DNA from: Flavobacterium psychrolimnae
GTDB lineage: Bacteria; Bacteroidota; Bacteroidia; Flavobacteriales; Flavobacteriaceae
Direction of reading: 5' to 3'
Assembly (NCBI RefSeq): GCF_003312425.1
Contig: NZ_QNUX01000010.1
Span: 1 to 64,000 of the forward strand
DNA: 64,000 nucleotides
Position numbers and translations under genes: made by a program. Under the pieces are notes generated by a model. The model was not told where the DNA came from, searched no databases, and was given only the letters and a program-made list of their open reading frames with translations. Positions 1 through 64,000 of this stretch are shown here, one piece after another (the stretch's first letter is position 1; each line of letters opens with the position of its first letter).

Positions 1-56
1 ACTTCTTCTACACAGCGAAGTTTAAATTCATAATTGTATTTGACTTTTCTTTCCAT
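1..56 (-). CDS. IS3-family transposase OrfA, N-terminal fragment
   Basis: Eighteen codons are visible, translating to MERKVKYNYEFKLRCVEE. The YNYEFKLRCVEE pattern matches the first helix of the helix-turn-helix found at the N-terminus of IS3-family OrfA proteins (compare the common EEFKLRVV pattern). The start ATG is 43 bases inside the IS tip, the expected spacing. The gene is partial only because the window ends, so it is not evidence of decay. Confidence 0.7.
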   Translation of the reverse strand, partial: MERKVKYNYEFKLRCVEE

Positions 57-99
57 AAAAATACCCCCAAATAGTGTCTAACTTTTTGGGGGCAGTTCA
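1..99 (-). mobile_element. Terminus of an IS3-family insertion sequence (cut by window edge)
   Basis: Read on the minus strand, the tip starts TGAACTGCCCCC at base 99 and runs through a CCCCC...GGGGG partial palindrome into the start of a transposase gene at base 56. Short inverted ends beginning TG, followed at once by an OrfA start, are typical of the IS3 family (IS150/IS3-like groups). The rest of the element, the other inverted repeat and any target-site duplication lie outside the window, so subgroup and activity cannot be judged. Confidence 0.7.
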
Positions 100-117
100 T
101 TATGAAAAGCCTTTTTT

Positions 118-291
118 TTATTTTATTTCTTCTTCTTTTTTATCAGCTGGCTGACCGTCTTTGGCTGCGTTTTTGAATTCTTTAATTCCGCTTCCTAAAC
201 CTTTCATAAGTTCCGGGATTTTTTTACCACCAAAAAGTAATAAAACAATCGCTAATATAACGAGGATTTCTGTAACACCTAATCTTCCCAT
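118..291 (-). CDS. tatA: Twin-arginine translocase subunit TatA/TatE
   Basis: A 57-residue protein. It has one N-terminal membrane helix (about residues 5-20, rich in I, L and V), the FGGKKIPEL hinge diagnostic of TatA, an amphipathic helix ([14 protein letters not shown]) and a short charged KKEEE tail. TatA oligomerises to form the path for folded proteins carrying twin-arginine signals. It is divergent from the membrane-protein gene at 504, and a TAnnTTTG box upstream (338-345, minus) fits as its promoter. The IS tip lies only 18 bases past its stop codon, so the insertion just missed the gene. Confidence 0.93.
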
Positions 292-337
292 GATAGAATA
301 ATTTATTGCCGAAGCAAATTTGTAATAAACCTAAAAG

Positions 338-345
338 CAAAGGTA
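338..345 (-). promoter_or_regulatory. Bacteroidota -7 box for tatA
   Basis: On the minus strand this reads TACCTTTG, an exact TAnnTTTG match, 46 bases upstream of the tatA start. No clear -33 TTG is seen at the usual distance. Confidence 0.5.
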
Positions 346-478
346 TATAGAATTAGTTTACGGAAATTCATTTTGATGCATTTATTTGGTTTCAACTGCG
401 TTAAAAATTTATTAAAAATTAATTTAGGTTTGTAATAATCAAGAAAAACAAGGAAATACAAGCAACGACAATAATTGT

Positions 479-486
479 TATATTTG
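479..486 (+). promoter_or_regulatory. Bacteroidota -7 box for the gene at 504
   Basis: TATATTTG, an exact TAnnTTTG match, 17 bases before the ATG. This implies a very short 5' leader. Confidence 0.45.
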
Positions 487-503
487 TTCAATAATCAATT
501 TAT

Positions 504-1001
504 ATGTCCAAGAAAAGACAAAAACGAAAAAAAATTAAAGAAAAACTATTCAATAAACGACGTTTAATCATACTGAACGAAGATACATTTGAAGAAACTT
601 TTTCGTTGAAACTTACTTTAATGAACGTTTTTGTGGTAGCATCTTTAGGAGCAATAATTATTACATTTGTTACCACTTTTATTATTGCTTTTACTCCTTT
701 ACGAGAATTTATACCAGGATATTCTTCGTCAAAATTAAAGCGAGATGCTATGGAACTGGCTTTAAAATCAGATTCTTTGTCAAAAGCTTTGAAAAGAAAT
801 GAAGCGTATATCAAATCTATTCAGAAAGTGTTGACAGGAGAATTAGAATATGCAAAATTCAATAAAGACTCGATACTGGAAGCAGCAGATGAAATTAATA
901 CACCAGTTGATTTGTCGCCATCCGAACAAGAACTGGAATTGCGGGAACAAGTAGCAAAAGAAGAGAAAAATACGCTTTCTAAAAAATCAAAAAAAGAGTA
1001 A
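504..1001 (+). CDS. Single-pass membrane protein resembling the N-terminal half of M23 peptidases, without the LytM domain
   Basis: 165 residues: a highly basic cytoplasmic start (KKRQKRKKIKEK), one membrane helix at about 40-63, then the AFTPLREFIPGYSS stretch and an apparently helical periplasmic region rich in charge. From memory, this N-terminal arrangement is that of Bacteroidota M23 metallopeptidases of about 290 residues, in which a LytM domain follows. Here the chain stops after SKKSKKE and the next gene begins 38 bases later, so no peptidase remnant is present. It may be a naturally short family member acting as a membrane scaffold, or a truncated one. Its role is unknown. Confidence 0.75.
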   Translation: MSKKRQKRKKIKEKLFNKRRLIILNEDTFEETFSLKLTLMNVFVVASLGAIIITFVTTFIIAFTPLREFIPGYSSSKLKRDAMELALKSDSLSKALKRNEAYIKSIQKVLTGELEYAKFNKDSILEAADEINTPVDLSPSEQELELREQVAKEEKNTLSKKSKKE

Positions 1002-1039
1002 AAAAACAGACTTTTATCTTTTAAAGAACAAAAATAAAA

Positions 1040-2527
1040 ATGTCAATAAAATCAGTTGCAGCAAAATTATTTGCACAAAAAATATACAAGAAAACACAAC
1101 TCTGGGCCAATAATCCTATTGAAACTCAAAAGAAGGTTTTGCAAAAATTAATTAAAGAAGCGAAAAAAACCCAATTTGGTATCGACCACCATTTTGATCA
1201 AATAAAAAACGAGAAAGATTTTGCCAAACAAGTTCCGGTTCGGGATTATGAAGCGTTGAAACCCTATGTGGATAAGGTGGTAAAAGGCCAGGAAAATATC
1301 CTTTGGAAAGGAAAACCGCTTTATTTTGCCAAGACTTCAGGAACTACTTCTGGGGCTAAATATATTCCGTTGACTAAGGAATCGATGCCATATCATATTG
1401 AGGCTGCTCGCAATGCGATTCTGCATTATATTCATGAAACTGGAAAAGCTGATTTTGTTGACGGGAAAATGATTTTCTTACAAGGAAGTCCAATATTAGA
1501 AGAAAAAAATGGCGTTAAATTAGGCCGATTGTCTGGAATTGTGGCGCATTTTGTTCCAAAATATCTTCAAAAAAATAGAATGCCTTCTTGGGAGACCAAC
1601 TGTATCGAGGATTGGGAAACCAAAGTAAATGCGATTGTCGAGGAAACATTCAACGAAAATATGGCTGTGATTTCCGGAATTCCATCTTGGGTGCAAATGT
1701 ATTTTGAAAAACTGCATCAAAAAGGAGGCAGGCCGGTGGGGGAAATCTTCAAAAATTTCAATTTGTTTATTTACGGCGGCGTTAATTATGAACCGTATCG
1801 CGCCAAATTTGAAAATCTTATTGGACGAAAAGTAGACAGTATCGAGTTATTTCCGGCCTCGGAAGGGTTTTTTGCCTACCAGGATTCGCAAAAAGAACGT
1901 GGCATGTTACTGCTTTTGAACTCCGGTATTTTTTATGAATTTATAAAATCGGATGAATTCTCTAATGAAAAGCCAAAACGTTATACGATTGGCGAAGTAG
2001 AATTGGGAGTGAATTATGTTTTGATAATATCTACCAATGCGGGACTTTGGGGTTATAATATTGGCGATACCGTTCAGTTTACCAGTTTAAAACCCTATCG
2101 AATCATTGTATCGGGAAGAATCAAGCATTATATTTCGGGTTTTGGAGAACATGTAATTGGGAAAGAAGTGGAAAGTGCGCTACAGGAAGCAATTCTTGGA
2201 ACTACCATTCGAATCAATGAGTTTACCGTGGCACCACAAATCACTCCAGCAGAGGGATTGCCGTATCATGAGTGGTTTATTGAATTTGAAAACGAACCGG
2301 AAGACAGCGTATCTTTTGCGGAAGCGCTGGACAATGCCATGCGAAAACAAAACATGTATTACGATGATTTGATTGTGGGCAAAGTGTTGCGAAAAGTGGT
2401 GGTTACCAAAGTCGTTAAAAATGGTTTTCAAGACTATATGAAATCGATTGGCAAATTGGGCGGACAAAATAAAATCCCGAGGCTTTCAAATGACAGAAAC
2501 ATAGTGGATTTATTAAAAAGAGAATAG
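1040..2527 (+). CDS. GH3 auxin-responsive-promoter family acyl-adenylating enzyme
   Basis: 495 residues, full length for the bacterial branch of the GH3 acyl-acid amido synthetase family (unrelated to glycoside hydrolase family 3). Visible adenylate-forming motifs are KTSGTTSGAKYIP (98-110, phosphate loop), the FPASEGFFAYQ region (271-281) and GLWGYNIGDTVQF (335-347). Plant members join amino acids to acyl acids via acyl-AMP. The substrates of Bacteroidota members are not known to me. It is directly abutted by the next gene (stop at 2527, next ATG at 2528), which argues for co-translation. Confidence 0.88.
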   Translation: MSIKSVAAKLFAQKIYKKTQLWANNPIETQKKVLQKLIKEAKKTQFGIDHHFDQIKNEKDFAKQVPVRDYEALKPYVDKVVKGQENILWKGKPLYFAKTSGTTSGAKYIPLTKESMPYHIEAARNAILHYIHETGKADFVDGKMIFLQGSPILEEKNGVKLGRLSGIVAHFVPKYLQKNRMPSWETNCIEDWETKVNAIVEETFNENMAVISGIPSWVQMYFEKLHQKGGRPVGEIFKNFNLFIYGGVNYEPYRAKFENLIGRKVDSIELFPASEGFFAYQDSQKERGMLLLLNSGIFYEFIKSDEFSNEKPKRYTIGEVELGVNYVLIISTNAGLWGYNIGDTVQFTSLKPYRIIVSGRIKHYISGFGEHVIGKEVESALQEAILGTTIRINEFTVAPQITPAEGLPYHEWFIEFENEPEDSVSFAEALDNAMRKQNMYYDDLIVGKVLRKVVVTKVVKNGFQDYMKSIGKLGGQNKIPRLSNDRNIVDLLKRE

Positions 2528-3460
2528 ATGAAAGAAAAAAGATATTTGGTATTATTATTTTTAACTTGTTTCTCAATTACGGCTCAAATCAAAGGTTTTG
2601 TAGTTGATGACAAAAACCAACCCATTCCATATGTTAATATTTGGTTGGAAAATGAAAATATCGGGACGACTTCAAATGAGGATGGGACTTTCAATATTGA
2701 CGCAAATGCGGATACAGTATTGGTTTTTTCCGCTGTTGGATATGAAAGTTTAAAGACAAAAGTAGCAGCCGGTCAAAATGTAGTATTGCAAATCGCAGTT
2801 CAGCAATTAAAGGAGGTATTCGTACGAACTCGGACCGAAAAAGAAAAAATCGAGATCAATAAATATAACAATAAAGAGATCACTTCTTTTCATTTTGCTA
2901 ACAATAGACCGACTATAATAGCTAAGTATATTCAAAATTCAGCAGTAATTGAAGAACATCCTTTTCTAAAAAAAATTACTTTTTTATCCAATTGTCAAAC
3001 ACCAACGGCAAAAATTAAAATACGTTTTTATAATGTTGCTGTTGACGGTAATCCAGGAGAAGATTATTCTACTGACCATGTAATAGTTTCGGTAAAAAAA
3101 GGTAAAAGAAGCGTCACAATAGACTTGAGTGATAAAAACATTTCAATTCCAAAAGAGGGTTTGTTTTTAGCATTTGAATGGATGATAATTGATGAAAATA
3201 AATATACTTACAATTATACATTTGACTCCAACAATGTAAAGCAAATTGGAGCCCTTTATGATCCAAAGAAAAAAATATATACGGACGGACAAGACTACCA
3301 ACCTTATATAGGAACTGTTCGTTCAGATGAATTTTCGACGTGGCATTTTATTGGTGGTAAATGGAATAAAATTATAAAGCGTCCTGAAAATAGCAATAGT
3401 AAGAATCGATACACTGGTAACACAGGCGATTTAGCAGTTAAACTTACTTTAACAAATTAG
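2528..3460 (+). CDS. CarboxypepD_reg-like domain exported protein
   Basis: 310 residues with a cleavable signal (LLFLTCFSITAQ, about 1-19), followed by a carboxypeptidase-regulatory-like beta sandwich (about 20-95). Its hallmark residues are visible in KGFVVDDKNQPIPYVNIWL and GTTSNEDGTFNI. The remaining 200 residues are beta-rich and not assigned. This domain is common at the N-terminus of SusC/TonB-type receptors, but here there is no plug or barrel, so it is probably periplasmic or outer-membrane associated. It starts on the base after the preceding stop codon, hence the same transcript as the acyl-adenylating enzyme. Confidence 0.8.
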   Translation: MKEKRYLVLLFLTCFSITAQIKGFVVDDKNQPIPYVNIWLENENIGTTSNEDGTFNIDANADTVLVFSAVGYESLKTKVAAGQNVVLQIAVQQLKEVFVRTRTEKEKIEINKYNNKEITSFHFANNRPTIIAKYIQNSAVIEEHPFLKKITFLSNCQTPTAKIKIRFYNVAVDGNPGEDYSTDHVIVSVKKGKRSVTIDLSDKNISIPKEGLFLAFEWMIIDENKYTYNYTFDSNNVKQIGALYDPKKKIYTDGQDYQPYIGTVRSDEFSTWHFIGGKWNKIIKRPENSNSKNRYTGNTGDLAVKLTLTN

Positions 3461-3473
3461 AATATAAAAAAAC

Positions 3474-3481
3474 TACCTTTG
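3474..3481 (+). promoter_or_regulatory. Bacteroidota -7 box for the gene at 3504
   Basis: TACCTTTG, an exact TAnnTTTG match, 22 bases before the ATG in the short gap after the preceding gene. It suggests a separate transcript from 3504 onward. Confidence 0.5.
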
Positions 3482-3503
3482 CAGGTTAGAAAATAAGTAG
3501 AAA

Positions 3504-5183
3504 ATGAAAGAAACAAAAAATATATCACGTTCCAGAGCGCAAGAATCGTCTGCAGCAATTGAAAAAATGTACATTACGATGCGTCACCTTTTCAATAGGG
3601 GATTTTACAAACCTATGGGAATTTCAGGGGATACGTTACGAGAAGCATTATTAGCATTACGACCAGAAATTTATGGGAATATTGCCGAAGAAAAAGTAGA
3701 ATTGAACGGGCTTTTATATGTTATAGAACGTCTTCCAGTTGGAATTGAAGAATGTAGATTTATCAATTTAACATCCGATGAAGGGTATTCTAAATCGCAT
3801 TTCCAAGCGATTGTACCGCCAAAAAGACGTCGTAATTGTTACCGTATCGATGAGGAACAAATGAATGTGGAGATTACAAGAGGACGTTCGGATATTTATG
3901 ATATTCTGACGCATTTGACTTTCATTTTCATCGAATCACACAAAATTAGAAACCGAGTTTTACTGGATGATGCCGGCGAAGTTTCTCGCGACTGGTTCAA
4001 ACTGGAACAAGCAGTTTCACAAAAGAAGAAACTGACTTTGGTAGAAAAAGAGAAAGCCATTTCGCATGCCGCCAATATTCTGGGAAGGTCATTTGAGGAA
4101 GTATTGGATATTTATGATGCTTTTGGTTCAGCTGCTGCGCCAGATCGTTTCTTGCATGTCATCTTTTGGTTGGGAAAACTCGCCATTGAAGAAATTGTAG
4201 ATGATAATAAGAGAACAATCACCTTTAGTCCTATTTTGAGAGAGCGTTTGGGTCACCACATTCACGGGGAAATTTGGGCTACCAACATCAAGGAAGTTTT
4301 GAAAGAAAACCAACTTTTAGACCGTCCAATTCACGTAATCAGTGCGAATATGCACAGTGTGATGAACTCTATTTTTGCAACGGAAGTATTGAAAACCAAG
4401 TTCAAAGACAAATCTGATTTCTTTATTTACGAGGAATTGAGTAAGTCAGGTGCGAATGCGGTTCGAAATCAAGTGGAAGAAGTAGCGTTGAAATGTGGAA
4501 TGATTTCGTTGCCGGATACATCAGGAACAAATATCGACGTACAGATTTTTGATACCGCCAAAATTGATTGGGCAAAAACATCTTTTCCTAAAGCGAAAAT
4601 TGGTGACAAAGAACCTGTATTGATTGTTATGGATTATGCGTTTGGAGAACAAGCGTATGAAACCATTGATGAGCTTTTGAAACCATTTAAAAAAGACACC
4701 TTATTGAATGTGGAATCAGTTTCTATCATGGGGAAAGCGGGAATTCTGGAAGGTGGAAAAGGAGATATCATGATTCCTAATGCACACATCAATGAAGGAA
4801 CAGCGGATAATTACTTCTTTGAAAATGAATTAACTGCTGCGATGTTTGAAGGAAATGACATTGCTGTTTTTGCAGGTCCAATGGTTACCGTTTTGGGAAC
4901 TTCTTTGCAAAACCGAGATTTATTGAAGTTTTTCCATGAGTCGACTTGGGGTATTATTGGACTGGAAATGGAAGGTTCTTATTACCAAAAAGCGATTCAA
5001 TCTGCATCAAAAATCAGAAAAAGTGTTCCTCATGATGTGAAGGTAAGATATGCGTATTATGCCTCTGATAATCCTTTGGAAACCGGAAGCACATTAGCTT
5101 CAGGCGGATTGGGAACTACGGGTGTAAAACCTACTTATTTGATTACCATTAAAATATTGGAACAAATTTTCAACGTAAAATAA
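3504..5183 (+). CDS. Conserved 559-residue protein with nucleoside-phosphorylase-like C-terminus (DUF6909-like)
   Basis: Residues from about 255 to the end contain MGKAGILEGGKGDIMIPN and IGLEMEGSYYQKA. These recall the GT(A)GGL...GDIVIP and VEMEG signatures of PNP/UDP-phosphorylase and MTA/SAH or AMP nucleosidase enzymes, where the Glu binds ribose hydroxyls. The N-terminal 250 residues (ITMRHLFNRGFYKPMG onward) are not recognised. From memory this full-length family is annotated as DUF6909 in flavobacteria. A nucleotide- or nucleoside-binding role is inferred and the substrate is unknown. It has its own likely promoter and lies 8 bases upstream of the Wzz-like gene. Confidence 0.6.
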   Translation: MKETKNISRSRAQESSAAIEKMYITMRHLFNRGFYKPMGISGDTLREALLALRPEIYGNIAEEKVELNGLLYVIERLPVGIEECRFINLTSDEGYSKSHFQAIVPPKRRRNCYRIDEEQMNVEITRGRSDIYDILTHLTFIFIESHKIRNRVLLDDAGEVSRDWFKLEQAVSQKKKLTLVEKEKAISHAANILGRSFEEVLDIYDAFGSAAAPDRFLHVIFWLGKLAIEEIVDDNKRTITFSPILRERLGHHIHGEIWATNIKEVLKENQLLDRPIHVISANMHSVMNSIFATEVLKTKFKDKSDFFIYEELSKSGANAVRNQVEEVALKCGMISLPDTSGTNIDVQIFDTAKIDWAKTSFPKAKIGDKEPVLIVMDYAFGEQAYETIDELLKPFKKDTLLNVESVSIMGKAGILEGGKGDIMIPNAHINEGTADNYFFENELTAAMFEGNDIAVFAGPMVTVLGTSLQNRDLLKFFHESTWGIIGLEMEGSYYQKAIQSASKIRKSVPHDVKVRYAYYASDNPLETGSTLASGGLGTTGVKPTYLITIKILEQIFNVK

Positions 5184-5191
5184 AAATATAA

Positions 5192-6181
5192 ATGAGTACA
5201 AACGTGCCCGATAATCAGGATAATCAAGAAATAGATTTGATGCTAATTTCAAAAAAAATAGGCAATGTATTTCAGGATTTCAATACATTATTATTTAGAT
5301 GTATTCGATTTTTTGTAAAAAATGCGGTAGTAATTTTGATTTTGTTTGCAGTAGGTTTAGCGATTGGACTTTTTATCGATTCAAATAAGAAGACTTACAA
5401 TCATGAAATCATTGTAACTCCAAATTTTGGAAGCACCGATTATTTGTACTCAAAAATTAATCTTCTTCAGTCTAAAATTATCGAAGGCGACACCGCATTT
5501 TTGAAAGAAGTGGTTGGTATAAAGCAACCTAAAACAATTTCTAAAATAGCGGTAAAACCGATTACGGATGTTTATAAATTCATAGAAAACAAACCTGAAA
5601 ACTTTGAACTTATCAAGTTGATGGCGGAGGATGGCGATGTCAAAAAAATAATGGAAGATAATTTGACCAGTAAAAATTATAACTTCCATACGGTTTCTTT
5701 TTCAACGAATAAATTAATAATTGACGAAGAAATGGTTCAGCCGTTGTTGCGATTTTTTAATGATTCGAAGTATTATAAAACACTTCAAAAAGAAATTTTA
5801 AATAATATTCAGGTTAAGATGTCACAAAATGATACCATTATCTCCCAGATAAATGGTGTTTTGAGTGGATTTTCTTCTGAGTTAAAGGGCACCAAAAGCG
5901 ATAAACTGGTGTATTATAACGAAAATACACAACTCAACGATGTTATCAAGACCAAAGACGCCTTAATAAATGAACAGGGAAATCACAGAGTAGAATTAGT
6001 GGGTTTAGATAAAGTTGTGAAAGATAACAGCACAACAATAAATATCAAAAACACTAAATCAACAAATGGTAAAATGAAATTTATTTTGCCTGTTTTATTT
6101 GTTTTACTATTTATTCTAATTCGGTTTTTTATTGCTTTTTACAAAAAACAATCGCTTAAAGAGCAACATGTTAAAGCTTAA
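5192..6181 (+). CDS. Wzz-like polysaccharide chain-length/co-polymerase membrane protein
   Basis: 329 residues with the two-helix topology of polysaccharide co-polymerases: membrane helices at about 44-64 (VVILILFAVGLAIGLF) and 293-315 (FILPVLFVLLFILIRFF) flanking a large periplasmic helical region. There is no kinase domain, so it resembles Wzz rather than Wzc. It is the first gene of the polysaccharide locus, which supports control of glycan chain length or assembly. The family assignment rests on topology and context, not on a clear Wzz motif. Confidence 0.6.
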   Translation: MSTNVPDNQDNQEIDLMLISKKIGNVFQDFNTLLFRCIRFFVKNAVVILILFAVGLAIGLFIDSNKKTYNHEIIVTPNFGSTDYLYSKINLLQSKIIEGDTAFLKEVVGIKQPKTISKIAVKPITDVYKFIENKPENFELIKLMAEDGDVKKIMEDNLTSKNYNFHTVSFSTNKLIIDEEMVQPLLRFFNDSKYYKTLQKEILNNIQVKMSQNDTIISQINGVLSGFSSELKGTKSDKLVYYNENTQLNDVIKTKDALINEQGNHRVELVGLDKVVKDNSTTINIKNTKSTNGKMKFILPVLFVLLFILIRFFIAFYKKQSLKEQHVKA

Positions 6182-6232
6182 TTTCTAATAAGAAAAAGAA
6201 AGTCATCTTTATTTTTTTAGTAATAAGAAAGC

Positions 6233-6322
6233 ATGTTTTCTATTGATACAAAGATTAAAACGGTTTTTGGGATTGCCATAAAAACATGGAAGGAAAGTTT
6301 AAATAAAACAATCAAAATTTGA
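6233..6322 (+). CDS. Possible 29-residue leader ORF coupled to the next gene
   Basis: ATG at 6233 opens a frame translating to MFSIDTKIKTVFG and on to a TGA at 6320-6322. That stop overlaps the TTG start (6319-6321) of the glycosyltransferase as TTGA. The peptide is basic and amphipathic, without a signal. It may be a translational-coupling leader that helps initiation at a weak TTG codon, or simply chance. Confidence 0.3.
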   Translation: MFSIDTKIKTVFGIAIKTWKESLNKTIKI

Positions 6323-7275
6323 GACCAATAGATATTTCCATAGTTGTGCCGCTGTACAATGAAGAAGCTGTTTTTGATACTTTGATTCAAAGGCTTACTA
6401 AAGTCATGGATCAGGCAAAATTTTCGTGTGAAGTACTTTTGATAAATGATGGAAGTATTGATAAAACAGATCAGCTGATTGAGAAAATCTGTGAAAAAGA
6501 TACCCGATTCATGGGTGTTTTATTATCCAGAAATCATGGACATCAGCTAGCTGTAAGTGCTGGATTAGCTTATGCCAGAGCCAAACAGGGAGTGTTGATA
6601 ATTGATGGGGATTTACAAGATCCTCCGGAATTAATTGTTGATTTTCACGAACTTTTGCTGAAAGGTTACGATGTAATTTATGCCATCAGGAAAAACAGAA
6701 AAGAAAGTTTTCTTAAAAAATTAGCCTATTCTGCGTATTATAGATTGCAAAAAAGAATATCCAGTTTTAATATTCCAATTGATAGCGGAGATTTCTCCAT
6801 GCTGAGCCGCAGAGTCGTTGATACGATGAATGATATGCCAGAGCAAAGCCGTTATTTACGCGGAATGCGAGCTTGGGTGGGTTTTAAACAAATTGGTTTT
6901 GAATATGATCGTGACGAGAGACAGGCGGGAGAAACAAAATATAGTTGGTCAAAATTATTTGAATTAGCATTCAACGGCATTTTCAATTTTAGTGATTTTC
7001 CAATAAAATTCATTACCCGATTGGGCTTTTTGACGGTTTTGTTTTCATTTATTTATTTTGTTTACAATGTTTACCGAAAGATAATGTACAATGACGTTCC
7101 CCAAGGATTTACCGCAACTATACTAGCTATTATTCTGTTTAGCGGCGTTCAATTAATATCATTAGGATTAATAGGCGAATATGTGCTTCGCATATACAAT
7201 CAGGTTAGAAACAGACCTTTGTTCGTAATTGATAAAATAATTCAGGACGGAAAAGTAAAAGAAGAAATAAAATAA
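6319..7275 (+). CDS. GT2 family glycosyltransferase, DPM1/GtrB type with C-terminal membrane helices
   Basis: 318 residues. The GT-A core shows VVPLYNEE (9-16), LINDGSIDKT (41-50) and the metal-binding DGDLQDPPE (96-104). Two C-terminal membrane helices (about 230-255 and 265-295) match polyprenyl-phosphate glycosyltransferases, which transfer a sugar from a nucleotide donor to undecaprenyl phosphate. The downstream GT39 enzyme is the usual consumer of such lipid-linked sugars. The start is TTG, as no in-frame ATG precedes the VVPLYNEE motif. Confidence 0.88.
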   Translation: MRPIDISIVVPLYNEEAVFDTLIQRLTKVMDQAKFSCEVLLINDGSIDKTDQLIEKICEKDTRFMGVLLSRNHGHQLAVSAGLAYARAKQGVLIIDGDLQDPPELIVDFHELLLKGYDVIYAIRKNRKESFLKKLAYSAYYRLQKRISSFNIPIDSGDFSMLSRRVVDTMNDMPEQSRYLRGMRAWVGFKQIGFEYDRDERQAGETKYSWSKLFELAFNGIFNFSDFPIKFITRLGFLTVLFSFIYFVYNVYRKIMYNDVPQGFTATILAIILFSGVQLISLGLIGEYVLRIYNQVRNRPLFVIDKIIQDGKVKEEIK

Positions 7276-7286
7276 TAGAAATCAAT

Positions 7287-9140
7287 ATGAAGGTTTTACA
7301 AAGCTTAAAACAAAATTATATTCTAATCTCTATCTTGCTATTTGGAGCAATATTAAGATTTCATAACGCAGATTTTCAGAGTGTCTGGCTGGATGAAATT
7401 CACACTTTGAACGAGTCAAATCCCAATATAACTTGGTCTGAATTCTATAAATTACTTTTGACATCAGAGCCACATCCGCCATTGTATTTTGCTTTAGCAC
7501 GTATTTTATTTAGTGTTTTCGGATATTCTGTAATAGTTTTAAGATTGTTTTCGGCACTTCTTGGAGTTGTTGGTCTTTATGCAATGTATGTTTTAGGAAA
7601 AGAAATGAGTAACAAAAAAACAGGATTAATAGCTGCTTTTTTGTTGTCTATAAACTACTTTCATTTGTATTATTCCCAAGATGGTAGACCTTATATTTTT
7701 TTGGTTTTGTTTACGATATTCGCTTTTTATAGACTGATACTTTTTATAAAAATCCCAAATCGGAAAAACGCTATTTGGTATGGAGTAGGGGCGGCATTAA
7801 TGATATACGGTCACTTCTTTGGTCTTTTTGCCTTATTCACGCAATATTTTATTTTGTTGTTTTTCTTCATTTTAATCGAAAAAAAGAACAGATTAACGTT
7901 TTTTGTCAACGCATTGATTGCTGGAATTATCACGTTGATTCTTTTTATACCCGCCACAGAATTGTTTATTGCCACAACACAAATCAAGAATTTTTGGATT
8001 CCGGCGCCAACAATAGATGCGTACACTTTAATTTTTAAAGAATTTTTTGGAAACTCAGAGTTAGTGTTGCCCATGGTTGGTTTTCTTTTTTATTTTTATT
8101 TTTTAAAATTATCCAAAGTCAGGAATTTTGCTGTGACTTATAAATCAATAATTGACAACCGTACCGTATTCAATTTTATCATTTTACTTCCTTGGATTGT
8201 AATTGTAATTCTTATTCCGCTTATACGCTCGTATGTTACGATTCCAATGTTAATAAGTAGGTATTTTATTGTGGTTTTACCCGCTATAATACTTATTTTA
8301 TCTATTGGTATTTGTCAGTTTAATAATAAGGTAATTCGGGTTACAATATTATCGTTATTTTTCGTTTTTTCAATGACAGACCTACTCATTGTTAAAAAAT
8401 ATTATAGCACGGTGAGCAAAGCGCAGTTTAGAGAAGCTACTAATTTTATCATTAATAATAATACAAATAATACGCCAGTAGTCAGTAGTTTAGGGTGGTA
8501 TATGCCTTATTTTTTAAAAAACGGAAAAACAAACTTTGTAATTATTGATAAGCCTCTTGAAAATTATATTCTTGAAATGCAGCAAGACACGACTAAAATC
8601 AAGCCTTTTTGGTATTTTGATGGGCATGGGAGAGAATATACATTGAGTGAAGGCACTCAGAATTTTGTTAATAAAACGTTTTATATAGAAAATAATTTTG
8701 ACGGGGTTCAGGCTTGGACGAAGCATTTTATTTTATTAAAAGATGTTCCAAAAACTGTAGATATTTCAAAATTTAAAAAATTAAAACCAACTAATGGGGA
8801 TCTTTTTATATATAATTTAGAAACATTTGATACCAGTACAGCTACTGTAAAAATATCTGGATGGGCTTATTTTGAGAAGCAAGATGCCACTAAATCCGTT
8901 TTGTATTTAGTTCTTGTAAAAGAGGGAGTTGCCCATAGATTAGAGTCTAAAAAAGTGTTTAGAGAAGATGTTACCACATACTTTAAGAGTGATTTTGATT
9001 TGAGTAATTCTGGTTTTAACGGGACAGTTGATATAGCAACACTTGAAGCGGGGAAATATGAATTAGGATTATACTTAACCAATAAAGACTCCAAAAAAGA
9101 AGGACTTGTTTTGACCGGTAAGTACGTAGAAAATCAATAA
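7287..9140 (+). CDS. GT39/ArnT-like membrane glycosyltransferase
   Basis: 617 residues, with about ten membrane helices in the first 400 and a soluble C-terminal part. The first periplasmic loop carries SVWLDEIHT with the Asp-Glu pair (36-37) typical of GT-C enzymes of the PMT/ArnT superfamily, followed by EPHPPLYF. Such enzymes transfer a sugar from a polyprenyl-phosphate carrier on the periplasmic face. Placement 11 bases after the GtrB-type GT2 gene suggests the two act in sequence to decorate the polysaccharide or a lipid. Confidence 0.83.
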   Translation: MKVLQSLKQNYILISILLFGAILRFHNADFQSVWLDEIHTLNESNPNITWSEFYKLLLTSEPHPPLYFALARILFSVFGYSVIVLRLFSALLGVVGLYAMYVLGKEMSNKKTGLIAAFLLSINYFHLYYSQDGRPYIFLVLFTIFAFYRLILFIKIPNRKNAIWYGVGAALMIYGHFFGLFALFTQYFILLFFFILIEKKNRLTFFVNALIAGIITLILFIPATELFIATTQIKNFWIPAPTIDAYTLIFKEFFGNSELVLPMVGFLFYFYFLKLSKVRNFAVTYKSIIDNRTVFNFIILLPWIVIVILIPLIRSYVTIPMLISRYFIVVLPAIILILSIGICQFNNKVIRVTILSLFFVFSMTDLLIVKKYYSTVSKAQFREATNFIINNNTNNTPVVSSLGWYMPYFLKNGKTNFVIIDKPLENYILEMQQDTTKIKPFWYFDGHGREYTLSEGTQNFVNKTFYIENNFDGVQAWTKHFILLKDVPKTVDISKFKKLKPTNGDLFIYNLETFDTSTATVKISGWAYFEKQDATKSVLYLVLVKEGVAHRLESKKVFREDVTTYFKSDFDLSNSGFNGTVDIATLEAGKYELGLYLTNKDSKKEGLVLTGKYVENQ

Positions 9141-9159
9141 ATCCTTAAATAAAAAAACG

Positions 9160-9822
9160 ATGGATTACAAAAATAAAGCATCAAGTTATTATTCCAATAT
9201 CAGGCATGAATTGATAGGCCTTATCGATTCAGACAAAAAAGGCTTAAGAGTTCTAGAAATTGGAGCAGCTTATGGGGAGACTTTATTTTATTTAAAACAA
9301 AAAGGAATTGCCATTGAAGCGGTAGGAATTGATATTTTTGAAGATAAAAATAACAGTCAAAACTATAAAAATATCGATCGGTTTATTTTTGGAAATATTG
9401 AAGAATTAGATTTTCAGGAATTCGAGAATTATTTTGATTTAATCCTTCTGCCAGATGTTTTAGAGCACTTAATTGAACCACAAATTGTTCTGAAGAAAGT
9501 ACATCAATATTTGAAAGAAGAAGGAGAAATTATTGTAAGTATGCCTAATATCCGTCATTATTCCGCGATTAATAAAATTGTCTTCAAAGGTGATTTTAGG
9601 TATGAAGAATCGGGTGTTTTTGATTACACACACAGGCGTTTTTATTGTAAAACAAATATCCAAAGATTATTAGAGAATGCCCATTTTAAAACAGTACATG
9701 TGGAAAGTTCCATTAAAAATTTTCAAGGAAGATCTATGGCCAAACTAGTCAACAGTCTAACCTTTAAAGTATTTGAAGAATTTTTTTCCACTCAGTACTT
9801 TTTTAAGTCAAAAAAAGTATAA
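9160..9822 (+). CDS. Class I SAM-dependent methyltransferase
   Basis: 220 residues with the SAM-binding glycine loop VLEIGAAYGETL (31-42), an acidic ribose-binding strand (GIDIF), and LLPDVLEHLIEP at motif IV. The C-terminal HRRFYCKTNIQRLLENA pattern is common in Methyltransf_23-type enzymes of polysaccharide loci. The likely role is methylation of a sugar or glycan chain end. The acceptor is unknown. Confidence 0.82.
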   Translation: MDYKNKASSYYSNIRHELIGLIDSDKKGLRVLEIGAAYGETLFYLKQKGIAIEAVGIDIFEDKNNSQNYKNIDRFIFGNIEELDFQEFENYFDLILLPDVLEHLIEPQIVLKKVHQYLKEEGEIIVSMPNIRHYSAINKIVFKGDFRYEESGVFDYTHRRFYCKTNIQRLLENAHFKTVHVESSIKNFQGRSMAKLVNSLTFKVFEEFFSTQYFFKSKKV

Positions 9823-9827
9823 TTTTG
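9820..9827 (+). promoter_or_regulatory. Bacteroidota -7 box for the lipoprotein gene at 9847
   Basis: TAATTTTG, an exact TAnnTTTG match, 20 bases before the ATG. It overlaps the stop region of the methyltransferase gene. Confidence 0.45.
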
Positions 9828-9846
9828 CCAAAAAAATAAATAAAAA

Positions 9847-10377
9847 ATGAAATCAAGAATTGTAATTGCAAGTTTATTCCTATCAGTTTTTTTGTATTCC
9901 TGTAAAGACATTAAAAAAGAAGAAGCGATAATAACTGAAAAACCAGAAACTTTTGATGTTACCTTAAACATGGTTGTTAAAAATGACGATAAGTTTCAAT
10001 TGTACTATACAGATGAATCAACGTTAGATTTTGATGATAAAAAATCATTTTTTGTTCCTGTAAAAGGATCCGAAAGCCCTCAAGATATTGTTTTTAATTT
10101 CCCAGAAGATGTAATTCCTAGCAATTTGAGAGTTGATTTAGGTAGTAATGCCAAACAAGTTCCAATGAAATTTAACAGTTTCAAAATGAGTTATTATGAC
10201 AAGTCTTTTGTATTAAAAGATTCATTGGTGTTAGTGAATTTTGTTATTGGAGATCAATTACAATATGATAAAAAAACAGGAATTTTGACTCCAAACCAAG
10301 GACAAGCTGAAGTGTATGACCCTTTACTTTATCCTCAAAGTAATTTGAAAGAAGAAATTCTTAAATTGATAAAATAA
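9847..10377 (+). CDS. Predicted lipoprotein of unknown function within the polysaccharide locus
   Basis: 176 residues. The N-terminus (basic MKSR, hydrophobic core, then LYSC with Cys19) is a lipoprotein signal. The mature part is beta-rich and acidic, with no motif I recognise. It has its own likely promoter and is followed by a terminator-like hairpin, so it may be transcribed independently of the surrounding glycosyltransferases. Confidence 0.75.
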   Translation: MKSRIVIASLFLSVFLYSCKDIKKEEAIITEKPETFDVTLNMVVKNDDKFQLYYTDESTLDFDDKKSFFVPVKGSESPQDIVFNFPEDVIPSNLRVDLGSNAKQVPMKFNSFKMSYYDKSFVLKDSLVLVNFVIGDQLQYDKKTGILTPNQGQAEVYDPLLYPQSNLKEEILKLIK

Positions 10378-10379
10378 AT

Positions 10380-10387
10380 TATTTTTG
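10380..10387 (+). promoter_or_regulatory. Bacteroidota -7 box upstream of the flippase gene
   Basis: TATTTTTG, an exact TAnnTTTG match, just after the lipoprotein stop codon. Transcription would begin near 10394, immediately before the hairpin at 10400-10428. Confidence 0.45.
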
Positions 10388-10399
10388 CCCTAATTAATA

Positions 10400-10428
10400 A
10401 AGTTACCTTCGTAAGAGGTAACTTTTTT
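10400..10428 (+). terminator. Terminator-like hairpin between lipoprotein and flippase genes
   Basis: A perfect 8-bp stem (AAGTTACC / GGTAACTT, 10400-10407 with 10417-10424) and a 9-base loop, followed by a T run to 10428. It can end the lipoprotein transcript. Because it also follows a -7 box by 12 bases, it could act as an attenuator for the downstream genes. Confidence 0.75.
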
Positions 10429-10449
10429 ATTTATAATCAAAATCAAGAC

Positions 10450-11724
10450 ATGAATGTATTATCCGCTAGTTTTAAAAAAATTATTTCCTCATCAGGAATA
10501 AATTTTATTTTTAGAATATTTGGTCTTTTTGCTTCCTTTCTGATAACTGTAATTATTACTAGATTATTTGGTTTAGGTGTTTACGGAAACTATTCATTAG
10601 TCTTTACAATATCTCAGGCAACAGCATTATTATTTACGCTAGGGATTCCTAATACGCTCATAAAAATCATAGGTAATCATCATTTTACCTATTCCAAGGC
10701 TAAAAAATTATTAATAAAAGGGCTTAGAATAGCATTGTTACTTTCCTTATTTCCTGTTATATTTTTTTATTTTGGAGCAGAATTCCTATCCAATAAAGTA
10801 TTCGAAAACCCAAAATTGATTAATTATTTTTTAATCGTAACTCTTTCTTTACCCTTATTCATTGTTCATGAAATTTTTCTTTATTTTTTTATTGCTACAA
10901 AAAAATTCTTGAAATTCAATTTATTCATGTTTGTAGTCCCTAATGTTTTATTAATATTTTTTCTTTTCGGGTTTTACTACTTAGACAAAAGTGGTCATTA
11001 TAGCTTTTTAGCTTTTGCATTAGCGATTCTATTGACAGTTATCGCAGCAACAATCGCTATTTTTGAATGGAAACCAGCAAAAGAAGAACTTTCTTTCACA
11101 ACAATTGAATTGCTAAAAACAGCTACTCCCTTATTATTTAGTGGATTATTGCTTTATTTGTTAAATTGGACGGATGTAATTATTCTAGGGATAATGGTTG
11201 ACGATTCACAGTTAGGGATTTATAATATTGCCTTTAAAGTAGGCAGTGTAGGTTTCCTGGTTATTGTTTCTGTCAGTACGATTATCACTCCAAAAATGGC
11301 ACAACTGTATGGGGAAAATAATATTCCGGAACTAAAAAAACTCATTCATAATTCCACTCGATTGATAGCTATTTTATCAATTCCAATTGTGGGAACGTTA
11401 CTTTTTTTGAATAAATATATTCTTTCTTTTTTTGGCCCAGAAGCAGTTTTAGGTAGTACCACACTTATAATTGTATCTTTGGGAGTACTTTTTAGCGCCA
11501 TGGCTGGTAATGTGGATCAGATATTAAATATGACAAATAATCAGAATGTTTTACGCAATATTACGGGCGTCTGTTTTTTTATAAATGTGATTTTAAATGT
11601 GATTTTAATTCCCATTTATGGCATAGAAGGCTCCGCATCGGCCAGTTTAATTACAAATGTATTGATTAATCTTTTGTGTATGTATTACATAAAAAAGAGA
11701 TTGGGTTTTTACACTTTATTTTAG
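10450..11724 (+). CDS. Wzx-like polysaccharide flippase
   Basis: 424 residues, almost entirely hydrophobic with about 12 membrane helices. The start (KKIISSSGINFIFRIFGL followed by TRLFGLGVYGNYSLV) is the N-terminal signature of the polysaccharide-biosynthesis/MATE-like flippase superfamily. It is expected to flip undecaprenyl-linked repeat units to the periplasmic face. It heads a tight run of genes through 13773 (gaps of 1 base or overlaps). Confidence 0.85.
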   Translation: MNVLSASFKKIISSSGINFIFRIFGLFASFLITVIITRLFGLGVYGNYSLVFTISQATALLFTLGIPNTLIKIIGNHHFTYSKAKKLLIKGLRIALLLSLFPVIFFYFGAEFLSNKVFENPKLINYFLIVTLSLPLFIVHEIFLYFFIATKKFLKFNLFMFVVPNVLLIFFLFGFYYLDKSGHYSFLAFALAILLTVIAATIAIFEWKPAKEELSFTTIELLKTATPLLFSGLLLYLLNWTDVIILGIMVDDSQLGIYNIAFKVGSVGFLVIVSVSTIITPKMAQLYGENNIPELKKLIHNSTRLIAILSIPIVGTLLFLNKYILSFFGPEAVLGSTTLIIVSLGVLFSAMAGNVDQILNMTNNQNVLRNITGVCFFINVILNVILIPIYGIEGSASASLITNVLINLLCMYYIKKRLGFYTLF

Positions 11725-11725
11725 A

Positions 11726-12529
11726 ATGAAAATAGAAGTATCAGTAATAATCGTAAATTATAATGGGCTCAAATATCTCCAGAATTGTTTGGATTCATTG
11801 TTTGAGAATCTCAAAAATAGTCGTTTTGAAATCATCGTTGTAGATAATAACTCTGATGACGAAAGCTGCAGTTTCATCAAAACACACTTTCCAGCTGTAA
11901 AATTATTGGAAAGCAACGAAAACCTTGGTTTTGGCAAGGCCAACAATTATGGAGTTCAGCATGCTAAAGGCGACTTTATTTTATTTTTAAACAATGATAC
12001 TATTCTTTTAGATCCCGTTCAACCTGCTTTAGAAGAATTAAAATCCAATCAGAATTATGGTTTTTTGACCATTAATATGGTTGGAGAAAACAAGAATTAT
12101 ATTCCTGCCGTTGGTAAGTTTCCGTCGCCGTGGAGAATGATTAAAATTTCCCTTTTGAATGATGGACGAACAGAATTTCGTACCGGAAATTTTAATAAGG
12201 AAAAGACGTATCAGGTCGATTGGGTTACGGGAGCATTTATGTTACTCAGAAAAGCTGATTTCGAAAAAGTTGGCGGCTTTGACCCTAATTATTTCATGTA
12301 CGTAGAAGATGTTGATTTGTGCAAAAAAATAGCAGATTTAGGTAAAACTGGTGCTTTTGTGCCAAAATTAAGCTATATTCATTTTGTGGGATTCAATAAA
12401 AGCAGAGAAAATATGCTGATTCATGGGTATCGAATATATGCCCAAAAACATTTTTCGGTATACTCAAAACAGCTGGCACTTATGTTGCTGTTTGTTAATA
12501 AAACAGTAAAACGCCTAAAAAATTACTAA
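11726..12529 (+). CDS. GT2 family glycosyltransferase (rhamnosyltransferase-like)
   Basis: 267 residues with a GT-A fold: VSVIIVNYNG (4-13), VVDNNSDD, FLNNDT (metal/nucleotide binding) and YVEDVDLCKK in the acceptor region. The arrangement resembles WbbL/rhamnosyltransferase-type GT2 enzymes. The donor sugar cannot be read from sequence alone. It starts 2 bases after the flippase stop and overlaps the next gene by one base (TAATG). Confidence 0.87.
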   Translation: MKIEVSVIIVNYNGLKYLQNCLDSLFENLKNSRFEIIVVDNNSDDESCSFIKTHFPAVKLLESNENLGFGKANNYGVQHAKGDFILFLNNDTILLDPVQPALEELKSNQNYGFLTINMVGENKNYIPAVGKFPSPWRMIKISLLNDGRTEFRTGNFNKEKTYQVDWVTGAFMLLRKADFEKVGGFDPNYFMYVEDVDLCKKIADLGKTGAFVPKLSYIHFVGFNKSRENMLIHGYRIYAQKHFSVYSKQLALMLLFVNKTVKRLKNY

Positions 12530-13773
12530 TGACAATTAAGGCTCATAAAATATTTATTCCCCTTTTTTTACTAATTGTCTTTTGCCAATTATATGTTCCG
12601 TCGTTTAGGATAAACATGTTCATTCAGCTTGTCGCAATCTTGGTAATTCTTCTGTTGGATGATACAGTATTGACCAAGGGAATCGTTAACAAAATAACGC
12701 CATTACTGCTGATTTTTGGTTTGGGAATGTTCACCTCAATCTTCCACGAATTCAAACTAATTCATTTTATTAAGGACATTACTCATTTCTTAAAACCGAT
12801 TTTAGGGCTGATGCTGGGCTATTTTATTTTCAAAAAAATGGAATTCAATGTCTTTGTGAAAGTAGTTATACTCGCTGGTTTTGCCTCTGCGTTACTTCAT
12901 TTTTGCCTGATTTTCATTTTTGGAAATCTATCCTCAGAATCTATAAATGACATTCGGAATAGTTTTGGAAAAGACAATTTCCTGGAATTATTCAGTTTAC
13001 TATTTGCTCTTTTTTATGGTAAATTTCAGCACGAGCCGTTGTTTAAAAGCAAGGTTTTAAAGAACATTATTTTACTAGTTTTAGTAGTTTCTAACACGCT
13101 TTATTTCTCCAGAACTATGGTGATTGTTTTTGTAGTGGCACTACTTTCAATTTATGGTTTCACCAAAATAAATGCTAAAACCATTCGTTTTTTTCTGGTT
13201 TCCATAGCGCTAATCGCTGTTTTTTATGCGTATCTGTTTTCTATTAAACTCGATAGAAATGCAGCTGGAGTAGAATCTTTTTTATACAAAGTGAAGATTG
13301 CTCCATCCGAAGTTTTTTCCACAAAAATAAACCGGGAAAACCACAAAGATCTTTGGGATCATTGGCGCGGTTATGAAGTCAAGCGGGCATTTGCGTTAAT
13401 GAACGAAAGTAAATCAAGTTATGTTATTGGAACCGGTTTTGGCTCATTGATTGATCTTAAATTCAAAGCGCCGTTAGATTTAAAAGGAATACGGTACATC
13501 TCCGAAACACACAACGGGTACATTTATATTTTTTATAAAACAGGAATAGTAGGTCTTTTACTTTTATTGTATTTCTTGAAAAAACTGCACAGTTATGTGT
13601 ATCGGGAATATACATTTGCGAATCAATTTATAGGACTTACCGGTATGGTTTTTTTCTTTACAACCTTAACCATTACGGGAATTTACAACCCTAAAGATGT
13701 CATAATTATTATCTTAGGCGGGCTTATCGCGGTGTCGCACAATAATAATGCAACCAGAAGTACTTTAAAATGA
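12529..13773 (+). CDS. O-antigen polymerase/ligase-like membrane protein
   Basis: 414 residues, about ten membrane helices, with a larger non-membrane loop at about 240-320 that contains GTGFGS and ETHNGYIYIFYKTG. A big periplasmic loop with a late conserved His (THNGYI) is the pattern of Wzy polymerases and WaaL ligases. With a flippase next door, it is the best candidate for the Wzy polymerase, but polymerase and ligase cannot be told apart by eye. It overlaps both neighbours by 1 and 4 bases. Confidence 0.75.
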   Translation: MTIKAHKIFIPLFLLIVFCQLYVPSFRINMFIQLVAILVILLLDDTVLTKGIVNKITPLLLIFGLGMFTSIFHEFKLIHFIKDITHFLKPILGLMLGYFIFKKMEFNVFVKVVILAGFASALLHFCLIFIFGNLSSESINDIRNSFGKDNFLELFSLLFALFYGKFQHEPLFKSKVLKNIILLVLVVSNTLYFSRTMVIVFVVALLSIYGFTKINAKTIRFFLVSIALIAVFYAYLFSIKLDRNAAGVESFLYKVKIAPSEVFSTKINRENHKDLWDHWRGYEVKRAFALMNESKSSYVIGTGFGSLIDLKFKAPLDLKGIRYISETHNGYIYIFYKTGIVGLLLLLYFLKKLHSYVYREYTFANQFIGLTGMVFFFTTLTITGIYNPKDVIIIILGGLIAVSHNNNATRSTLK

Positions 13774-14873
13774 AAGCTAAACTAAGAATATTTGTTGATT
13801 GTCATGTATTTGACGGAAGTTTTCAAGGAACTACAACGTACATCCAAGGTTTGTACAAGGAACTTATAAAAGATAAAAGTATCGCGTTTTTCTTTGCTGC
13901 CAACGATATTGGGCGACTTCAGGCTATTTTTGGAACTGCTGAAAACATCTCTTATTTAAAATACCGCTCTAAAAATAAGTTTTACAGATTAGCTTTTGAT
14001 ATTCCAAAGCTGATACAAAAAAATAAAATTGACTATGCGCATTTTCAGTACATTGTGCCTCCAATAAAATACTGCAAGTACATCGTCACGATTCATGATG
14101 TACTTTTTCTAGATTATCCTGAATATTTTCCTTTGAGTTACAGACTCAAGAATAAAGCACTTTTTCAGTGGAGTGCCAATTATTCTGATATTGTGTTAAC
14201 GGTCTCCGATTATTCAAAACAAAAGATTCAAGAGCACTTCGGAATCAAAGACGTTGTCATCACTCCAAATGCCGTTGATCCTATTTTTTTTGAAAAATAT
14301 GATAAAGAAAAGGTCGTTCAAGAAGTCCAACAGAAATACAATTTAGAGAACTATTGGATTTACATTAGCCGATGGGAACCACGAAAAAACCATCATACTT
14401 TATTGAAAGTCTTTGTTGAAAACGAATATTATAAAAAGTATTCTTTGGTTTTAATTGGCAGTCAATCTATAGCTAATCCGGAATTCAAAACTTTGTACGA
14501 TGGTCTGGAAGAATCGGTAAAAAAAACTGTTTTTATTTTAGACAAAGTCAATTTTGAAGAATTAGTCCTTCTTCTGCGTGGCGCAACACTGGCTGTTTAT
14601 CCATCCATAGCTGAGGGTTTTGGAATTCCGCCTTTGGAGACTTCCGCAGCCGGGATTTCAACTACTTGTTCCAATACAACGGCTATGTCTGATTTTGTTT
14701 TTTTGAAAAACCGACTTTTTGATCCGTTTTCAGAAAATGATTTTAACGAGAAAATCAAATTTGGATTACAAAATCAACAAGACATTTCTATTGTAGAAGC
14801 CATCCAGAAAAAATACAGTTGGGAACTTACAGCAGCGATTTTTAAGGAACAATTAGTACCAGCAGAAGAATAA
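13770..14873 (+). CDS. GT4 family glycosyltransferase
   Basis: 367 residues, GT-B fold. The N-terminal domain recognises the acceptor (TTYIQGLYKEL). The C-terminal nucleotide-sugar domain carries SRWEPRKNHHTLL and the E-x7-E motif EGFGIPPLE typical of GT4. It starts within the stop of the polymerase-like gene (ATGA overlap), indicating translational coupling. The sugar specificity is unknown. Confidence 0.88.
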   Translation: MKAKLRIFVDCHVFDGSFQGTTTYIQGLYKELIKDKSIAFFFAANDIGRLQAIFGTAENISYLKYRSKNKFYRLAFDIPKLIQKNKIDYAHFQYIVPPIKYCKYIVTIHDVLFLDYPEYFPLSYRLKNKALFQWSANYSDIVLTVSDYSKQKIQEHFGIKDVVITPNAVDPIFFEKYDKEKVVQEVQQKYNLENYWIYISRWEPRKNHHTLLKVFVENEYYKKYSLVLIGSQSIANPEFKTLYDGLEESVKKTVFILDKVNFEELVLLLRGATLAVYPSIAEGFGIPPLETSAAGISTTCSNTTAMSDFVFLKNRLFDPFSENDFNEKIKFGLQNQQDISIVEAIQKKYSWELTAAIFKEQLVPAEE

Positions 14874-14939
14874 AACAGCAATAACTCCTAAGATAAATTA
14901 AATCTTTATTTTAGCCGTCTTATAAATTGAATCCCACAC

Positions 14940-16037
14940 ATGAAAATAGCTATTTTAGGAACGCGAGGAATCCCAAACCATTATGGAGGTTTTGAGCAAT
15001 TTGCTGAATTTTTTTCTGTTTTTATGAGAGAAAGCGGTCATGAAGTGTTGGTTTACAATTCCCATAATCATCCTTATCAAGAAAATTTTTTCAAAGAAGT
15101 TCAGATTATTCATTGTTATGATCCTGAAACAAAAATAGGAACCGCTGGTCAGTTTATCTATGATTTGAATTGTATTCTGGATTCTCGAAAAAGAAATTTC
15201 GACATTATTTTGCAATTGGGCTATACCAGCAATTCTATTTGGCACTTTCTGTTGCCAAAAAAAGCAATTGTAATCACCAATATGGATGGATTAGAATGGA
15301 AACGTACCAAATACTCAAAACCGGTTCAGCGCGTATTAAAATATGCTGAAAAATTAGCGGTGAAGAGCAGCAATTATTTAGTTTCGGATTCAATAGGAAT
15401 TCAGAAATATCTTAAAGAAAAATACCATCAGGATTCTACTTATATTCCTTACGGCGCTTTTTTATTTGATGAACCTAATGATGAAATACTTTTAAAATAT
15501 AACGTTACTCAATTCAATTACAATATGATTTTGGCCCGACTGGAGCCGGAAAACAACATTGAAACAATTCTGGATGGAGTGGCATCGAGTAATGATGAAA
15601 CGGTTATAATTGTCATTGGAAATCACAATACTAAGTTTGGTAATTATTTAAAAGAAAAGTTTAAAACCAAAAAATCGATTCGTTTTATTGGGGTAGTTTA
15701 CAATTTGAGTCACCTGAATAATTTGAGATATTATTCAAATCTTTATTTTCATGGTCATTCCGTGGGAGGAACTAATCCTTCTTTATTGGAAGCAATGGCC
15801 TCAAAAGCATTGATTATTGCGCATGAAAATGAATTTAACAGTGCAATTCTAAAAGATAACGCCTACTATTTTTCTAATTCAGATGAGGTTCACAATTTGA
15901 TTTTAAAGATTAAAAAAAAGGATAACTTGCAACTGATTCAAAATAATTTCGATGCTATCAAAGCAGATTATAACTGGGACAAAATAAATGGAGCATATTT
16001 ACAACTTTTTCAAAAAAGCATCGCTGAAAACAATTGA
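14940..16037 (+). CDS. DUF1972/GT4 glycosyltransferase (rhamnosyltransferase-like)
   Basis: 365 residues. The start MKIAILGTRGIPNHYGGFEQ is the signature of the DUF1972 N-terminal domain found in rhamnosyl- and other GT4 transferases of O-antigen loci. The C-terminal GT-B half has ILARLEPENNIETIL and a GGTNPSLLEAMA donor site. A 66-base gap precedes it, containing a near-match -7 box (TATTTTAG). Its end overlaps the following gene by 50 bases. Confidence 0.86.
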   Translation: MKIAILGTRGIPNHYGGFEQFAEFFSVFMRESGHEVLVYNSHNHPYQENFFKEVQIIHCYDPETKIGTAGQFIYDLNCILDSRKRNFDIILQLGYTSNSIWHFLLPKKAIVITNMDGLEWKRTKYSKPVQRVLKYAEKLAVKSSNYLVSDSIGIQKYLKEKYHQDSTYIPYGAFLFDEPNDEILLKYNVTQFNYNMILARLEPENNIETILDGVASSNDETVIIVIGNHNTKFGNYLKEKFKTKKSIRFIGVVYNLSHLNNLRYYSNLYFHGHSVGGTNPSLLEAMASKALIIAHENEFNSAILKDNAYYFSNSDEVHNLILKIKKKDNLQLIQNNFDAIKADYNWDKINGAYLQLFQKSIAENN

Positions 16038-17301
16038 TTTTATAAAAAATCCTGCAGTTTTTGTATATCTCTTATCGGCTATTTTGATTACACTTCCTTT
16101 GAATTTTGCTTTTGGAAGCATTACGTGTATTTTATTTATTTTGGTTTCATTTTCATCGGTACACAAAATAAAATTTGCGTACAATAGTTCGTTGTTATTG
16201 CTTATTACCTTTTATTTTTTGATGGTTATTTCACTGTTTTGGACCCGCGATCTGAAATTGACATTGGGCGGATTAAAAAAAGAAGTGTTGTTTTTGTTAA
16301 TGCCTTTAGCTTTTCTTTTTATTCCAAAATTAAGTAAGGAAAGCGTTTATAAAGTCTTCCGGCTATTTAGTTTCAGCATGGTTTTTTATGCGATTTATTA
16401 TTTTTTAAAAGCATTTTTCAGATACTCGAAGTCTGGAGATACGACGGTTTTTTTCTACCATGAATTGGTAACCAAGGAATTAAATGCTATTTACGTTTCC
16501 GTTTTTGCCTCTTTTGCGCTGTTTTATTTTATTGTATTGGATGTAAAAAAGATAAAGGAAAAGATAGCAATAGTGCTGTTATTTGTACTTGTTGTTTTAT
16601 TAAGTTCTAAAAATATTCTGGCTGTTGACCTTTTATTGATTCTTATTTATTACTTTTTTTTCTCAGATAGTACAAAGCGACAAAAGGGGATAATTGTTAC
16701 CGTTTTTTCAACAATAATGATAGTTGCAGTTCTATTGGTTCCAAAAATAAGAGATCGTTTTTTAATTGAATATCAAACTATTTACACCGATAATTCAATT
16801 AATACTACAAAGGAAACAGAAGACCAAGTGAATACTATCAGTTTGAAAGAAGCATGGAGTAAAGAGCGCTTCGAGCACAATGATTTCTTTTCTGGAACCG
16901 CTTTGCGATTGTATCAGATTAGGATTTTTAAAGAGTTGCTTTACGAAGAAAACATTTTATTTACGGGTTACGGACTCGAAGCCTCACAAGAAAAAATCAG
17001 GGAAAAGGTGAAACAGCACAATTTATATCCGGATTATGGGACGTTCAATTTTCATAATCAATACGTTCAGACATTTGCCGAGCTGGGAATTTTTGGCCTA
17101 CTGGTTTTACTCTTGCTCTTATTCATAAACTTAAAAAACGCTTTGCAAAACAAAGATTTCATACATATTGTTTTTGCGGTAACAATGATAATGTTATTTT
17201 TGACGGAATCCTTTTTTTGCAGGCAACGAGGTGTAATTTTCTTCATTACGCTATATTGCATGTTGAACACGATAAATAACCCAAAAAAGTTAAAAATATA
17301 A
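15988..17301 (+). CDS. Second O-antigen ligase/polymerase-like membrane protein
   Basis: 437 residues with about 11 membrane helices and a large loop at about 260-350 carrying [14 protein letters not shown] and [13 protein letters not shown]. The FHNQYVQ/AELG block is typical of Wzy_C/O-antigen ligase proteins, where the His is important. The ATG at 15988 gives a 50-base out-of-frame overlap with the upstream gene. No later in-frame ATG precedes the first membrane helix. It may be the ligase partner of the polymerase-like gene at 12529, or the reverse. Confidence 0.78.
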
Positions 17302-17303
17302 AG

Positions 17304-18287
17304 ATGAAGAGAATACTTATCACCGGAGCTGCAGGTTTTTTAGGATCACACCTTTGTGACCGTTTCATCAAAGAAGGTTATTTTGTTATTGGGATGGATA
17401 ATCTCATTACGGGAGATTTAAAAAATATTGAACATCTTTTTAAATTGGAGCAATTCGAGTTTTATCACCATGATATTACCAAGTTTGTCCATGTTCCGGG
17501 AAATTTAGATTATATACTTCATTTTGCATCACCGGCTAGTCCAATAGATTATTTAAAAATTCCAATTCAAACCTTGAAAGTAGGTTCACTGGGAACACAT
17601 AATTTATTAGGATTGGCGAGAGTCAAAAAAGCACGAATTCTTATTGCATCCACTTCCGAAGTCTACGGAGATCCATTGGTTCATCCTCAAACTGAAGAAT
17701 ATTATGGCAATGTAAACACCATTGGACCCAGAGGAGTGTACGACGAAGCCAAACGTTTCCAGGAATCCATAACGATGGCGTATCATACGTTTCATGGTGT
17801 AGAAACCAGAATCGTCCGAATTTTTAATACATATGGTCCAAGAATGCGTCTCAATGACGGTCGCGTTATTCCGGCCTTTATAGGTCAGGCAATTCGTGGC
17901 GAAGATTTAACCATTTTTGGAGATGGCATGCAAACCCGCTCTTTTTGTTATGTGGATGATCAGGTCGAAGGGATTTTTAGGTTATTGCATTCGGATTATG
18001 TATTTCCTGTAAACATTGGAAACCCGGACGAAATAACCATCAAGGATTTTGCAGAAGAAATCATCAAACTAACCGGAACCAATCAAAAAGTGGTGTATCA
18101 TCCGTTGCCTGTAAATGATCCTTTGCAGCGTCAGCCGGATATTACAAAAGCTAAAAACTTGTTGGGTTGGGAAGCTAAAGTAGGTCGTGCTGAAGGAATG
18201 AAAATAACCTATGATTATTTCAAATCGCTATCTAAAGAAGAGCTATCCAAAGAAGAACACAAGGATTTTTCAAAATACATTTTTTAA
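17304..18287 (+). CDS. UDP-glucuronate decarboxylase-like SDR epimerase/dehydratase (UDP-xylose synthase type)
   Basis: 327 residues. The extended short-chain dehydrogenase fold has the NAD-binding motif GAAGFLGSH (8-16), catalytic TSEVYGDP (117-124) and YDEAK (146-150, Tyr and Lys of the triad). The [11 protein letters not shown] and [13 protein letters not shown] motifs match UDP-glucuronic acid decarboxylases, which convert UDP-GlcA to UDP-xylose. A related dehydratase or epimerase activity is not excluded. It sits 2 bases after the ligase-like gene and supplies a precursor for the locus. Confidence 0.88.
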
Positions 18288-18443
18288 TACAAGGATTTAG
18301 GTTCAAAATGTTTTTCAACATTCTTGTATAGTTTTAATATACTCGGTTTGATTTGTTTTTTTAATAAAATAAAGCATTTTTACAAACTGAATTATTGTTT
18401 GAATATTCGATGCAAATTGTTTTGTAATAAAAACACTCTTTTA

Positions 18444-18476
18444 TTTGTTTAAAACAATTTAAAAAGTATAATTTTA
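18444..18476 (+). promoter_or_regulatory. Promoter upstream of the initiating glycosyltransferase gene
   Basis: TTTG at 18444-18447 and TAATTTTA at 18469-18476, separated by 21 bases, close to the Bacteroidota -33/-7 pattern (the last base differs from TAnnTTTG). The resulting leader before the ATG at 18581 is about 100 bases. Confidence 0.45.
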
Positions 18477-18580
18477 GGTATGAAAATACTGCATCGAAAG
18501 GACAACTTATTTTCAACTTAGGAGTAATTAAGAATCGTATTAGTAAAAGAAAAGGCGTACTACTTTTCTAATTTTATAAA

Positions 18581-19936
18581 ATGTTGAAAACAAAAACGGG
18601 AAGATATTCAGGCTATATTCGCCCTTTTTCATTTGCAATAGACTTAATTGTTATCAATGTACTTTCGGTATACTTGACGGATTTCCCTGTAAACAAGGTT
18701 TTTTATCCTTTATTTATCAGTATCAGTTGGTTTGTCATCGCTGCCAGCCTTGGATTTTATGAAGTTTACAGGTATACTAAATTAATCTCAATATTAAATT
18801 GTGCCTTGAAGCAAGGGATTTTGTTTACGCTTTTTTGCCTCGCATTAGCTTTTTTTGATTCTGAAAATTCCAGTTTTCAACGAATTGTTATTTTTACTTC
18901 GGTTTCATTGTTCATAATTCTGATTATTAAATTATGTATTTATTATTTTCTAAAGAGATATAGGGTTCTTTTTGGAGGAAATTTTAGAACTGTAATCCTA
19001 ATGGGAAATGATAAAAGTGTTAATCCATTGAAGAATTTTTTCACTGAAAATCCTGATTATGGATACAAATTAGAACGCGTTTTTGATCTCGAAAAAGATA
19101 AAGCAAGAAATCTCCGGGAAAGTTTCGCCTATGTTTTAGAAAATAAAATCGACGAGATATATTGCACGATGAGCGATTTGACGCAGAACCAAATCAATGA
19201 AATTGTTTATTTTGCGGATAATAACATGAAAACCTTAAAGTTTATTCCTGATGAAAAACAGATTCTTTCCCGGAATTTCACTTTTGAATATTATAGTTAT
19301 ATTCCAGTAATTTCTTTGAGAAATATCTTGTTGGACGATACTTTGAACAAAGTTGTCAAACGGGTTTTTGATCTTTTATTTTCGATAGTGGTGATTTTTG
19401 GCATACTTTCATGGTTGAGTTTAATTCTCGCAATTATTATTAAGTGGGAATCAAAAGGGCCTTTGTTTTTTATCCAAAAAAGAAACGGATTAAATTATAA
19501 AGAGTTCAATTGTTACAAATTCAGGTCTATGGAGTTGAACGATGAGGCGCATTTGAATCAGGTTTGCAAAAATGATATTCGTGTTACTAAAATAGGTCGG
19601 TTTATAAGGAAAACTAGCATTGATGAACTTCCGCAATTTTTTAATGTATTATTTGGTGATATGTCCGTTGTGGGTCCAAGGCCGCACATGGTCAGTCACA
19701 CCCAAATGTATGCCCTTAAAATTGATAAGTTTATGGTACGGCATTTTGTAAAACCAGGAATCACGGGACTTGCCCAAACTAAAGGTTTCCGTGGCGAAGT
19801 TGAAACGGATGAGGATATTATTAACCGTGTAAAATTTGATATATTTTATATGGAAAACTGGTCTATTTTATTAGACATCAAGATTATTTTCATCACAATA
19901 TACAACACTTTAAAAGGGGATAAAAAAGCCTATTAG
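18581..19936 (+). CDS. Initiating polyprenyl glycosylphosphotransferase (WcaJ/WbaP family)
   Basis: 451 residues. Four N-terminal membrane helices (about 12-125) precede a cytoplasmic Rossmann-like middle region. The C-terminal bacterial sugar transferase domain (about 258-450) has a membrane hairpin, FIQKRNGLNYKEFNCYKFRS, the TSIDELPQFFNVL motif and VGPRPHM. These are the diagnostic catalytic motifs of enzymes that move a sugar-1-phosphate to undecaprenyl phosphate, the first step of repeat-unit synthesis. A promoter-like sequence and about 290 bases of non-coding DNA precede it. Confidence 0.92.
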   Translation: MLKTKTGRYSGYIRPFSFAIDLIVINVLSVYLTDFPVNKVFYPLFISISWFVIAASLGFYEVYRYTKLISILNCALKQGILFTLFCLALAFFDSENSSFQRIVIFTSVSLFIILIIKLCIYYFLKRYRVLFGGNFRTVILMGNDKSVNPLKNFFTENPDYGYKLERVFDLEKDKARNLRESFAYVLENKIDEIYCTMSDLTQNQINEIVYFADNNMKTLKFIPDEKQILSRNFTFEYYSYIPVISLRNILLDDTLNKVVKRVFDLLFSIVVIFGILSWLSLILAIIIKWESKGPLFFIQKRNGLNYKEFNCYKFRSMELNDEAHLNQVCKNDIRVTKIGRFIRKTSIDELPQFFNVLFGDMSVVGPRPHMVSHTQMYALKIDKFMVRHFVKPGITGLAQTKGFRGEVETDEDIINRVKFDIFYMENWSILLDIKIIFITIYNTLKGDKKAY

Positions 19937-19938
19937 AC

Positions 19939-20721
19939 ATGGAAAAACCACTTGTATCCATAATTACGCCCTCTTTTAATTCGGCTAAATTCATTGCCGA
20001 AACTATTCAATCGGTGCTAAATCAAACGTATCAGCACTGGGAAATGATTATTGTGGATGATAGTTCGACTGATGGAACGGTTTCCATAATTGAGGCAATC
20101 GCAAATAATGACAAGAGAATCCACCTTTTTCAACTCCAGAAAAACTCAGGAACGGGAATTGCCAGAAGTACCGCTTTGGAGAAAGCAACCGGAAAATTCA
20201 TTGCTTTTTTAGATGCTGATGATTTGTGGAAACCCAAAAAATTAGACAAACAGCTTGATTTTATGAAAGCGAATAACCTTCCTTTTACATTTTCATTTTA
20301 TGATTGCATCAACGAAGCGGGACAACCCTTAAATAAAAGAATTGAAGCACCATTGCATCTTTCCTATCAACAATTGTTTTTTTGTAATTATATAGGGAAT
20401 CTAACGGGAATCTATGATGCCAATTACTTTGGGAAAGTCAGTGTTTCCTCGATTCGGAAACGTCAAGATTGGATGATGTGGTTGACTATTCTTAAAAAAA
20501 TACAATTCGCGCAACCTATTCCTGAAAGTTTAGCTTTTTATCGCATTCGAGAAAATTCGATTTCAGCCTCTAAACTGGATTTAGTAAAACATAATTTTTC
20601 GGTTTACAGAACACATCACCGTTTGAATTTAATTGGCGCAACACTTTGTATGATTGGGTTTTTATTCACGCAATTAATTCTTAAACCACGTTATTCCAAA
20701 ACCATTAAAGCATCGATTTAA
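19939..20721 (+). CDS. GT2 family glycosyltransferase
   Basis: 260 residues with VSIITPSFNSAKF (5-17), IIVDDSSTDGT (38-48) and the donor-site FLDADDLWKPKKL motif. These place it in the GT-A family 2. It starts 2 bases after the initiating transferase, making it a likely second-sugar transferase. Its last 17 bases overlap the convergent AMP-ligase gene. Confidence 0.88.
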   Translation: MEKPLVSIITPSFNSAKFIAETIQSVLNQTYQHWEMIIVDDSSTDGTVSIIEAIANNDKRIHLFQLQKNSGTGIARSTALEKATGKFIAFLDADDLWKPKKLDKQLDFMKANNLPFTFSFYDCINEAGQPLNKRIEAPLHLSYQQLFFCNYIGNLTGIYDANYFGKVSVSSIRKRQDWMMWLTILKKIQFAQPIPESLAFYRIRENSISASKLDLVKHNFSVYRTHHRLNLIGATLCMIGFLFTQLILKPRYSKTIKASI

Positions 20722-22036
20722 ATTGCTTTAATTTTCCTCGATTGCTTCTTTCTAAACTATCTTTTCGAATAAATATAAAATTCAAATCCGGTTCGAGATA
20801 CAATTCAATCGCCTTTTTAATCTTTTTTATTTGTTCCAAATTCAATTCCACTTCGCTCACATATTCAATTTCAAAGGAATCTATTTTGGTTTGTTTGATA
20901 ACAAATTCTTTTACGTTTCCATCGTCCTCAATGATACTTTTTGTCACGTAATAAAACGTCAAACCGGGCGATTTTTTCCCACTTGGCAAAACCGCTACAT
21001 CATTCGTTCTTCCTATTAGTTTCTTAAGAATGGGTTTTTGTAACGTGCTTTTTTCATCCAAAATTCCAATATCTCCAATGTCATATCGTATAAAAGGATG
21101 CGCTTTATTGAACAAGGAAGTAATCACGATTCGGCCCGAAGTACCATTTGGAACTGCTTTATTATTTTCGTCCAGAATCTCTACAAATAATGTTTCTGAA
21201 TTCACTTGCCATTCTCCTTCCGTATTCTGAAAAGCAATCAAATCGAGTTCCGAAGCACCATATTCATTGACAACAGGAATGCCAAATTGCTTTTCTAAAA
21301 GGAGTTTGTCGTCTTCAAAAAGCATTTCAGAAGTTACCATACATACTTTTAAACTCGGACAAATTGTAATCAATATGATGTCCTTCTTTTGTAAAAATTT
21401 AGCAAACAAAACAATGGAACTCGTATAACCATTGATGTAATCGAACTTCGTATTTTGGAATTTTTTCAGAATTTTTTCTAAAACAGCATCTGATAAATCG
21501 AAAATAGAGAAACGAAACCGATGACTCAAAAAATCCTTGAAACGTTCTTTTTTGTTGCCAATAAAATCCATTGGAATTCCATAAAAGCGTGCTTGGTAGG
21601 AAGTATTAAAATCAATTCCATACCAACCAAAACGGTATATATTGGAAGCCCAAGTCAACGCATGACAGTATTTATCCTTGGCAAAAATAAACGGAGTGCC
21701 GCTTGAACCGGATGTTTTGTTTACGTAACTATTTTTTATTGAATACCCTTTTGAAAGTCTTTCCTGTAAAGGTTTTTGTAAATTTTGTTTGTTTAAAACG
21801 GGTAACTCTTCCCAGTTGGTAAAAGTTGTAATACCTACTAAATCTTTGTAAAAAGGATTGTTTTGCAAATGAAAATCGACAATTTCCACTTTTTTATTTT
21901 CAATAAAAACTTCATGTTCTTTTTCAGAAAAGGCTACAATTTTCCGCAGTTCGGCTTTGGCTTCCTTCATTTGGAAACCATTTAATTGAAGCGTTAAATC
22001 GAATAGTGGGAACATTTCAAAGGAATATTTCATCAA
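20705..22036 (-). CDS. CapK/PaaK-like AMP-dependent ligase
   Basis: 443 residues. Adenylate-forming motifs are visible: KTSGSSGTPF (107-116, phosphate loop), VVNEYGASELDLI (about 245) and HPFIRYDIGDIG (about 310). This is the phenylacetate-CoA ligase/CapK family. CapK-type members in capsule loci have no firmly known substrate. It is convergent to the glycosyltransferase with overlapping 3' ends, so it may be regulated separately. Two adjacent Met codons (22036 and 22033) could start it. Confidence 0.82.
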   Translation of the reverse strand: MMKYSFEMFPLFDLTLQLNGFQMKEAKAELRKIVAFSEKEHEVFIENKKVEIVDFHLQNNPFYKDLVGITTFTNWEELPVLNKQNLQKPLQERLSKGYSIKNSYVNKTSGSSGTPFIFAKDKYCHALTWASNIYRFGWYGIDFNTSYQARFYGIPMDFIGNKKERFKDFLSHRFRFSIFDLSDAVLEKILKKFQNTKFDYINGYTSSIVLFAKFLQKKDIILITICPSLKVCMVTSEMLFEDDKLLLEKQFGIPVVNEYGASELDLIAFQNTEGEWQVNSETLFVEILDENNKAVPNGTSGRIVITSLFNKAHPFIRYDIGDIGILDEKSTLQKPILKKLIGRTNDVAVLPSGKKSPGLTFYYVTKSIIEDDGNVKEFVIKQTKIDSFEIEYVSEVELNLEQIKKIKKAIELYLEPDLNFIFIRKDSLERSNRGKLKQFKSML

Positions 22037-22115
22037 AAATAATATTTAACAACAACTAATGATGGAGAACCAACAACTTTTTGAAAATTAATTATTTTTT
22101 AAGTTCAAAAGCAAT

Positions 22116-22123
22116 TATTTTTG
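22116..22123 (+). promoter_or_regulatory. Bacteroidota -7 box for purD
   Basis: TATTTTTG, an exact TAnnTTTG match, 24 bases before the purD ATG, in the divergent gap shared with the AMP-ligase gene. Confidence 0.5.
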
Positions 22124-22147
22124 CAGCACAACTAAACACAACTACAC

Positions 22148-23422
22148 ATGACAATTTTACTACTGGGTTCGGGCGGAAGAGAACATGCTTTTGCATGGAA
22201 AATGATTCAAAGTCCGCTTTGCGACACACTTTTTGTAGCGCCAGGAAATGCTGGAACAGCTTCAATTGCGACTAATGTTGCGATGAGTCCAACTGATTTT
22301 GAAGCTATAAAAGCATTCGTAATTCAGGAAAAAGTAGCAATGGTTGTCGTAGGACCAGAAGATCCTTTGGTAAAAGGGATTTATGATTTCTTTCTAAACG
22401 ATGCTGCGTTAACTCATATTCCGGTTATTGGTCCATCAAAAATGGGCGCGCAACTGGAAGGCAGTAAAGAATTTGCTAAAGAATTTTTAATCAAACATAA
22501 TATTCCAACGGCTGCTTACGATAGTTTCACTGCTGAAACGGTAGAAAAAGGATGTGAATTCTTAGAGACATTACAACCTCCGTACGTTTTGAAAGCCGAT
22601 GGTTTAGCAGCCGGAAAAGGAGTTTTGATTATTCAGGATTTGGCAGAAGCCAAAGAAGAATTAAGGAATATGCTCGTACATCAAAAATTTGGTGAGGCTA
22701 GTTCTAAAGTTGTTATCGAAGAATTTTTGGACGGAATAGAATTAAGCTGTTTCGTTCTTACTGATGGAAAAAATTATAAAATACTGCCTACTGCTAAAGA
22801 TTACAAACGTATTGGCGAAGGCGATACAGGATTGAACACAGGCGGAATGGGAGCCGTTTCTCCGGTTCCTTATGTTGATGCTGTTTTAATGGAAAAAATC
22901 GAAACACGCATTGTAAAACCTACGATTGACGGTTTCCAGAAAGATGGAATTCCTTACAAAGGATTTGTTTTCATTGGGTTGATCAATGTCAATAACGAGC
23001 CAATCGTAATTGAATATAATGTACGAATGGGCGATCCGGAAACCGAAGTGGTTATCCCAAGATTGAAAACAGATTTAGTAGAATTGTTTTTAGCTGTTGC
23101 CAATGAAAAGCTAGACGAAATTAATCTGGAGATTGATGAAAGAAGTGCGACTACAATTATGGTTGTTTCTGGTGGATATCCTGAAGATTTCGAAAAAGGG
23201 AAAGTGATTTCTGGGTTGGAAAATATTGAAGATTCAATTGTTTTTCACGCTGGAACTAAACTGGATAACGGTAGTATTGTTTCAAATGGAGGAAGAGTTT
23301 TAACCGTAACTTCGTATGGAAATGATTTTGAAGAGGCCATAAAAAAATCTTACCAAAACATAGACAAGCTACATTTTGATAAGATGTATTTTAGAAAAGA
23401 TATTGGAAACGACTTAAAATAG
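22148..23422 (+). CDS. purD: Phosphoribosylamine--glycine ligase
   Basis: 424 residues, the standard length. The N-terminal domain has LLLGSGGREHAFAWK (the GGREHA hallmark). The ATP-grasp core has VLKADGLAAGKGV, and the GARS signature RMGDPETEVV is intact. It catalyses the second step of purine synthesis, joining glycine to phosphoribosylamine. It has its own -7 box, and the gene appears monocistronic because its downstream neighbour reads the other way. Confidence 0.97.
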   Translation: MTILLLGSGGREHAFAWKMIQSPLCDTLFVAPGNAGTASIATNVAMSPTDFEAIKAFVIQEKVAMVVVGPEDPLVKGIYDFFLNDAALTHIPVIGPSKMGAQLEGSKEFAKEFLIKHNIPTAAYDSFTAETVEKGCEFLETLQPPYVLKADGLAAGKGVLIIQDLAEAKEELRNMLVHQKFGEASSKVVIEEFLDGIELSCFVLTDGKNYKILPTAKDYKRIGEGDTGLNTGGMGAVSPVPYVDAVLMEKIETRIVKPTIDGFQKDGIPYKGFVFIGLINVNNEPIVIEYNVRMGDPETEVVIPRLKTDLVELFLAVANEKLDEINLEIDERSATTIMVVSGGYPEDFEKGKVISGLENIEDSIVFHAGTKLDNGSIVSNGGRVLTVTSYGNDFEEAIKKSYQNIDKLHFDKMYFRKDIGNDLK

Positions 23423-23453
23423 TTTCCAAGTATCGTTCACTTTTTTTTAAATA

Positions 23454-23684
23454 TTATTTTAAGAAAGAGTGAGCGGTAGTATCTTGATTTTCTGTCCCGT
23501 TTGCATCAAAAATACTAAGTTGTTTTATCCAATATACCATTGCGGCAGCACAAATAATCATAAAAATCCAGTTGATTGTATTTGCAACAAACCAAGAACT
23601 TAACTCTAAAGAGCGTAAAAAGTCTAGTGGAGCAAATAGAATATCAACAAATAAGTATTGTATTCCTTCGAAAAATGATTTCAT
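23454..23684 (-). CDS. Small membrane protein, DUF6341-like
   Basis: 76 residues with one or two membrane helices (NTINWIFMIICAAAMVYWIKQL the clearest part, about 35-56) and a polar tail. From memory this corresponds to the flavobacterial DUF6341 family, usually found beside purD and the DUF6427 gene. There is no functional motif. It is convergent with purD and divergent from the next gene. Confidence 0.7.
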   Translation of the reverse strand: MKSFFEGIQYLFVDILFAPLDFLRSLELSSWFVANTINWIFMIICAAAMVYWIKQLSIFDANGTENQDTTAHSFLK

Positions 23685-23826
23685 AATGTATAGAATTAAT
23701 TTTATTAGTTGTTTTTGGGAACTCTGATTCGTAAAAATTCTGATTTAGAAGAATCTTTTTGAACAAGCAGGGTTTACTTTTTAAACAAGTATTATATTTA
23801 CGAACACAAAAGTATAAAATATCCTT

Positions 23827-24756
23827 ATGATAACAAGTGTTTTTAGAAAATCTACACCGTTAAATTTTTCATTGGTCGTAATTTTAATGCTGGTTTTCTT
23901 TTTATTATTCCAATTTCAGGATTTATCTTGGACAAGTTCCTTTTTTTCGATCTTAAAAAAAGGGGGATTGTTCTGTGTTGTAGTTGCTTCTGTTTTTATT
24001 ACCGATTTTGTTGCCAAGAAAAACGGATTGAGCAAAGACAGTACATACACGATTTTTTTTTACTTTTTATTCTTATTATTTTTCCCCTCTGTACTTAATA
24101 ATACGAACCTTCTTATTGCGAATTTCTTTATTTTATTAGCACTGCGAAGATTGATTTCGTTACAATCGCTGAAAGCATCCAAAGAAAAAATATTTGACGC
24201 GTCATTATGGATTTTTCTGGCTACTTTATTTCATTTTTGGAGTATCATCTTTATCGTATTGGTTTTTATATCGATAATTTTTCATGTTTCCAGAGATTAC
24301 AGAAACTGGATATTGCCTTTCATTGCTTTCTTTATAGCTTTAATCATGTTTATGCTTTTTGCTACAGTATTCAATTTGGATGTTATTGAATACGTTCTGA
24401 AGAGTGTGAAAATCAATTTTGAGATCAATTACTTCACGAATAGTTATCAAAATGGTGCTTTGTCAATTTATGCGACTGTTGCTCTGTTTTTTGTAGTTTC
24501 TATGTTTTCCACATTGTCAAGCCGCCCACAACTGTTGCATACTTCGTACAAAAAAATCATTGCTTCTTTTTTTATCGGCATACTTATTTATGTAATTTCT
24601 GCAAATAAAAGTAATGATTTGTTAGTGTTTACCTTTGCGCCTTTGGCCATGATGGCAACCAGTCATATAGAAATACCTCAAGAAAAATTAAAACAGGAAA
24701 TGGTACTTTTTGTGCTAATTGCCTGCAGTCTTTTTGTTTTTTTCAGCCAATTATAA
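23827..24756 (+). CDS. Integral membrane protein, DUF6427-like
   Basis: 309 residues with about eight to nine membrane helices and short loops, consistent with the DUF6427 family of Flavobacteriia (recognised from size, context and composition). A polytopic protein between two nucleotide-salvage/synthesis genes might be a transporter or envelope factor, but no motif supports a specific role. Its 3' end overlaps upp by 6 bases on the opposite strand. Confidence 0.72.
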   Translation: MITSVFRKSTPLNFSLVVILMLVFFLLFQFQDLSWTSSFFSILKKGGLFCVVVASVFITDFVAKKNGLSKDSTYTIFFYFLFLLFFPSVLNNTNLLIANFFILLALRRLISLQSLKASKEKIFDASLWIFLATLFHFWSIIFIVLVFISIIFHVSRDYRNWILPFIAFFIALIMFMLFATVFNLDVIEYVLKSVKINFEINYFTNSYQNGALSIYATVALFFVVSMFSTLSSRPQLLHTSYKKIIASFFIGILIYVISANKSNDLLVFTFAPLAMMATSHIEIPQEKLKQEMVLFVLIACSLFVFFSQL

Positions 24757-25404
24757 TTTCTCACCGTAGGCTAAATCACCCGCATCACCCAAACCTGGAA
24801 CAATATAACTGTGTTCATTGAGCTTTTCGTCTAAAGAAGCAACCCAAAGATGACAGTTTTCCGGCAAGTGTTTTTTCAGATGCGCAATGCCTTCCGGGGC
24901 AGCAATCACAACAGCGATATGTATTTCTTTTGGCGTTCCTCTTTCCATTAATTTATTGTACACAGCAACGATAGACTGACCAGTGGCAAGCATGGGATCA
25001 ACTAGCACTAAATTTTTCCCGTTTATGTCAGCAAGAGCTTGATATTGCACTAAAATATCAAAGTAATCATCATTATTGGGATGATGTCTAAAAGCAGATA
25101 CAAAACCATTTTCGGCACTGTCAAAATAATTTAGAAAGCCCAAATGTAGTGGTAATCCGGCTCTCAGAATAGAACATAAAACCAGTTGGTCTTTAATTTC
25201 AGTGGTATTTTTTACACCTAACGGCGTTTTGATTTCAACGGGTGCGTAATGCAGTTCTTTACTTAATTCATACGCCATTATTTCACCAATACGTTCAATA
25301 TTTCTTCGGAAACGCATGCTGTCATTATGAACATTCACATTCCGTATTTGTCCTAAAAAATGATTTAGGACACTGTTTCCTTCCGATAAATAATGAATTT
25401 GCAT
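24751..25404 (-). CDS. upp: Uracil phosphoribosyltransferase
   Basis: 217 residues. The PRPP-binding loop VLVDPMLATGQS and the preceding type-I PRTase core (LVLCSILRAGLPLHLGFL) identify UPRT, which makes UMP from uracil and PRPP. The uracil-binding region near the C-terminus (GLGDAGDLAYG) is intact. It is divergent from the DUF4254 gene over an 86-base gap. Confidence 0.95.
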   Translation of the reverse strand: MQIHYLSEGNSVLNHFLGQIRNVNVHNDSMRFRRNIERIGEIMAYELSKELHYAPVEIKTPLGVKNTTEIKDQLVLCSILRAGLPLHLGFLNYFDSAENGFVSAFRHHPNNDDYFDILVQYQALADINGKNLVLVDPMLATGQSIVAVYNKLMERGTPKEIHIAVVIAAPEGIAHLKKHLPENCHLWVASLDEKLNEHSYIVPGLGDAGDLAYGEKL

Positions 25405-25463
25405 GGTTATATTTTTGTAATTAAACTTCTAGTTATTTTTTTATGGTATAAAAGTATAAAAAG

Positions 25464-25471
25464 TATCTTTG
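25464..25471 (+). promoter_or_regulatory. Bacteroidota -7 box for the DUF4254 gene
   Basis: TATCTTTG, an exact TAnnTTTG match, 19 bases before the ATG at 25491. Confidence 0.5.
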
Positions 25472-25490
25472 TCTTTTAATATATAAAGAT

Positions 25491-26096
25491 ATGTTTTCAA
25501 AACTAGCGTACTCCGTATTCGAACAAAGTATCAAGGATTATCATCAATTTGATAATGTTGATCAGCCTATAAACAATCCTTTCGCAAAGGATAAATTTGA
25601 ACATTTGTTGTATCACAAAAACTGGATTGACACTGTTCAATGGCATTTTGAAGATATTATTCGTGATCCAAATATTGATCCAGTTGCTGCTTTGACTTTG
25701 AAAAGAAGAATTGATGCTTCTAATCAAGAACGTACCGATATGGTGGAATATATTGACAGTTATTTTCTTCAGAAATACAGTCATGTTGTGGTAAAAGATC
25801 ACGCAAAAATCAATTCAGAAAGTCCTGCTTGGGCTTTTGACCGATTATCAATTCTTGCTTTGAAAATTTATCACATGCAAGAAGAAGCTAATCGTGCTGA
25901 GGCTTCACAAGATCACAGAGATAAATGTCAGGCGAAATTGAATATTTTATTGGAACAAAGAACAGACTTGTCAACTGCAATTGATGATTTGTTGACCGAC
26001 ATTGCAAACGGAGATAAATTCATGAAAGTGTATAAACAAATGAAAATGTACAATGATGATGATTTGAATCCTGTTTTGTATCAAGCCAAAAAATAA
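25491..26096 (+). CDS. DUF4254 family protein
   Basis: 201 residues, soluble and mainly alpha-helical. The LLYHKNWIDTVQWHFEDIIRDPNID block and SPAWAFDRLSILALKIYHM are characteristic of DUF4254, which in Bacteroidota is commonly adjacent to a GT9 glycosyltransferase, as here. The function is not established. It starts a three-gene run with gaps of 1 and 29 bases. Confidence 0.85.
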   Translation: MFSKLAYSVFEQSIKDYHQFDNVDQPINNPFAKDKFEHLLYHKNWIDTVQWHFEDIIRDPNIDPVAALTLKRRIDASNQERTDMVEYIDSYFLQKYSHVVVKDHAKINSESPAWAFDRLSILALKIYHMQEEANRAEASQDHRDKCQAKLNILLEQRTDLSTAIDDLLTDIANGDKFMKVYKQMKMYNDDDLNPVLYQAKK

Positions 26097-26097
26097 G

Positions 26098-26298
26098 ATG
26101 TTTAAAAAAACTTTTTTTGGATCAGAACCTTTGTTTTTTCAGCTGATATACAGCATAACTTTTTTAGGGTTTTTATATGTAATGTACGAAGTTATTTTTC
26201 TGGATTACATAGATCAAACGAAACACTTGAAAGGAGTAATTCTTATTCTCTTCGGAATTTTCTACTTTAGAATGTCTCGCAATCAAATAAAGAAGTAA
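26098..26298 (+). CDS. Small two-helix membrane protein of unknown function
   Basis: 66 residues with two predicted membrane helices (about 15-33 and 44-58) and a basic tail (RNQIKK). It begins 1 base after the DUF4254 stop codon and precedes the GT9 gene. The tight spacing supports a real gene that is co-translated with them. No family is recognised. Confidence 0.7.
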   Translation: MFKKTFFGSEPLFFQLIYSITFLGFLYVMYEVIFLDYIDQTKHLKGVILILFGIFYFRMSRNQIKK

Positions 26299-26327
26299 TA
26301 GGAAATAAAAATTATTCTGGTTAAAAA

Positions 26328-27353
26328 ATGTCAAATACTATCAAGCATATAGCCGTCATGAGACTTTCTGCAATGGGAGATGTCGCCATGACGGTTCCTG
26401 TTTTACGGGCTTTTGTAAACCAGCATCCACAAGTTAAAATCACGATTATTTCCAGACCGTTTTTCAAACCTTTTTTTAAAGGAATTCCGAATCTTTCTTT
26501 TTTTGCTTTTGATGAAAAAGAACGGCATAAAGGATTTCTTGGATTGTTGCGTTTGTTCCAAGATTTGAAAGCTTTAGAAATTGATGCTTTTGCTGACTTA
26601 CACAACGTTCTTCGTTCTAAAATCATCCGAAACCTTTTTGCTTTAAGCGGAAAAAAAACAGCTTCAGTTGATAAGGGAAGAGCAGAGAAAAAAGCATTGA
26701 CCCAACCCGAAAATAAAGACTTCCAGCAATTGCCTACTATGTTCGAAAGACATATGAAAGTGTTTGAACAACTTGGTTTTACTATTGATTTATCCCAACC
26801 AGAATTTCCTGAAAAAGCAGTTTTGAGTCCGGAAATTTTAACGGTAATTGGAGCAAATCATCAGAAACTAATTGGAATAGCACCTTTTGCACAATACGAT
26901 TCTAAAGTCTATCCGTTGGATTTAATGCAGGAAGTAATTAACAAATTGGCTTTGGATACAACCAATACCATTTTACTTTTTGGAGGTGGAAAAAAGGAAA
27001 TCGAAATCTTGGATTCACTTTCTGTGAGTAAAGAAAACGTAATCAATATGGCGGGGAAAATTAAGTTTCAGCAGGAATTACAGCTCATTAGTAATCTTGA
27101 TGTCATGCTTTCCATGGATTCCGGGAATGCGCATATTGCTGCAATGCTCGGTGTAAAAGTCATCACGCTTTGGGGAGCGACACATCCATATGCAGGATTT
27201 TCACCATTTAATCAGCCTATTGAAAATGCATTAGTTTCTGATAGAAACCTATTTCCTAAACTACCAACTTCGGTGTATGGGAACAAAAAAGTTGCAGGTT
27301 ATGAAGATGCGATGCGAACGATTACCGTTGATGCAATTCTTAAGGCACTTTAA
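26328..27353 (+). CDS. GT9 family glycosyltransferase (heptosyltransferase-like)
   Basis: 341 residues, GT-B fold. RLSAMGDVAMTVPVLRAF (about 12-29) is the GT9 N-terminal signature, and the C-terminal donor site has MLSMDSGNAHIAAMLG and TLWGATHP. GT9 enzymes add heptose or similar sugars to lipopolysaccharide core. The actual donor here is unknown. It is the third gene in the DUF4254 run, suggesting a linked envelope role. Confidence 0.9.
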   Translation: MSNTIKHIAVMRLSAMGDVAMTVPVLRAFVNQHPQVKITIISRPFFKPFFKGIPNLSFFAFDEKERHKGFLGLLRLFQDLKALEIDAFADLHNVLRSKIIRNLFALSGKKTASVDKGRAEKKALTQPENKDFQQLPTMFERHMKVFEQLGFTIDLSQPEFPEKAVLSPEILTVIGANHQKLIGIAPFAQYDSKVYPLDLMQEVINKLALDTTNTILLFGGGKKEIEILDSLSVSKENVINMAGKIKFQQELQLISNLDVMLSMDSGNAHIAAMLGVKVITLWGATHPYAGFSPFNQPIENALVSDRNLFPKLPTSVYGNKKVAGYEDAMRTITVDAILKAL

Positions 27354-27443
27354 CGGTAGGTTATACATTTAGAACTTATTATACATTTTTAATTTTTGAA
27401 GTAATTTTCATGAAATGAGAATTTTAACACATTTATAACATTA

Positions 27444-27479
27444 ACACATAATTGTGTAGTGAGAAAAATACTATTTTTG
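27444..27479 (+). promoter_or_regulatory. Promoter with overlapping palindrome before the outer-membrane barrel gene
   Basis: TTG at 27452-27454 and TATTTTTG at 27472-27479 are separated by 17 bases, a good Bacteroidota -33/-7 pair. The palindrome ACACA-TAAT-TGTGT (27444-27457) covers the -33 element and could be an operator. The start codon lies about 105 bases downstream of the -7 box. Confidence 0.55.
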
Positions 27480-27584
27480 ATTTTGAGATGTTCAGCTTAA
27501 ACCGTAAAGTAAAGACTAAATAAAAATGTTTATTTGTTAGTTCAACTTTTTGGAAATACTTTGAAATATTCCATTAACAAAAAT

Positions 27585-30380
27585 ATGAAACTATTTATGT
27601 CAAAAATTACGGTAACAATTGCAATTTTGTTGATTTTCTCTTTTTCTGCGTTTTCTCAAAAAAATAAACTTTCCGGTATTTTGACCGCTGGAAGTGAAAA
27701 AACCCCCATTTACAATTCAGTTGTTGCTTTATTAACTCCGGTAGACTCGGTTTTATACCAATTTACGCGATCAGACAAAGCGGGTAAATTCAGCCTTAAT
27801 AATGTAAAACCTGGGAATTACATTGTAATGACATCGCACAGTCAATATGCGGATTATTTAGATGAAATTACCGTGACTTCAACTGATAAAGATTTAGGAA
27901 CTATTGCTTTGATGAGCAAAATGGAGCTATTGAAAGAGGTAATCATAAAAACGGGATCTATCAAAATTAAAGGCGATACTACTAGTTACAGGGCTAGTGA
28001 TTTTAAAGTTGATGCCAATGCCAATGTTGAAGAATTATTGAAAAAATTGCCGGGAATACAAGTAGATAAAAATGGAACTATCAAAGCGATGGGCGAAACA
28101 GTAGAAAGAGTACTGGTTGATGGCGAAGAGTTTTTTGGTGATGATCCTGGCATGGCTGTAAAAAACTTACGTGCCGATGCTATAAAAGAAGTACAGGTTT
28201 TTGATAAGAAAAGTGATCAAGCTGAGTTTACAGGAATAGATGATGGCGATTCCAAAAAAACAATAAATCTGAGATTAAAAGAGGATAAAAAGAAAGGCTA
28301 TTTTGGTAAGATAGATGGAGCAAACCAACCCGCTACCGACGCCGATTCCAGATATAATAGTAATATCATGGTGAGTAGTTTCAAAGGGAAAAGAAAGCTT
28401 TCGGCATTTTTATTAAATGGAAACACGGGGCAAGATGGATTAAGCTGGCAGGACAGTGACAAATTTGGTGGAGGAGACGGAAATGTCAGCATGAGTATGG
28501 ATGATGATGGAAATGTAAATTACGAATGGACAGGCGGCGATAATGATGACGAACCTTATGTAGACACTCAAAACGGTTTTATAAAAAATACCAATGCAGG
28601 ATTGCAATACAGCAATAAATGGAATGACAAACATTCCTTAAATTTATCACCAAAATACAACAGACAAAGCTACCAAAACAATAGTAGTAGGAATACACAA
28701 ACACAAGTAGGAGCGACTCAATTGAATGAGAATAGAGAGACTGCTAGTCATGTAAATAGAGACAATTTTAAGCTTAATGCGGTTTATGATGTAAAAATAG
28801 ATTCTGTAAACACCCTTAAATTTACAGCTAAAACTAATTTTTATAATACTGAAAGTGATGAGTTTACGACCGGAAATACCACAGGAAGCGATGGATTATT
28901 AAGGAACAAACAGGAACGATTATTTACCACAAAATCAGATAAGCAATCCCTGTCAGCAAGTGCTTTGTTTAAACATAAATTTGTAAAGCCACGCAGAACC
29001 CTTTCTATCAACAGCAGTTGGAGTACATTGAATACGAATGCTAACAATTTTTTAAAATCGGCTAATGAGAGTTATGAAGGAGGCGTTTTTGCCTTTGGTA
29101 ATGAGGTAGATCAAAATAAAATTGGAGATAAAAGCAATCAAAATCTTGCTTTGAATGTAGCCTATACAGAGCCTATAGGAAAGAAACTTGCTTTGCAATT
29201 ATCCTACCAAATCACACACAATACAGGTAATAGTAACTTTGTGACTTATGATTTTTCAGACCTAACAGGAAAGTATGATGTAATAGTAGATTCACTATCA
29301 AACCAGTTCAAGCAAAGCATTACAACAAATAAACCCGTTCTAAAATTAAGTTATAATGCCAAAAAAATCAATTATAGTTTTGGTAGTGGTTTTGGTTTTA
29401 CCTCATTTGATTTGCAAGATCAAACTTTAAATAAGGAATACAAACGCAGTTTTACTAATTTTTTCCCAAGTGCAAATTTTTCATACAAGTACAAAAGCAA
29501 CAGCAATTTGCGTGTAAATTATCAAGGTGCAACAAGACAGCCTACTATTGACCAATTACAGCCTTTACGAAACAACCAAGATTTTTTTAACCAAGTGCTG
29601 GGAAACCCAGATTTAAAACAATCTTTTACAAATAGCATCAATGTTTCTAACAATAGTTACAGCATTTTGACCGAAACTAATTTTTATCAAAGCATCTCTT
29701 TTAGAACAACCTCAAATTTGATTTCTTTCAATAGAGATATTGATCCTGAAAGCGCAAAAACAATTAGTACACCTATAAATACAAATGGTAATTTTTCAGC
29801 CAATTTGTATATGGGTTACGGGTTTAAGGTCAAAAAAATAAACATGTATGTTAATCTTAGTCCTTCAGTAAATTACAATAAATCGGTTAATAGCATTAAC
29901 AGACAAATCAATAACTCGAATATTTTAAGTTCTAATTTTTCTGTTTATTTGAATAAATCCAAAGAAAAGAAATACGATATCAATCTAAGTAATACTTTCT
30001 CAAACAGCCGTAACAGTACTTCTCAAAACAATGAAGTAAAATCATTTAACACCAATAACCTTGGTTTAGACGTTGCAGTTTATTTTAGAGAAAAATGGAA
30101 ATTATCAACAGATTATAATTTATATTCTCGCCAAAAAACAGTTGATTTTCAAACCAATCTTACCAATCAATTGTGGAATGCCAGGTTTCAACGTACCTTT
30201 AAGAACGATGAGTTTACGGCTTATGTAATGGTGCGCGACATTTTGAATCAAAACATAGGTATTAGCAGATTTGTTTATGAAAACACAATTGGAGAAGAGC
30301 GAAATGATAGACTCCGACGCTATGCTATGGTAGGTTTTACATGGAATTTTAAAAATAAAAACGGTATGGAAAAAAAATAA
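27585..30380 (+). CDS. Outer-membrane beta-barrel protein with CarboxypepD_reg domain (TonB-receptor-like)
   Basis: 931 residues from the ATG at 27585 (MKLFMSK), chosen because it places a good signal peptide ending FSAFSQ at the N-terminus. A CarboxypepD_reg-like domain follows (SGILTAGSEKTPIYNSVV), then a plug-like part (ELLKKLPGIQVDKNGTIKAMG; VERVLVDGEEFFGDDP). A long region of alternating beta strands follows, typical of a 22-strand-type barrel (outer membrane protein beta-barrel family 3). It is followed by the GLPGLI gene, a recurring Bacteroidota pairing. The substrate is unknown. Confidence 0.83.
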   Translation: MKLFMSKITVTIAILLIFSFSAFSQKNKLSGILTAGSEKTPIYNSVVALLTPVDSVLYQFTRSDKAGKFSLNNVKPGNYIVMTSHSQYADYLDEITVTSTDKDLGTIALMSKMELLKEVIIKTGSIKIKGDTTSYRASDFKVDANANVEELLKKLPGIQVDKNGTIKAMGETVERVLVDGEEFFGDDPGMAVKNLRADAIKEVQVFDKKSDQAEFTGIDDGDSKKTINLRLKEDKKKGYFGKIDGANQPATDADSRYNSNIMVSSFKGKRKLSAFLLNGNTGQDGLSWQDSDKFGGGDGNVSMSMDDDGNVNYEWTGGDNDDEPYVDTQNGFIKNTNAGLQYSNKWNDKHSLNLSPKYNRQSYQNNSSRNTQTQVGATQLNENRETASHVNRDNFKLNAVYDVKIDSVNTLKFTAKTNFYNTESDEFTTGNTTGSDGLLRNKQERLFTTKSDKQSLSASALFKHKFVKPRRTLSINSSWSTLNTNANNFLKSANESYEGGVFAFGNEVDQNKIGDKSNQNLALNVAYTEPIGKKLALQLSYQITHNTGNSNFVTYDFSDLTGKYDVIVDSLSNQFKQSITTNKPVLKLSYNAKKINYSFGSGFGFTSFDLQDQTLNKEYKRSFTNFFPSANFSYKYKSNSNLRVNYQGATRQPTIDQLQPLRNNQDFFNQVLGNPDLKQSFTNSINVSNNSYSILTETNFYQSISFRTTSNLISFNRDIDPESAKTISTPINTNGNFSANLYMGYGFKVKKINMYVNLSPSVNYNKSVNSINRQINNSNILSSNFSVYLNKSKEKKYDINLSNTFSNSRNSTSQNNEVKSFNTNNLGLDVAVYFREKWKLSTDYNLYSRQKTVDFQTNLTNQLWNARFQRTFKNDEFTAYVMVRDILNQNIGISRFVYENTIGEERNDRLRRYAMVGFTWNFKNKNGMEKK

Positions 30381-30467
30381 AGAAGCCCATATAGGAATTG
30401 TAATTCAACTTCGAAAAATGTCAATATTTTTAAAATAAATCATCTCACTACTTTAAAATACAACCCA

Positions 30468-31229
30468 ATGAAATCAATATATTTTTATATCACATTATTT
30501 GTTTTTACTACAGGATCTTATGCACAGCAATTTGTAGATAAGGCTGTAATTGAGTATGAAGTCAATACCAATCTCAAAAAAACAATGAGCAATGACAGTT
30601 GGGATGAGATGATGAAAGAGAACTTATCCGACTTAAAAATATCGTATTACACGTATACTTTTGAAGACAATAAAAGTGTGTATAAGTTCGACAGATGGAG
30701 TCCAAAAACTAGAATACCAAAACATGAGAAAGAAGCTGACGAAGAAAACACTTGGTTCTTTGATTTTACAACCAAAAAAATGAACCTACAAAAACAAATT
30801 GTGGGTACTAATTTTGTAATTGCAGATAGTATTCCCAACATTGAATGGAAAATCACAAACGAGCGCAGAGAAATAGCGGGCTATAATTGCCGAAAAGCGG
30901 TTGGAAAAATATTTGATGATGTTTATGTGTTTGCTTTTTATACAGACGACATAACCATTACCGGCGGTCCATGTAGTATAAATGGTTTACCGGGTATGAT
31001 TTTAGGACTTTCAATTCCTAGATTGTATACGTCATACATAGCAACTAAAATAGATTTAAAAATCAAAGATAGCGCTGTGATTAAACCTATTACAGCTAAA
31101 AAAACTTATGATTTTAAAGAACTAAAAACATTAATAGAAGAAAAAACAAAGGACTGGTATACGTACGGAGAGGACAAGGAAGAGAATAAAAGACAAAAAA
31201 ATATGTTCTTGTGGAATGCTTTTTTGTAA
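30468..31229 (+). CDS. GLPGLI family exported protein
   Basis: 253 residues with a signal peptide (FVFTTGSYAQ, about 1-19). The family-defining segment is visible as GPCSINGLPGMILGLSIP, preceded by AGYNCRKAVGKI with its conserved Cys and followed by short beta-strand segments. GLPGLI proteins are abundant in Bacteroidota, generally beside outer-membrane barrel genes, and have no established function. The C-terminus is slightly short, ending NMFLWNAFL. It probably shares a transcript with the barrel gene (88-base gap). Confidence 0.87.
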   Translation: MKSIYFYITLFVFTTGSYAQQFVDKAVIEYEVNTNLKKTMSNDSWDEMMKENLSDLKISYYTYTFEDNKSVYKFDRWSPKTRIPKHEKEADEENTWFFDFTTKKMNLQKQIVGTNFVIADSIPNIEWKITNERREIAGYNCRKAVGKIFDDVYVFAFYTDDITITGGPCSINGLPGMILGLSIPRLYTSYIATKIDLKIKDSAVIKPITAKKTYDFKELKTLIEEKTKDWYTYGEDKEENKRQKNMFLWNAFL

Positions 31230-31290
31230 TATTTTGTCTGTAAATCAAATTACTGATTGTTGAAAATGAAGTCTTAAAACAAGATTGTAA

Positions 31291-31599
31291 TTAAAGCCAA
31301 ATTTTTTCCTCTTGACAACGCTTCAAAATATATCTTTTTAAATTCGAAATAGTTTCCTGATAATTTGGCTCATCATACCCAAAACGGTCGTGTTCGGCTT
31401 GTTCTTTTTCGAGAGCATCGCAGCCTTTTAAGACTTCTTTAAGCATATCAAGCATCGCTAATTCTTTGTTGTTTGTTTTTTGAAATTTGAATTCCACAAT
31501 TTCATCTTGTAATTGTTCACAATATTCCAAAAGTTGTGCTACTTCTGGTTCGTCAAGAAGGGAAGGGTTGTTTTTGAATATTTCTCGAATGGACTTCAT
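31291..31599 (-). CDS. Small helical protein of unknown function
   Basis: 102 residues, acidic, predicted almost wholly alpha-helical, with no signal or membrane helix. MKSIREIFKNNPSLLDEPEV starts a region with repeated Leu/Glu spacing that may form a coiled coil or helical bundle. No family is recognised. It stands alone between genes on the other strand and a poorly coding gap. Confidence 0.7.
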   Translation of the reverse strand: MKSIREIFKNNPSLLDEPEVAQLLEYCEQLQDEIVEFKFQKTNNKELAMLDMLKEVLKGCDALEKEQAEHDRFGYDEPNYQETISNLKRYILKRCQEEKIWL

Positions 31600-31678
31600 A
31601 ATGAAAGTAGTTAACAGTCTCAGTTTTGTTTAAAATTTAAAAGGAGTTAACGTTGCTTAATTCTCCACTTTTTAAACA

Positions 31679-31825
31679 CTAAAATAAGTATTTTTTAGTA
31701 GTACATTGTGTATTTTGGTCTCGATGGTGATCATATAATTCGCCGTCCAGATAATTAAAAAAATTGAATATATTTCCGTGCGATTGGTTATAATTTTTAA
31801 TAGATTCCTTCAACACGAGTCTCAT
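31679..31825 (-). pseudogene. Orphan reading frame, possible gene remnant
   Basis: ATG at 31825 opens 48 codons (MRLVLKESIKNYNQSHGNIF, then NFFNYLDGELYDHHRDQNTQ), and the frame stays open further upstream. The composition is protein-like, but no family is recognised. It lies downstream of, and on the same strand as, the gene at 31884, in another frame. It could be a remnant, a tiny gene, or chance in AT-rich DNA. Confidence 0.2.
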
Positions 31826-31883
31826 TATGTATGCGCTGCACGATATTCCAGCTGTTGACAGTAGTTTTTTACTTATTCTACTT

Positions 31884-32519
31884 TTATATTTTTGTATTAA
31901 TTAGTTCTTTGCTCAATTCCCAAATTGTACTTTTTCCGAACTCTCCATAATAAGAAATGTATTTTCCGTTTTTATCTATGATTACAGCGCTAGAACAAGG
32001 ATAATGCAATTTAAAAAATAAATTTTCTACTAATTGATTCTTATCGTTTTCCCATTTTACTTGCTTTGGGTGATAATATTGTAAGTTTTCATCATCTTTA
32101 TAAATCCAAAAATGACTGTAACTTCCTATTTTATTAAGTTTTTTTAAATAATCATGATCAAAAATATTCCAAAAAGATGTACTTTCTGTTCCATTACATC
32201 TATCTTTTCCAGGATAATATACAATTACGATAAGATTATTACTTAATTCTTTATCTGATGAAAGAGACTTTTTTAAATTATTAAAAATACTATCATTAAG
32301 TTGTCCATAGTTTTTTCGAGTAATTAGTAAAGATGTTTTCAGCGTGTCATTTTCAAAATGTAAATCCAAATTTTTTTGAAAATTTAGCTGCTTATAAAAA
32401 TTCGATTCTGATATTTCTTCAAGATTTTCATTATAAAAAACTTTCTTTTGTACTTGCGAAAAACTAAAATTAACAATTGAAATTAGGATTAGTATTGAAT
32501 AGTATTTTTTCATTTTCAA
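31884..32519 (-). CDS. Exported protein with thioredoxin-like C-terminus, function unknown
   Basis: 211 residues. Signal peptide MKKYYSILILISIVNFSFSQ is followed by a low-complexity charged region and then a thioredoxin-like tail: NLIVIVYYPGKDRCNG, and CSSAVIIDKNGKYISYYGEF resembling the strand-turn-strand end of AhpC/TSA or TlpA domains. The CxxC redox motif is absent. The gene is notably AT-rich even for this window and is bracketed by 12-bp inverted sequences, hinting at a late acquisition. Confidence 0.6.
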   Translation of the reverse strand: MKMKKYYSILILISIVNFSFSQVQKKVFYNENLEEISESNFYKQLNFQKNLDLHFENDTLKTSLLITRKNYGQLNDSIFNNLKKSLSSDKELSNNLIVIVYYPGKDRCNGTESTSFWNIFDHDYLKKLNKIGSYSHFWIYKDDENLQYYHPKQVKWENDKNQLVENLFFKLHYPCSSAVIIDKNGKYISYYGEFGKSTIWELSKELINTKI

Positions 32520-32644
32520 CTTTTCTTGTGGTAATAAAAGACAAATTATTTCTATAACATAGTAAAACTGCCCTAAAACAGGATGGATAGGAATGTACTA
32601 CTATTCTGCTAATATAGTAAAAATCAAAACCTCCCTAAAACATA

Positions 32645-32668
32645 AAACTTCCCTTTTCAGAGAAGTTT
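32645..32668 (-). terminator. Hairpin downstream of the ferredoxin-type reductase gene
   Basis: A 7-bp stem (AAACTTC / GAAGTTT) with a 10-base loop lies 22 bases beyond the stop codon of the minus-strand reductase gene. The T run that follows on that strand is short, so termination is plausible but not strong. Confidence 0.4.
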
Positions 32669-32689
32669 CATATATAAGCAATTTATCTT

Positions 32690-33742
32690 TTAAACATCAT
32701 CATAATCTACATAGATAGTTTCTGAGGTTGGATGCGCTTGACAGGTAAGAATCAAACCATCGGCGATTTCTTTGTCGGTAAGGATGGAGTTTTTAGTCAT
32801 TTCGGCAGTTCCGGAGGTAACGCGAGCCAGACAGCTGCTGCAGATTCCGCCTTGGCACGAATACGGAGCATCAATACCTTGCTTTAAAGCGGCATCAAGA
32901 ACGGTTTGTTTTTGTGACATTTCGAAAGTTGTTTCCTCGTCATCCACCATGATAGTGATTTTTGAATGGCCACCTAACGATTTTTCTATTTTATTTTCTT
33001 TGGTTGAAGAAGCAAATAATTCGAATTTAATATTAGATTCTTTTACATTATGTTCCTTCAAAACTCCGGAAACAATATTGATCATATCTTCCGGTCCACA
33101 CAAATAGAACTTATCAAATTCCAATTCTTTGTGTTTGTTATTCAGAACAAAATTCACTGTCGATTTTTCAATTCGTCCAAACAAAGCAGGTTCTACTTTG
33201 GCTTGACTGTATACGTAATGAACAAAAAGTCGTCCTACATATTGCAATTGCAAATCATGTAATTCTTGGTGAAAGATGGTTTCTTCTGGCGTTTTGTTCC
33301 CGTAAACCAATACAAAAGAACTTTTCGGTTCGTTTTTCAATACTGATTTTAGGATAGACATTACGGGTGTAATTCCACTTCCGGCAGCAAAAGCCGCGTA
33401 GTTTTTTTGTCGGTCCGCTTGCGGTTCAAAAGTGAATTTTCCTTCCGGTTTTCCCACTTCAAGAACATCGCCAGCTTTGAGTTTTGTATTGGCAAATTGA
33501 GAGAAAGCACCGTTTGCGACCGCTTTCACAGCAATACGCAATTCTCCGCTGTCAGGAGCTGAGCATATAGAATACGCACGACGAATTTCTTCACCGTCCA
33601 AGGTTAATTTTAGATTGATATATTGACCGGCAACAAAAGTATAATTCGCTTTTAATTCCTCAGGTACGTTAAAAAGTATGGAAACAGCGTCTTTGGTTTC
33701 GCGTTTTACTTCTTTTATGATTAATTTCAGAAAGGATGACAT
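32690..33742 (-). CDS. Ferredoxin--NADP-type reductase with C-terminal 2Fe-2S domain (PaaE-like)
   Basis: 350 residues. The FAD-binding motif RAYSICSAP (55-63), the NAD(P)-binding start GSGITPVMS (121-129) and the C-terminal plant-type ferredoxin cluster (CQGGICSSC, last Cys in TCQAHP) are all intact. The domain order FAD-NAD-2Fe2S matches phenylacetyl-CoA epoxidase reductase PaaE and related hydroxylase reductases. No oxygenase partner is present in the window, so the electron acceptor is unknown. Confidence 0.9.
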   Translation of the reverse strand: MSSFLKLIIKEVKRETKDAVSILFNVPEELKANYTFVAGQYINLKLTLDGEEIRRAYSICSAPDSGELRIAVKAVANGAFSQFANTKLKAGDVLEVGKPEGKFTFEPQADRQKNYAAFAAGSGITPVMSILKSVLKNEPKSSFVLVYGNKTPEETIFHQELHDLQLQYVGRLFVHYVYSQAKVEPALFGRIEKSTVNFVLNNKHKELEFDKFYLCGPEDMINIVSGVLKEHNVKESNIKFELFASSTKENKIEKSLGGHSKITIMVDDEETTFEMSQKQTVLDAALKQGIDAPYSCQGGICSSCLARVTSGTAEMTKNSILTDKEIADGLILTCQAHPTSETIYVDYDDV

Positions 33743-33755
33743 GATATTTTTTTTG

Positions 33756-33763
33756 CAAATATA
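33756..33763 (-). promoter_or_regulatory. Bacteroidota -7 box for the reductase gene
   Basis: Minus-strand TATATTTG, an exact TAnnTTTG match, 13 bases before the reductase ATG. It faces the oppositely directed padR promoter. Confidence 0.5.
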
Positions 33764-33841
33764 CTAAACAGAATAGGTTTTTTGAATTCAAAATATTTGA
33801 AAATTTCAATACCTAAAACTATTATGTATAAGAATCTTATG

Positions 33842-33849
33842 TATATTTG
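33842..33849 (+). promoter_or_regulatory. Bacteroidota -7 box for padR
   Basis: TATATTTG, an exact TAnnTTTG match, 43 bases before the padR ATG. The dispersed-repeat fragment at 33861-33887 falls inside the resulting leader. Confidence 0.45.
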
Positions 33850-33860
33850 TTTTTCAAAAT

Positions 33861-33887
33861 GAGATCGCTTAGTGCCTCGCAATGACA
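33861..33887 (+). repeat. Fragment of a dispersed CATTGCGAGG-type repeat in the padR leader
   Basis: The 27 bases from GAGATCGCTTAG to CTCGCAATGACA closely match, on the reverse strand, a TCATTGCGAGGA-type repeat I recall as dispersed in many bacterial genomes (about 3 differences over 27 bases). It lies between the padR -7 box and its ATG. Recognition is from memory. Confidence 0.5.
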
Positions 33888-33892
33888 AAAAA

Positions 33893-34234
33893 ATGAAAAA
33901 CTCACAATTATACAAAGGAAGTCTGAATACGATTATCATGAAATTGCTGGAGGAAAACGGTAAGATGTACGGCTATGAAATTACCCAGAAAGTAAAGACG
34001 ATTACCCAAGGTGAACTGAACATCACCGAAGGCGCTTTGTATCCGGCTCTCCACAAACTGGAAGCCGAAGGTTTGCTGGATGTAGAAATCGAAAAAGTGG
34101 ATAATCGCATGCGAAAATATTACAAACTGACGGAAACCGGTCAAAAAGAAACCGTTAACAGACTCTCAGAACTCGAAGATTTCATTCGAAACATGCAGAG
34201 TTTAGTGAACCCAAAGCCTAGTTTAGAATTTTAA
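33893..34234 (+). CDS. PadR family transcriptional regulator
   Basis: 113 residues from the ATG at 33893. A GTG at 33872 would add residues encoded by the repeat fragment and is less likely. The winged-helix core is clear: KGSLNTIIMKLLEENGKMYG, then ITEGALYPALHKLEAEGLL and KYYKLTETGQ. PadR proteins commonly repress neighbouring transport genes, and this one is followed by a membrane protein and an ABC permease/ATPase pair. Confidence 0.92.
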   Translation: MKNSQLYKGSLNTIIMKLLEENGKMYGYEITQKVKTITQGELNITEGALYPALHKLEAEGLLDVEIEKVDNRMRKYYKLTETGQKETVNRLSELEDFIRNMQSLVNPKPSLEF

Positions 34235-34244
34235 TTTTTTGAAG

Positions 34245-34925
34245 ATGAAACTAACCACCCAACAAATCGCTCAAATAGAAGAAACCTTAGTTTTAAATGG
34301 TCTTGTTTATCAGGATGTCAAATTAGAATTATTAGACCACATTGCCTCAGAGATTGAGGAGAGATTGAGTAGTGAAAAAATGTCATTCGACATTGTTTTT
34401 AAAGCAGTTTTTGAGAAATGGGAACAATCGCTTGAAATTTCATCTAGCGGTAATTGGTTAGGAGCTTTTTTTAAAGCGCCAAGAGTTGTAATTGAAAAAT
34501 TAGTTACTTATTCTAAAATGCAAGTAGTATTTATATTAATGTCAGCTCTTGTTTTTGGTTTTGTTTTAGCTCTTATTGTTTCAAATATTCAATCACAACA
34601 AACTTTTAATAGCCTAAACTTAGGGTTAAAAGGAGCGTATTTGATATTGGTTTTAGCCACTGTTTTAGGTTTGTTTTTAATATGGTATTCTAAAATAAAA
34701 ACAACTTATGGGAGGTTATTTCTTTACAGAGGTTGGCTCGTTTTTTTATTCTTTTTTCAGTTCAATATCAACAATGAACCACTAAAACATTTCGATAATA
34801 ATAATTCCTTTTTATATAATTTTATTAGTTGTCTTTTAATAGGTTTCCCCTTTACTTATTCTTTTTTTCAATTATTATTGACTGTCAAACACTACAAAAT
34901 AGTCAAAAAGTTAAAATTGGTGTAG
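34245..34925 (+). CDS. Membrane protein of unknown function downstream of padR
   Basis: About 226 residues from the ATG at 34245 (a TTG 6 bases upstream is an alternative). The N-terminal 75 residues are soluble and helical, with LKLELLDHIASEIEERL resembling the cytoplasmic part of DUF1700/DUF1129-type partners of PadR regulators. Four membrane helices follow. The 10-base gap to padR indicates one operon. Function is inferred only from context. Confidence 0.72.
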   Translation: MKLTTQQIAQIEETLVLNGLVYQDVKLELLDHIASEIEERLSSEKMSFDIVFKAVFEKWEQSLEISSSGNWLGAFFKAPRVVIEKLVTYSKMQVVFILMSALVFGFVLALIVSNIQSQQTFNSLNLGLKGAYLILVLATVLGLFLIWYSKIKTTYGRLFLYRGWLVFLFFFQFNINNEPLKHFDNNNSFLYNFISCLLIGFPFTYSFFQLLLTVKHYKIVKKLKLV

Positions 34926-35040
34926 TCTTATTTTCGTACTATTAAGTATTTTACTTTTCATCATTTTTAAATTAATCCCATCTAAAACACAAACCTATTT
35001 AAAACAAACCTACCCGGAATTTAAATTAGAAAATTTGTAA
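34915..35040 (+). pseudogene. Start-less open stretch encoding a hydrophobic C-terminus
   Basis: In a frame different from the upstream gene, 41 codons are open. They give LIFVLLSILLFIIFKL followed by the polar SKTQTYLKQTYPEFKLENL and a stop. No ATG, GTG or TTG opens it sensibly. It may be the tail of a frameshifted gene or a remnant. Chance is possible because the DNA is AT-rich. Confidence 0.25.
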
Positions 35041-35087
35041 CGTTTTCTTATTTTGACTACATATTACAAAACCAAAATAACCAAACT

Positions 35088-36557
35088 ATGATTCAAAAAT
35101 TCCTTTATCTCGAATGGAAAGCTTTTTTTAGGTCAGCTTCCTTCGCAACTAATTTGGCTTTGAAAATCCTGATGGGTTTTGTCGCCGTTTATTTCCTTTT
35201 AATTTTCTTAGCAGTAGGAGTTGGGGCCTTTTATATTCTGAAGAAAATGAATCTGGACCCAATTGTTACCGTGAATCAATTCATGATTTATTATGTATTG
35301 ATGGATTTAATTATCCGATTGCTGTTGCAAAAAATCCCGGTGATGAACATTCGCCCGATGTTGATTTTCCCCATAAAAAAATCGACAATTGTTCATTTCT
35401 CACTAGGAAAAACGGTTTTGTCCTTCTTCAATTTGGTACACGCTTTTTTTCTGATTCCGTTTTGTGTTGTTTTGATTATCGAAGGCTATGATGTACTCTC
35501 CGTAGTGCTTTGGTACACTGCCATGTTTTCGTTGCTATTTATCAACAATTTTTTGAATATTTTACTGAGTAATAAGGATAATTTATTCGCCATTTTCTTA
35601 GCAATAGCAGCTATTTTAGGAGGATTACACTACTACGGACTCTTTAATATCACGGAAATTACAGCGCCATTTTTCAATGCTATTTTCAATACGTATTGGG
35701 CTTTTGCAATTCCGGTTTTGGCTTTAATCACGATATATTATGTTACTTTTCAGTATTTCAAAAAGAATTTATACCTCGATGCGGGATTGTCAAACAAACA
35801 CGATGTTGCCAAAACAGAGGAGCTGACTTGGTTAAACCAATTTGGAACCATAGGAACCTTCTTAAAAAACGATATCAAATTAATCAAAAGAAACAAACGT
35901 TCTAAAACCACTGTTGGATTGAGCGTCATGTTCCTTTTATATGGGCTTCTTTTCTTCACTAGTAGTATTGAAGCTTATAATAATCCTTTAATGCACATTT
36001 TGGGCGGGATTATAGTTTCGGGTGGATTCTTAATTACTTTCGGACAATTTGTGCCGAGTTGGGACAGCGCTTATTACCAGTTGATGATGACACAAAACAT
36101 TCCGTACAAAGGCTATTTGAGTTCTAAATGGTGGCTGATGGTAATTGCTACAATTGTAACCACAACCATAGCGTCATTCTATCTCTATTTAGGGGTTCAT
36201 GTTTATTTAACCATTGTCGTGGGTGCGATTTATAACATTGGAGTCAATTCTCATTTGGTTTTATTGGGTGGAGCATATACTAAAACACCAATCGATTTGA
36301 GTTCCGGGAAAGGCGCTTTTGGTGATAAAAAAGCATTCAATATTAAAACGATGTTGATTTCTATTCCACAGTTGGCTTTGCCCGTTTTACTGTATTGGCT
36401 GGGTTCAAAATATGCAAATCCAAATGTAGGCTTAGCGCTGGTAGCAGGTACAGGAGTGATTGGATTTGCATTCAAAGAGAAAGCATTTTCCGTGATTGAA
36501 AAAATCTATAAATCAGAGAAATACGCGACCATTGCTGCTTACAAACAAAAAGGATAA
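35088..36557 (+). CDS. DUF5687 family membrane protein, ABC-transporter permease-like
   Basis: 489 residues with about 12 membrane helices. The start QKFLYLEWKAFFRSASFATN and the inner FLKNDIKLIKRNKRSKTT segment are typical of DUF5687 proteins. These are encoded beside an ABC ATPase and probably form its membrane partner. No exported substrate is known. The ATPase gene follows after 48 bases. Confidence 0.85.
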   Translation: MIQKFLYLEWKAFFRSASFATNLALKILMGFVAVYFLLIFLAVGVGAFYILKKMNLDPIVTVNQFMIYYVLMDLIIRLLLQKIPVMNIRPMLIFPIKKSTIVHFSLGKTVLSFFNLVHAFFLIPFCVVLIIEGYDVLSVVLWYTAMFSLLFINNFLNILLSNKDNLFAIFLAIAAILGGLHYYGLFNITEITAPFFNAIFNTYWAFAIPVLALITIYYVTFQYFKKNLYLDAGLSNKHDVAKTEELTWLNQFGTIGTFLKNDIKLIKRNKRSKTTVGLSVMFLLYGLLFFTSSIEAYNNPLMHILGGIIVSGGFLITFGQFVPSWDSAYYQLMMTQNIPYKGYLSSKWWLMVIATIVTTTIASFYLYLGVHVYLTIVVGAIYNIGVNSHLVLLGGAYTKTPIDLSSGKGAFGDKKAFNIKTMLISIPQLALPVLLYWLGSKYANPNVGLALVAGTGVIGFAFKEKAFSVIEKIYKSEKYATIAAYKQKG

Positions 36558-36605
36558 TCCAGGGATTAACGAAATCAACAAATAACCGAATAAACTTTTT
36601 CAAAA

Positions 36606-37301
36606 ATGATACAAGTAAACAACCTTTCGAAAACATACAACGGAACAACCGTATTAAAAATAGATTCTTTAGAAATAAAAAAAGGCGAAAGCTTTGGATT
36701 AGTGGGCAATAATGGTGCTGGGAAAACCACTTTTTTTAGTCTTTTATTGGATTTAATCCAGCCATCCACGGGAAATATTATCAACAATGACATTCAGGTA
36801 AACACCAGTGAAAACTGGAAACCCTTCACCGCTTCTTTCTTGGACGAAAGTTTTTTAATTGGCTACTTAACGCCCGAAGAATATTTCTATTTCATTGGCG
36901 ATTTACGCGGACAAAACAAAGCCGATGTAGATGCTTTATTGGCCACACACGAAGAATTTTTCAACGGAGAAATTCTTAAAAACAAGAAATATTTACGCGA
37001 TTTATCCAAAGGAAACCAGAAAAAAGTGGGTATCATCGCCACTTTAATCGGGAATCCGGAAGTGATTATTCTGGATGAACCGTTTGCTAATTTAGACCCA
37101 ACCACACAATTCCGATTAAAAAAAATTATCAAGGATTTAGCTGACAATCCGGAAGTAACCGTACTGGTTTCCAGCCACGATTTGCTGCACACCGTTGAGG
37201 TAAGTGACAGAATTGTCGCGCTGCACAAAGGCGAAGTGGTCAAAGACATTCAAACTTCTCAAGAGACTTTAAAGGAACTAGAACTGTTTTTTGCGGTTTA
37301 A
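36606..37301 (+). CDS. ABC transporter ATP-binding protein
   Basis: 231 residues. The Walker A GNNGAGKTT (34-42), a signature-like LSKGNQKKV (133-141), Walker B VIILDEPFANLDP (about 153-165) and the switch-region SSHDLLH are all present. It energises the DUF5687-type permease encoded just upstream. PadR, encoded further upstream, is a plausible regulator of the set. Confidence 0.92.
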   Translation: MIQVNNLSKTYNGTTVLKIDSLEIKKGESFGLVGNNGAGKTTFFSLLLDLIQPSTGNIINNDIQVNTSENWKPFTASFLDESFLIGYLTPEEYFYFIGDLRGQNKADVDALLATHEEFFNGEILKNKKYLRDLSKGNQKKVGIIATLIGNPEVIILDEPFANLDPTTQFRLKKIIKDLADNPEVTVLVSSHDLLHTVEVSDRIVALHKGEVVKDIQTSQETLKELELFFAV

Positions 37302-37331
37302 AATTCAAGCAACAGACTCAGACAAAATTTT

Positions 37332-37389
37332 ACCGCTAATTTGCGAATTGTATACTCCAATGCGTTTATACAATTTGTGAATTAGCGGT
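37332..37389. repeat. Long inverted repeat (CCGCTAATT-type hairpin)
   Basis: Arms at 37332-37354 and 37367-37389 pair over about 23 positions with four mismatches, closing with ACCGCTAATT and AATTAGCGGT around a 12-base loop. A T-rich run follows, so it can act as a terminator of the ABC gene. I recall CCGCTAATTTGCG-type sequences as dispersed in Flavobacterium genomes, which should be checked. Confidence 0.7.
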
Positions 37390-37398
37390 TTTATTTTG

Positions 37399-37496
37399 GC
37401 GTAACCCGAAGTCTCGTCCCAAAAGCCGAGACTTCGCGTCGGGCTGTCCGCTGTATCCACGCAAAAAGCGTGGGATGCCGCTTCCATCCCTTACGC
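37399..37496. repeat. Structured repeat element A (three-stem arrangement)
   Basis: About 98 bases, far GC-richer than the surroundings. A closing stem GCGTAA / TTACGC (37399-37404 with 37491-37496) encloses a perfect 10-bp hairpin (CGAAGTCTCG, 37407-37416, with its complement at 37427-37436) and a second hairpin ATCCACGC / GCGTGGGAT (37455-37462 with 37468-37476). The core GCTGTCCGCTGTATCC ... GGATGCCGCTTCCATCCC resembles the element at 49022-49111. The small minus-strand reading frame through it is an artefact. Confidence 0.65.
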
Positions 37497-37614
37497 ACGT
37501 CAGGAAAACCCAAATATAACGTCATAATTTTCACGATAGCAAAAAGAAATGTATTTTTACCAGTGCATATACTAAAAAGTATATTTAATAGTTAATTGAT
37601 AAAAACGTTTTCCA

Positions 37615-40242
37615 TTGAAAATCAATATATTTAAACCGTTATCTTTCTTGTTGTTTTTTGCTTTTTTGGTAGCCTGTTCTACTAAAAGAGACACCTTTAT
37701 GGCTAGGAATTCCCATGCTTTAAGTACTAAATATAATATTTTATACAACGGTAAAGTTGGCTTAGACAAAGGAGTTCAGACGTTAAACACTAACAGCGAT
37801 GATGATTTCTGGCAACTTCTGCCGATAGAAAAAATGCAAATCGTAGAAGATTTCACTTCCACAACAAAACCTAAAAATACTGATTTTGAATTGGCAGAAA
37901 CTAAAGCCACCAAAGCCATTCAAAAACACTCGATGAACATTGGCGGAAAAGAAAAAAACAGTCAAATTGACGAAGCGTATCTGATGCTTGGAAAAGCCAG
38001 ATATTACGACCAACGATTTGTTCCTGCGCTAGATGCATTCAATTATATTCTGTACAAATATCCAAACAGCAGCCGAATTTATGAAGCCAAAATTTGGCGA
38101 GAGAAAACAAATATGCGTCTGGGAAATGATGCTTTGGTCATAAAAAATATCAGTAAATTATTAGAAGATCAAGACGTAAAAAAACAAGTTTTTGCAGATG
38201 CAAACGCACTTTTAGCTGCTTCTTTTTTAAATTTAGAAGAAAAAGACAGCGCCGTTGCTAAGATAAAACTCGCCATCGAATACACGAAAGTAAATCAGGA
38301 AAAAGCACGATACCGTTTTGTTTTGGGACAATTGTATCAAGAATTGGGATACAAGGACAGTGCTGTTGCTTTGTATCAATCCGTGATTGACATGAACCGA
38401 AAAGCAGACAGGAAATTTGTAATTCAGGCGCATGCCAAAAAAGCGGAATTGTTTGATTATCAAACAGGAGATTCGGTTGCATTTGCAAAAACATTCAATA
38501 AATTGATTCAAGATCGTGAAAATCGTCCGTATAAAGATTTGATTTTTCATCAAATGGCGGTGTTTCATGACAAACAAAACAATCAGAAAACAGCATTGGA
38601 ACTTTACAACGCATCGTTACAAACCAATTCAAAAGACACGTATTTAGTTGCGTCAAATTATAGAAATTTAGGAAATCTCTATTTTAGAAATGCGGAATAT
38701 TCAGCCGCGGCAAAATACTATGACAGCACATTAGTTAAACTAAATACCAAAACAAGGGAATTTGGAAAAATCCAAAAAATAAGAAACAATCTCGACGAGG
38801 TGATTTTGTATGAAGCATTGGCAAAACGAAATGACAGTATTTTAAATGTGATTGCGATGAATCCTATGGATCGTTCGGCTTATTATGAAAAATACATTAC
38901 TAAATTAAAGGAACAAGATGAGGTTAAAAGGCTTTTGGAGGAAAAAAACAAAGCCAAACAGGAAAACATGAACAGAAACAATTCGATTAGTTCGATAGAT
39001 CCTGTTGCCAGTCAAGATGCCATAAAATCAATTCGAAAATCACCCATGGCTCCGCCTACTATTGCTAGTGCGGTTTCTCAATCAGCAGCGGGTAGTTTCT
39101 ATTTTTATAATCCTACAACGGTTGCTTTTGGAAAAGTAGAATTCAAAAAAAATTGGGGCGAAAGAACCTTAAATGGCAATTGGAGAATTGCATCGGCAAA
39201 TGCAAATCCAACAGTAGTTGATTCTTTGAGTGTAAACAAACAAACTATTGGAGCGGAAGCGAACCCAAATAAAATAGTCGAGCAATACACGACTGATTTT
39301 TATCTGAAGCAACTTCCAACCGCACAAATAGAATTAGACAGCATCAACAAAGAACGCAATTTTGCCTATTACCAATTGGGAATTATTTACAAGGAAAAAT
39401 TTAAGGAAAATAATTTGGCTATCACTAAATTTGAGCAATTATTAAACAACAATCCAGAGGAAAAACTGGTGCTTCCAGCGATGTATAATTTGTATAAATT
39501 ATATCAAATCACCGATATAAATAAAGCTACAGCGTTAAAAAATAAGATCTCAACGCAATTTCCGGATTCTCGTTATGCACAAATAATTAATAACACAAAT
39601 CCAAACGGAATTTCTCAAAACGAAACGCCGGAAAGTGTGTATAATAAGTGGTATAAGGCATTTCAACAAGAACAATTTGTTAGTGTATTGGAAAATTCAG
39701 ACGCTTTGATAAATCAGTTTTCAGGTGAGGAGATTGTATCTAAATTTGAGTTGCTAAAAGCAAATGCCATTGGTAAACTGAAAGGACTTACGGGTTACAA
39801 AAATGCATTGCAAGTGGTGGCGGATAATTATCCAAACAGTGAAGAAGGGAAAAATGCACAAGTTATCCTGACGGAACAAATTCCTTTTTTAGAAAAAATG
39901 GAGTTTAAATCAACTGATTCAAATAATTGGAAAATTCTATACCGAGTAGGTTCTCGTGACGATAAAAATACCAAAGCATTAGAAGAAAAAATCAAATTAT
40001 TCATTGCGAGTGAAAATCTTCAAAAGTTATATTATTCCTATGATATTTATACGGACAAAGAAAATTTCATTGTCATTCACGGAATAAAGTCACGGGTTTA
40101 TGCGGATGATATTGCGCTGATTTTAAAAGAAAATACAAAATACAAAGCAATCGAACCTGCAATTGTAGTTTCGGGCGAGAACTATAAAGTGATTCAAATT
40201 AAGAAAAATCTTGAAACGTATTTAGTACCAACAAAAGAGTAA
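37615..40242 (+). CDS. sprE: Gliding motility / type IX secretion lipoprotein SprE
   Basis: 875 residues starting at a TTG codon. The N-terminal FLLFFAFLVACSTKRDTF is a lipoprotein signal with Cys at about 21. TPR-like helical repeats fill most of the chain (for example DEAYLMLGKARYYDQRFVPALDAF and ALELYNASLQ). SprE (PorW) is a lipoprotein required for T9SS secretion and gliding. Length, lipobox, TPR content and the position directly upstream of bactofilin and the atp genes all match the Flavobacterium johnsoniae gene. Confidence 0.85.
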   Translation: MKINIFKPLSFLLFFAFLVACSTKRDTFMARNSHALSTKYNILYNGKVGLDKGVQTLNTNSDDDFWQLLPIEKMQIVEDFTSTTKPKNTDFELAETKATKAIQKHSMNIGGKEKNSQIDEAYLMLGKARYYDQRFVPALDAFNYILYKYPNSSRIYEAKIWREKTNMRLGNDALVIKNISKLLEDQDVKKQVFADANALLAASFLNLEEKDSAVAKIKLAIEYTKVNQEKARYRFVLGQLYQELGYKDSAVALYQSVIDMNRKADRKFVIQAHAKKAELFDYQTGDSVAFAKTFNKLIQDRENRPYKDLIFHQMAVFHDKQNNQKTALELYNASLQTNSKDTYLVASNYRNLGNLYFRNAEYSAAAKYYDSTLVKLNTKTREFGKIQKIRNNLDEVILYEALAKRNDSILNVIAMNPMDRSAYYEKYITKLKEQDEVKRLLEEKNKAKQENMNRNNSISSIDPVASQDAIKSIRKSPMAPPTIASAVSQSAAGSFYFYNPTTVAFGKVEFKKNWGERTLNGNWRIASANANPTVVDSLSVNKQTIGAEANPNKIVEQYTTDFYLKQLPTAQIELDSINKERNFAYYQLGIIYKEKFKENNLAITKFEQLLNNNPEEKLVLPAMYNLYKLYQITDINKATALKNKISTQFPDSRYAQIINNTNPNGISQNETPESVYNKWYKAFQQEQFVSVLENSDALINQFSGEEIVSKFELLKANAIGKLKGLTGYKNALQVVADNYPNSEEGKNAQVILTEQIPFLEKMEFKSTDSNNWKILYRVGSRDDKNTKALEEKIKLFIASENLQKLYYSYDIYTDKENFIVIHGIKSRVYADDIALILKENTKYKAIEPAIVVSGENYKVIQIKKNLETYLVPTKE

Positions 40243-40244
40243 TT

Positions 40245-40643
40245 ATGTTTGATAAAAAACAAAAATCCTACACTGATCTTTTGGGAAAAACCAATCGAAT
40301 CGTGGAGGGAACAACCATAAAAGGCGATATTATTTCGCAAGCTGATTTTAGATTGGACGGAAATTTAATAGGTAACTTTCAGTCGGCCGGGAAAATTGTC
40401 ATTGGTCCTGCGGGAAGTGTCGTTGGTGATATTGTTTGCAAAAATGCAGACATCGAAGGAAAATTTGAAGGGAAGATTCAAGTTACGGAAGTCCTTAATG
40501 TAAAAGCGAAGGCCAGCATTCATGGCGAAGTGTCCGTAGGGAAATTATCCGTGGAACCTGGTGCTGATTTCACCGCTTCTTGTGCGATGAAAACTAATAT
40601 TAAAAATCAAAACTCGAATAATGGACAACAAAACTCCAAATAA
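40245..40643 (+). CDS. Bactofilin (polymer-forming cytoskeletal protein)
   Basis: 132 residues with the bactofilin beta-helix core: TIKGDIISQADFRLDGNLIG, then repeated short G-rich turns (IGPAGSVVGDIVCKNADIEG). Flanking termini are short and polar. Bactofilins self-assemble without nucleotide and scaffold envelope functions. It begins 2 bases after sprE and overlaps atpI by 23 bases, so all are probably co-transcribed. Confidence 0.92.
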   Translation: MFDKKQKSYTDLLGKTNRIVEGTTIKGDIISQADFRLDGNLIGNFQSAGKIVIGPAGSVVGDIVCKNADIEGKFEGKIQVTEVLNVKAKASIHGEVSVGKLSVEPGADFTASCAMKTNIKNQNSNNGQQNSK

Positions 40644-40857
40644 AAACAATTTTAATAAATGGTTGGTATTTCTGGGGATTCCGTTCCAAATGGGAGTTGT
40701 CATTTTCGCATTTACTTATTTTGGGATGTGGCTGGATGAAAAATATTCAGATGAATCCTCTTCCTTTTACACTATTATATTATCGTTATTGTCTGTTTTT
40801 ATAGCACTTTATAACGTAATTCGCCAAGTTAAAAATATTAATAATAATAACGAATGA
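40621..40857 (+). CDS. atpI: AtpI/AtpZ-like F-ATPase accessory protein
   Basis: 78 residues with two membrane helices (about 11-31 and 47-66) around a short acidic loop (GMWLDEKYSDE). This size, topology and position before the atp genes fit the AtpI/AtpZ family, which assists c-ring assembly or stability. It overlaps bactofilin by 23 bases and the next gene by 4. Confidence 0.75.
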   Translation: MDNKTPNKNNFNKWLVFLGIPFQMGVVIFAFTYFGMWLDEKYSDESSSFYTIILSLLSVFIALYNVIRQVKNINNNNE

Positions 40858-41237
40858 TCAAAGTTTTCTCGTTTCTGAAGTATTTAGTGCCCTTCACACT
40901 ACTCTTATTTTTTGCTCAATATTATGGCACAGCGTCAATCAGTCAAGATCATGATTTCTTTTATGCTACTTGGAGTATCTATCTTTTCCTGTTTGTAACC
41001 ACACTTTTAATATATGTATTGTTACTTTTTGTAAATGCTAATTTTCCGGATTTCACCGGTTTTGCGTTTCTGGGCACCACTTTCGTGAAAATGATGGCGG
41101 CTGTTGTTTTTTTGATTCCATTGATTCAATCAGAAGGGCGAGAAACTAATTTGGATATAGCGGCTTTTTTCATCCCTTATTTCCTATTTTTGCTTTTTGA
41201 AACAGTTTTTTCGGTACGATTAATAAATAAAAGATAA
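40854..41237 (+). CDS. Small polytopic membrane protein before the ATP synthase genes
   Basis: 127 residues with four membrane helices (about 8-24, 38-58, 72-92 and 103-122). It overlaps atpI (ATGA), pointing to translational coupling. Its position between atpI and atpB is where small unannotated ATPase-linked membrane proteins often occur, but no motif fixes its role. Confidence 0.7.
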   Translation: MIKVFSFLKYLVPFTLLLFFAQYYGTASISQDHDFFYATWSIYLFLFVTTLLIYVLLLFVNANFPDFTGFAFLGTTFVKMMAAVVFLIPLIQSEGRETNLDIAAFFIPYFLFLLFETVFSVRLINKR

Positions 41238-41319
41238 GTTGCTTGAAAATAATGCAATACGATTGTAAAATTCATTTTTTAAAATCATCATTATAATTTT
41301 CAATTTTGAATTAAATATG

Positions 41320-41327
41320 TACCTTTG
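41320..41327 (+). promoter_or_regulatory. Bacteroidota -7 box for atpB
   Basis: TACCTTTG, an exact TAnnTTTG match, 42 bases before the atpB ATG. It suggests the core atp genes can be transcribed separately from sprE-bactofilin-atpI. Confidence 0.5.
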
Positions 41328-41368
41328 CAAAAAATTTTAAAAACGTAAAATCAGATACACAATTAATA

Positions 41369-42762
<1,394 letters not shown>

Positions 42763-42771
42763 TTAAAGCTT

Positions 42772-42806
42772 AAAACTTCCTGATACGGTTGGTATCAGGG
42801 AGTTTT
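42772..42806 (+). terminator. Strong hairpin between atpE and atpF
   Basis: A 15-bp stem (AAAACTTCCTGATAC at 42772-42786 paired with 42792-42806, one G-T pair) with a 5-base loop, merging into a T run. It lies 9 bases after atpE. This would raise the amount of atpE message relative to atpF onward, or protect the atpE 3' end. Confidence 0.8.
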
Positions 42807-42839
42807 TATTTCTAAAACAAACTTTTTAAATATAAAAAT

Positions 42840-43331
42840 ATGAATTTAACAGCACCAGAGAGTTTAATTTTTTGGACCTCGATCATCTTTATAGTTTTCT
42901 TTATTCTTTTAAGAAAATTCGCTTGGAAACCAATTCTTGGCGCAGTAAAAGGTAGAGAAGATTCAATCAATGAAGCGTTATCTTCAGCAGAAACTGCTCG
43001 TAGAGAAATGCAAAATCTTACTGCAGAAAACGAACGTATTCTTCAGGAAGCAAGATTAGAGCGCGACTCTTTATTGAAAGAAGCGCGTGAAATGAGAGAA
43101 AAAATGATCGCTGATTCTAAAGCTGATGCACAAGCAGAAGGCGCAAGAATGATTGAGCAAGCTAAAACAGCTATCTTAGCAGAAAAAAATGCGGCTATGG
43201 CAGAATTGAAATCACAAGTTTCATCATTGTCATTGAGTATTGCTGAAAAAGTATTAAAAGATGAATTATCTAACAAAGAAGCTCAAACAAAATTGATTGA
43301 GAATATGTTAGGTGAGGTTAAATTGAACTAA
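42840..43331 (+). CDS. atpF: F0F1 ATP synthase subunit b
   Basis: 163 residues. One N-terminal membrane helix (about 8-27) followed by a long charged amphipathic helix rich in Ala, Glu and Lys, the peripheral stalk. KFAWKPILGAVKGREDSI after the membrane segment is typical of subunit b. It lies 2 bases before atpH. Confidence 0.94.
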   Translation: MNLTAPESLIFWTSIIFIVFFILLRKFAWKPILGAVKGREDSINEALSSAETARREMQNLTAENERILQEARLERDSLLKEAREMREKMIADSKADAQAEGARMIEQAKTAILAEKNAAMAELKSQVSSLSLSIAEKVLKDELSNKEAQTKLIENMLGEVKLN

Positions 43332-43333
43332 TT

Positions 43334-43867
43334 ATGGCAAGTACAAGAGCAGCAATTCGTTATGCAAAAGCAATTTTGGACTTAGCAAACTCAAAAAATG
43401 TTGCCGAAGCAGTAAGCAGTGATATGAAAACTATTGCTACCACTATTAATGGGAATTTAGAATTGAGTACTTTTATTCAGAACCCTACCATTAAAGTTGC
43501 GGTGAAAGAAAATGCATTGTTAGAAGTTTTTGCAGGTATCAATGGCGTAACTAAAGGGTTGTTTCATTTGTTATTTGAAAACAAAAGATTCGAAATATTA
43601 GGTGCAATTGCTACTGAGTATGGTAAATTATCTGACTTAGAAAATGGTATTGAGTTGGCACAAGTGACTACTGCTATTCCTATGGATGCAGCTTTAGAAG
43701 CACAAGTTTTAGCGAAAGTAGCAACACTTTCAGATAAAAAGATAACAATTGAAAACATAGTAGATCCTGCAATTATTGGAGGTTTTATTTTGAGAATAGG
43801 GGACAAGCAGTATAATGCTTCAGTTGCCAACAGATTACAAGTATTAAAAAGAGAGTTAAGTAATTAG
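43334..43867 (+). CDS. atpH: F0F1 ATP synthase subunit delta
   Basis: 177 residues. RYAKAILDLANSKN at the start and the C-terminal DPAIIGGFILRIGDKQYNAS block are hallmarks of the delta/OSCP subunit linking the stalk to the F1 head. Confidence 0.95.
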   Translation: MASTRAAIRYAKAILDLANSKNVAEAVSSDMKTIATTINGNLELSTFIQNPTIKVAVKENALLEVFAGINGVTKGLFHLLFENKRFEILGAIATEYGKLSDLENGIELAQVTTAIPMDAALEAQVLAKVATLSDKKITIENIVDPAIIGGFILRIGDKQYNASVANRLQVLKRELSN

Positions 43868-43905
43868 TTTTATTGCACATTTAAGTGTCTAAATTATAAA
43901 TTAAG

Positions 43906-45483
43906 ATGGCGGAAATCAAACCTGCTGAAATTTCAGCAATATTAAGAAAGCAAGTAGAAGGTTTTGAATCTGGTGCTACACTAGAAGAAGTAGGAACCGT
44001 ACTTCAGGTTGGAGATGGTATTGCTCGTATTTACGGGCTTTCTAATGTTCAATATGGAGAGTTAGTTGAATTTGACAATGGATTAGAAGCTATTGTTTTG
44101 AATCTTGAAGAAGACAATGTAGGTGTGGTACTTTTAGGACCATCTACAGGAATCAAAGAAGGTTCAACTGCAAAAAGAACACAACGTATTGCTTCTCTTA
44201 AAGTAGGAGAACAAATGGTAGGTCGTGTAGTAAACACTCTTGGTTTTCCAATTGATGGAAAAGGACCAATCGGTGGAGATTTATACGAGATGCCTTTGGA
44301 AAGAAAAGCTCCTGGAGTTATCTTCCGTCAGCCCGTTACTGAGCCATTACAAACCGGTATCAAAGCAGTAGATGCAATGATTCCAGTAGGTCGTGGACAA
44401 CGTGAGCTAGTTATTGGTGACCGTCAAACAGGTAAATCAACTGTTTGTATCGATACTATCTTAAATCAAAAAGAATTTTATGATGCTGGGAAACCAGTAT
44501 TTTGTATCTACGTTGCTATTGGACAAAAAGCTTCTACTGTAGCAGGTATTGCGAAAATGTTAGAAGAAAAAGGTGCAATGGCGTATACTGTTATCGTTGC
44601 TGCAAACGCATCTGATCCAGCTCCTATGCAAGTATATGCTCCTTTCGCAGGTGCTGCAATTGGGGAATATTTTAGAGATTCAGGTCGCCCAGCTTTAATT
44701 GTTTATGATGATTTATCTAAACAAGCTGTTGCATACCGTGAGGTTTCTCTTTTATTAAGAAGACCACCGGGACGTGAGGCATATCCTGGAGACGTTTTTT
44801 ACTTACACAGCCGTTTATTAGAGCGTGCTTGTAAAGTAATTGCTGATGATGGAATTGCTAAAAACATGAACGATTTGCCAGATTCATTAAAATCAATTGT
44901 AAAAGGTGGTGGTTCATTGACTGCTTTACCAATTATTGAAACTCAAGCTGGTGACGTTTCTGCATACATCCCAACAAACGTAATTTCGATTACAGATGGT
45001 CAAATTTTCCTTGATGGAGATTTGTTTAACTCTGGGGTTCGTCCTGCAATTAACGTAGGTATCTCGGTATCTCGTGTTGGAGGAAATGCACAAATTAAAT
45101 CAATGAAAAAAGTAGCAGGTACATTAAAACTAGATCAAGCACAATTCCGTGAATTGGAAGCGTTTGCTAAATTTGGTTCTGATTTAGATGCAGTTACTTT
45201 AAACGTAATTGAAAAAGGAAAAAGAAACGTTGAAATCTTGAAACAAGGTTTGAACGACCCATATACTGTTGAAGACCAAGTTGCAATTATCTATGCTGGT
45301 TCTAAAAACTTATTGAGAAATGTTCCTGTGAACAAAGTAAGAGAATTTGAGAAAGATTTCTTGGAATTCTTAAACAACAAACATAGAGCTACTCTTGATG
45401 CGTTGAAAGCAGGAAAATTAACAGACGAAATTACAGATGTAATCGAAACTGTAGCAAAAGAATTATCAGCAAAATATAACTAA
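43906..45483 (+). CDS. atpA: F0F1 ATP synthase subunit alpha
   Basis: 525 residues. The P-loop GDRQTGKST (171-179) is intact. [17 protein letters not shown] near residue 390 is the conserved alpha-subunit signature region. Non-catalytic nucleotide-binding subunit of F1. A short AT-rich palindrome separates it from atpG. Confidence 0.97.
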
Positions 45484-45497
45484 AAAGTACTAAGTGA

Positions 45498-45545
45498 TAA
45501 GTATTAAGTATCAAGATTTTCTGGGTACTTAATGCTTAATACTTA
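45498..45545. repeat. TAAGTATTAAG palindrome between atpA and atpG
   Basis: Arms TAAGTATTAAG (45498-45508) and CTTAATACTTA (45535-45545) pair perfectly and extend by a few further pairs inward. The left side is built of iterated TAAGT-like units. It may be a dispersed hairpin repeat or an mRNA stability element inside the operon. Confidence 0.6.
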
Positions 45546-45566
45546 AATCTTCATACTTACAAAAAA

Positions 45567-46427
45567 ATGGCAAATTTAAAGGAAATCCGTAATAGAATTA
45601 CTTCCGTTTCATCGACGATGCAAATTACATCGGCAATGAAAATGGTTTCTGCAGCAAAGCTAAAGAAAGCACAAGATGCAATCACAGCTATGCGCCCTTA
45701 TGCCGAAAAATTAACGGAATTATTGCAAAATCTTTCTGCTACACTAGAAGGTGATGTTGGTGGTGAATATACAACACAACGCGAAATCAAGAAAGTACTA
45801 CTTGTTGTAGTTACTTCTAACAGAGGTTTGGCAGGTGCTTTTAATACCAATGCAATCAAAGAAGCTAAAAGCCGTGCTGAATTTTACGCAGGGAAACAAG
45901 TTGATATTTTTGCTATTGGAAAAAAAGGAAATGATGTTTTAAGCAAAACATTACCTGTTGTAGACAATCAAAGTACTGTTTTTGATGATTTGACTTTTGA
46001 TAATGTGGCTAAAATTGCTGATTCACTAATGGAGAAATTCGTTGCCGGTGAATACGACAAAATTGAGTTGATTTACAATCAATTTAAAAATGCAGCCACA
46101 CAAATCGTTCAAACAGAACAATTTTTGCCTTTGGCATCTTTAAAATCTGATCTTACGGTTACTCCGGGAGATTATATTTTTGAGCCATCTAAAGAAGAGA
46201 TCGTACTGACTTTGATTCCAAAATCATTGAAGACACAATTGTACAAAGGGATTCGTGATTCATTTGCTTCAGAGCACGGAGCGCGTATGACCGCGATGCA
46301 CAAAGCAACAGATAATGCAACCGAATTGAGAAATCAATTGAAATTAACATACAACAAAGCACGTCAGGCTGCTATTACTAACGAAATCTTAGAGATTGTT
46401 GGTGGAGCAGAAGCGTTGAATGGATAA
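45567..46427 (+). CDS. atpG: F0F1 ATP synthase subunit gamma
   Basis: 286 residues. The N-terminal NRITSVSSTMQITSAMKMVS and the C-terminal NKARQAAITNEILEIVGGAEAL are the two coiled-coil halves of the central stalk. Beta and epsilon do not follow. A terminator closes the operon. Confidence 0.96.
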   Translation: MANLKEIRNRITSVSSTMQITSAMKMVSAAKLKKAQDAITAMRPYAEKLTELLQNLSATLEGDVGGEYTTQREIKKVLLVVVTSNRGLAGAFNTNAIKEAKSRAEFYAGKQVDIFAIGKKGNDVLSKTLPVVDNQSTVFDDLTFDNVAKIADSLMEKFVAGEYDKIELIYNQFKNAATQIVQTEQFLPLASLKSDLTVTPGDYIFEPSKEEIVLTLIPKSLKTQLYKGIRDSFASEHGARMTAMHKATDNATELRNQLKLTYNKARQAAITNEILEIVGGAEALNG

Positions 46428-46449
46428 TTTATTAATTCAAAATATTTAG

Positions 46450-46477
46450 AGAGCCACGCATAGCGTGGCTCTTTTTG
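46450..46477 (+). terminator. Rho-independent terminator after atpG
   Basis: A perfect 10-bp GC-rich stem (AGAGCCACGC / GCGTGGCTCT) with a 3-base loop and a T run, 22 bases beyond the atpG stop codon. Confidence 0.9.
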
Positions 46478-46512
46478 TTTTAATTTTATACTTTTAAACA
46501 ATAGCATTAAGA

Positions 46513-46956
46513 ATGAATTTACAACTTAGGGAACTCACAACAAAACAAGAAATGTTGGCTCAATATGAAGTTATGCAACATTTATACACCAATTTCACTT
46601 TAGAAAAATACGATTCCTATCTTACGGAAATGATTCCGCATAATTATAAGCAAATCGCCGTTTTTGAAAATGAGCTTTGTGTTGGACTCTCAGGATTGTG
46701 GTCCGGTATCAAACTATGGTCTGGTAAATATCTGGAAATTGACAACTTTATTGTGCATCCAGAGCATCGCAAAAAAGGAATTGGTAAAATGATGACGGAT
46801 TATGTCGATGCTAAAGCAAAAGAACTTGGCTGTACCATGATTGTGTTAGATGCTTTTACCGGAAATTTCACCGCACATCGGTTTTATTATAACCAGGGTT
46901 ATATTCCTAAAGGATTTCATTTTCTTAAGATTTTAAACGAAGAAGGATTAAGCTAA
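46513..46956 (+). CDS. GNAT family N-acetyltransferase
   Basis: 147 residues. The acetyl-CoA-binding pattern is visible as IDNFIVHPEHRKKGIGKMM (Q/RxxGxG/A-type), followed by AKELGCTMIVLDAFTGN and AHRFYYNQGYI, the usual C-terminal GNAT strand. Acceptor unknown. It follows the atp terminator, so it starts a new transcript. Confidence 0.87.
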   Translation: MNLQLRELTTKQEMLAQYEVMQHLYTNFTLEKYDSYLTEMIPHNYKQIAVFENELCVGLSGLWSGIKLWSGKYLEIDNFIVHPEHRKKGIGKMMTDYVDAKAKELGCTMIVLDAFTGNFTAHRFYYNQGYIPKGFHFLKILNEEGLS

Positions 46957-46966
46957 ATCGTGAATT

Positions 46967-47428
46967 ATGAAAGGATATAAAATAATTAGTTTCTTATTGA
47001 TTACGGCAATTAGCCTAACTTTTTGTGCTATGAAACAGGAATTTCAAACAGAATTTCCTCAAGAAATACAATCGGTTTTTTATCAGAAAATAAAAAAAGG
47101 TACGGAAAGAAGCGTGATCAATTTTTATATCGAATTCAAAAATCCGCTGTCAGCAAATATAAAACTGGAAAAAATCTATTTTCACAATCAAGAATCTCTA
47201 GTTCAGGAAATTACACCAAAAGACTTTAAATCTACTTTTTTCCAAAGCAATAAAAAGGAAGATTTGATTATGGATAAAAATCCTGCCAAAGAATATGGCA
47301 ATAAAGCACCAGTCGTTTCAAAATCTAAATTCAATTTAAAACTCAATGAAGCAGTTTTGGAATATAAGAAAGACAGTAAAACCCTTTTTTATAAAATATT
47401 GAATGTCCAAGAAAAGCCATTAAGATAA
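46967..47428 (+). CDS. Exported/lipoprotein-like small protein of unknown function
   Basis: 153 residues. The N-terminus is a signal (FLLITAISLTFCAMKQ) whose Cys may be lipidated, though the LTFC context is only a fair lipobox. The mature part is polar, with no motif recognised. It lies 10 bases after the GNAT gene, probably one operon. Confidence 0.7.
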   Translation: MKGYKIISFLLITAISLTFCAMKQEFQTEFPQEIQSVFYQKIKKGTERSVINFYIEFKNPLSANIKLEKIYFHNQESLVQEITPKDFKSTFFQSNKKEDLIMDKNPAKEYGNKAPVVSKSKFNLKLNEAVLEYKKDSKTLFYKILNVQEKPLR

Positions 47429-47511
47429 CTGCGCATTAGAAAAGCTTTTGTAATTGATTTTTCTCTTTCAAAACAAACATTCACATCAGCGGTTTAAACC
47501 AAAGAATTAGT

Positions 47512-47519
47512 TATTTTTG
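47512..47519 (+). promoter_or_regulatory. Bacteroidota -7 box for the second flippase gene
   Basis: TATTTTTG, an exact TAnnTTTG match, 28 bases before the TTG start at 47548. Confidence 0.45.
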
Positions 47520-47547
47520 TTTCCTTAATTATAATAAATACACCATT

Positions 47548-49014
47548 TTGGGATTATATAAAAATCTTTTTAAACAGACCGCCATTTACGGATTAGCAAC
47601 GGTTGTGCCGCGAATGTTCAGTTTTTTATTGGTGCCATTATACACAGATTTACTCCCAAAAGCGGAATATGGGAAGGTTTCCATCATTTTTGCCGGAATG
47701 ATTTTCTTCAATGTCATTCTTTCGTATGGAATGGAAACCGCTTTTTTTAGGTTTTATAACAAAGAGAACAATAAGAATTCAGTAGTTGAAACTACCTCCG
47801 TTTCTATTTTTTGGACTTCCATAGCGTTTTTATTCGTAGCCTTATTATTCCGAAATACGATATCGAGTTGGTCTAAAATTGACGAACAATACATAAGTTA
47901 CACGATTTGGATTTTAGTACTCGATGCCTTGGTGATTGTTCCCTTCTCTAAATTAAGAGTCAATCAGCAACCCGTAAAATATGCGATAATCAAAATAGGG
48001 AATGTAGCCGTCAATCTGTTTTTGAACCTTTTCTTTTTGAGTTATTTACCCGCGATTGCAGAATCAAATCCTGACAGTATCTTACGTTCTTTATATTTGG
48101 AAGATTTTCAGATTGGCTATATTTTTGTATCCAATATTGTTGCCAGCTTACTTACTTTTATAGTGTTGTCACCCAATTATTTCAAACTGAAATGGCATTT
48201 TGATTATTCGCTTTGGAAACGGATGATGCAATACGGTATGCCCATAATGGTCGCCGGAATCGCATTTGCCATCAACGAACAGTTCGACAAAATTTTATTG
48301 GGCTATTTATTACCTCCAGATATTGCCGATGCTGAAGTAGGAGTGTATTCCGCCTGTTACAAGCTCGGTTTGTTCATGGTTTTGTACCGTACCGCCTATA
48401 CATTGGGAATAGAGCCTTTCTTTTTCAGTCACTCGGATAGTCAGGATGCACCACAAACGTATGCTACAATTACCAAATATTTTGTCATTTTTGGGTCTTT
48501 TATATTATTATCCGTGATTGTTTTTGCGGATGTATTAAAAGTCATTATGATTCGGGATGAGTCCTATTGGGAAGCCATGAAAGTAGTGCCTCTGATTATT
48601 CTGGCCAACTTTTTCTTAGGAATTTATACCAATCTTTCCGTTTGGTACAAACTAATTGACAAAACTCATATTGGTGCCTATATTTCTATCGTGGGAGCCA
48701 TAATCACACTCGCCTTAAATTACCTATTAATTCCAACAATGAGTTATTATGGGTCGGCAATTGCCACTATTGCGGCGTACGGAAGCATGATGACCATTTC
48801 TTATTATTTTGGAAATAAATATTATCCCATTCCGTATGATACCAATAAAATATTCATGTATCTACTGATTTCAGTAGGGTTTTCGGCAGTTTCCTTTTAT
48901 GGTTTTAGAGAGAATTATTACGTAGGAATCACGTTGTTACTGGTGTTTATGTATTTTATATACCACAATGAAAAAGAATTATTAATCAAAATGTTGAACC
49001 GAAAAAAGAATTAG
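47548..49014 (+). CDS. Polysaccharide/lipid flippase, MATE-like oligosaccharide flippase superfamily
   Basis: 488 residues, about 14 membrane helices. The start (NLFKQTAIYGLATVVPRMFS followed by VPLYTDLLPKAEYG) is the family's N-terminal signature. The gene begins with TTG. Together with the nucleotidyltransferase downstream it suggests a second envelope-glycan function separate from the 5-22 kb locus. This flippase next to dut is a common flavobacterial arrangement. Confidence 0.85.
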   Translation: MGLYKNLFKQTAIYGLATVVPRMFSFLLVPLYTDLLPKAEYGKVSIIFAGMIFFNVILSYGMETAFFRFYNKENNKNSVVETTSVSIFWTSIAFLFVALLFRNTISSWSKIDEQYISYTIWILVLDALVIVPFSKLRVNQQPVKYAIIKIGNVAVNLFLNLFFLSYLPAIAESNPDSILRSLYLEDFQIGYIFVSNIVASLLTFIVLSPNYFKLKWHFDYSLWKRMMQYGMPIMVAGIAFAINEQFDKILLGYLLPPDIADAEVGVYSACYKLGLFMVLYRTAYTLGIEPFFFSHSDSQDAPQTYATITKYFVIFGSFILLSVIVFADVLKVIMIRDESYWEAMKVVPLIILANFFLGIYTNLSVWYKLIDKTHIGAYISIVGAIITLALNYLLIPTMSYYGSAIATIAAYGSMMTISYYFGNKYYPIPYDTNKIFMYLLISVGFSAVSFYGFRENYYVGITLLLVFMYFIYHNEKELLIKMLNRKKN

Positions 49015-49021
49015 AACCTAG

Positions 49022-49111
49022 TTTTTAGGAGCTATTTCCTGCTATTCGTTGCAATCTTTTCCTTTTTAAAGAAAAAAGGAAAAGGATTTCCACTGCTATC
49101 AGGGCTAAAAA
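49022..49111. repeat. Structured repeat element B, related to the element at 37399
   Basis: About 90 bases, closed by TTTTTAG / CTAAAAA (49022-49028 with 49105-49111). An inner hairpin at about 49054-49087 pairs ATC...TTTTCCTTTTT with AAAAAGGAAAAGGAT, with one bulged base. The flanks GCTATTCGTTGCAATC and GGATTTCCACTGCTATC correspond to the core arms of element A. Both elements have the bulge on the same side of the inner stem. Confidence 0.6.
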
Positions 49112-49189
49112 TTCGAAAACAGTACAAAAGAATATGTTGATACAAGTCACAACTTGTCCCTCCTGTATTCCTTTTTTAAATAAAAAACA

Positions 49190-49624
49190 ATGACAATAAA
49201 CATCATCAACAAATCACAACATGCCTTGCCTAACTATGAAACCATAGCCTCGGCAGGAATGGACTTACGAGCCAACTTATCGGAATCCATAACACTAAAA
49301 CCACTGGAAAGAGCTATCGTAAAAACAGGTCTTTTCATCGAATTACCCATAGGTTATGAAGCACAAGTTCGTCCAAGAAGCGGACTGGCTGCCAAGAATG
49401 GAATCACGGTACTTAATGCTCCGGGAACAGTAGATGCCGATTATCGTGGCGAAATTGGAGTTATTTTAGTAAATTTATCCAATGAAGATTTCGTTATCCA
49501 AAACGGAGAGCGCATTGCCCAGCTTATCATCGCAAAACACGAACGTGCGGAGTGGATCGAAGTTCAGGAATTGACAGAAACCTCCAGAGGAGAAGGTGGT
49601 TTTGGAAGTACTGGAGTGAAATAA
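49190..49624 (+). CDS. dut: dUTP diphosphatase
   Basis: 144 residues, the trimeric dUTPase length. Motifs are visible: [10 protein letters not shown] (motif 1), [12 protein letters not shown] (2), [15 protein letters not shown] (3), NGERIAQLI (4) and [10 protein letters not shown] (5). It hydrolyses dUTP to dUMP, protecting DNA from uracil. A 16-bp perfect palindrome follows before the next gene. Confidence 0.97.
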
Positions 49625-49639
49625 ATTTAATAATTTAAA

Positions 49640-49685
49640 GATTGAAAAATTTAAAGATTTGTGATAATTTTTAAATTTTTCAATC
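49640..49685. repeat. Perfect 16-bp palindrome between dut and the nucleotidyltransferase gene
   Basis: GATTGAAAAATTTAAA (49640-49655) and its complement (49670-49685) flank a 14-base loop. Additional AT-rich partial repeats surround it (TTTAAAGATT-like units). A poly-A rather than poly-T tail follows, so termination is unlikely. It may be a dispersed hairpin or an RNA stability element. Confidence 0.6.
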
Positions 49686-49708
49686 GTTTAATCTTTCAAT
49701 AAAAAAAC

Positions 49709-50719
49709 ATGAAAATAATTGTCCCAATGGCCGGCCGCGGATCACGCCTTCGCCCACATACATTAACTATTCCTAAACCTTTAATTCCTGTTGCAGGTAA
49801 ACCAATCGTGCATCGATTGGTAGAGGATATTGCAGGTGTTTTGAATCAAGATATTGAAGAAGTAGCTTTTATCATCCATGAAACATTTGGTAAAAAAGTT
49901 GAAGAAGAACTTATTGCTATCGCACAAAAACTAGGCGCCAAAGGAACTATTTATTACCAAAACGAAGCTTTAGGAACCGGTCACGCGATTATGTGTGCCA
50001 AAGATTCTTTGAGCGGACCAGCAGTTATCGCTTATGCCGATACGTTGATTCGGGCAGATTTCGATTTAGACCAAAATGCCGACAGCGTGATTTGGGTAAA
50101 ACAAGTAGATGAACCCGAAGCTTTTGGTGTTGTAAAATTGAATGAAGTAAATGAAATAGTAGAATTGGTTGAGAAACCAGTCACATTTGTATCTGATCTT
50201 GCCGTGATTGGAATCTACTATTTTAAAGATGTTGCCGTGCTGAAAAACGAATTACAATTAGTATTAGACAACAACATTATCCACGGTGGCGAATACCAGA
50301 TAAATGACGGTATCAAACAGATGATGGTCAAAGGAATGACTTTCGTTCCCGGTAAAGTGGATGAATGGATGGATTGCGGTAACAAAAACGTAACGGTGGA
50401 AACGAATTCCAGAATGTTAGGATTCTTGCATAATGATGGCGAACATTTAGTGGATTTTGATGTTAAATTAGAAAACTCGACAATTATTCCGCCTTGTTAT
50501 ATCGGTAAAAATGTAGTTCTGACTAATGCAACTGTTGGTCCAAATGTATCTTTAGGCGATGGATGTCATGTTTCAAACAGTACGATACAAAACAGTTTGG
50601 TACAAACGCATTCTCATATCAAAAATGCGAATTTAGACAATGCGATGATTGGAAATCATGCGAGTTTCGATGGGAATTTTACTAGCATAAGTATTGGAGA
50701 TTATTCGGTATTGGAATAA
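49709..50719 (+). CDS. Sugar-phosphate nucleotidyltransferase with left-handed beta-helix tail
   Basis: 336 residues. GAGRGSRLRPHT-type N-terminus (PMAGRGSRLRPHTLTIPKP), the pyrophosphorylase signature, and a C-terminal hexapeptide-repeat domain (IPPCYIGKNVVLTNATVGPN). It activates a sugar-1-phosphate to a nucleotide sugar. RmlA/GlmU/ADP-glucose-type specificity cannot be told by eye. Activated sugar would feed envelope synthesis. Confidence 0.9.
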   Translation: MKIIVPMAGRGSRLRPHTLTIPKPLIPVAGKPIVHRLVEDIAGVLNQDIEEVAFIIHETFGKKVEEELIAIAQKLGAKGTIYYQNEALGTGHAIMCAKDSLSGPAVIAYADTLIRADFDLDQNADSVIWVKQVDEPEAFGVVKLNEVNEIVELVEKPVTFVSDLAVIGIYYFKDVAVLKNELQLVLDNNIIHGGEYQINDGIKQMMVKGMTFVPGKVDEWMDCGNKNVTVETNSRMLGFLHNDGEHLVDFDVKLENSTIIPPCYIGKNVVLTNATVGPNVSLGDGCHVSNSTIQNSLVQTHSHIKNANLDNAMIGNHASFDGNFTSISIGDYSVLE

Positions 50720-50731
50720 ATAAAATACAAT

Positions 50732-50760
50732 TCCTGCATCTTTTTTAAAATGGTGCAGGA
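50732..50760 (+). terminator. Hairpin between the nucleotidyltransferase and TPR genes
   Basis: A 9-bp stem TCCTGCATC / GGTGCAGGA (50732-50740 with 50752-50760, one wobble) after the nucleotidyltransferase stop codon. There is no T run afterwards, so it may be a stability hairpin rather than a terminator. Confidence 0.4.
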
Positions 50761-50771
50761 TTAAATTTGAA

Positions 50772-52121
50772 ATGAAAAAAAGCGCTTTCATAATTTTATT
50801 TATCGTTTTGCAATGCAATTCAGCTTTGCTGTGCGCACAATCGGAGCCTGAAGAAATCAAGCTTGATACAGATCAGTTTCAGGAACTTTTTTATGAATCC
50901 TTACTTCAAAAAGGGATTGAGAACTATGATAAAGCGATAGTAGCTTTGGACAAAGCCGATAAATTAAAACCCAATAATGCGACCGTTTATTATGAATTAG
51001 GAAAGAATTATTTAGCATTAAAAGAGTATAAAAGTGCTTATAATTACTTTGAAAACGCTACCAAGATTGATCCTAATAACAAGTGGTTTTGGATAGGAAT
51101 GTATGATGTGAGTTATGAAACTAAAAATTTCACTCAGGGAATTAATGTTATCAATAAGTTGATTGAATTTGATCCAAAATATAAAGAAGATTTGACTTCA
51201 TTGTATATGGGAACCAATCAGTATGAGAAAGCGTTGGCGCTGATTCAGGAACTCAATGAAACTATTGGAAAAACAGACAGAAGGGAATTATACAAAAGCC
51301 AAATCTTGTCCGAAGGGAAGTTTCAGAACAATGAAATTTCGAATCTGGAGGGATTGATTGTCAAAAATCCGCAAGAAGAGTCTAATTATATCAGTTTGAT
51401 ATTTTTGTATTCTAAAAATAATGAAGATTCAAAAGCTTTTGAAACAGTCAAAAAACTCGAAAAAGCAATCCCAAATTCGGAGTGGGCACAAGTGAGTTTA
51501 TTCAAGAATTATTTAGATTCAAATGACGCACCAAAAGCGATAAAAGCAATGAATATTGTTTTGGCCAGTGCCAAAATAGATTCGAAAATTAAACACAGAA
51601 TTCTGAATGAGTTTCTGATTTTCACTGATAAGAATCCGCAATATTCACCTGATTTAGAAAAAGCAGTTGGTTATTTCGAAAATGACAAAACTGTCGATGT
51701 TGCGAAAGAAATTGGAAAATTTTTTCATGCCAAAAAACAATGGGAAAAAGCCAATATGTATTATGAAAAATCGGTAAGTAATGGAGTTGGTGATGTTGTT
51801 GAAACACATTTGCTTTTGCTTCAAGCGCATACGGAGCTGAAAAAATTTGATATAGTAGCCAAGAAAGCTTTGGAGCTGGTAGAGACTTTTCCAACGCAGC
51901 CTCAGTTTTATTATTATGCTGGTTTGGCTAATAATCAGCTGCAGCAATTTAAAAAAGCAAAGGATTTTTTAGAAATGGGCATGGATTATGTAGTGGAGAA
52001 TAAGGAATTGGAAATAAATTTCAATATCCAACTTGGAGAAGCGTATAATGGTTTGGGAGATTTCAAGAAAAAAGACTTGTTTTTTGCTAAAGCCAATCAA
52101 TTATTAAAAGAAAAAAAATGA
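50772..52121 (+). CDS. TPR-repeat exported protein
   Basis: 449 residues with a signal-like N-terminus (LFIVLQCNSALLCAQ) and TPR pairs from about residue 45 to the end (for example ALDKADKLKPNNATVYYELG, YYYAGLANNQLQQFKKAKDF). It overlaps the DUF4292 gene by 4 bases (ATGA), so the three genes TPR, DUF4292 and EnvC-like form one operon, a common Bacteroidota cell-envelope grouping. Confidence 0.8.
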   Translation: MKKSAFIILFIVLQCNSALLCAQSEPEEIKLDTDQFQELFYESLLQKGIENYDKAIVALDKADKLKPNNATVYYELGKNYLALKEYKSAYNYFENATKIDPNNKWFWIGMYDVSYETKNFTQGINVINKLIEFDPKYKEDLTSLYMGTNQYEKALALIQELNETIGKTDRRELYKSQILSEGKFQNNEISNLEGLIVKNPQEESNYISLIFLYSKNNEDSKAFETVKKLEKAIPNSEWAQVSLFKNYLDSNDAPKAIKAMNIVLASAKIDSKIKHRILNEFLIFTDKNPQYSPDLEKAVGYFENDKTVDVAKEIGKFFHAKKQWEKANMYYEKSVSNGVGDVVETHLLLLQAHTELKKFDIVAKKALELVETFPTQPQFYYYAGLANNQLQQFKKAKDFLEMGMDYVVENKELEINFNIQLGEAYNGLGDFKKKDLFFAKANQLLKEKK

Positions 52122-52906
52122 TCAAAAAAATTTCAATACTAGTACTACTTACTGTTTTTATGGTTTCGTGCAAATCCAAAGCTATTGCTATTGCAGCCGG
52201 TAATGAACCAGTTGCGACAGCAGAACAAATGTCGGCCAAAAAAATAATAGAAAATCATTACAACAATAAAAATGAGTTTTCTACATTATATATTAAGTCA
52301 AGCGCCCGTTATGCCGATGATAAACAAACGCAAAATGTTACCGCTGAAATCAAGATCAAGAAAGACGAACAGATTTTGGTAAGCATTCGTTTTCTGGGAA
52401 TTACAATGGCAAAAGCATTAATCACTCCTAAAACAGTGAGCTATTACGAAAAGATAAACGGGAAATATTTTGAAGGTGATTTTAGTAGTTTAAGCCAATG
52501 GTTGGGAACGGATTTGGATTACAATAAAATTCAAAATATGTTATTAGGACAAGCCATCGATGATTTGACTAAAGGGAAATATTTGGAAACGTTATTGGAA
52601 CAAACGTATCGATTGGATGATACATCGAATAAAAATACGAAAAAATCATTCTTTTTGGATTCCGATAAATTTTTAGTTCAAAAACAAGAAATCACGCAAA
52701 CTGCCGAAGAGCGAATGATCAAAGTGGCTTACGCTGACAACAAAGTATATAATGAGGCGATTTTGCCTACGAGCGTTTTAATCAATACGTTTCAGAAGAA
52801 AGGAAACACCGAAATCAATCTGGAATACAACTCAGTAACTTTCAATGAAGAACTTTCTTTTCCTTATAGTGTTCCAAATGGGTACAAAAGAATTATAATT
52901 AAGTAA
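52118..52906 (+). CDS. DUF4292 lipoprotein
   Basis: 262 residues. Lipobox MVSC with Cys18, then a region with VSIRFLGITMAKALITP and FEGDFSSLSQWLG, matching DUF4292. The strand-rich fold with an exposed hydrophobic cleft is reminiscent of LolA/LolB-type carriers, but this is inference. It overlaps the TPR gene by 4 bases and precedes EnvC by 23 bases. Confidence 0.82.
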   Translation: MIKKISILVLLTVFMVSCKSKAIAIAAGNEPVATAEQMSAKKIIENHYNNKNEFSTLYIKSSARYADDKQTQNVTAEIKIKKDEQILVSIRFLGITMAKALITPKTVSYYEKINGKYFEGDFSSLSQWLGTDLDYNKIQNMLLGQAIDDLTKGKYLETLLEQTYRLDDTSNKNTKKSFFLDSDKFLVQKQEITQTAEERMIKVAYADNKVYNEAILPTSVLINTFQKKGNTEINLEYNSVTFNEELSFPYSVPNGYKRIIIK

Positions 52907-52929
52907 ATTAGCAAAAATATTTTTTCGAT

Positions 52930-54183
52930 ATGCCAAAATTTCTCCTAAGCCTAATTTTTATCTGTATGACTTCATTACTGTGGAGTCAGGAATCACAACA
53001 AGAAAAATTAGAAGAACGTAAAGCTCAAATTCAAAAAGAAATTAGAGAAAATGAAAAGTTATTACAATCTGTAAAGAAAAAAGAAAAATCTGCTGTCAAC
53101 GTAGTAATCATTCAAAGCACTAAAATAAAGCTTAAAGAAAAATTAATAAACACGACTGAAAAGCAAACCAAATTGCTGAGTAATGACATGTATATTAATC
53201 AAGTTCAGATTAATAAATTGAAAAAAGAATTGACAGAACTTAAGGAGGATTATGCCGAAATGATTGTGAAATCATATAAAAGCCGTTCAGCGGAAAGTAG
53301 AGCGATGTTTTTATTATCATCTGAAAACTTTTTACAGGCATACAAAAGAGCACAGTATATGAAGCAGTATACCAGCTACAGAAAAATGCAGGGTGAAGAA
53401 ATAAAAACGAAATCCAATAAGCTTACTGATTTCAATCAAAAACTGAATACACAAAAAACAGCAAAACAAAAGCTGATTGCTGAAAACGAAAAAGAACGCT
53501 TATCACTCGAAAAAGAGAAAAAGGAGCAATTGAAGTTAGTAAACGTTATCCAAAAAGACAAAAAGAAGATAGCCCAAGAAATCAAGAAAAAACAGCAGGA
53601 ATACAGAACGATTGACAGACAAATCAATAAATTGATTCGGGAGGCAATTGCTGCAGCCAATAGAAAAGCGGCTTTAGAAAAAGCGAAAGCTAATCCAAGT
53701 GCGCCTGTTTCAAGAGCTGCGGTTTCTTCATCTAAAATTGAGTTGACGCCTGAATCAAAAATTATTGCAGATAATTTTAGAGCCAACAGAGGAAGATTGC
53801 CTTATCCTGTTGAAAAAGGGTATGTGTCACTAGGATATGGAAACCAAACGCATCCTTTATTCAATACCATAACTGTTCACAATAGTGGTGTGGAAATCAC
53901 CACTGATAAAGGCGCAAGTGCCAGAGCTGTTTTTGGCGGAGAAGTAACCAGTGTTATCGTATTGTCACCCGTGAACAAAGCGGTAATGATACAGCATGGA
54001 GATTACTTCACAGTGTATCAAAATTTAAGTTCTGTAAGCGTAAGCAAAGGTGATAAAGTAAGTATCAAGCAAAGTTTGGGGAAAGTAAGAACCAATGGGG
54101 AAACAGGAAAGACAATCATTAAATTCCTAATCCTCCAGAATACGACTTATAACAATCCTGAGGGTTGGTTGTCTCCGCGATAA
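52930..54183 (+). CDS. EnvC-like murein hydrolase activator, degenerate LytM domain
   Basis: 417 residues: signal (LLSLIFICMTSLLWSQ), long coiled coil (about 20-240), linker, and a C-terminal LytM-like domain (about 305-410). The zinc-binding residues of active M23 peptidases are not in place: the H-x3-D region reads HNSGVEI, and the HxH site reads KTIIKFLI. This loss is what marks EnvC/NlpD-type activators of amidases rather than hydrolases. A strong terminator follows. Confidence 0.88.
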   Translation: MPKFLLSLIFICMTSLLWSQESQQEKLEERKAQIQKEIRENEKLLQSVKKKEKSAVNVVIIQSTKIKLKEKLINTTEKQTKLLSNDMYINQVQINKLKKELTELKEDYAEMIVKSYKSRSAESRAMFLLSSENFLQAYKRAQYMKQYTSYRKMQGEEIKTKSNKLTDFNQKLNTQKTAKQKLIAENEKERLSLEKEKKEQLKLVNVIQKDKKKIAQEIKKKQQEYRTIDRQINKLIREAIAAANRKAALEKAKANPSAPVSRAAVSSSKIELTPESKIIADNFRANRGRLPYPVEKGYVSLGYGNQTHPLFNTITVHNSGVEITTDKGASARAVFGGEVTSVIVLSPVNKAVMIQHGDYFTVYQNLSSVSVSKGDKVSIKQSLGKVRTNGETGKTIIKFLILQNTTYNNPEGWLSPR

Positions 54184-54200
54184 CAACGGTTACATTATAA

Positions 54201-54246
54201 AAAAAAAGCACTATTATATTCCTTGGAATATGATAGTGCTTTTTTT
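54201..54246. terminator. Bidirectional terminator after the EnvC-like gene
   Basis: A 22-bp stem with a single G-T pair and a 2-base loop, flanked by an A run on the left and a T run on the right. It can terminate transcripts from both directions, serving the EnvC-like operon and the convergent deacetylase gene. Confidence 0.9.
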
Positions 54247-54394
54247 ATGGCTGTAATCTATAGTTAAGAAACCGTTTAGAACTAAAATCATCGAAGGTTT
54301 CATAAAAACCTTTTCATCTGTTGTATCGCTAATTAATAGTTCGTGTCATTGATTTTATTGGATAAAAAATCAAAATTAGAAGCTGTTTAAAGTG

Positions 54395-55243
54395 CTATTC
54401 GGATTTAGTGAAAGAAGATTTTATCGATTTCATCATCCCTTCAGTAGACCAAGTTCCCGAAACAATAATACGCCTAATGGTATATAATGGATCTACAGGA
54501 TCTCTTTTGGTAGACAAGATATAAGCCATTTCGTAACCACTTTTCTTAATTTCAGGAATTGCAGCCGTATTCCATAAACCAAACGGATAAGCAAAATCCT
54601 TTACCGGTTTCCCTATTATTTCTTCCAATTTTGCTTTTGGTTTTACCAATTGTGTATTCCAGTCGTCTCCAGCATATTTTGTAACCATGTGATGATCCCA
54701 AGTATGCGCGCCTACCACATGCCCGTCGTCAGATAAGTTTTTGATTTGCTCCTTGCTCATATATCCAGGACGGTTAATAGAAACAGTCATGATGAAAAAC
54801 ACGCCTTTGAAACCGTATTTTTTCATCTCGGCAGCGCCAATGCTGAATTGTTCTTCCCGCGTATCATCAAAGGTAATCATTACTGGATTTGAAGGCAACG
54901 GTACATCATATACGAGATAGTCGTTCAATTGATTGGGTAAAATACTATGATAACCGGCATCAGATAAGGCTTTCATTTGCTGTGCAAAGTTTGCTGGTGA
55001 AACCGTGTATGTTTTTGTCATTTCACCATCACCCGCTTTCAATTCTTTAATATTATGATAACATAAAATGGGAACTTCTTTTTTCGAAAGAATGGTTGCG
55101 GCATCAGCAGCTACTTTTTTTGGTGCTACAACCTTCGCGGGTGAAACAACAAGTGGAACTTCCGGAACTATTTTACGTGGTTCAGACTGACAGCTTACCA
55201 TTAAAAATAGTCCAACGAAAACGGAATAAAAAATATTTTTCAT
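54395..55243 (-). CDS. Polysaccharide deacetylase lipoprotein (NodB homology)
   Basis: 282 residues. Lipobox MVSC with Cys18. The NodB domain shows TFDDTREE (125-132; Asp126 and Asp127, catalytic base and metal ligand) and HTWDHH (180-185; His180 and His184 as metal ligands). It probably removes acetyl groups from an extracellular or periplasmic glycan. It lies 15 bases downstream of a TIM-barrel-like lipoprotein, so the two are likely co-transcribed. Confidence 0.88.
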   Translation of the reverse strand: MKNIFYSVFVGLFLMVSCQSEPRKIVPEVPLVVSPAKVVAPKKVAADAATILSKKEVPILCYHNIKELKAGDGEMTKTYTVSPANFAQQMKALSDAGYHSILPNQLNDYLVYDVPLPSNPVMITFDDTREEQFSIGAAEMKKYGFKGVFFIMTVSINRPGYMSKEQIKNLSDDGHVVGAHTWDHHMVTKYAGDDWNTQLVKPKAKLEEIIGKPVKDFAYPFGLWNTAAIPEIKKSGYEMAYILSTKRDPVDPLYTIRRIIVSGTWSTEGMMKSIKSSFTKSE

Positions 55244-55258
55244 GAATTCAATGGTAAA

Positions 55259-56284
55259 TTATTGGTACTGAATGTAAATAGGTTTTGGAGTAAATTTCAC
55301 TAATTCTTCCGGGCTGTACATTTTCCAGTCGTTTTTATTATCATTTTTATAGAACAATTTAAAACCGGCAAACTGTACAGGTTCTCTATATATATAACTT
55401 ACATAAGAATCTTTTTTTAATACTTTACTTCCAAAACCATCCATATCCATTACGATTTGAACTTCGGGAACGGTTTTGATTTCTTTATAATTTTTTACCA
55501 TTCCTTGCGTAAAACGGTGTATTACTAACACTTTTGGAGTCAGTTTGTTTTTGCGCACAATATTTACTAATATGTCAATCGCGTCGTTAATATCCGATGC
55601 CGTAAAATGCCCAATTTTAGAACCTGGACGCTCTCCGTTTTTCATCGAAAATTCAGGGTCAATTCCAAGATGTACATTTGGCATAGAAAGATATTTTTCT
55701 AATTCCGCCACTTCAGCTTTCACCGTACTGTGACCTACTTGAATGTCTAAAAACACTAATGCATTGATGGGTTTTGCCCAACTGATAACTGTGTCAATTT
55801 GTTTAAAAGGCATTCGCAAGCGGTGCATATTATTTTTTCCCGGAGCACCTTGAGCTGTAACAGCAATGTAATGCAAAGCAGGAATTGCTTTTACAGTAGA
55901 ATCAGCTGCCTGCCATTTAGCTACTTCGCCTTGAAGTTTTGCTAACATTTCTTTTCTAGGAATTTCACCCAATATTCCCATTCGTGTCGAATATAAATTT
56001 CCGTAAAACGCAATAATTCGATTGTATGGCAATAACGCTCCCGGCAAAGGATAAGGCGCTTTTACAGGCCATCTTCCGGTCGTGTCATTGTTGCTTAAAG
56101 CAATCATTCTTTTATTAAAATCAACAGTGTCAATTGTCAGAGTTGGCGTTTTTTCTTTCGTGTCCGTTTTTACAGTATCTGATTTTTCTGTAGCGGTTAC
56201 ACCATCTGCCGCTTTTCCTTTTTCACAGGAAATGCTCATAAGCAGTAATGGAAGTGCAAGTAATGCAATAGCTGATTTTTTCAT
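55259..56284 (-). CDS. Lipoprotein with TIM-barrel-like strand pattern, function unknown
   Basis: 341 residues with a lipobox-type signal (LLLMSISC, Cys20) and a Thr/Lys/Glu-rich linker. The remainder shows regularly spaced hydrophobic strands ending in acidic or polar residues (NALVFLDIQVG, VHLGIDPEFSM, KVLVIHRF, VQIVMDMDGFG, KPIYIQYQ), the pattern of a beta/alpha barrel such as a glycoside hydrolase. No family is recognised. Co-occurrence with the deacetylase resembles the two activities of PgaB, but this is inference. Confidence 0.6.
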   Translation of the reverse strand: MKKSAIALLALPLLLMSISCEKGKAADGVTATEKSDTVKTDTKEKTPTLTIDTVDFNKRMIALSNNDTTGRWPVKAPYPLPGALLPYNRIIAFYGNLYSTRMGILGEIPRKEMLAKLQGEVAKWQAADSTVKAIPALHYIAVTAQGAPGKNNMHRLRMPFKQIDTVISWAKPINALVFLDIQVGHSTVKAEVAELEKYLSMPNVHLGIDPEFSMKNGERPGSKIGHFTASDINDAIDILVNIVRKNKLTPKVLVIHRFTQGMVKNYKEIKTVPEVQIVMDMDGFGSKVLKKDSYVSYIYREPVQFAGFKLFYKNDNKNDWKMYSPEELVKFTPKPIYIQYQ

Positions 56285-56563
56285 ATATTAATTCTAATTT
56301 TTTTAATGTAAAGATAAAGTATTTTAGAAGCGAGAAATCATTTATAATTGTGTTTCAACGCCTATTTATTACATAATTTACGGGTTCTAGTATCAAATTT
56401 CTTCTAATTTAATACTTAAACGAAATCTATTTCAGTTAATTGTCAGTTCGTCGTTATAATTTAGAAAAGAGTTTGCTTTGATGACAATTTCAGAATAGCT
56501 TTTGGAAATAAAAAGAAAAGGCTAACTTTATAAACGTTTTTACTCATTCAAATACTCAAACAA

Positions 56564-58642
56564 TTGTTCAAAAATCACCTTACTTTTCTTCTTTTTTTAT
56601 TTTGCACGACTATTGTTTTTAGCCAAGTAAAAAAAGACACGATAGCTCTTTCAGAAGTCACGTTGAAAGGTTCTCCAATCAAAAATGCACTTCAAAATGT
56701 TGCGGCATCCGTTTCAGTGATTACATCCGCTGACATTAATAAAAGTGACGGAATTATTTTGACTCCGATTCTAAATAAAATTCCCGGTGTGACAATGCAA
56801 CAAGGTGCTTTGAACACCAACAGGATTACGATTCGTGGTATTGGTGCCCGATCTCAATACGGAACCAATAAGATTAAAGCCTATTTTGATCGGATTCCAT
56901 TAACTTCTGGTGAAGGCGAAACTACGATTGATGATATTGATTTGGCTTCAATCGAAAAAATAGAAATCATAAAAGGACCAAATTCCACTAGTTTTGGATC
57001 CGGTTTGGGTGGTGTGATTCAGCTGTTTTCGAGAGAAACTCCTTTGTTGGAATCATTTGGAAAATCAACAGTTACTTTTGGGAGTTTTGGCTTGTTACAA
57101 AGCCGAATTTCCGCAGGTTACAGTGATTCCAAAACGAATGTATTCACAAGTTATACGGATTTACAAAGCGATGGATTTAGAGCCAATAGTTCCTATAAAA
57201 GAAAATCATTTAACCTGCACGGCAAACAAAAAATTAGTTCCAACGGAAGCTTGTCATTTTTAGGAACCTTCACCCGATTGAAAGCTTTTATTCCGAGTTC
57301 TATCAATGAGACTGATTTAAAAAATAATCCGGAGAAAGCAGCCGCTACTTGGGCTGCGGCACAAGGTTTTGAGTCGTATGATAAATTCATGCTCGGATTA
57401 GGGTACGACCATCAATTTTCTGAAAAATGGTCCATGCAAACTAGTGTTTTTTCTAATTTTAAAGACGCTTATGAGCCCAGACCTTTTGATATTTTGGATG
57501 AAAAAACAAGTACTGCAGGTTTTCGTTCCAATGTGAATTATAAAGACCGATTGTTTTCTTTGCCGTTTGAACTGAGTTTGGGAACCGAATTATTAACGGA
57601 AAAGTATGCGTATTCGCTTTTTGAAAATTTATACCAATCGCAACCGGGGCATGGGAGTATAAAAGGCGACGAGTTCAGCGCTATCAAACAAAATCGAAAT
57701 TATACCAACTACTTTTTACAAATGGAACTTTGGATTTCTGAAAAGCTGCATCTGGAAACTGGAGTGGCATTAAACACAACCAAATATTCGTTAGAAGATG
57801 TTTTTGAAAATAATTCCGGCAGTCAAAAAATGCCTTTTACTTTTGGAAATGTTTGGTCGCCAAGAGTTGGTTTGTCCTATAAAGTAAGCAATGGGAAAAA
57901 TATATTTACGTCCGTCAGCAAAGGATTTTCGGTTCCATCAGTTGCAGAAACATTAACTCCCGAAGGTCAAATAAATACCAATTTGAAACCAGAAATAGGT
58001 TGGAATTATGAATTGGGTTTTAAAGGAAATTGGCTTAAAAATAAAGTATACACGGAAGTAACGTTTTATACCACACAAATTGAAAATTTATTAGTGGCAC
58101 GACGCACCGCCAATGACCAATTTGTAGGGATTAATGCAGGCAGTAGTTCACATTCGGGTTTTGAATTCTTGGTTAATTACAAACTGTTGGAACTAACCCA
58201 ATTTCAAATTACACCCTATTTTTCAGGAGCGGTGAATAACTTTAAATTCAAAGAATTCTTGGATGGTGACGCGGGTTATTCGGGAAACCAACTTACGGGC
58301 GTTCCCGAAAAGCAATTTAATTTTGGAGTGGATTTAAACACCAAAAACGGATTTAGTGTAAACACGTCTTTCCGAACGATGGGTAAAATTCCGTTAAATG
58401 ATTCCAATACAAAATACAGTGAGCGGTATTCGTTGCTCGATATTAAAACGACGTATGTTTTTACGATTCTTAAAATCCTAAAAACAGAGCTGAATGCCGG
58501 AGTCAATAACGCATTGGATACCAAATATGCGGCTAATATTTTGCCTAACGCAGTTGGTTTTGGAAATGCTGCTCCACGTTATTTTTATCCAGGAAATCCC
58601 ATCAATTATTACGGTGGTTTTTCAGTAGCGTATGTTTTTTAG
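56564..58642 (+). CDS. TonB-dependent outer-membrane receptor
   Basis: 692 residues from a TTG start giving a good signal peptide (LLFLFCTTIVFSQ). The plug domain (about 40-150) includes TILNKIPGVTMQQGA-type text, RGIGARSQYGTNKIKAYFDR and IEIIKGPNSTSFGSG. A roughly 22-strand barrel follows, ending NPINYYGGFSVAYVF with the terminal Phe. There is no CarboxypepD_reg extension, so it is a small-molecule-type receptor. It is convergent to the cytochrome c and PQQ-type dehydrogenase genes. Confidence 0.88.
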   Translation: MFKNHLTFLLFLFCTTIVFSQVKKDTIALSEVTLKGSPIKNALQNVAASVSVITSADINKSDGIILTPILNKIPGVTMQQGALNTNRITIRGIGARSQYGTNKIKAYFDRIPLTSGEGETTIDDIDLASIEKIEIIKGPNSTSFGSGLGGVIQLFSRETPLLESFGKSTVTFGSFGLLQSRISAGYSDSKTNVFTSYTDLQSDGFRANSSYKRKSFNLHGKQKISSNGSLSFLGTFTRLKAFIPSSINETDLKNNPEKAAATWAAAQGFESYDKFMLGLGYDHQFSEKWSMQTSVFSNFKDAYEPRPFDILDEKTSTAGFRSNVNYKDRLFSLPFELSLGTELLTEKYAYSLFENLYQSQPGHGSIKGDEFSAIKQNRNYTNYFLQMELWISEKLHLETGVALNTTKYSLEDVFENNSGSQKMPFTFGNVWSPRVGLSYKVSNGKNIFTSVSKGFSVPSVAETLTPEGQINTNLKPEIGWNYELGFKGNWLKNKVYTEVTFYTTQIENLLVARRTANDQFVGINAGSSSHSGFEFLVNYKLLELTQFQITPYFSGAVNNFKFKEFLDGDAGYSGNQLTGVPEKQFNFGVDLNTKNGFSVNTSFRTMGKIPLNDSNTKYSERYSLLDIKTTYVFTILKILKTELNAGVNNALDTKYAANILPNAVGFGNAAPRYFYPGNPINYYGGFSVAYVF

Positions 58643-58664
58643 ATAGAAATCCTAAGTCTGCATT

Positions 58665-59108
58665 TTATTTTTTGATGGCAGCAACTTCTTTCTCGGTTAC
58701 AACTTTCGTTTGTTTATTGCTCCAAGAAGTCATAATGTAATTCATCACATCAGCCACTTCCTGATCCGTAAGTCCCATTGCCGGCATGCTGCTATTGTAC
58801 TTTGTTTTATTGACAACAATTTCGCCACTTTGTCCAAATTTTACGGCAGTAATACTTTCATTTCTCTTGGTTTTCAACCAGTCAGAACCGTCAAGAGGAG
58901 GGAAGTTCTTAGTGTCTCCTTTGCCATTTGCGCCATGACATTGCATGCAAAAATCAGCATAAATTTCTTTTCCGGGTGACTGAAGTTTTGAAATAACAGC
59001 GGTTTCGGTATTCAAGTCAATATAGTTGTCTGCGGAAAATGGGTTTTCGAAAGAGAAGCTTCCCAATACAAACACACCAAATCCCCAAAATAATTTCGTT
59101 GTCAACAT
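58665..59108 (-). CDS. Exported c-type cytochrome
   Basis: 147 residues. Heme-binding CMQCH (Cys54, Cys57, His58) and a downstream Met candidate in SSMPAMGLTDQEVADVMNYI indicate a class I cytochrome c. N-terminal hydrophobic segment serves as signal or anchor. Its start is 4 bases after the PQQ-type dehydrogenase stop codon, so it is the probable electron acceptor. Confidence 0.9.
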   Translation of the reverse strand: MLTTKLFWGFGVFVLGSFSFENPFSADNYIDLNTETAVISKLQSPGKEIYADFCMQCHGANGKGDTKNFPPLDGSDWLKTKRNESITAVKFGQSGEIVVNKTKYNSSMPAMGLTDQEVADVMNYIMTSWSNKQTKVVTEKEVAAIKK

Positions 59109-59111
59109 AAT

Positions 59112-60236
59112 TTAATTCGGTATAATTTTGAGTATTCCTTTTCCTTCAACGCCCATATAAATATAGCCATCCGGACCTTGCACCACATTACGCACACGAC
59201 CAATATCGGTTGCAATTTTTTGTCTGCCTATAACTTCATTGCCTTTCAATTTTAGCAATTCAAGATATTGGAATTTTAAAGAACCAACCAACAAATGTCC
59301 TTTCCAGTCTGGATATTTATCACCGGTTACAAAAGTCATTCCGCTTGGCGCGATAGACGGCAACCAATAATAAATAGGTTTTTCAATGCCAGGTTTTTCG
59401 TTTTTTTTACTAATTGTTGTGCCGTCATAATCGATACCATAAGTAACAACTGGCCATCCGTAATTTGCTCCTTTTTTGATAATATTAATTTCATCTCCAC
59501 CTTGAGGACCGTGTTCATGCGCCCAAATGGCTCCTGTTACTGGATTTTTGGCCATTCCTTGCGGATTGCGATTCCCGTAGGTATATATTGCTTCTTTTGC
59601 TCCGGTCTGACCTACAAAAGGATTGTCTTTAGGAATTGTTCCATCATCATTTAATCGGTATATTTTTCCGCCATCGCGTTTAATATCTTGCGGATTTACA
59701 AAATGCTCACCACGTTCTCCAATAGAGAAATACAAATAGCCATCGTTGTCAAATACAATGCGGGAACCAAAATGCTGTCCTTTTGTAGTGTTCGGAGTAG
59801 CTTTATAAAGTGATTCGATTTGTGTAAGACTTCCGTCCAATAATTTTGCTCGAATGAGTTTTGTGTGGCCGCCGGTTCCTTCACCTTCATCTGAAGCAAA
59901 AGTCATATAAATCCAGCCGTTTTTAGCATAATTAGGATGTAAAACAATATCTAGCAATCCGCCTTGTCCTCGAGAATATACTTTGGGAACATTTTTTATT
60001 TCGGTTTTTATACCATTTTTCACATGATATAAAACACCACTTTTTTCGGTAACTAACATGCTGCCGTCTGGCAACCAAGTCATACCCCAAGGGATAGCAA
60101 TATCGGAGGCTACGGTTTCAAGCGTATAGTTTTTTACTTCGTCTTTAAGAGCAATGTCATTGGATTTTACCTGCGCATCGCAACTGAAAGAAAGAAAGGA
60201 TATAATTGAAAGTGAAACTAATGTGATTTTTTTCAT
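59112..60236 (-). CDS. PQQ-dependent sugar dehydrogenase (soluble glucose dehydrogenase-like)
   Basis: 374 residues. Lipoprotein-like signal (ISFLSFSC). A six-bladed propeller of GDH/Yli family is indicated by IPWGMTWLPDGSMLVTEKSG, GQGGLLDIVLHPNYAKNGW, GQHFGSRIVFDNDGYLYFSI and HEHGPQGGDEIN. These enzymes oxidise aldoses and related substrates using PQQ and pass electrons to a cytochrome. No PQQ synthesis genes are present in the window. Confidence 0.9.
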   Translation of the reverse strand: MKKITLVSLSIISFLSFSCDAQVKSNDIALKDEVKNYTLETVASDIAIPWGMTWLPDGSMLVTEKSGVLYHVKNGIKTEIKNVPKVYSRGQGGLLDIVLHPNYAKNGWIYMTFASDEGEGTGGHTKLIRAKLLDGSLTQIESLYKATPNTTKGQHFGSRIVFDNDGYLYFSIGERGEHFVNPQDIKRDGGKIYRLNDDGTIPKDNPFVGQTGAKEAIYTYGNRNPQGMAKNPVTGAIWAHEHGPQGGDEINIIKKGANYGWPVVTYGIDYDGTTISKKNEKPGIEKPIYYWLPSIAPSGMTFVTGDKYPDWKGHLLVGSLKFQYLELLKLKGNEVIGRQKIATDIGRVRNVVQGPDGYIYMGVEGKGILKIIPN

Positions 60237-60404
60237 GAGTTAGGTTTTTGAGTCTTTGTAAGACATAAATCTTTTTAAAGGTAGTAAAAGAGGATTTAAA
60301 TATTCAATTCAGTATATAATTTTTCGTATAATTAACAAAACAATGCGATTTGAGTTCTGTTTTGATTATCAGATTTCAAGTCAAAATTTGGAATGGGGCA
60401 TAAA

Positions 60405-60432
60405 AAAACCACCTAAAAATCTAGGTGGTTTT
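60405..60432 (-). terminator. Terminator after the glycoside hydrolase gene
   Basis: An 11-bp stem (AAAACCACCTA paired with TAGGTGGTTTT) with a 6-base loop, and on the minus strand a T run directly after, 13 bases past the stop codon. Confidence 0.85.
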
Positions 60433-60444
60433 AATGTAATTTAC

Positions 60445-62775
60445 TTATTTCTTAACGCTGTACTTTGTAGTTCTGGCGTCTTTAATTATCCCTTTCCAGT
60501 TTAATCCAAAACCAAAATCATACACATTTCCAGCAGCATCCTTATAGGGAATCATGTCATGAGGAACGTCTTCCAGTTGCTTTTCAACAGTTGACATATT
60601 CAAAGGCATTTGTAAAGGCAACAATCCGGAAGGTTCTGTTTTACCGGAAACAATATCCAACAATGCTTCTACTTGTACGCCAAATTCTCCCACGATGGCA
60701 TCAACCTCTTTTTCAAATTCTCCAAAAACCATTGGATTAGAAATATTCACAGATACTAATACTGGCTTTCCATTCATGGCTTTTTTAGTTTCCAGAATGG
60801 TATTTAAATCTGGATATGAATTTGATTTTGATGTTTTATTCAAATACGAGCGGTTCGTAATCGTTGGGTCAATCACAGGATCTCCGGCAGCAATACTTTG
60901 CGCTCTGGCATCGACTGCGGTATAGTCTTTTAATTGTAAACTGATTGGCACATATCCATTTCCACCGGATTCTCTGTCGGCTCTGCTGTATCCGCCACTG
61001 ATAGGGCTTTTGATAAATACAATCGCAAAATCCGCTTTAGCAGGATCATCCGTTACTGTGTAATATTTTTTAATTAATTCTAAATTAACCGGATATTCAA
61101 TTTTTTCAGGTGATGGTTGACCAAAAAAATTGATTCCCGCTTGAGTAACTCTTTTTGGGATATAAACAGTCTTTCCTTTTGCGATTGGTAAGGTTTTATT
61201 TTGGTTTTTAATCATCACAACAGACTTTAATTGCGCGTCATATCCTGCTTTCATAAAATCAGGTTTTCCCACAATAGCTTTGGTCTCATTAGGGTCTAAA
61301 TAAGAGTTTTCGAATAATCCCACTCGGAATATATTCAAAAGCAAACGAACTGCAGATTGCTCAAAACGCTTGCGCATGAATGATTCACCGTGTTCTTTTA
61401 TTCCCATTTGGTAGGCTTCAAGCACTGGATTAATGTCATTATTCCCTCCAAATTGATCCACTCCAGCCATCAAAACTTTATAATGTCTTTCGGCTACACT
61501 TAATTTTTCAACACCCCAAGATTTTCCTGAAAAAACATCTGGTTTAGGTCCTTCATCTGCAGTAATTAACCAATCGGTGCAAACAACTCCATCATACCCG
61601 TATTGGTCTCTTAACAAATCTGTAATGATGTATTTACTGAATCCGTTACCCACATTTTCACCGTATTTTTTATCCTGACCATACGAAATCGTGTAATACG
61701 GCATCACTGCTGAGGCTTTTTTAGTTGCACCTTTTAATTGAAAAGCACCTTCGGTAAAGGGTTTTAAATGGGTTTCGAAATTATTTCCAGGATACACTGC
61801 AAATTTCCCGTACGCAAAATGACCATCACGACCTCCCTCTTCAGGACCGCCACTTGGCCAGTGTTTGACCATCGCATTAACGCTTTGATTTCCCCATCCT
61901 TCATAAGCTTTTATCGATTTTGGAGACGTTTGAAATCCATCTACATATGCTCTAGCCATATCTGTTGCCAGTTTTGGGTCTTCGCCAAAAGTACCCACAA
62001 AACGATTCCATCTTGGCTCTGTCGCTAAATCAATTTGTGGCGATAGTGCTGTGGTGATTCCCATAGCTCTGTATTCTTTGGCTGCAATAGCACCAAATTG
62101 TTCTGTAATAGCAGCATCAAAAGTAGCAGCTAATCCTAATTCTTCCGGCCATTGTGATATAGCGCCACCGGAACCGGCATTGTATTCGGCATCTTTATTG
62201 GCTCCATTTCTTGGATCAGAACTGTTATTGGAAGGAATTCCCATTCCAATACCTTCTACTAATGCTTGTATATTATTATTCCATGCTGCGGCCACTACTG
62301 GACTTTCAACAGAGGTCATTAGTACATGACGTAAATTATCTTTGGTTAAAAATGCAATTTGCTGATCAGACAAATCAGACGATTTTGCACCACTTTTAGA
62401 AAATGGTTTTTCATTATAGGTTCCGGTAAACATTCCTGCTTCGGCTGCAGGAATAGCCTGATGCCTGCTATATAACATTAACCCAGCCATTTGTTCTACC
62501 GTCATTTTAGAGGCAAGATCTTTGGCACGTTCCGCTACCGTTTTTCTCCAATCTTCATAAATATCTAACTTTCCATTTTTGTTGAGGTCTTTAAAAGCCA
62601 AGCCGTCTGCTTGTATGATTTTAATTCCTGATTTTGGAGAATATCCTAATATTTGTCCTCCTTGGTTTTGAACAATGTTATGGGAATCTTTGGGTGTTTC
62701 AGTCCACTTAGTTTGCGCCTTCAATGATACAGCTAGTAACAATAAAGACGGGAGGAGGAAGATTTTTGATTTCAT
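60445..62775 (-). CDS. Glycoside hydrolase family 3 (beta-glucosidase-type) secreted enzyme
   Basis: 776 residues with signal peptide (LLLLAVSLKAQ). The nucleophile region VVCTDWLI (Asp401) and the KHWPSGGPEEGGRD segment (about 304-316) are GH3 motifs. The C-terminal domain is complete. An EF-hand-like DLNKNGKLDIYEDW (63-76) precedes the barrel. It probably cleaves beta-linked glucosides or xylosides from oligosaccharides in the periplasm or outside the cell. No type IX sorting domain is seen. Confidence 0.92.
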   Translation of the reverse strand: MKSKIFLLPSLLLLAVSLKAQTKWTETPKDSHNIVQNQGGQILGYSPKSGIKIIQADGLAFKDLNKNGKLDIYEDWRKTVAERAKDLASKMTVEQMAGLMLYSRHQAIPAAEAGMFTGTYNEKPFSKSGAKSSDLSDQQIAFLTKDNLRHVLMTSVESPVVAAAWNNNIQALVEGIGMGIPSNNSSDPRNGANKDAEYNAGSGGAISQWPEELGLAATFDAAITEQFGAIAAKEYRAMGITTALSPQIDLATEPRWNRFVGTFGEDPKLATDMARAYVDGFQTSPKSIKAYEGWGNQSVNAMVKHWPSGGPEEGGRDGHFAYGKFAVYPGNNFETHLKPFTEGAFQLKGATKKASAVMPYYTISYGQDKKYGENVGNGFSKYIITDLLRDQYGYDGVVCTDWLITADEGPKPDVFSGKSWGVEKLSVAERHYKVLMAGVDQFGGNNDINPVLEAYQMGIKEHGESFMRKRFEQSAVRLLLNIFRVGLFENSYLDPNETKAIVGKPDFMKAGYDAQLKSVVMIKNQNKTLPIAKGKTVYIPKRVTQAGINFFGQPSPEKIEYPVNLELIKKYYTVTDDPAKADFAIVFIKSPISGGYSRADRESGGNGYVPISLQLKDYTAVDARAQSIAAGDPVIDPTITNRSYLNKTSKSNSYPDLNTILETKKAMNGKPVLVSVNISNPMVFGEFEKEVDAIVGEFGVQVEALLDIVSGKTEPSGLLPLQMPLNMSTVEKQLEDVPHDMIPYKDAAGNVYDFGFGLNWKGIIKDARTTKYSVKK

Positions 62776-63135
62776 GATGGTTTATTTATCAGTGTAATAG
62801 CATTTTATAGTTTCCAAATGTAAAAAATAAATGTGTTATTTCGACACATTGAAAAATTATTTTTTGGTTATTCCAATATGATTTAAATACCACATTAATT
62901 ATTGCCTCTCATAGCTTAATTATGTTGGTGATTTGTATTTATTGTTTAACTTTGCGTCAAAATATTTAAACAAAATATTCTTTTTTTAAAATTTCGGAAT
63001 CGTCTTTTGTTTTGAGTAAAATTTGGTAATCAAACAATACTTTTGAACGAATAAATATTTTGAATTCGTTTTGAAAAAATCATACATGAAACCAGTCGGT
63101 ATTAATTATTTATCTTTAAATAAAAGAAAAAGTAA
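62776..63135. other. 360-base divergent intergenic region
   Basis: AT-rich region between the glycoside hydrolase (minus) and DUF2452 (plus) genes. It holds one good plus-strand promoter (62925-62954). No RNA gene or repeat is visible. A short ATG-started frame at 63086 overlaps the DUF2452 gene out of frame and appears to be chance. Confidence 0.6.
62925..62954 (+). promoter_or_regulatory. Good Bacteroidota promoter upstream of the DUF2452 gene
   Basis: TTG (62925-62927), 19 bases, then TAACTTTG (62947-62954): a close fit to the -33/-7 consensus. The leader to the ATG at 63136 would be about 175 bases. Confidence 0.6.
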
Positions 63136-63555
63136 ATGGAAAATAAAAAACCAGATAATGTTGTATACACAGTTGAAGCGGGATATAATGCCAATATTTT
63201 GCCTTACGCAACTGGAGTTGGCGCACCCGTAATTCGAGTTGATGATGTGGTTTCTTGGAAAAGTAGAGGAATTGACAATGTGAATAAAGAGCTAGGGAAT
63301 AAATTTAATGAACTCAAGCTTCAATATGAAAAGTTAATGCAAGAATACGAATGGAACGAATTAGTATACAGTGCTAAATTTTCATTTGAACCCGTTATTG
63401 GCGAAATTTATCATTTGTACAGAGATGCTGCAGGCGTAAATTTTCTTTCGTTGATAGGTCCGAACGAATGGAACAAAGAACACATAGGTACTTTTAAACT
63501 CAACAGTGATAAAAAATGGATTCTCCTGAATGCAGTTGATTCGCAGCTGTACTAA
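63136..63555 (+). CDS. DUF2452 family protein
   Basis: 139 residues, cytoplasmic, no signal. KLQYEKLMQEYEWNELVYSA and EPVIGEIYHLYRD followed by FLSLIGPNEW are the conserved blocks of DUF2452. The function is unknown. It is preceded by a promoter with a long leader, and stands alone. Confidence 0.87.
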   Translation: MENKKPDNVVYTVEAGYNANILPYATGVGAPVIRVDDVVSWKSRGIDNVNKELGNKFNELKLQYEKLMQEYEWNELVYSAKFSFEPVIGEIYHLYRDAAGVNFLSLIGPNEWNKEHIGTFKLNSDKKWILLNAVDSQLY

Positions 63556-63759
63556 TCTAAAATAATCGAGATAATTTGGAGATAGAGCGTTTCTTCATAT
63601 TTCTAAAAACAGAATAGTTTTCTAAAATGGCATTGAACTCATAGTGTTGTTTTCTTTGTATTTTACGTGTGATTTTTAATTTTTTTATTCAAGATTGGCA
63701 ATAAATCCTAATCGTTCTTTTTTAATTGTATTTTTATCCGGGCACTAATAAAAGGAACT

Positions 63760-64000
63760 ATGGAAGAAATTTTAAGACAACAAATTGAGAAAATTGTACC
63801 ATTAACAGATGATGAATTTCGATTAGTGCTGTCTCACTTTTCGGTTGGTAATTATAAAAAACATCAATATATTGTTCAGCAGGAAAATCCTGTTCCTTAT
63901 GTTCATTTTGTTGTAAAAGGATTATTGAAATCTTTTTATATAGACAAATCAGGTAAGAATCATGTCCTGCAATTCGCGATGGAAGACTGGTGGATAACGG
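63760..64000 (+). CDS. Crp/Fnr family regulator, N-terminal part (cut by window edge)
   Basis: The first 80 codons are visible. LTDDEFRLVLSHFSVGNYKK and IVQQENPVPYVHFVVKGLLK are the start of a cyclic-nucleotide-binding-like beta barrel. The DNA-binding helix-turn-helix would follow beyond the window. It starts at ATG 63760; a near-match -7 box (TATTTTTA at 63729-63736) lies upstream. Confidence 0.8.
   Translation, partial: MEEILRQQIEKIVPLTDDEFRLVLSHFSVGNYKKHQYIVQQENPVPYVHFVVKGLLKSFYIDKSGKNHVLQFAMEDWWIT

Follow-up and report, generated by a model that had tools for sequence, protein, structure and literature searches.

Flavo-1 dates from 2010, when it was described as a candidate RNA (Weinberg 2010, PMC2864571), and Rfam (RF01705), which files it under Gene; sRNA, models an inner hairpin only. 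In the available portions of the literature (PMC2864571, PMC9723704, PMC9029176 and PMC12306157) it figures as an RNA motif or an sRNA entry without a function, and the accessible part of a transcriptome study of F. psychrophilum describes its matches as lying "indistinctly" sense or antisense to transcribed regions, with many in none (PMC9723704). Titles and opening abstract lines of the literature on Flavo-1 and on Flavobacterium repeats nowhere describe it as dispersed or repeated. The BOX elements of Streptococcus pneumoniae are described, in the portions available of PMC3049150, as short, intergenic, modular and strongly folded repeats with many copies and slow present-day insertion, and REP and REPIN elements are intergenic folded repeats in tens to hundreds of copies, REPs being 20-40 bp long (PMC3733652, likewise in part). 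Here we compare with these systems two elements, A and B, from a 64,000-nt stretch of Flavobacterium psychrolimnae DNA (contig NZ_QNUX01000010.1, hereafter the window). The family of element A is a real, widespread structured repeat, the mechanism of which we infer in part, and element A itself is probably a complete unit of a modular, BOX- or REP-like non-autonomous repeat that is dispersed between genes and retained through recognition of its fold.

The initial annotation placed element A at 37399-37496, which proved to be exactly the span bounded by the closing stem GCGTA/TACGC (Table 1). The closing stem and two hairpins that it described, one with a perfect 10-bp stem, were all located on the minus strand, which is the conserved strand of the element, with the perfect stem in P3 (37427-37436 paired with 37407-37416). 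Its description of a GC-rich element in an AT-rich gap also holds, with a GC fraction of 0.58 compared with 0.29 in the remaining gap and 0.34 in the window, and the fold of 37397-37502 has z scores, relative to shuffles, of -5.37 (plus strand) and -3.15 (minus strand). Against RF01705 the inner hairpin scores 40.5 bits on the minus strand (E 2e-7 in a 401-base search), just below the gathering score of 42; element A is hence a homologue of Flavo-1 below the formal cut-off and not a formal member. Element B, at 83.7 bits for 49031-49110, passes the gathering score, and in both elements all 76 model positions are aligned and the consensus inner hairpin with its symmetric internal loops is present. 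Model R1, built from A-type copies with element A in the training set, gives element A 67.2 bits over all 110 model positions, and over the whole window at E<=1 it finds only A and B (42.2 bits). Model R2 gives element B, also in its training set, 104 bits; taken by itself, element B gains only modestly in fold over shuffles (z -1.46 and -1.98). The ABC ATPase gene is followed directly, at 37332-37389, by a hairpin that has a 23-bp stem and a tail rich in T (fold z -8.34) and is probably the terminator of that gene; by eye, a partly similar hairpin occupies the same place in F. ranwuense (L055).

Table 1. Positions in the window of elements A and B and of the stems of element A
Feature	Position	Strand	Basis or partner
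Element A, complete type II unit (three-way junction)	37394..37499	-	model R1 match
Location of element A: gap flanked by ABC-transporter ATPase gene and TPR-protein gene	37394..37499	-	
Closing stem P1, 5' arm (GCGTA)	37492..37496	-	partner 37399-37403
Closing stem P1, 3' arm (TACGC)	37399..37403	-	partner 37492-37496
Inner hairpin P2, Flavo-1 core with symmetric internal loops and variable tip	37441..37490	-	RF01705 match 37433-37506
Side hairpin P3, length and letters varying among copies	37405..37438	-	sequence; inverted repeat I2
Element B, type I unit (Flavo-1), between polysaccharide-biosynthesis gene and dut	49025..49110	-	RF01705

Units of the type of element B (type I) mostly start with three pyrimidines followed by TAGCCC and end with GCTCC and an A-rich stretch, the third base of which is A in a fraction of 0.92 of 103 right ends, and units of the type of element A (type II) mostly start with TTTGCGTGA and end with TCACGCCCAAA, the two pairing as the closing stem P1. 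Rfam Flavo-1, which comes from the same group of hosts as elements A and B, corresponds to the inner hairpin P2 only of a larger repeat, to which type II adds P1 and P3; both hairpins, P2 and P3, have tips that can be replaced. The published descriptions of Flavo-1, in their accessible portions, mention neither P1 or P3 nor replaceable tips or a type II subfamily. The close likeness of A and B that had been claimed, down to a bulge on the same side, stands as far as kinship is concerned, since both match Flavo-1, and a one-base bulge does lie on the same arm, but element B is without the full third stem. A side hairpin is also seen by eye in some lower-scoring type I copies and, given that similar P2 insertions recur in several copies, the family looks modular, with the A-type copies as a subfamily; in combining many intergenic copies with interchangeable folded modules it is BOX-like. 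In the genome that contains the window (G000), a longer module close to CTCCCGATTTAGAAAAACAAGGCTTTT replaces the simple tip at C22:80334, C23:64640, C17:93420, C1:364232 and C1:448757, and another longer tip module, with GAGCGAC..GAAGCTCC, is found at C23:25480 and C11:8846 (all by eye).

The initial annotation would have dropped its proposal had related genomes held no further copies. Flavo-1 is present in 228 of 250 genomes of the genus, in 25 of 40 genomes in a search of relatives and in 17 of 148 in a draw from the phylum, the genome of the window being included each time. That genome alone has at least 86 matches over the cut-off and at least 106 at E<=10, with 150 of 1089 candidates scored; at E<=10 matches are also given by 10 of 14 control genomes, over the cut-off by none of the 14. 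Among genus genomes in the relatives search the number of matches at E<=1e-5 runs from 0 to at least 87, and at E<=1e-6 there are at least 90 in G130 (one contig), at least 29 in G055 and at least 42 in G233. At E<=1e-4 a type II model made from 17 copies has matches in 21 of the 31 genomes searched, at least 61 of them in G000, and because it scores type I weakly (42.2 bits for element B) these counts are not of type II alone. All copy counts are lower bounds, and absence means none at the depth of that search, because the candidates scored per genome were limited in number (150 in single-genome runs, 89, 18 and 29 in the 40-, 250- and 148-genome searches and 124 with the type II model). The units had been thought to recur in Bacteroidota, mostly unannotated; the many copies agree with the first part, but the inner hairpin was already catalogued as RF01705. 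In viral contigs the type I pattern has no match and the type II pattern one, and the element B sequence used as a query found no match in phage or plasmid records. The nearest named locus found for the window is that of F. ranwuense, with 94% identity in the ATP synthase gamma chain.

Covariation in the paired arms had been the other safeguard of the initial annotation, and two-sided changes are abundant. For type I, 35 copies chosen for score have 99.3% of cells paired, with 47 two-sided cells and a covariation score of 0.487 compared with 0.182 after shuffling, and none of 500 shuffles reached the cells or the score. The 17 type II copies have 94.4% of cells paired and 37 two-sided cells (0/500 shuffles), and in their closing stem all 85 cells are paired, with 9 two-sided and no one-sided changes. 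A further 28 matches from other genomes, which took no part in model building, have 98.9% of cells paired and 57 two-sided cells (0/500 shuffles), with 138 of 139 P1 cells paired, 18 two-sided changes and 1 one-sided; their alignment is fitted to the type II model, and they come from 28 of the 30 type II-model loci (two own-genome loci being omitted), of which L323 looks like type I. Other measures did not beat the controls, namely pairs with a two-sided change (209/500) and pair types (371/500) for type I, and pair types (315/500) for the 17 type II copies. Over the 44 of 45 type II rows that were used, P3 arms fit their own partner better than a swapped one, with a mean run of 4.39 against 3.37 and a highest value of 4.05 in 200 swaps; for element A, whose stem starts further in, the simple counting rule gave only 2 pairs.

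Changes of this kind would also be expected of a mere palindrome, in which template switching copies one arm onto the other and there is no selection on the fold. Template switching would erase internal loops, copying one arm onto the other, and two Flavo-1 copies are now perfect or near-perfect palindromes in which the loops are erased (L058 14074-14159, at the dut site, and G000:C2:115660-115744). These suggest that arm-to-arm copying does occur; P1, moreover, changes on both sides and almost never on one, and is almost without G-U; DNA or arm-to-arm copying would account for this better than would an RNA helix that drifts in the ordinary way. At the dut site, too, the tips differ in all 11 loci compared and still pair. 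Against this, the internal loops are kept in all 35 aligned type I copies, a set chosen for score, and given that only two palindromised copies were seen, the loops otherwise seem to be kept. A strand-symmetric process also predicts equal numbers of G-T and A-C mismatches, whereas the tip stems of 160 usable copies out of 181, from four genomes, have 26 G-T and 5 A-C (p 2e-4), a count in which G130 and G233 entered with the best 30 of 90 and the best 30 of 42 and in which the structure-based search itself slightly favours G-T over A-C. In G000 and G055 alone the figures are 17 and 4 (p 0.007), and in the lower stem of 152 usable copies out of 181 they are 19 and 9, a weak difference (p 0.087). 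Hence the fold of the Flavo-1 strand itself appears to be under selection, as RNA or single-stranded DNA, and we consider a palindrome free of such selection quite unlikely to account for the family.

The history of single copies can be followed where neighboring genes are conserved. The gap of element B was measured in 67 loci, 16 of which carry Flavo-1, all on the strand seen in the window and the palindromic L058 on both. In a four-protein tree (59 loci and the window) the carriers fall mostly in one clade, with several losses and an outlier, L130; the element at this site has thus mostly been inherited down one clade, with losses. Its arms are 0.78-0.82 identical and its flanks 0.35-0.40 (ungapped, 30 nt) in 11 of the 17 carriers, the window included, with L057, L058, L068, L069, L074 and L130 omitted for inserted modules or palindrome conversion. 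Among type I left ends of four genomes the three bases before TAGCCC are TTT in 30 of 98 and CCC in 26 of 98, and element B orthologues change from one of these classes to the other. The pattern at the dut site could reflect constraint in place or homogenisation between copies by gene conversion, the latter being allowed by the class switches.

At the site of element A the gap was measured in 56 loci, with a usual Flavobacterium length near the window of 89-94 bp, and an A-type element is present in L055, L056, L074 and L077, all four in the type II training set. Letters of P1, P2 or P3 differ among these copies with the pairing intact; copies in place can persist long while the letters of their arms change in step. 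Other copies are found at unrelated places, also recently. Mean identity is 0.91 among 12 type II copies selected from G014, where the copies at L340 and L341 are 0.97 identical, with flanking identities of 0.43 and 0.40. It is 0.87 among 8 copies selected from G016, some of which sit inside larger repeated units, and all 20 copies were picked for like lengths. Upstream sequence is common to many copies in both genomes, so the moving unit there may be larger. As no mobilising enzyme, precise empty site or target duplication was found, the word mobile rests on such near-identical copies in unrelated places. At three more insertions, inspected for empty sites in orthologous regions, the flanks had diverged too far for target duplications to be read; L104 has 187 nt, including the element, between two matching stretches that lie 1 nt apart in L090. 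One query of G016 for split copies, as a sign of an autonomous element, gave partial matches only. The earlier suggestion of function or mobility was too broad for one test: dispersal and constraint after insertion speak for it, but no function is proven.

The way in which copies move might be of a kind outside REP/RAYT, MITE and integron systems, with a modular three-way junction whose folded single strand would be recognised via the conserved internal loops by an enzyme common to Flavobacteriia, each copy once inserted becoming a retained chromosome site; we hold this to be possible but doubtful. Integrons themselves offer an attachment site that is folded single-stranded DNA and is moved by the integron integrase. 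The one-strand folding would suit such a site, the end GCCCAAA resembles the R box consensus, and three type II copies of G016 lie within an array of ~1 kb units, but an integron integrase over the cut-off was found in none of 40 genomes, the genome of the window included, the repeat of the G016 array is larger than the element, and no orientation bias is visible along the G130 chromosome (no bias by replication strand among 90 copies in 440-kb bins, with GC skew from 20 stretches). This origin is exceedingly improbable. The array in question (L354 2247-5805, G016:C55) is made of units of ~1-1.3 kb with small ORFs and a long repeat (~510 nt) that contains a type II element in three units, and looks like some kind of cassette array. 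Tyrosine recombinases with frames of 359-610 aa, at G016:C69:6733-7536 and similarly in ten other genomes, fit the integron integrase model better than Xer-like ones do and remain below the cut-off.

Copies of the family lie almost entirely between genes. ORFs of at least 120 aa, called by script and not by a gene finder, overlap no copy among the 90 of G000 and 2 among the 83 from three other genomes; the G000 set is the 106 matches minus the 13 weakest (<=34.5 bits), with one palindrome matched on both strands, giving 92 places, 2 of which are without two neighbors. The neighboring genes of 171 copies are in antisense tandem in 72 cases, sense tandem in 43, divergent in 40 and convergent in 16, sums that omit 8 copies without a neighbor on both sides and 2 overlapping an ORF. 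The gene on the 5' side of the element points away from it in 112 of the 171 and that on the 3' side in 83 (Fisher p 0.002). The promoter motif TANNTTTG, counted within 40-120 nt of the element, faces outward 43 times on one side and 38 on the other, compared with 20 and 18 facing inward.

These counts bear on two readings in which the element would work as a transcript. The first, under which Rfam files Flavo-1, takes the element for an RNA gene or a regulatory RNA element, with each copy transcribed and active as a folded RNA. The two-sided changes together with the excess of G-T over A-C on one strand would be expected of it, as would the conservation at the dut site, and promoter-like patterns pointing in are somewhat commoner on the Flavo-1 strand (13 two-part patterns against 5 on the other strand, p 0.10; TANNTTTG alone 60 against 45, p 0.17). 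However, the orientation of the genes is mixed and without sense bias, nearby TANNTTTG points away more than in, the reported matches in F. psychrophilum are both sense and antisense and often outside transcribed regions (PMC9723704, from the part available), and an sRNA would not usually have ~100 copies with differing tips; we consider this reading unlikely, if less so than the palindrome. The second reading, a transcription terminator or attenuator at gene ends, could call on the stable hairpins and on the 47 of 78 facing stop codons in G000 that lie within 60 nt. Yet no clear T run follows the match on either strand in 181 copies (T makes up 0.35 and 0.20 of the two 6-nt stretches that follow the match, and 0.27 and 0.42 on the opposite strand), convergent gaps are under-represented, at 16 compared with 40 divergent, and element A adjoins the separate strong hairpin with a T-rich tail noted above, which makes a terminator very unlikely. 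By the motif counts and T fractions, a promoter and terminator tail belonging to the repeat itself are not convincing. Neither a general cis-regulatory RNA nor a terminator agrees with the context as a whole.

Mobilisation of the element as a REP by a RAYT (Y1/HUH) transposase was also considered. RAYT-like genes exist in the genus, one of them in G000 (C2:84361-84915), and at 3 of 16 Y1 loci a Flavo-1 over the cut-off lies nearby, at ~0.5 kb (L051), 1.7 kb (L039) and 3 kb (L053). The repeats directly beside 13 RAYT genes are, however, other sequences, as judged by eye over up to 330 nt on each side, and a profile of 11 RAYTs, run on 14 genomes, has no match at E<=1e-3 in 7 that carry Flavo-1, including G130, with its 90 or more copies, and G016, which shows a recent burst. 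This profile is a stronger test than the Y1 domain model (PF01797), which scores the RAYT of G000 itself near the limit and is without a match at E<=1e-3 in G004, G011, G012 and G016. As stated, the proposal fails, with other repeats beside the RAYTs and RAYT missing where Flavo-1 is abundant or multiplying, and such a route is extremely unlikely; the same two differences set the family apart from REP/RAYT systems, which it resembles in its intergenic folded copies. The genus holds several RAYT types with different flanking repeats, and the 184-aa RAYT-like Y1 protein of G000 (L039 4362-4916) is flanked by short repeats of its own, unlike Flavo-1.

Of the described systems, BOX elements would be the best-fitting working analogue, being short, modular, folded, intergenic repeats that are proposed to be moved in trans (PMC3049150, in the part available), and slow present-day insertion counts as a further trait in common. 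The likeness drawn here is one of layout. For BOX, the proposed mover is an IS whose ends resemble it; for the Flavobacterium repeat, a single query for split copies, in G016, turned up partial matches and no such IS. BOX is over-represented between convergent genes, according to a table title in the same paper, where the Flavobacterium repeat is under-represented. On the BOX- and REP-like reading that we favor, copies would be non-autonomous and depend for their spread on an enzyme acting in trans, in line with the proposals made for BOX and REP, and the selected feature would be the fold of one strand, as RNA or single-stranded DNA. Its conserved internal loops may be recognised by a host or mobilising protein, and the tips would be free to change so long as they pair.

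The comparison provides boundaries, a closing stem, a recent burst (G014), orthologous gaps from which copies have been lost and species in which none was detected as tools for work on the family. It also carries a warning that compensatory changes alone are no proof of an RNA gene when the family multiplies as a repeat. With Flavo-1 as the core of a larger modular repeat, the question shifts from the role of an sRNA to what moves the fold and what keeps it.
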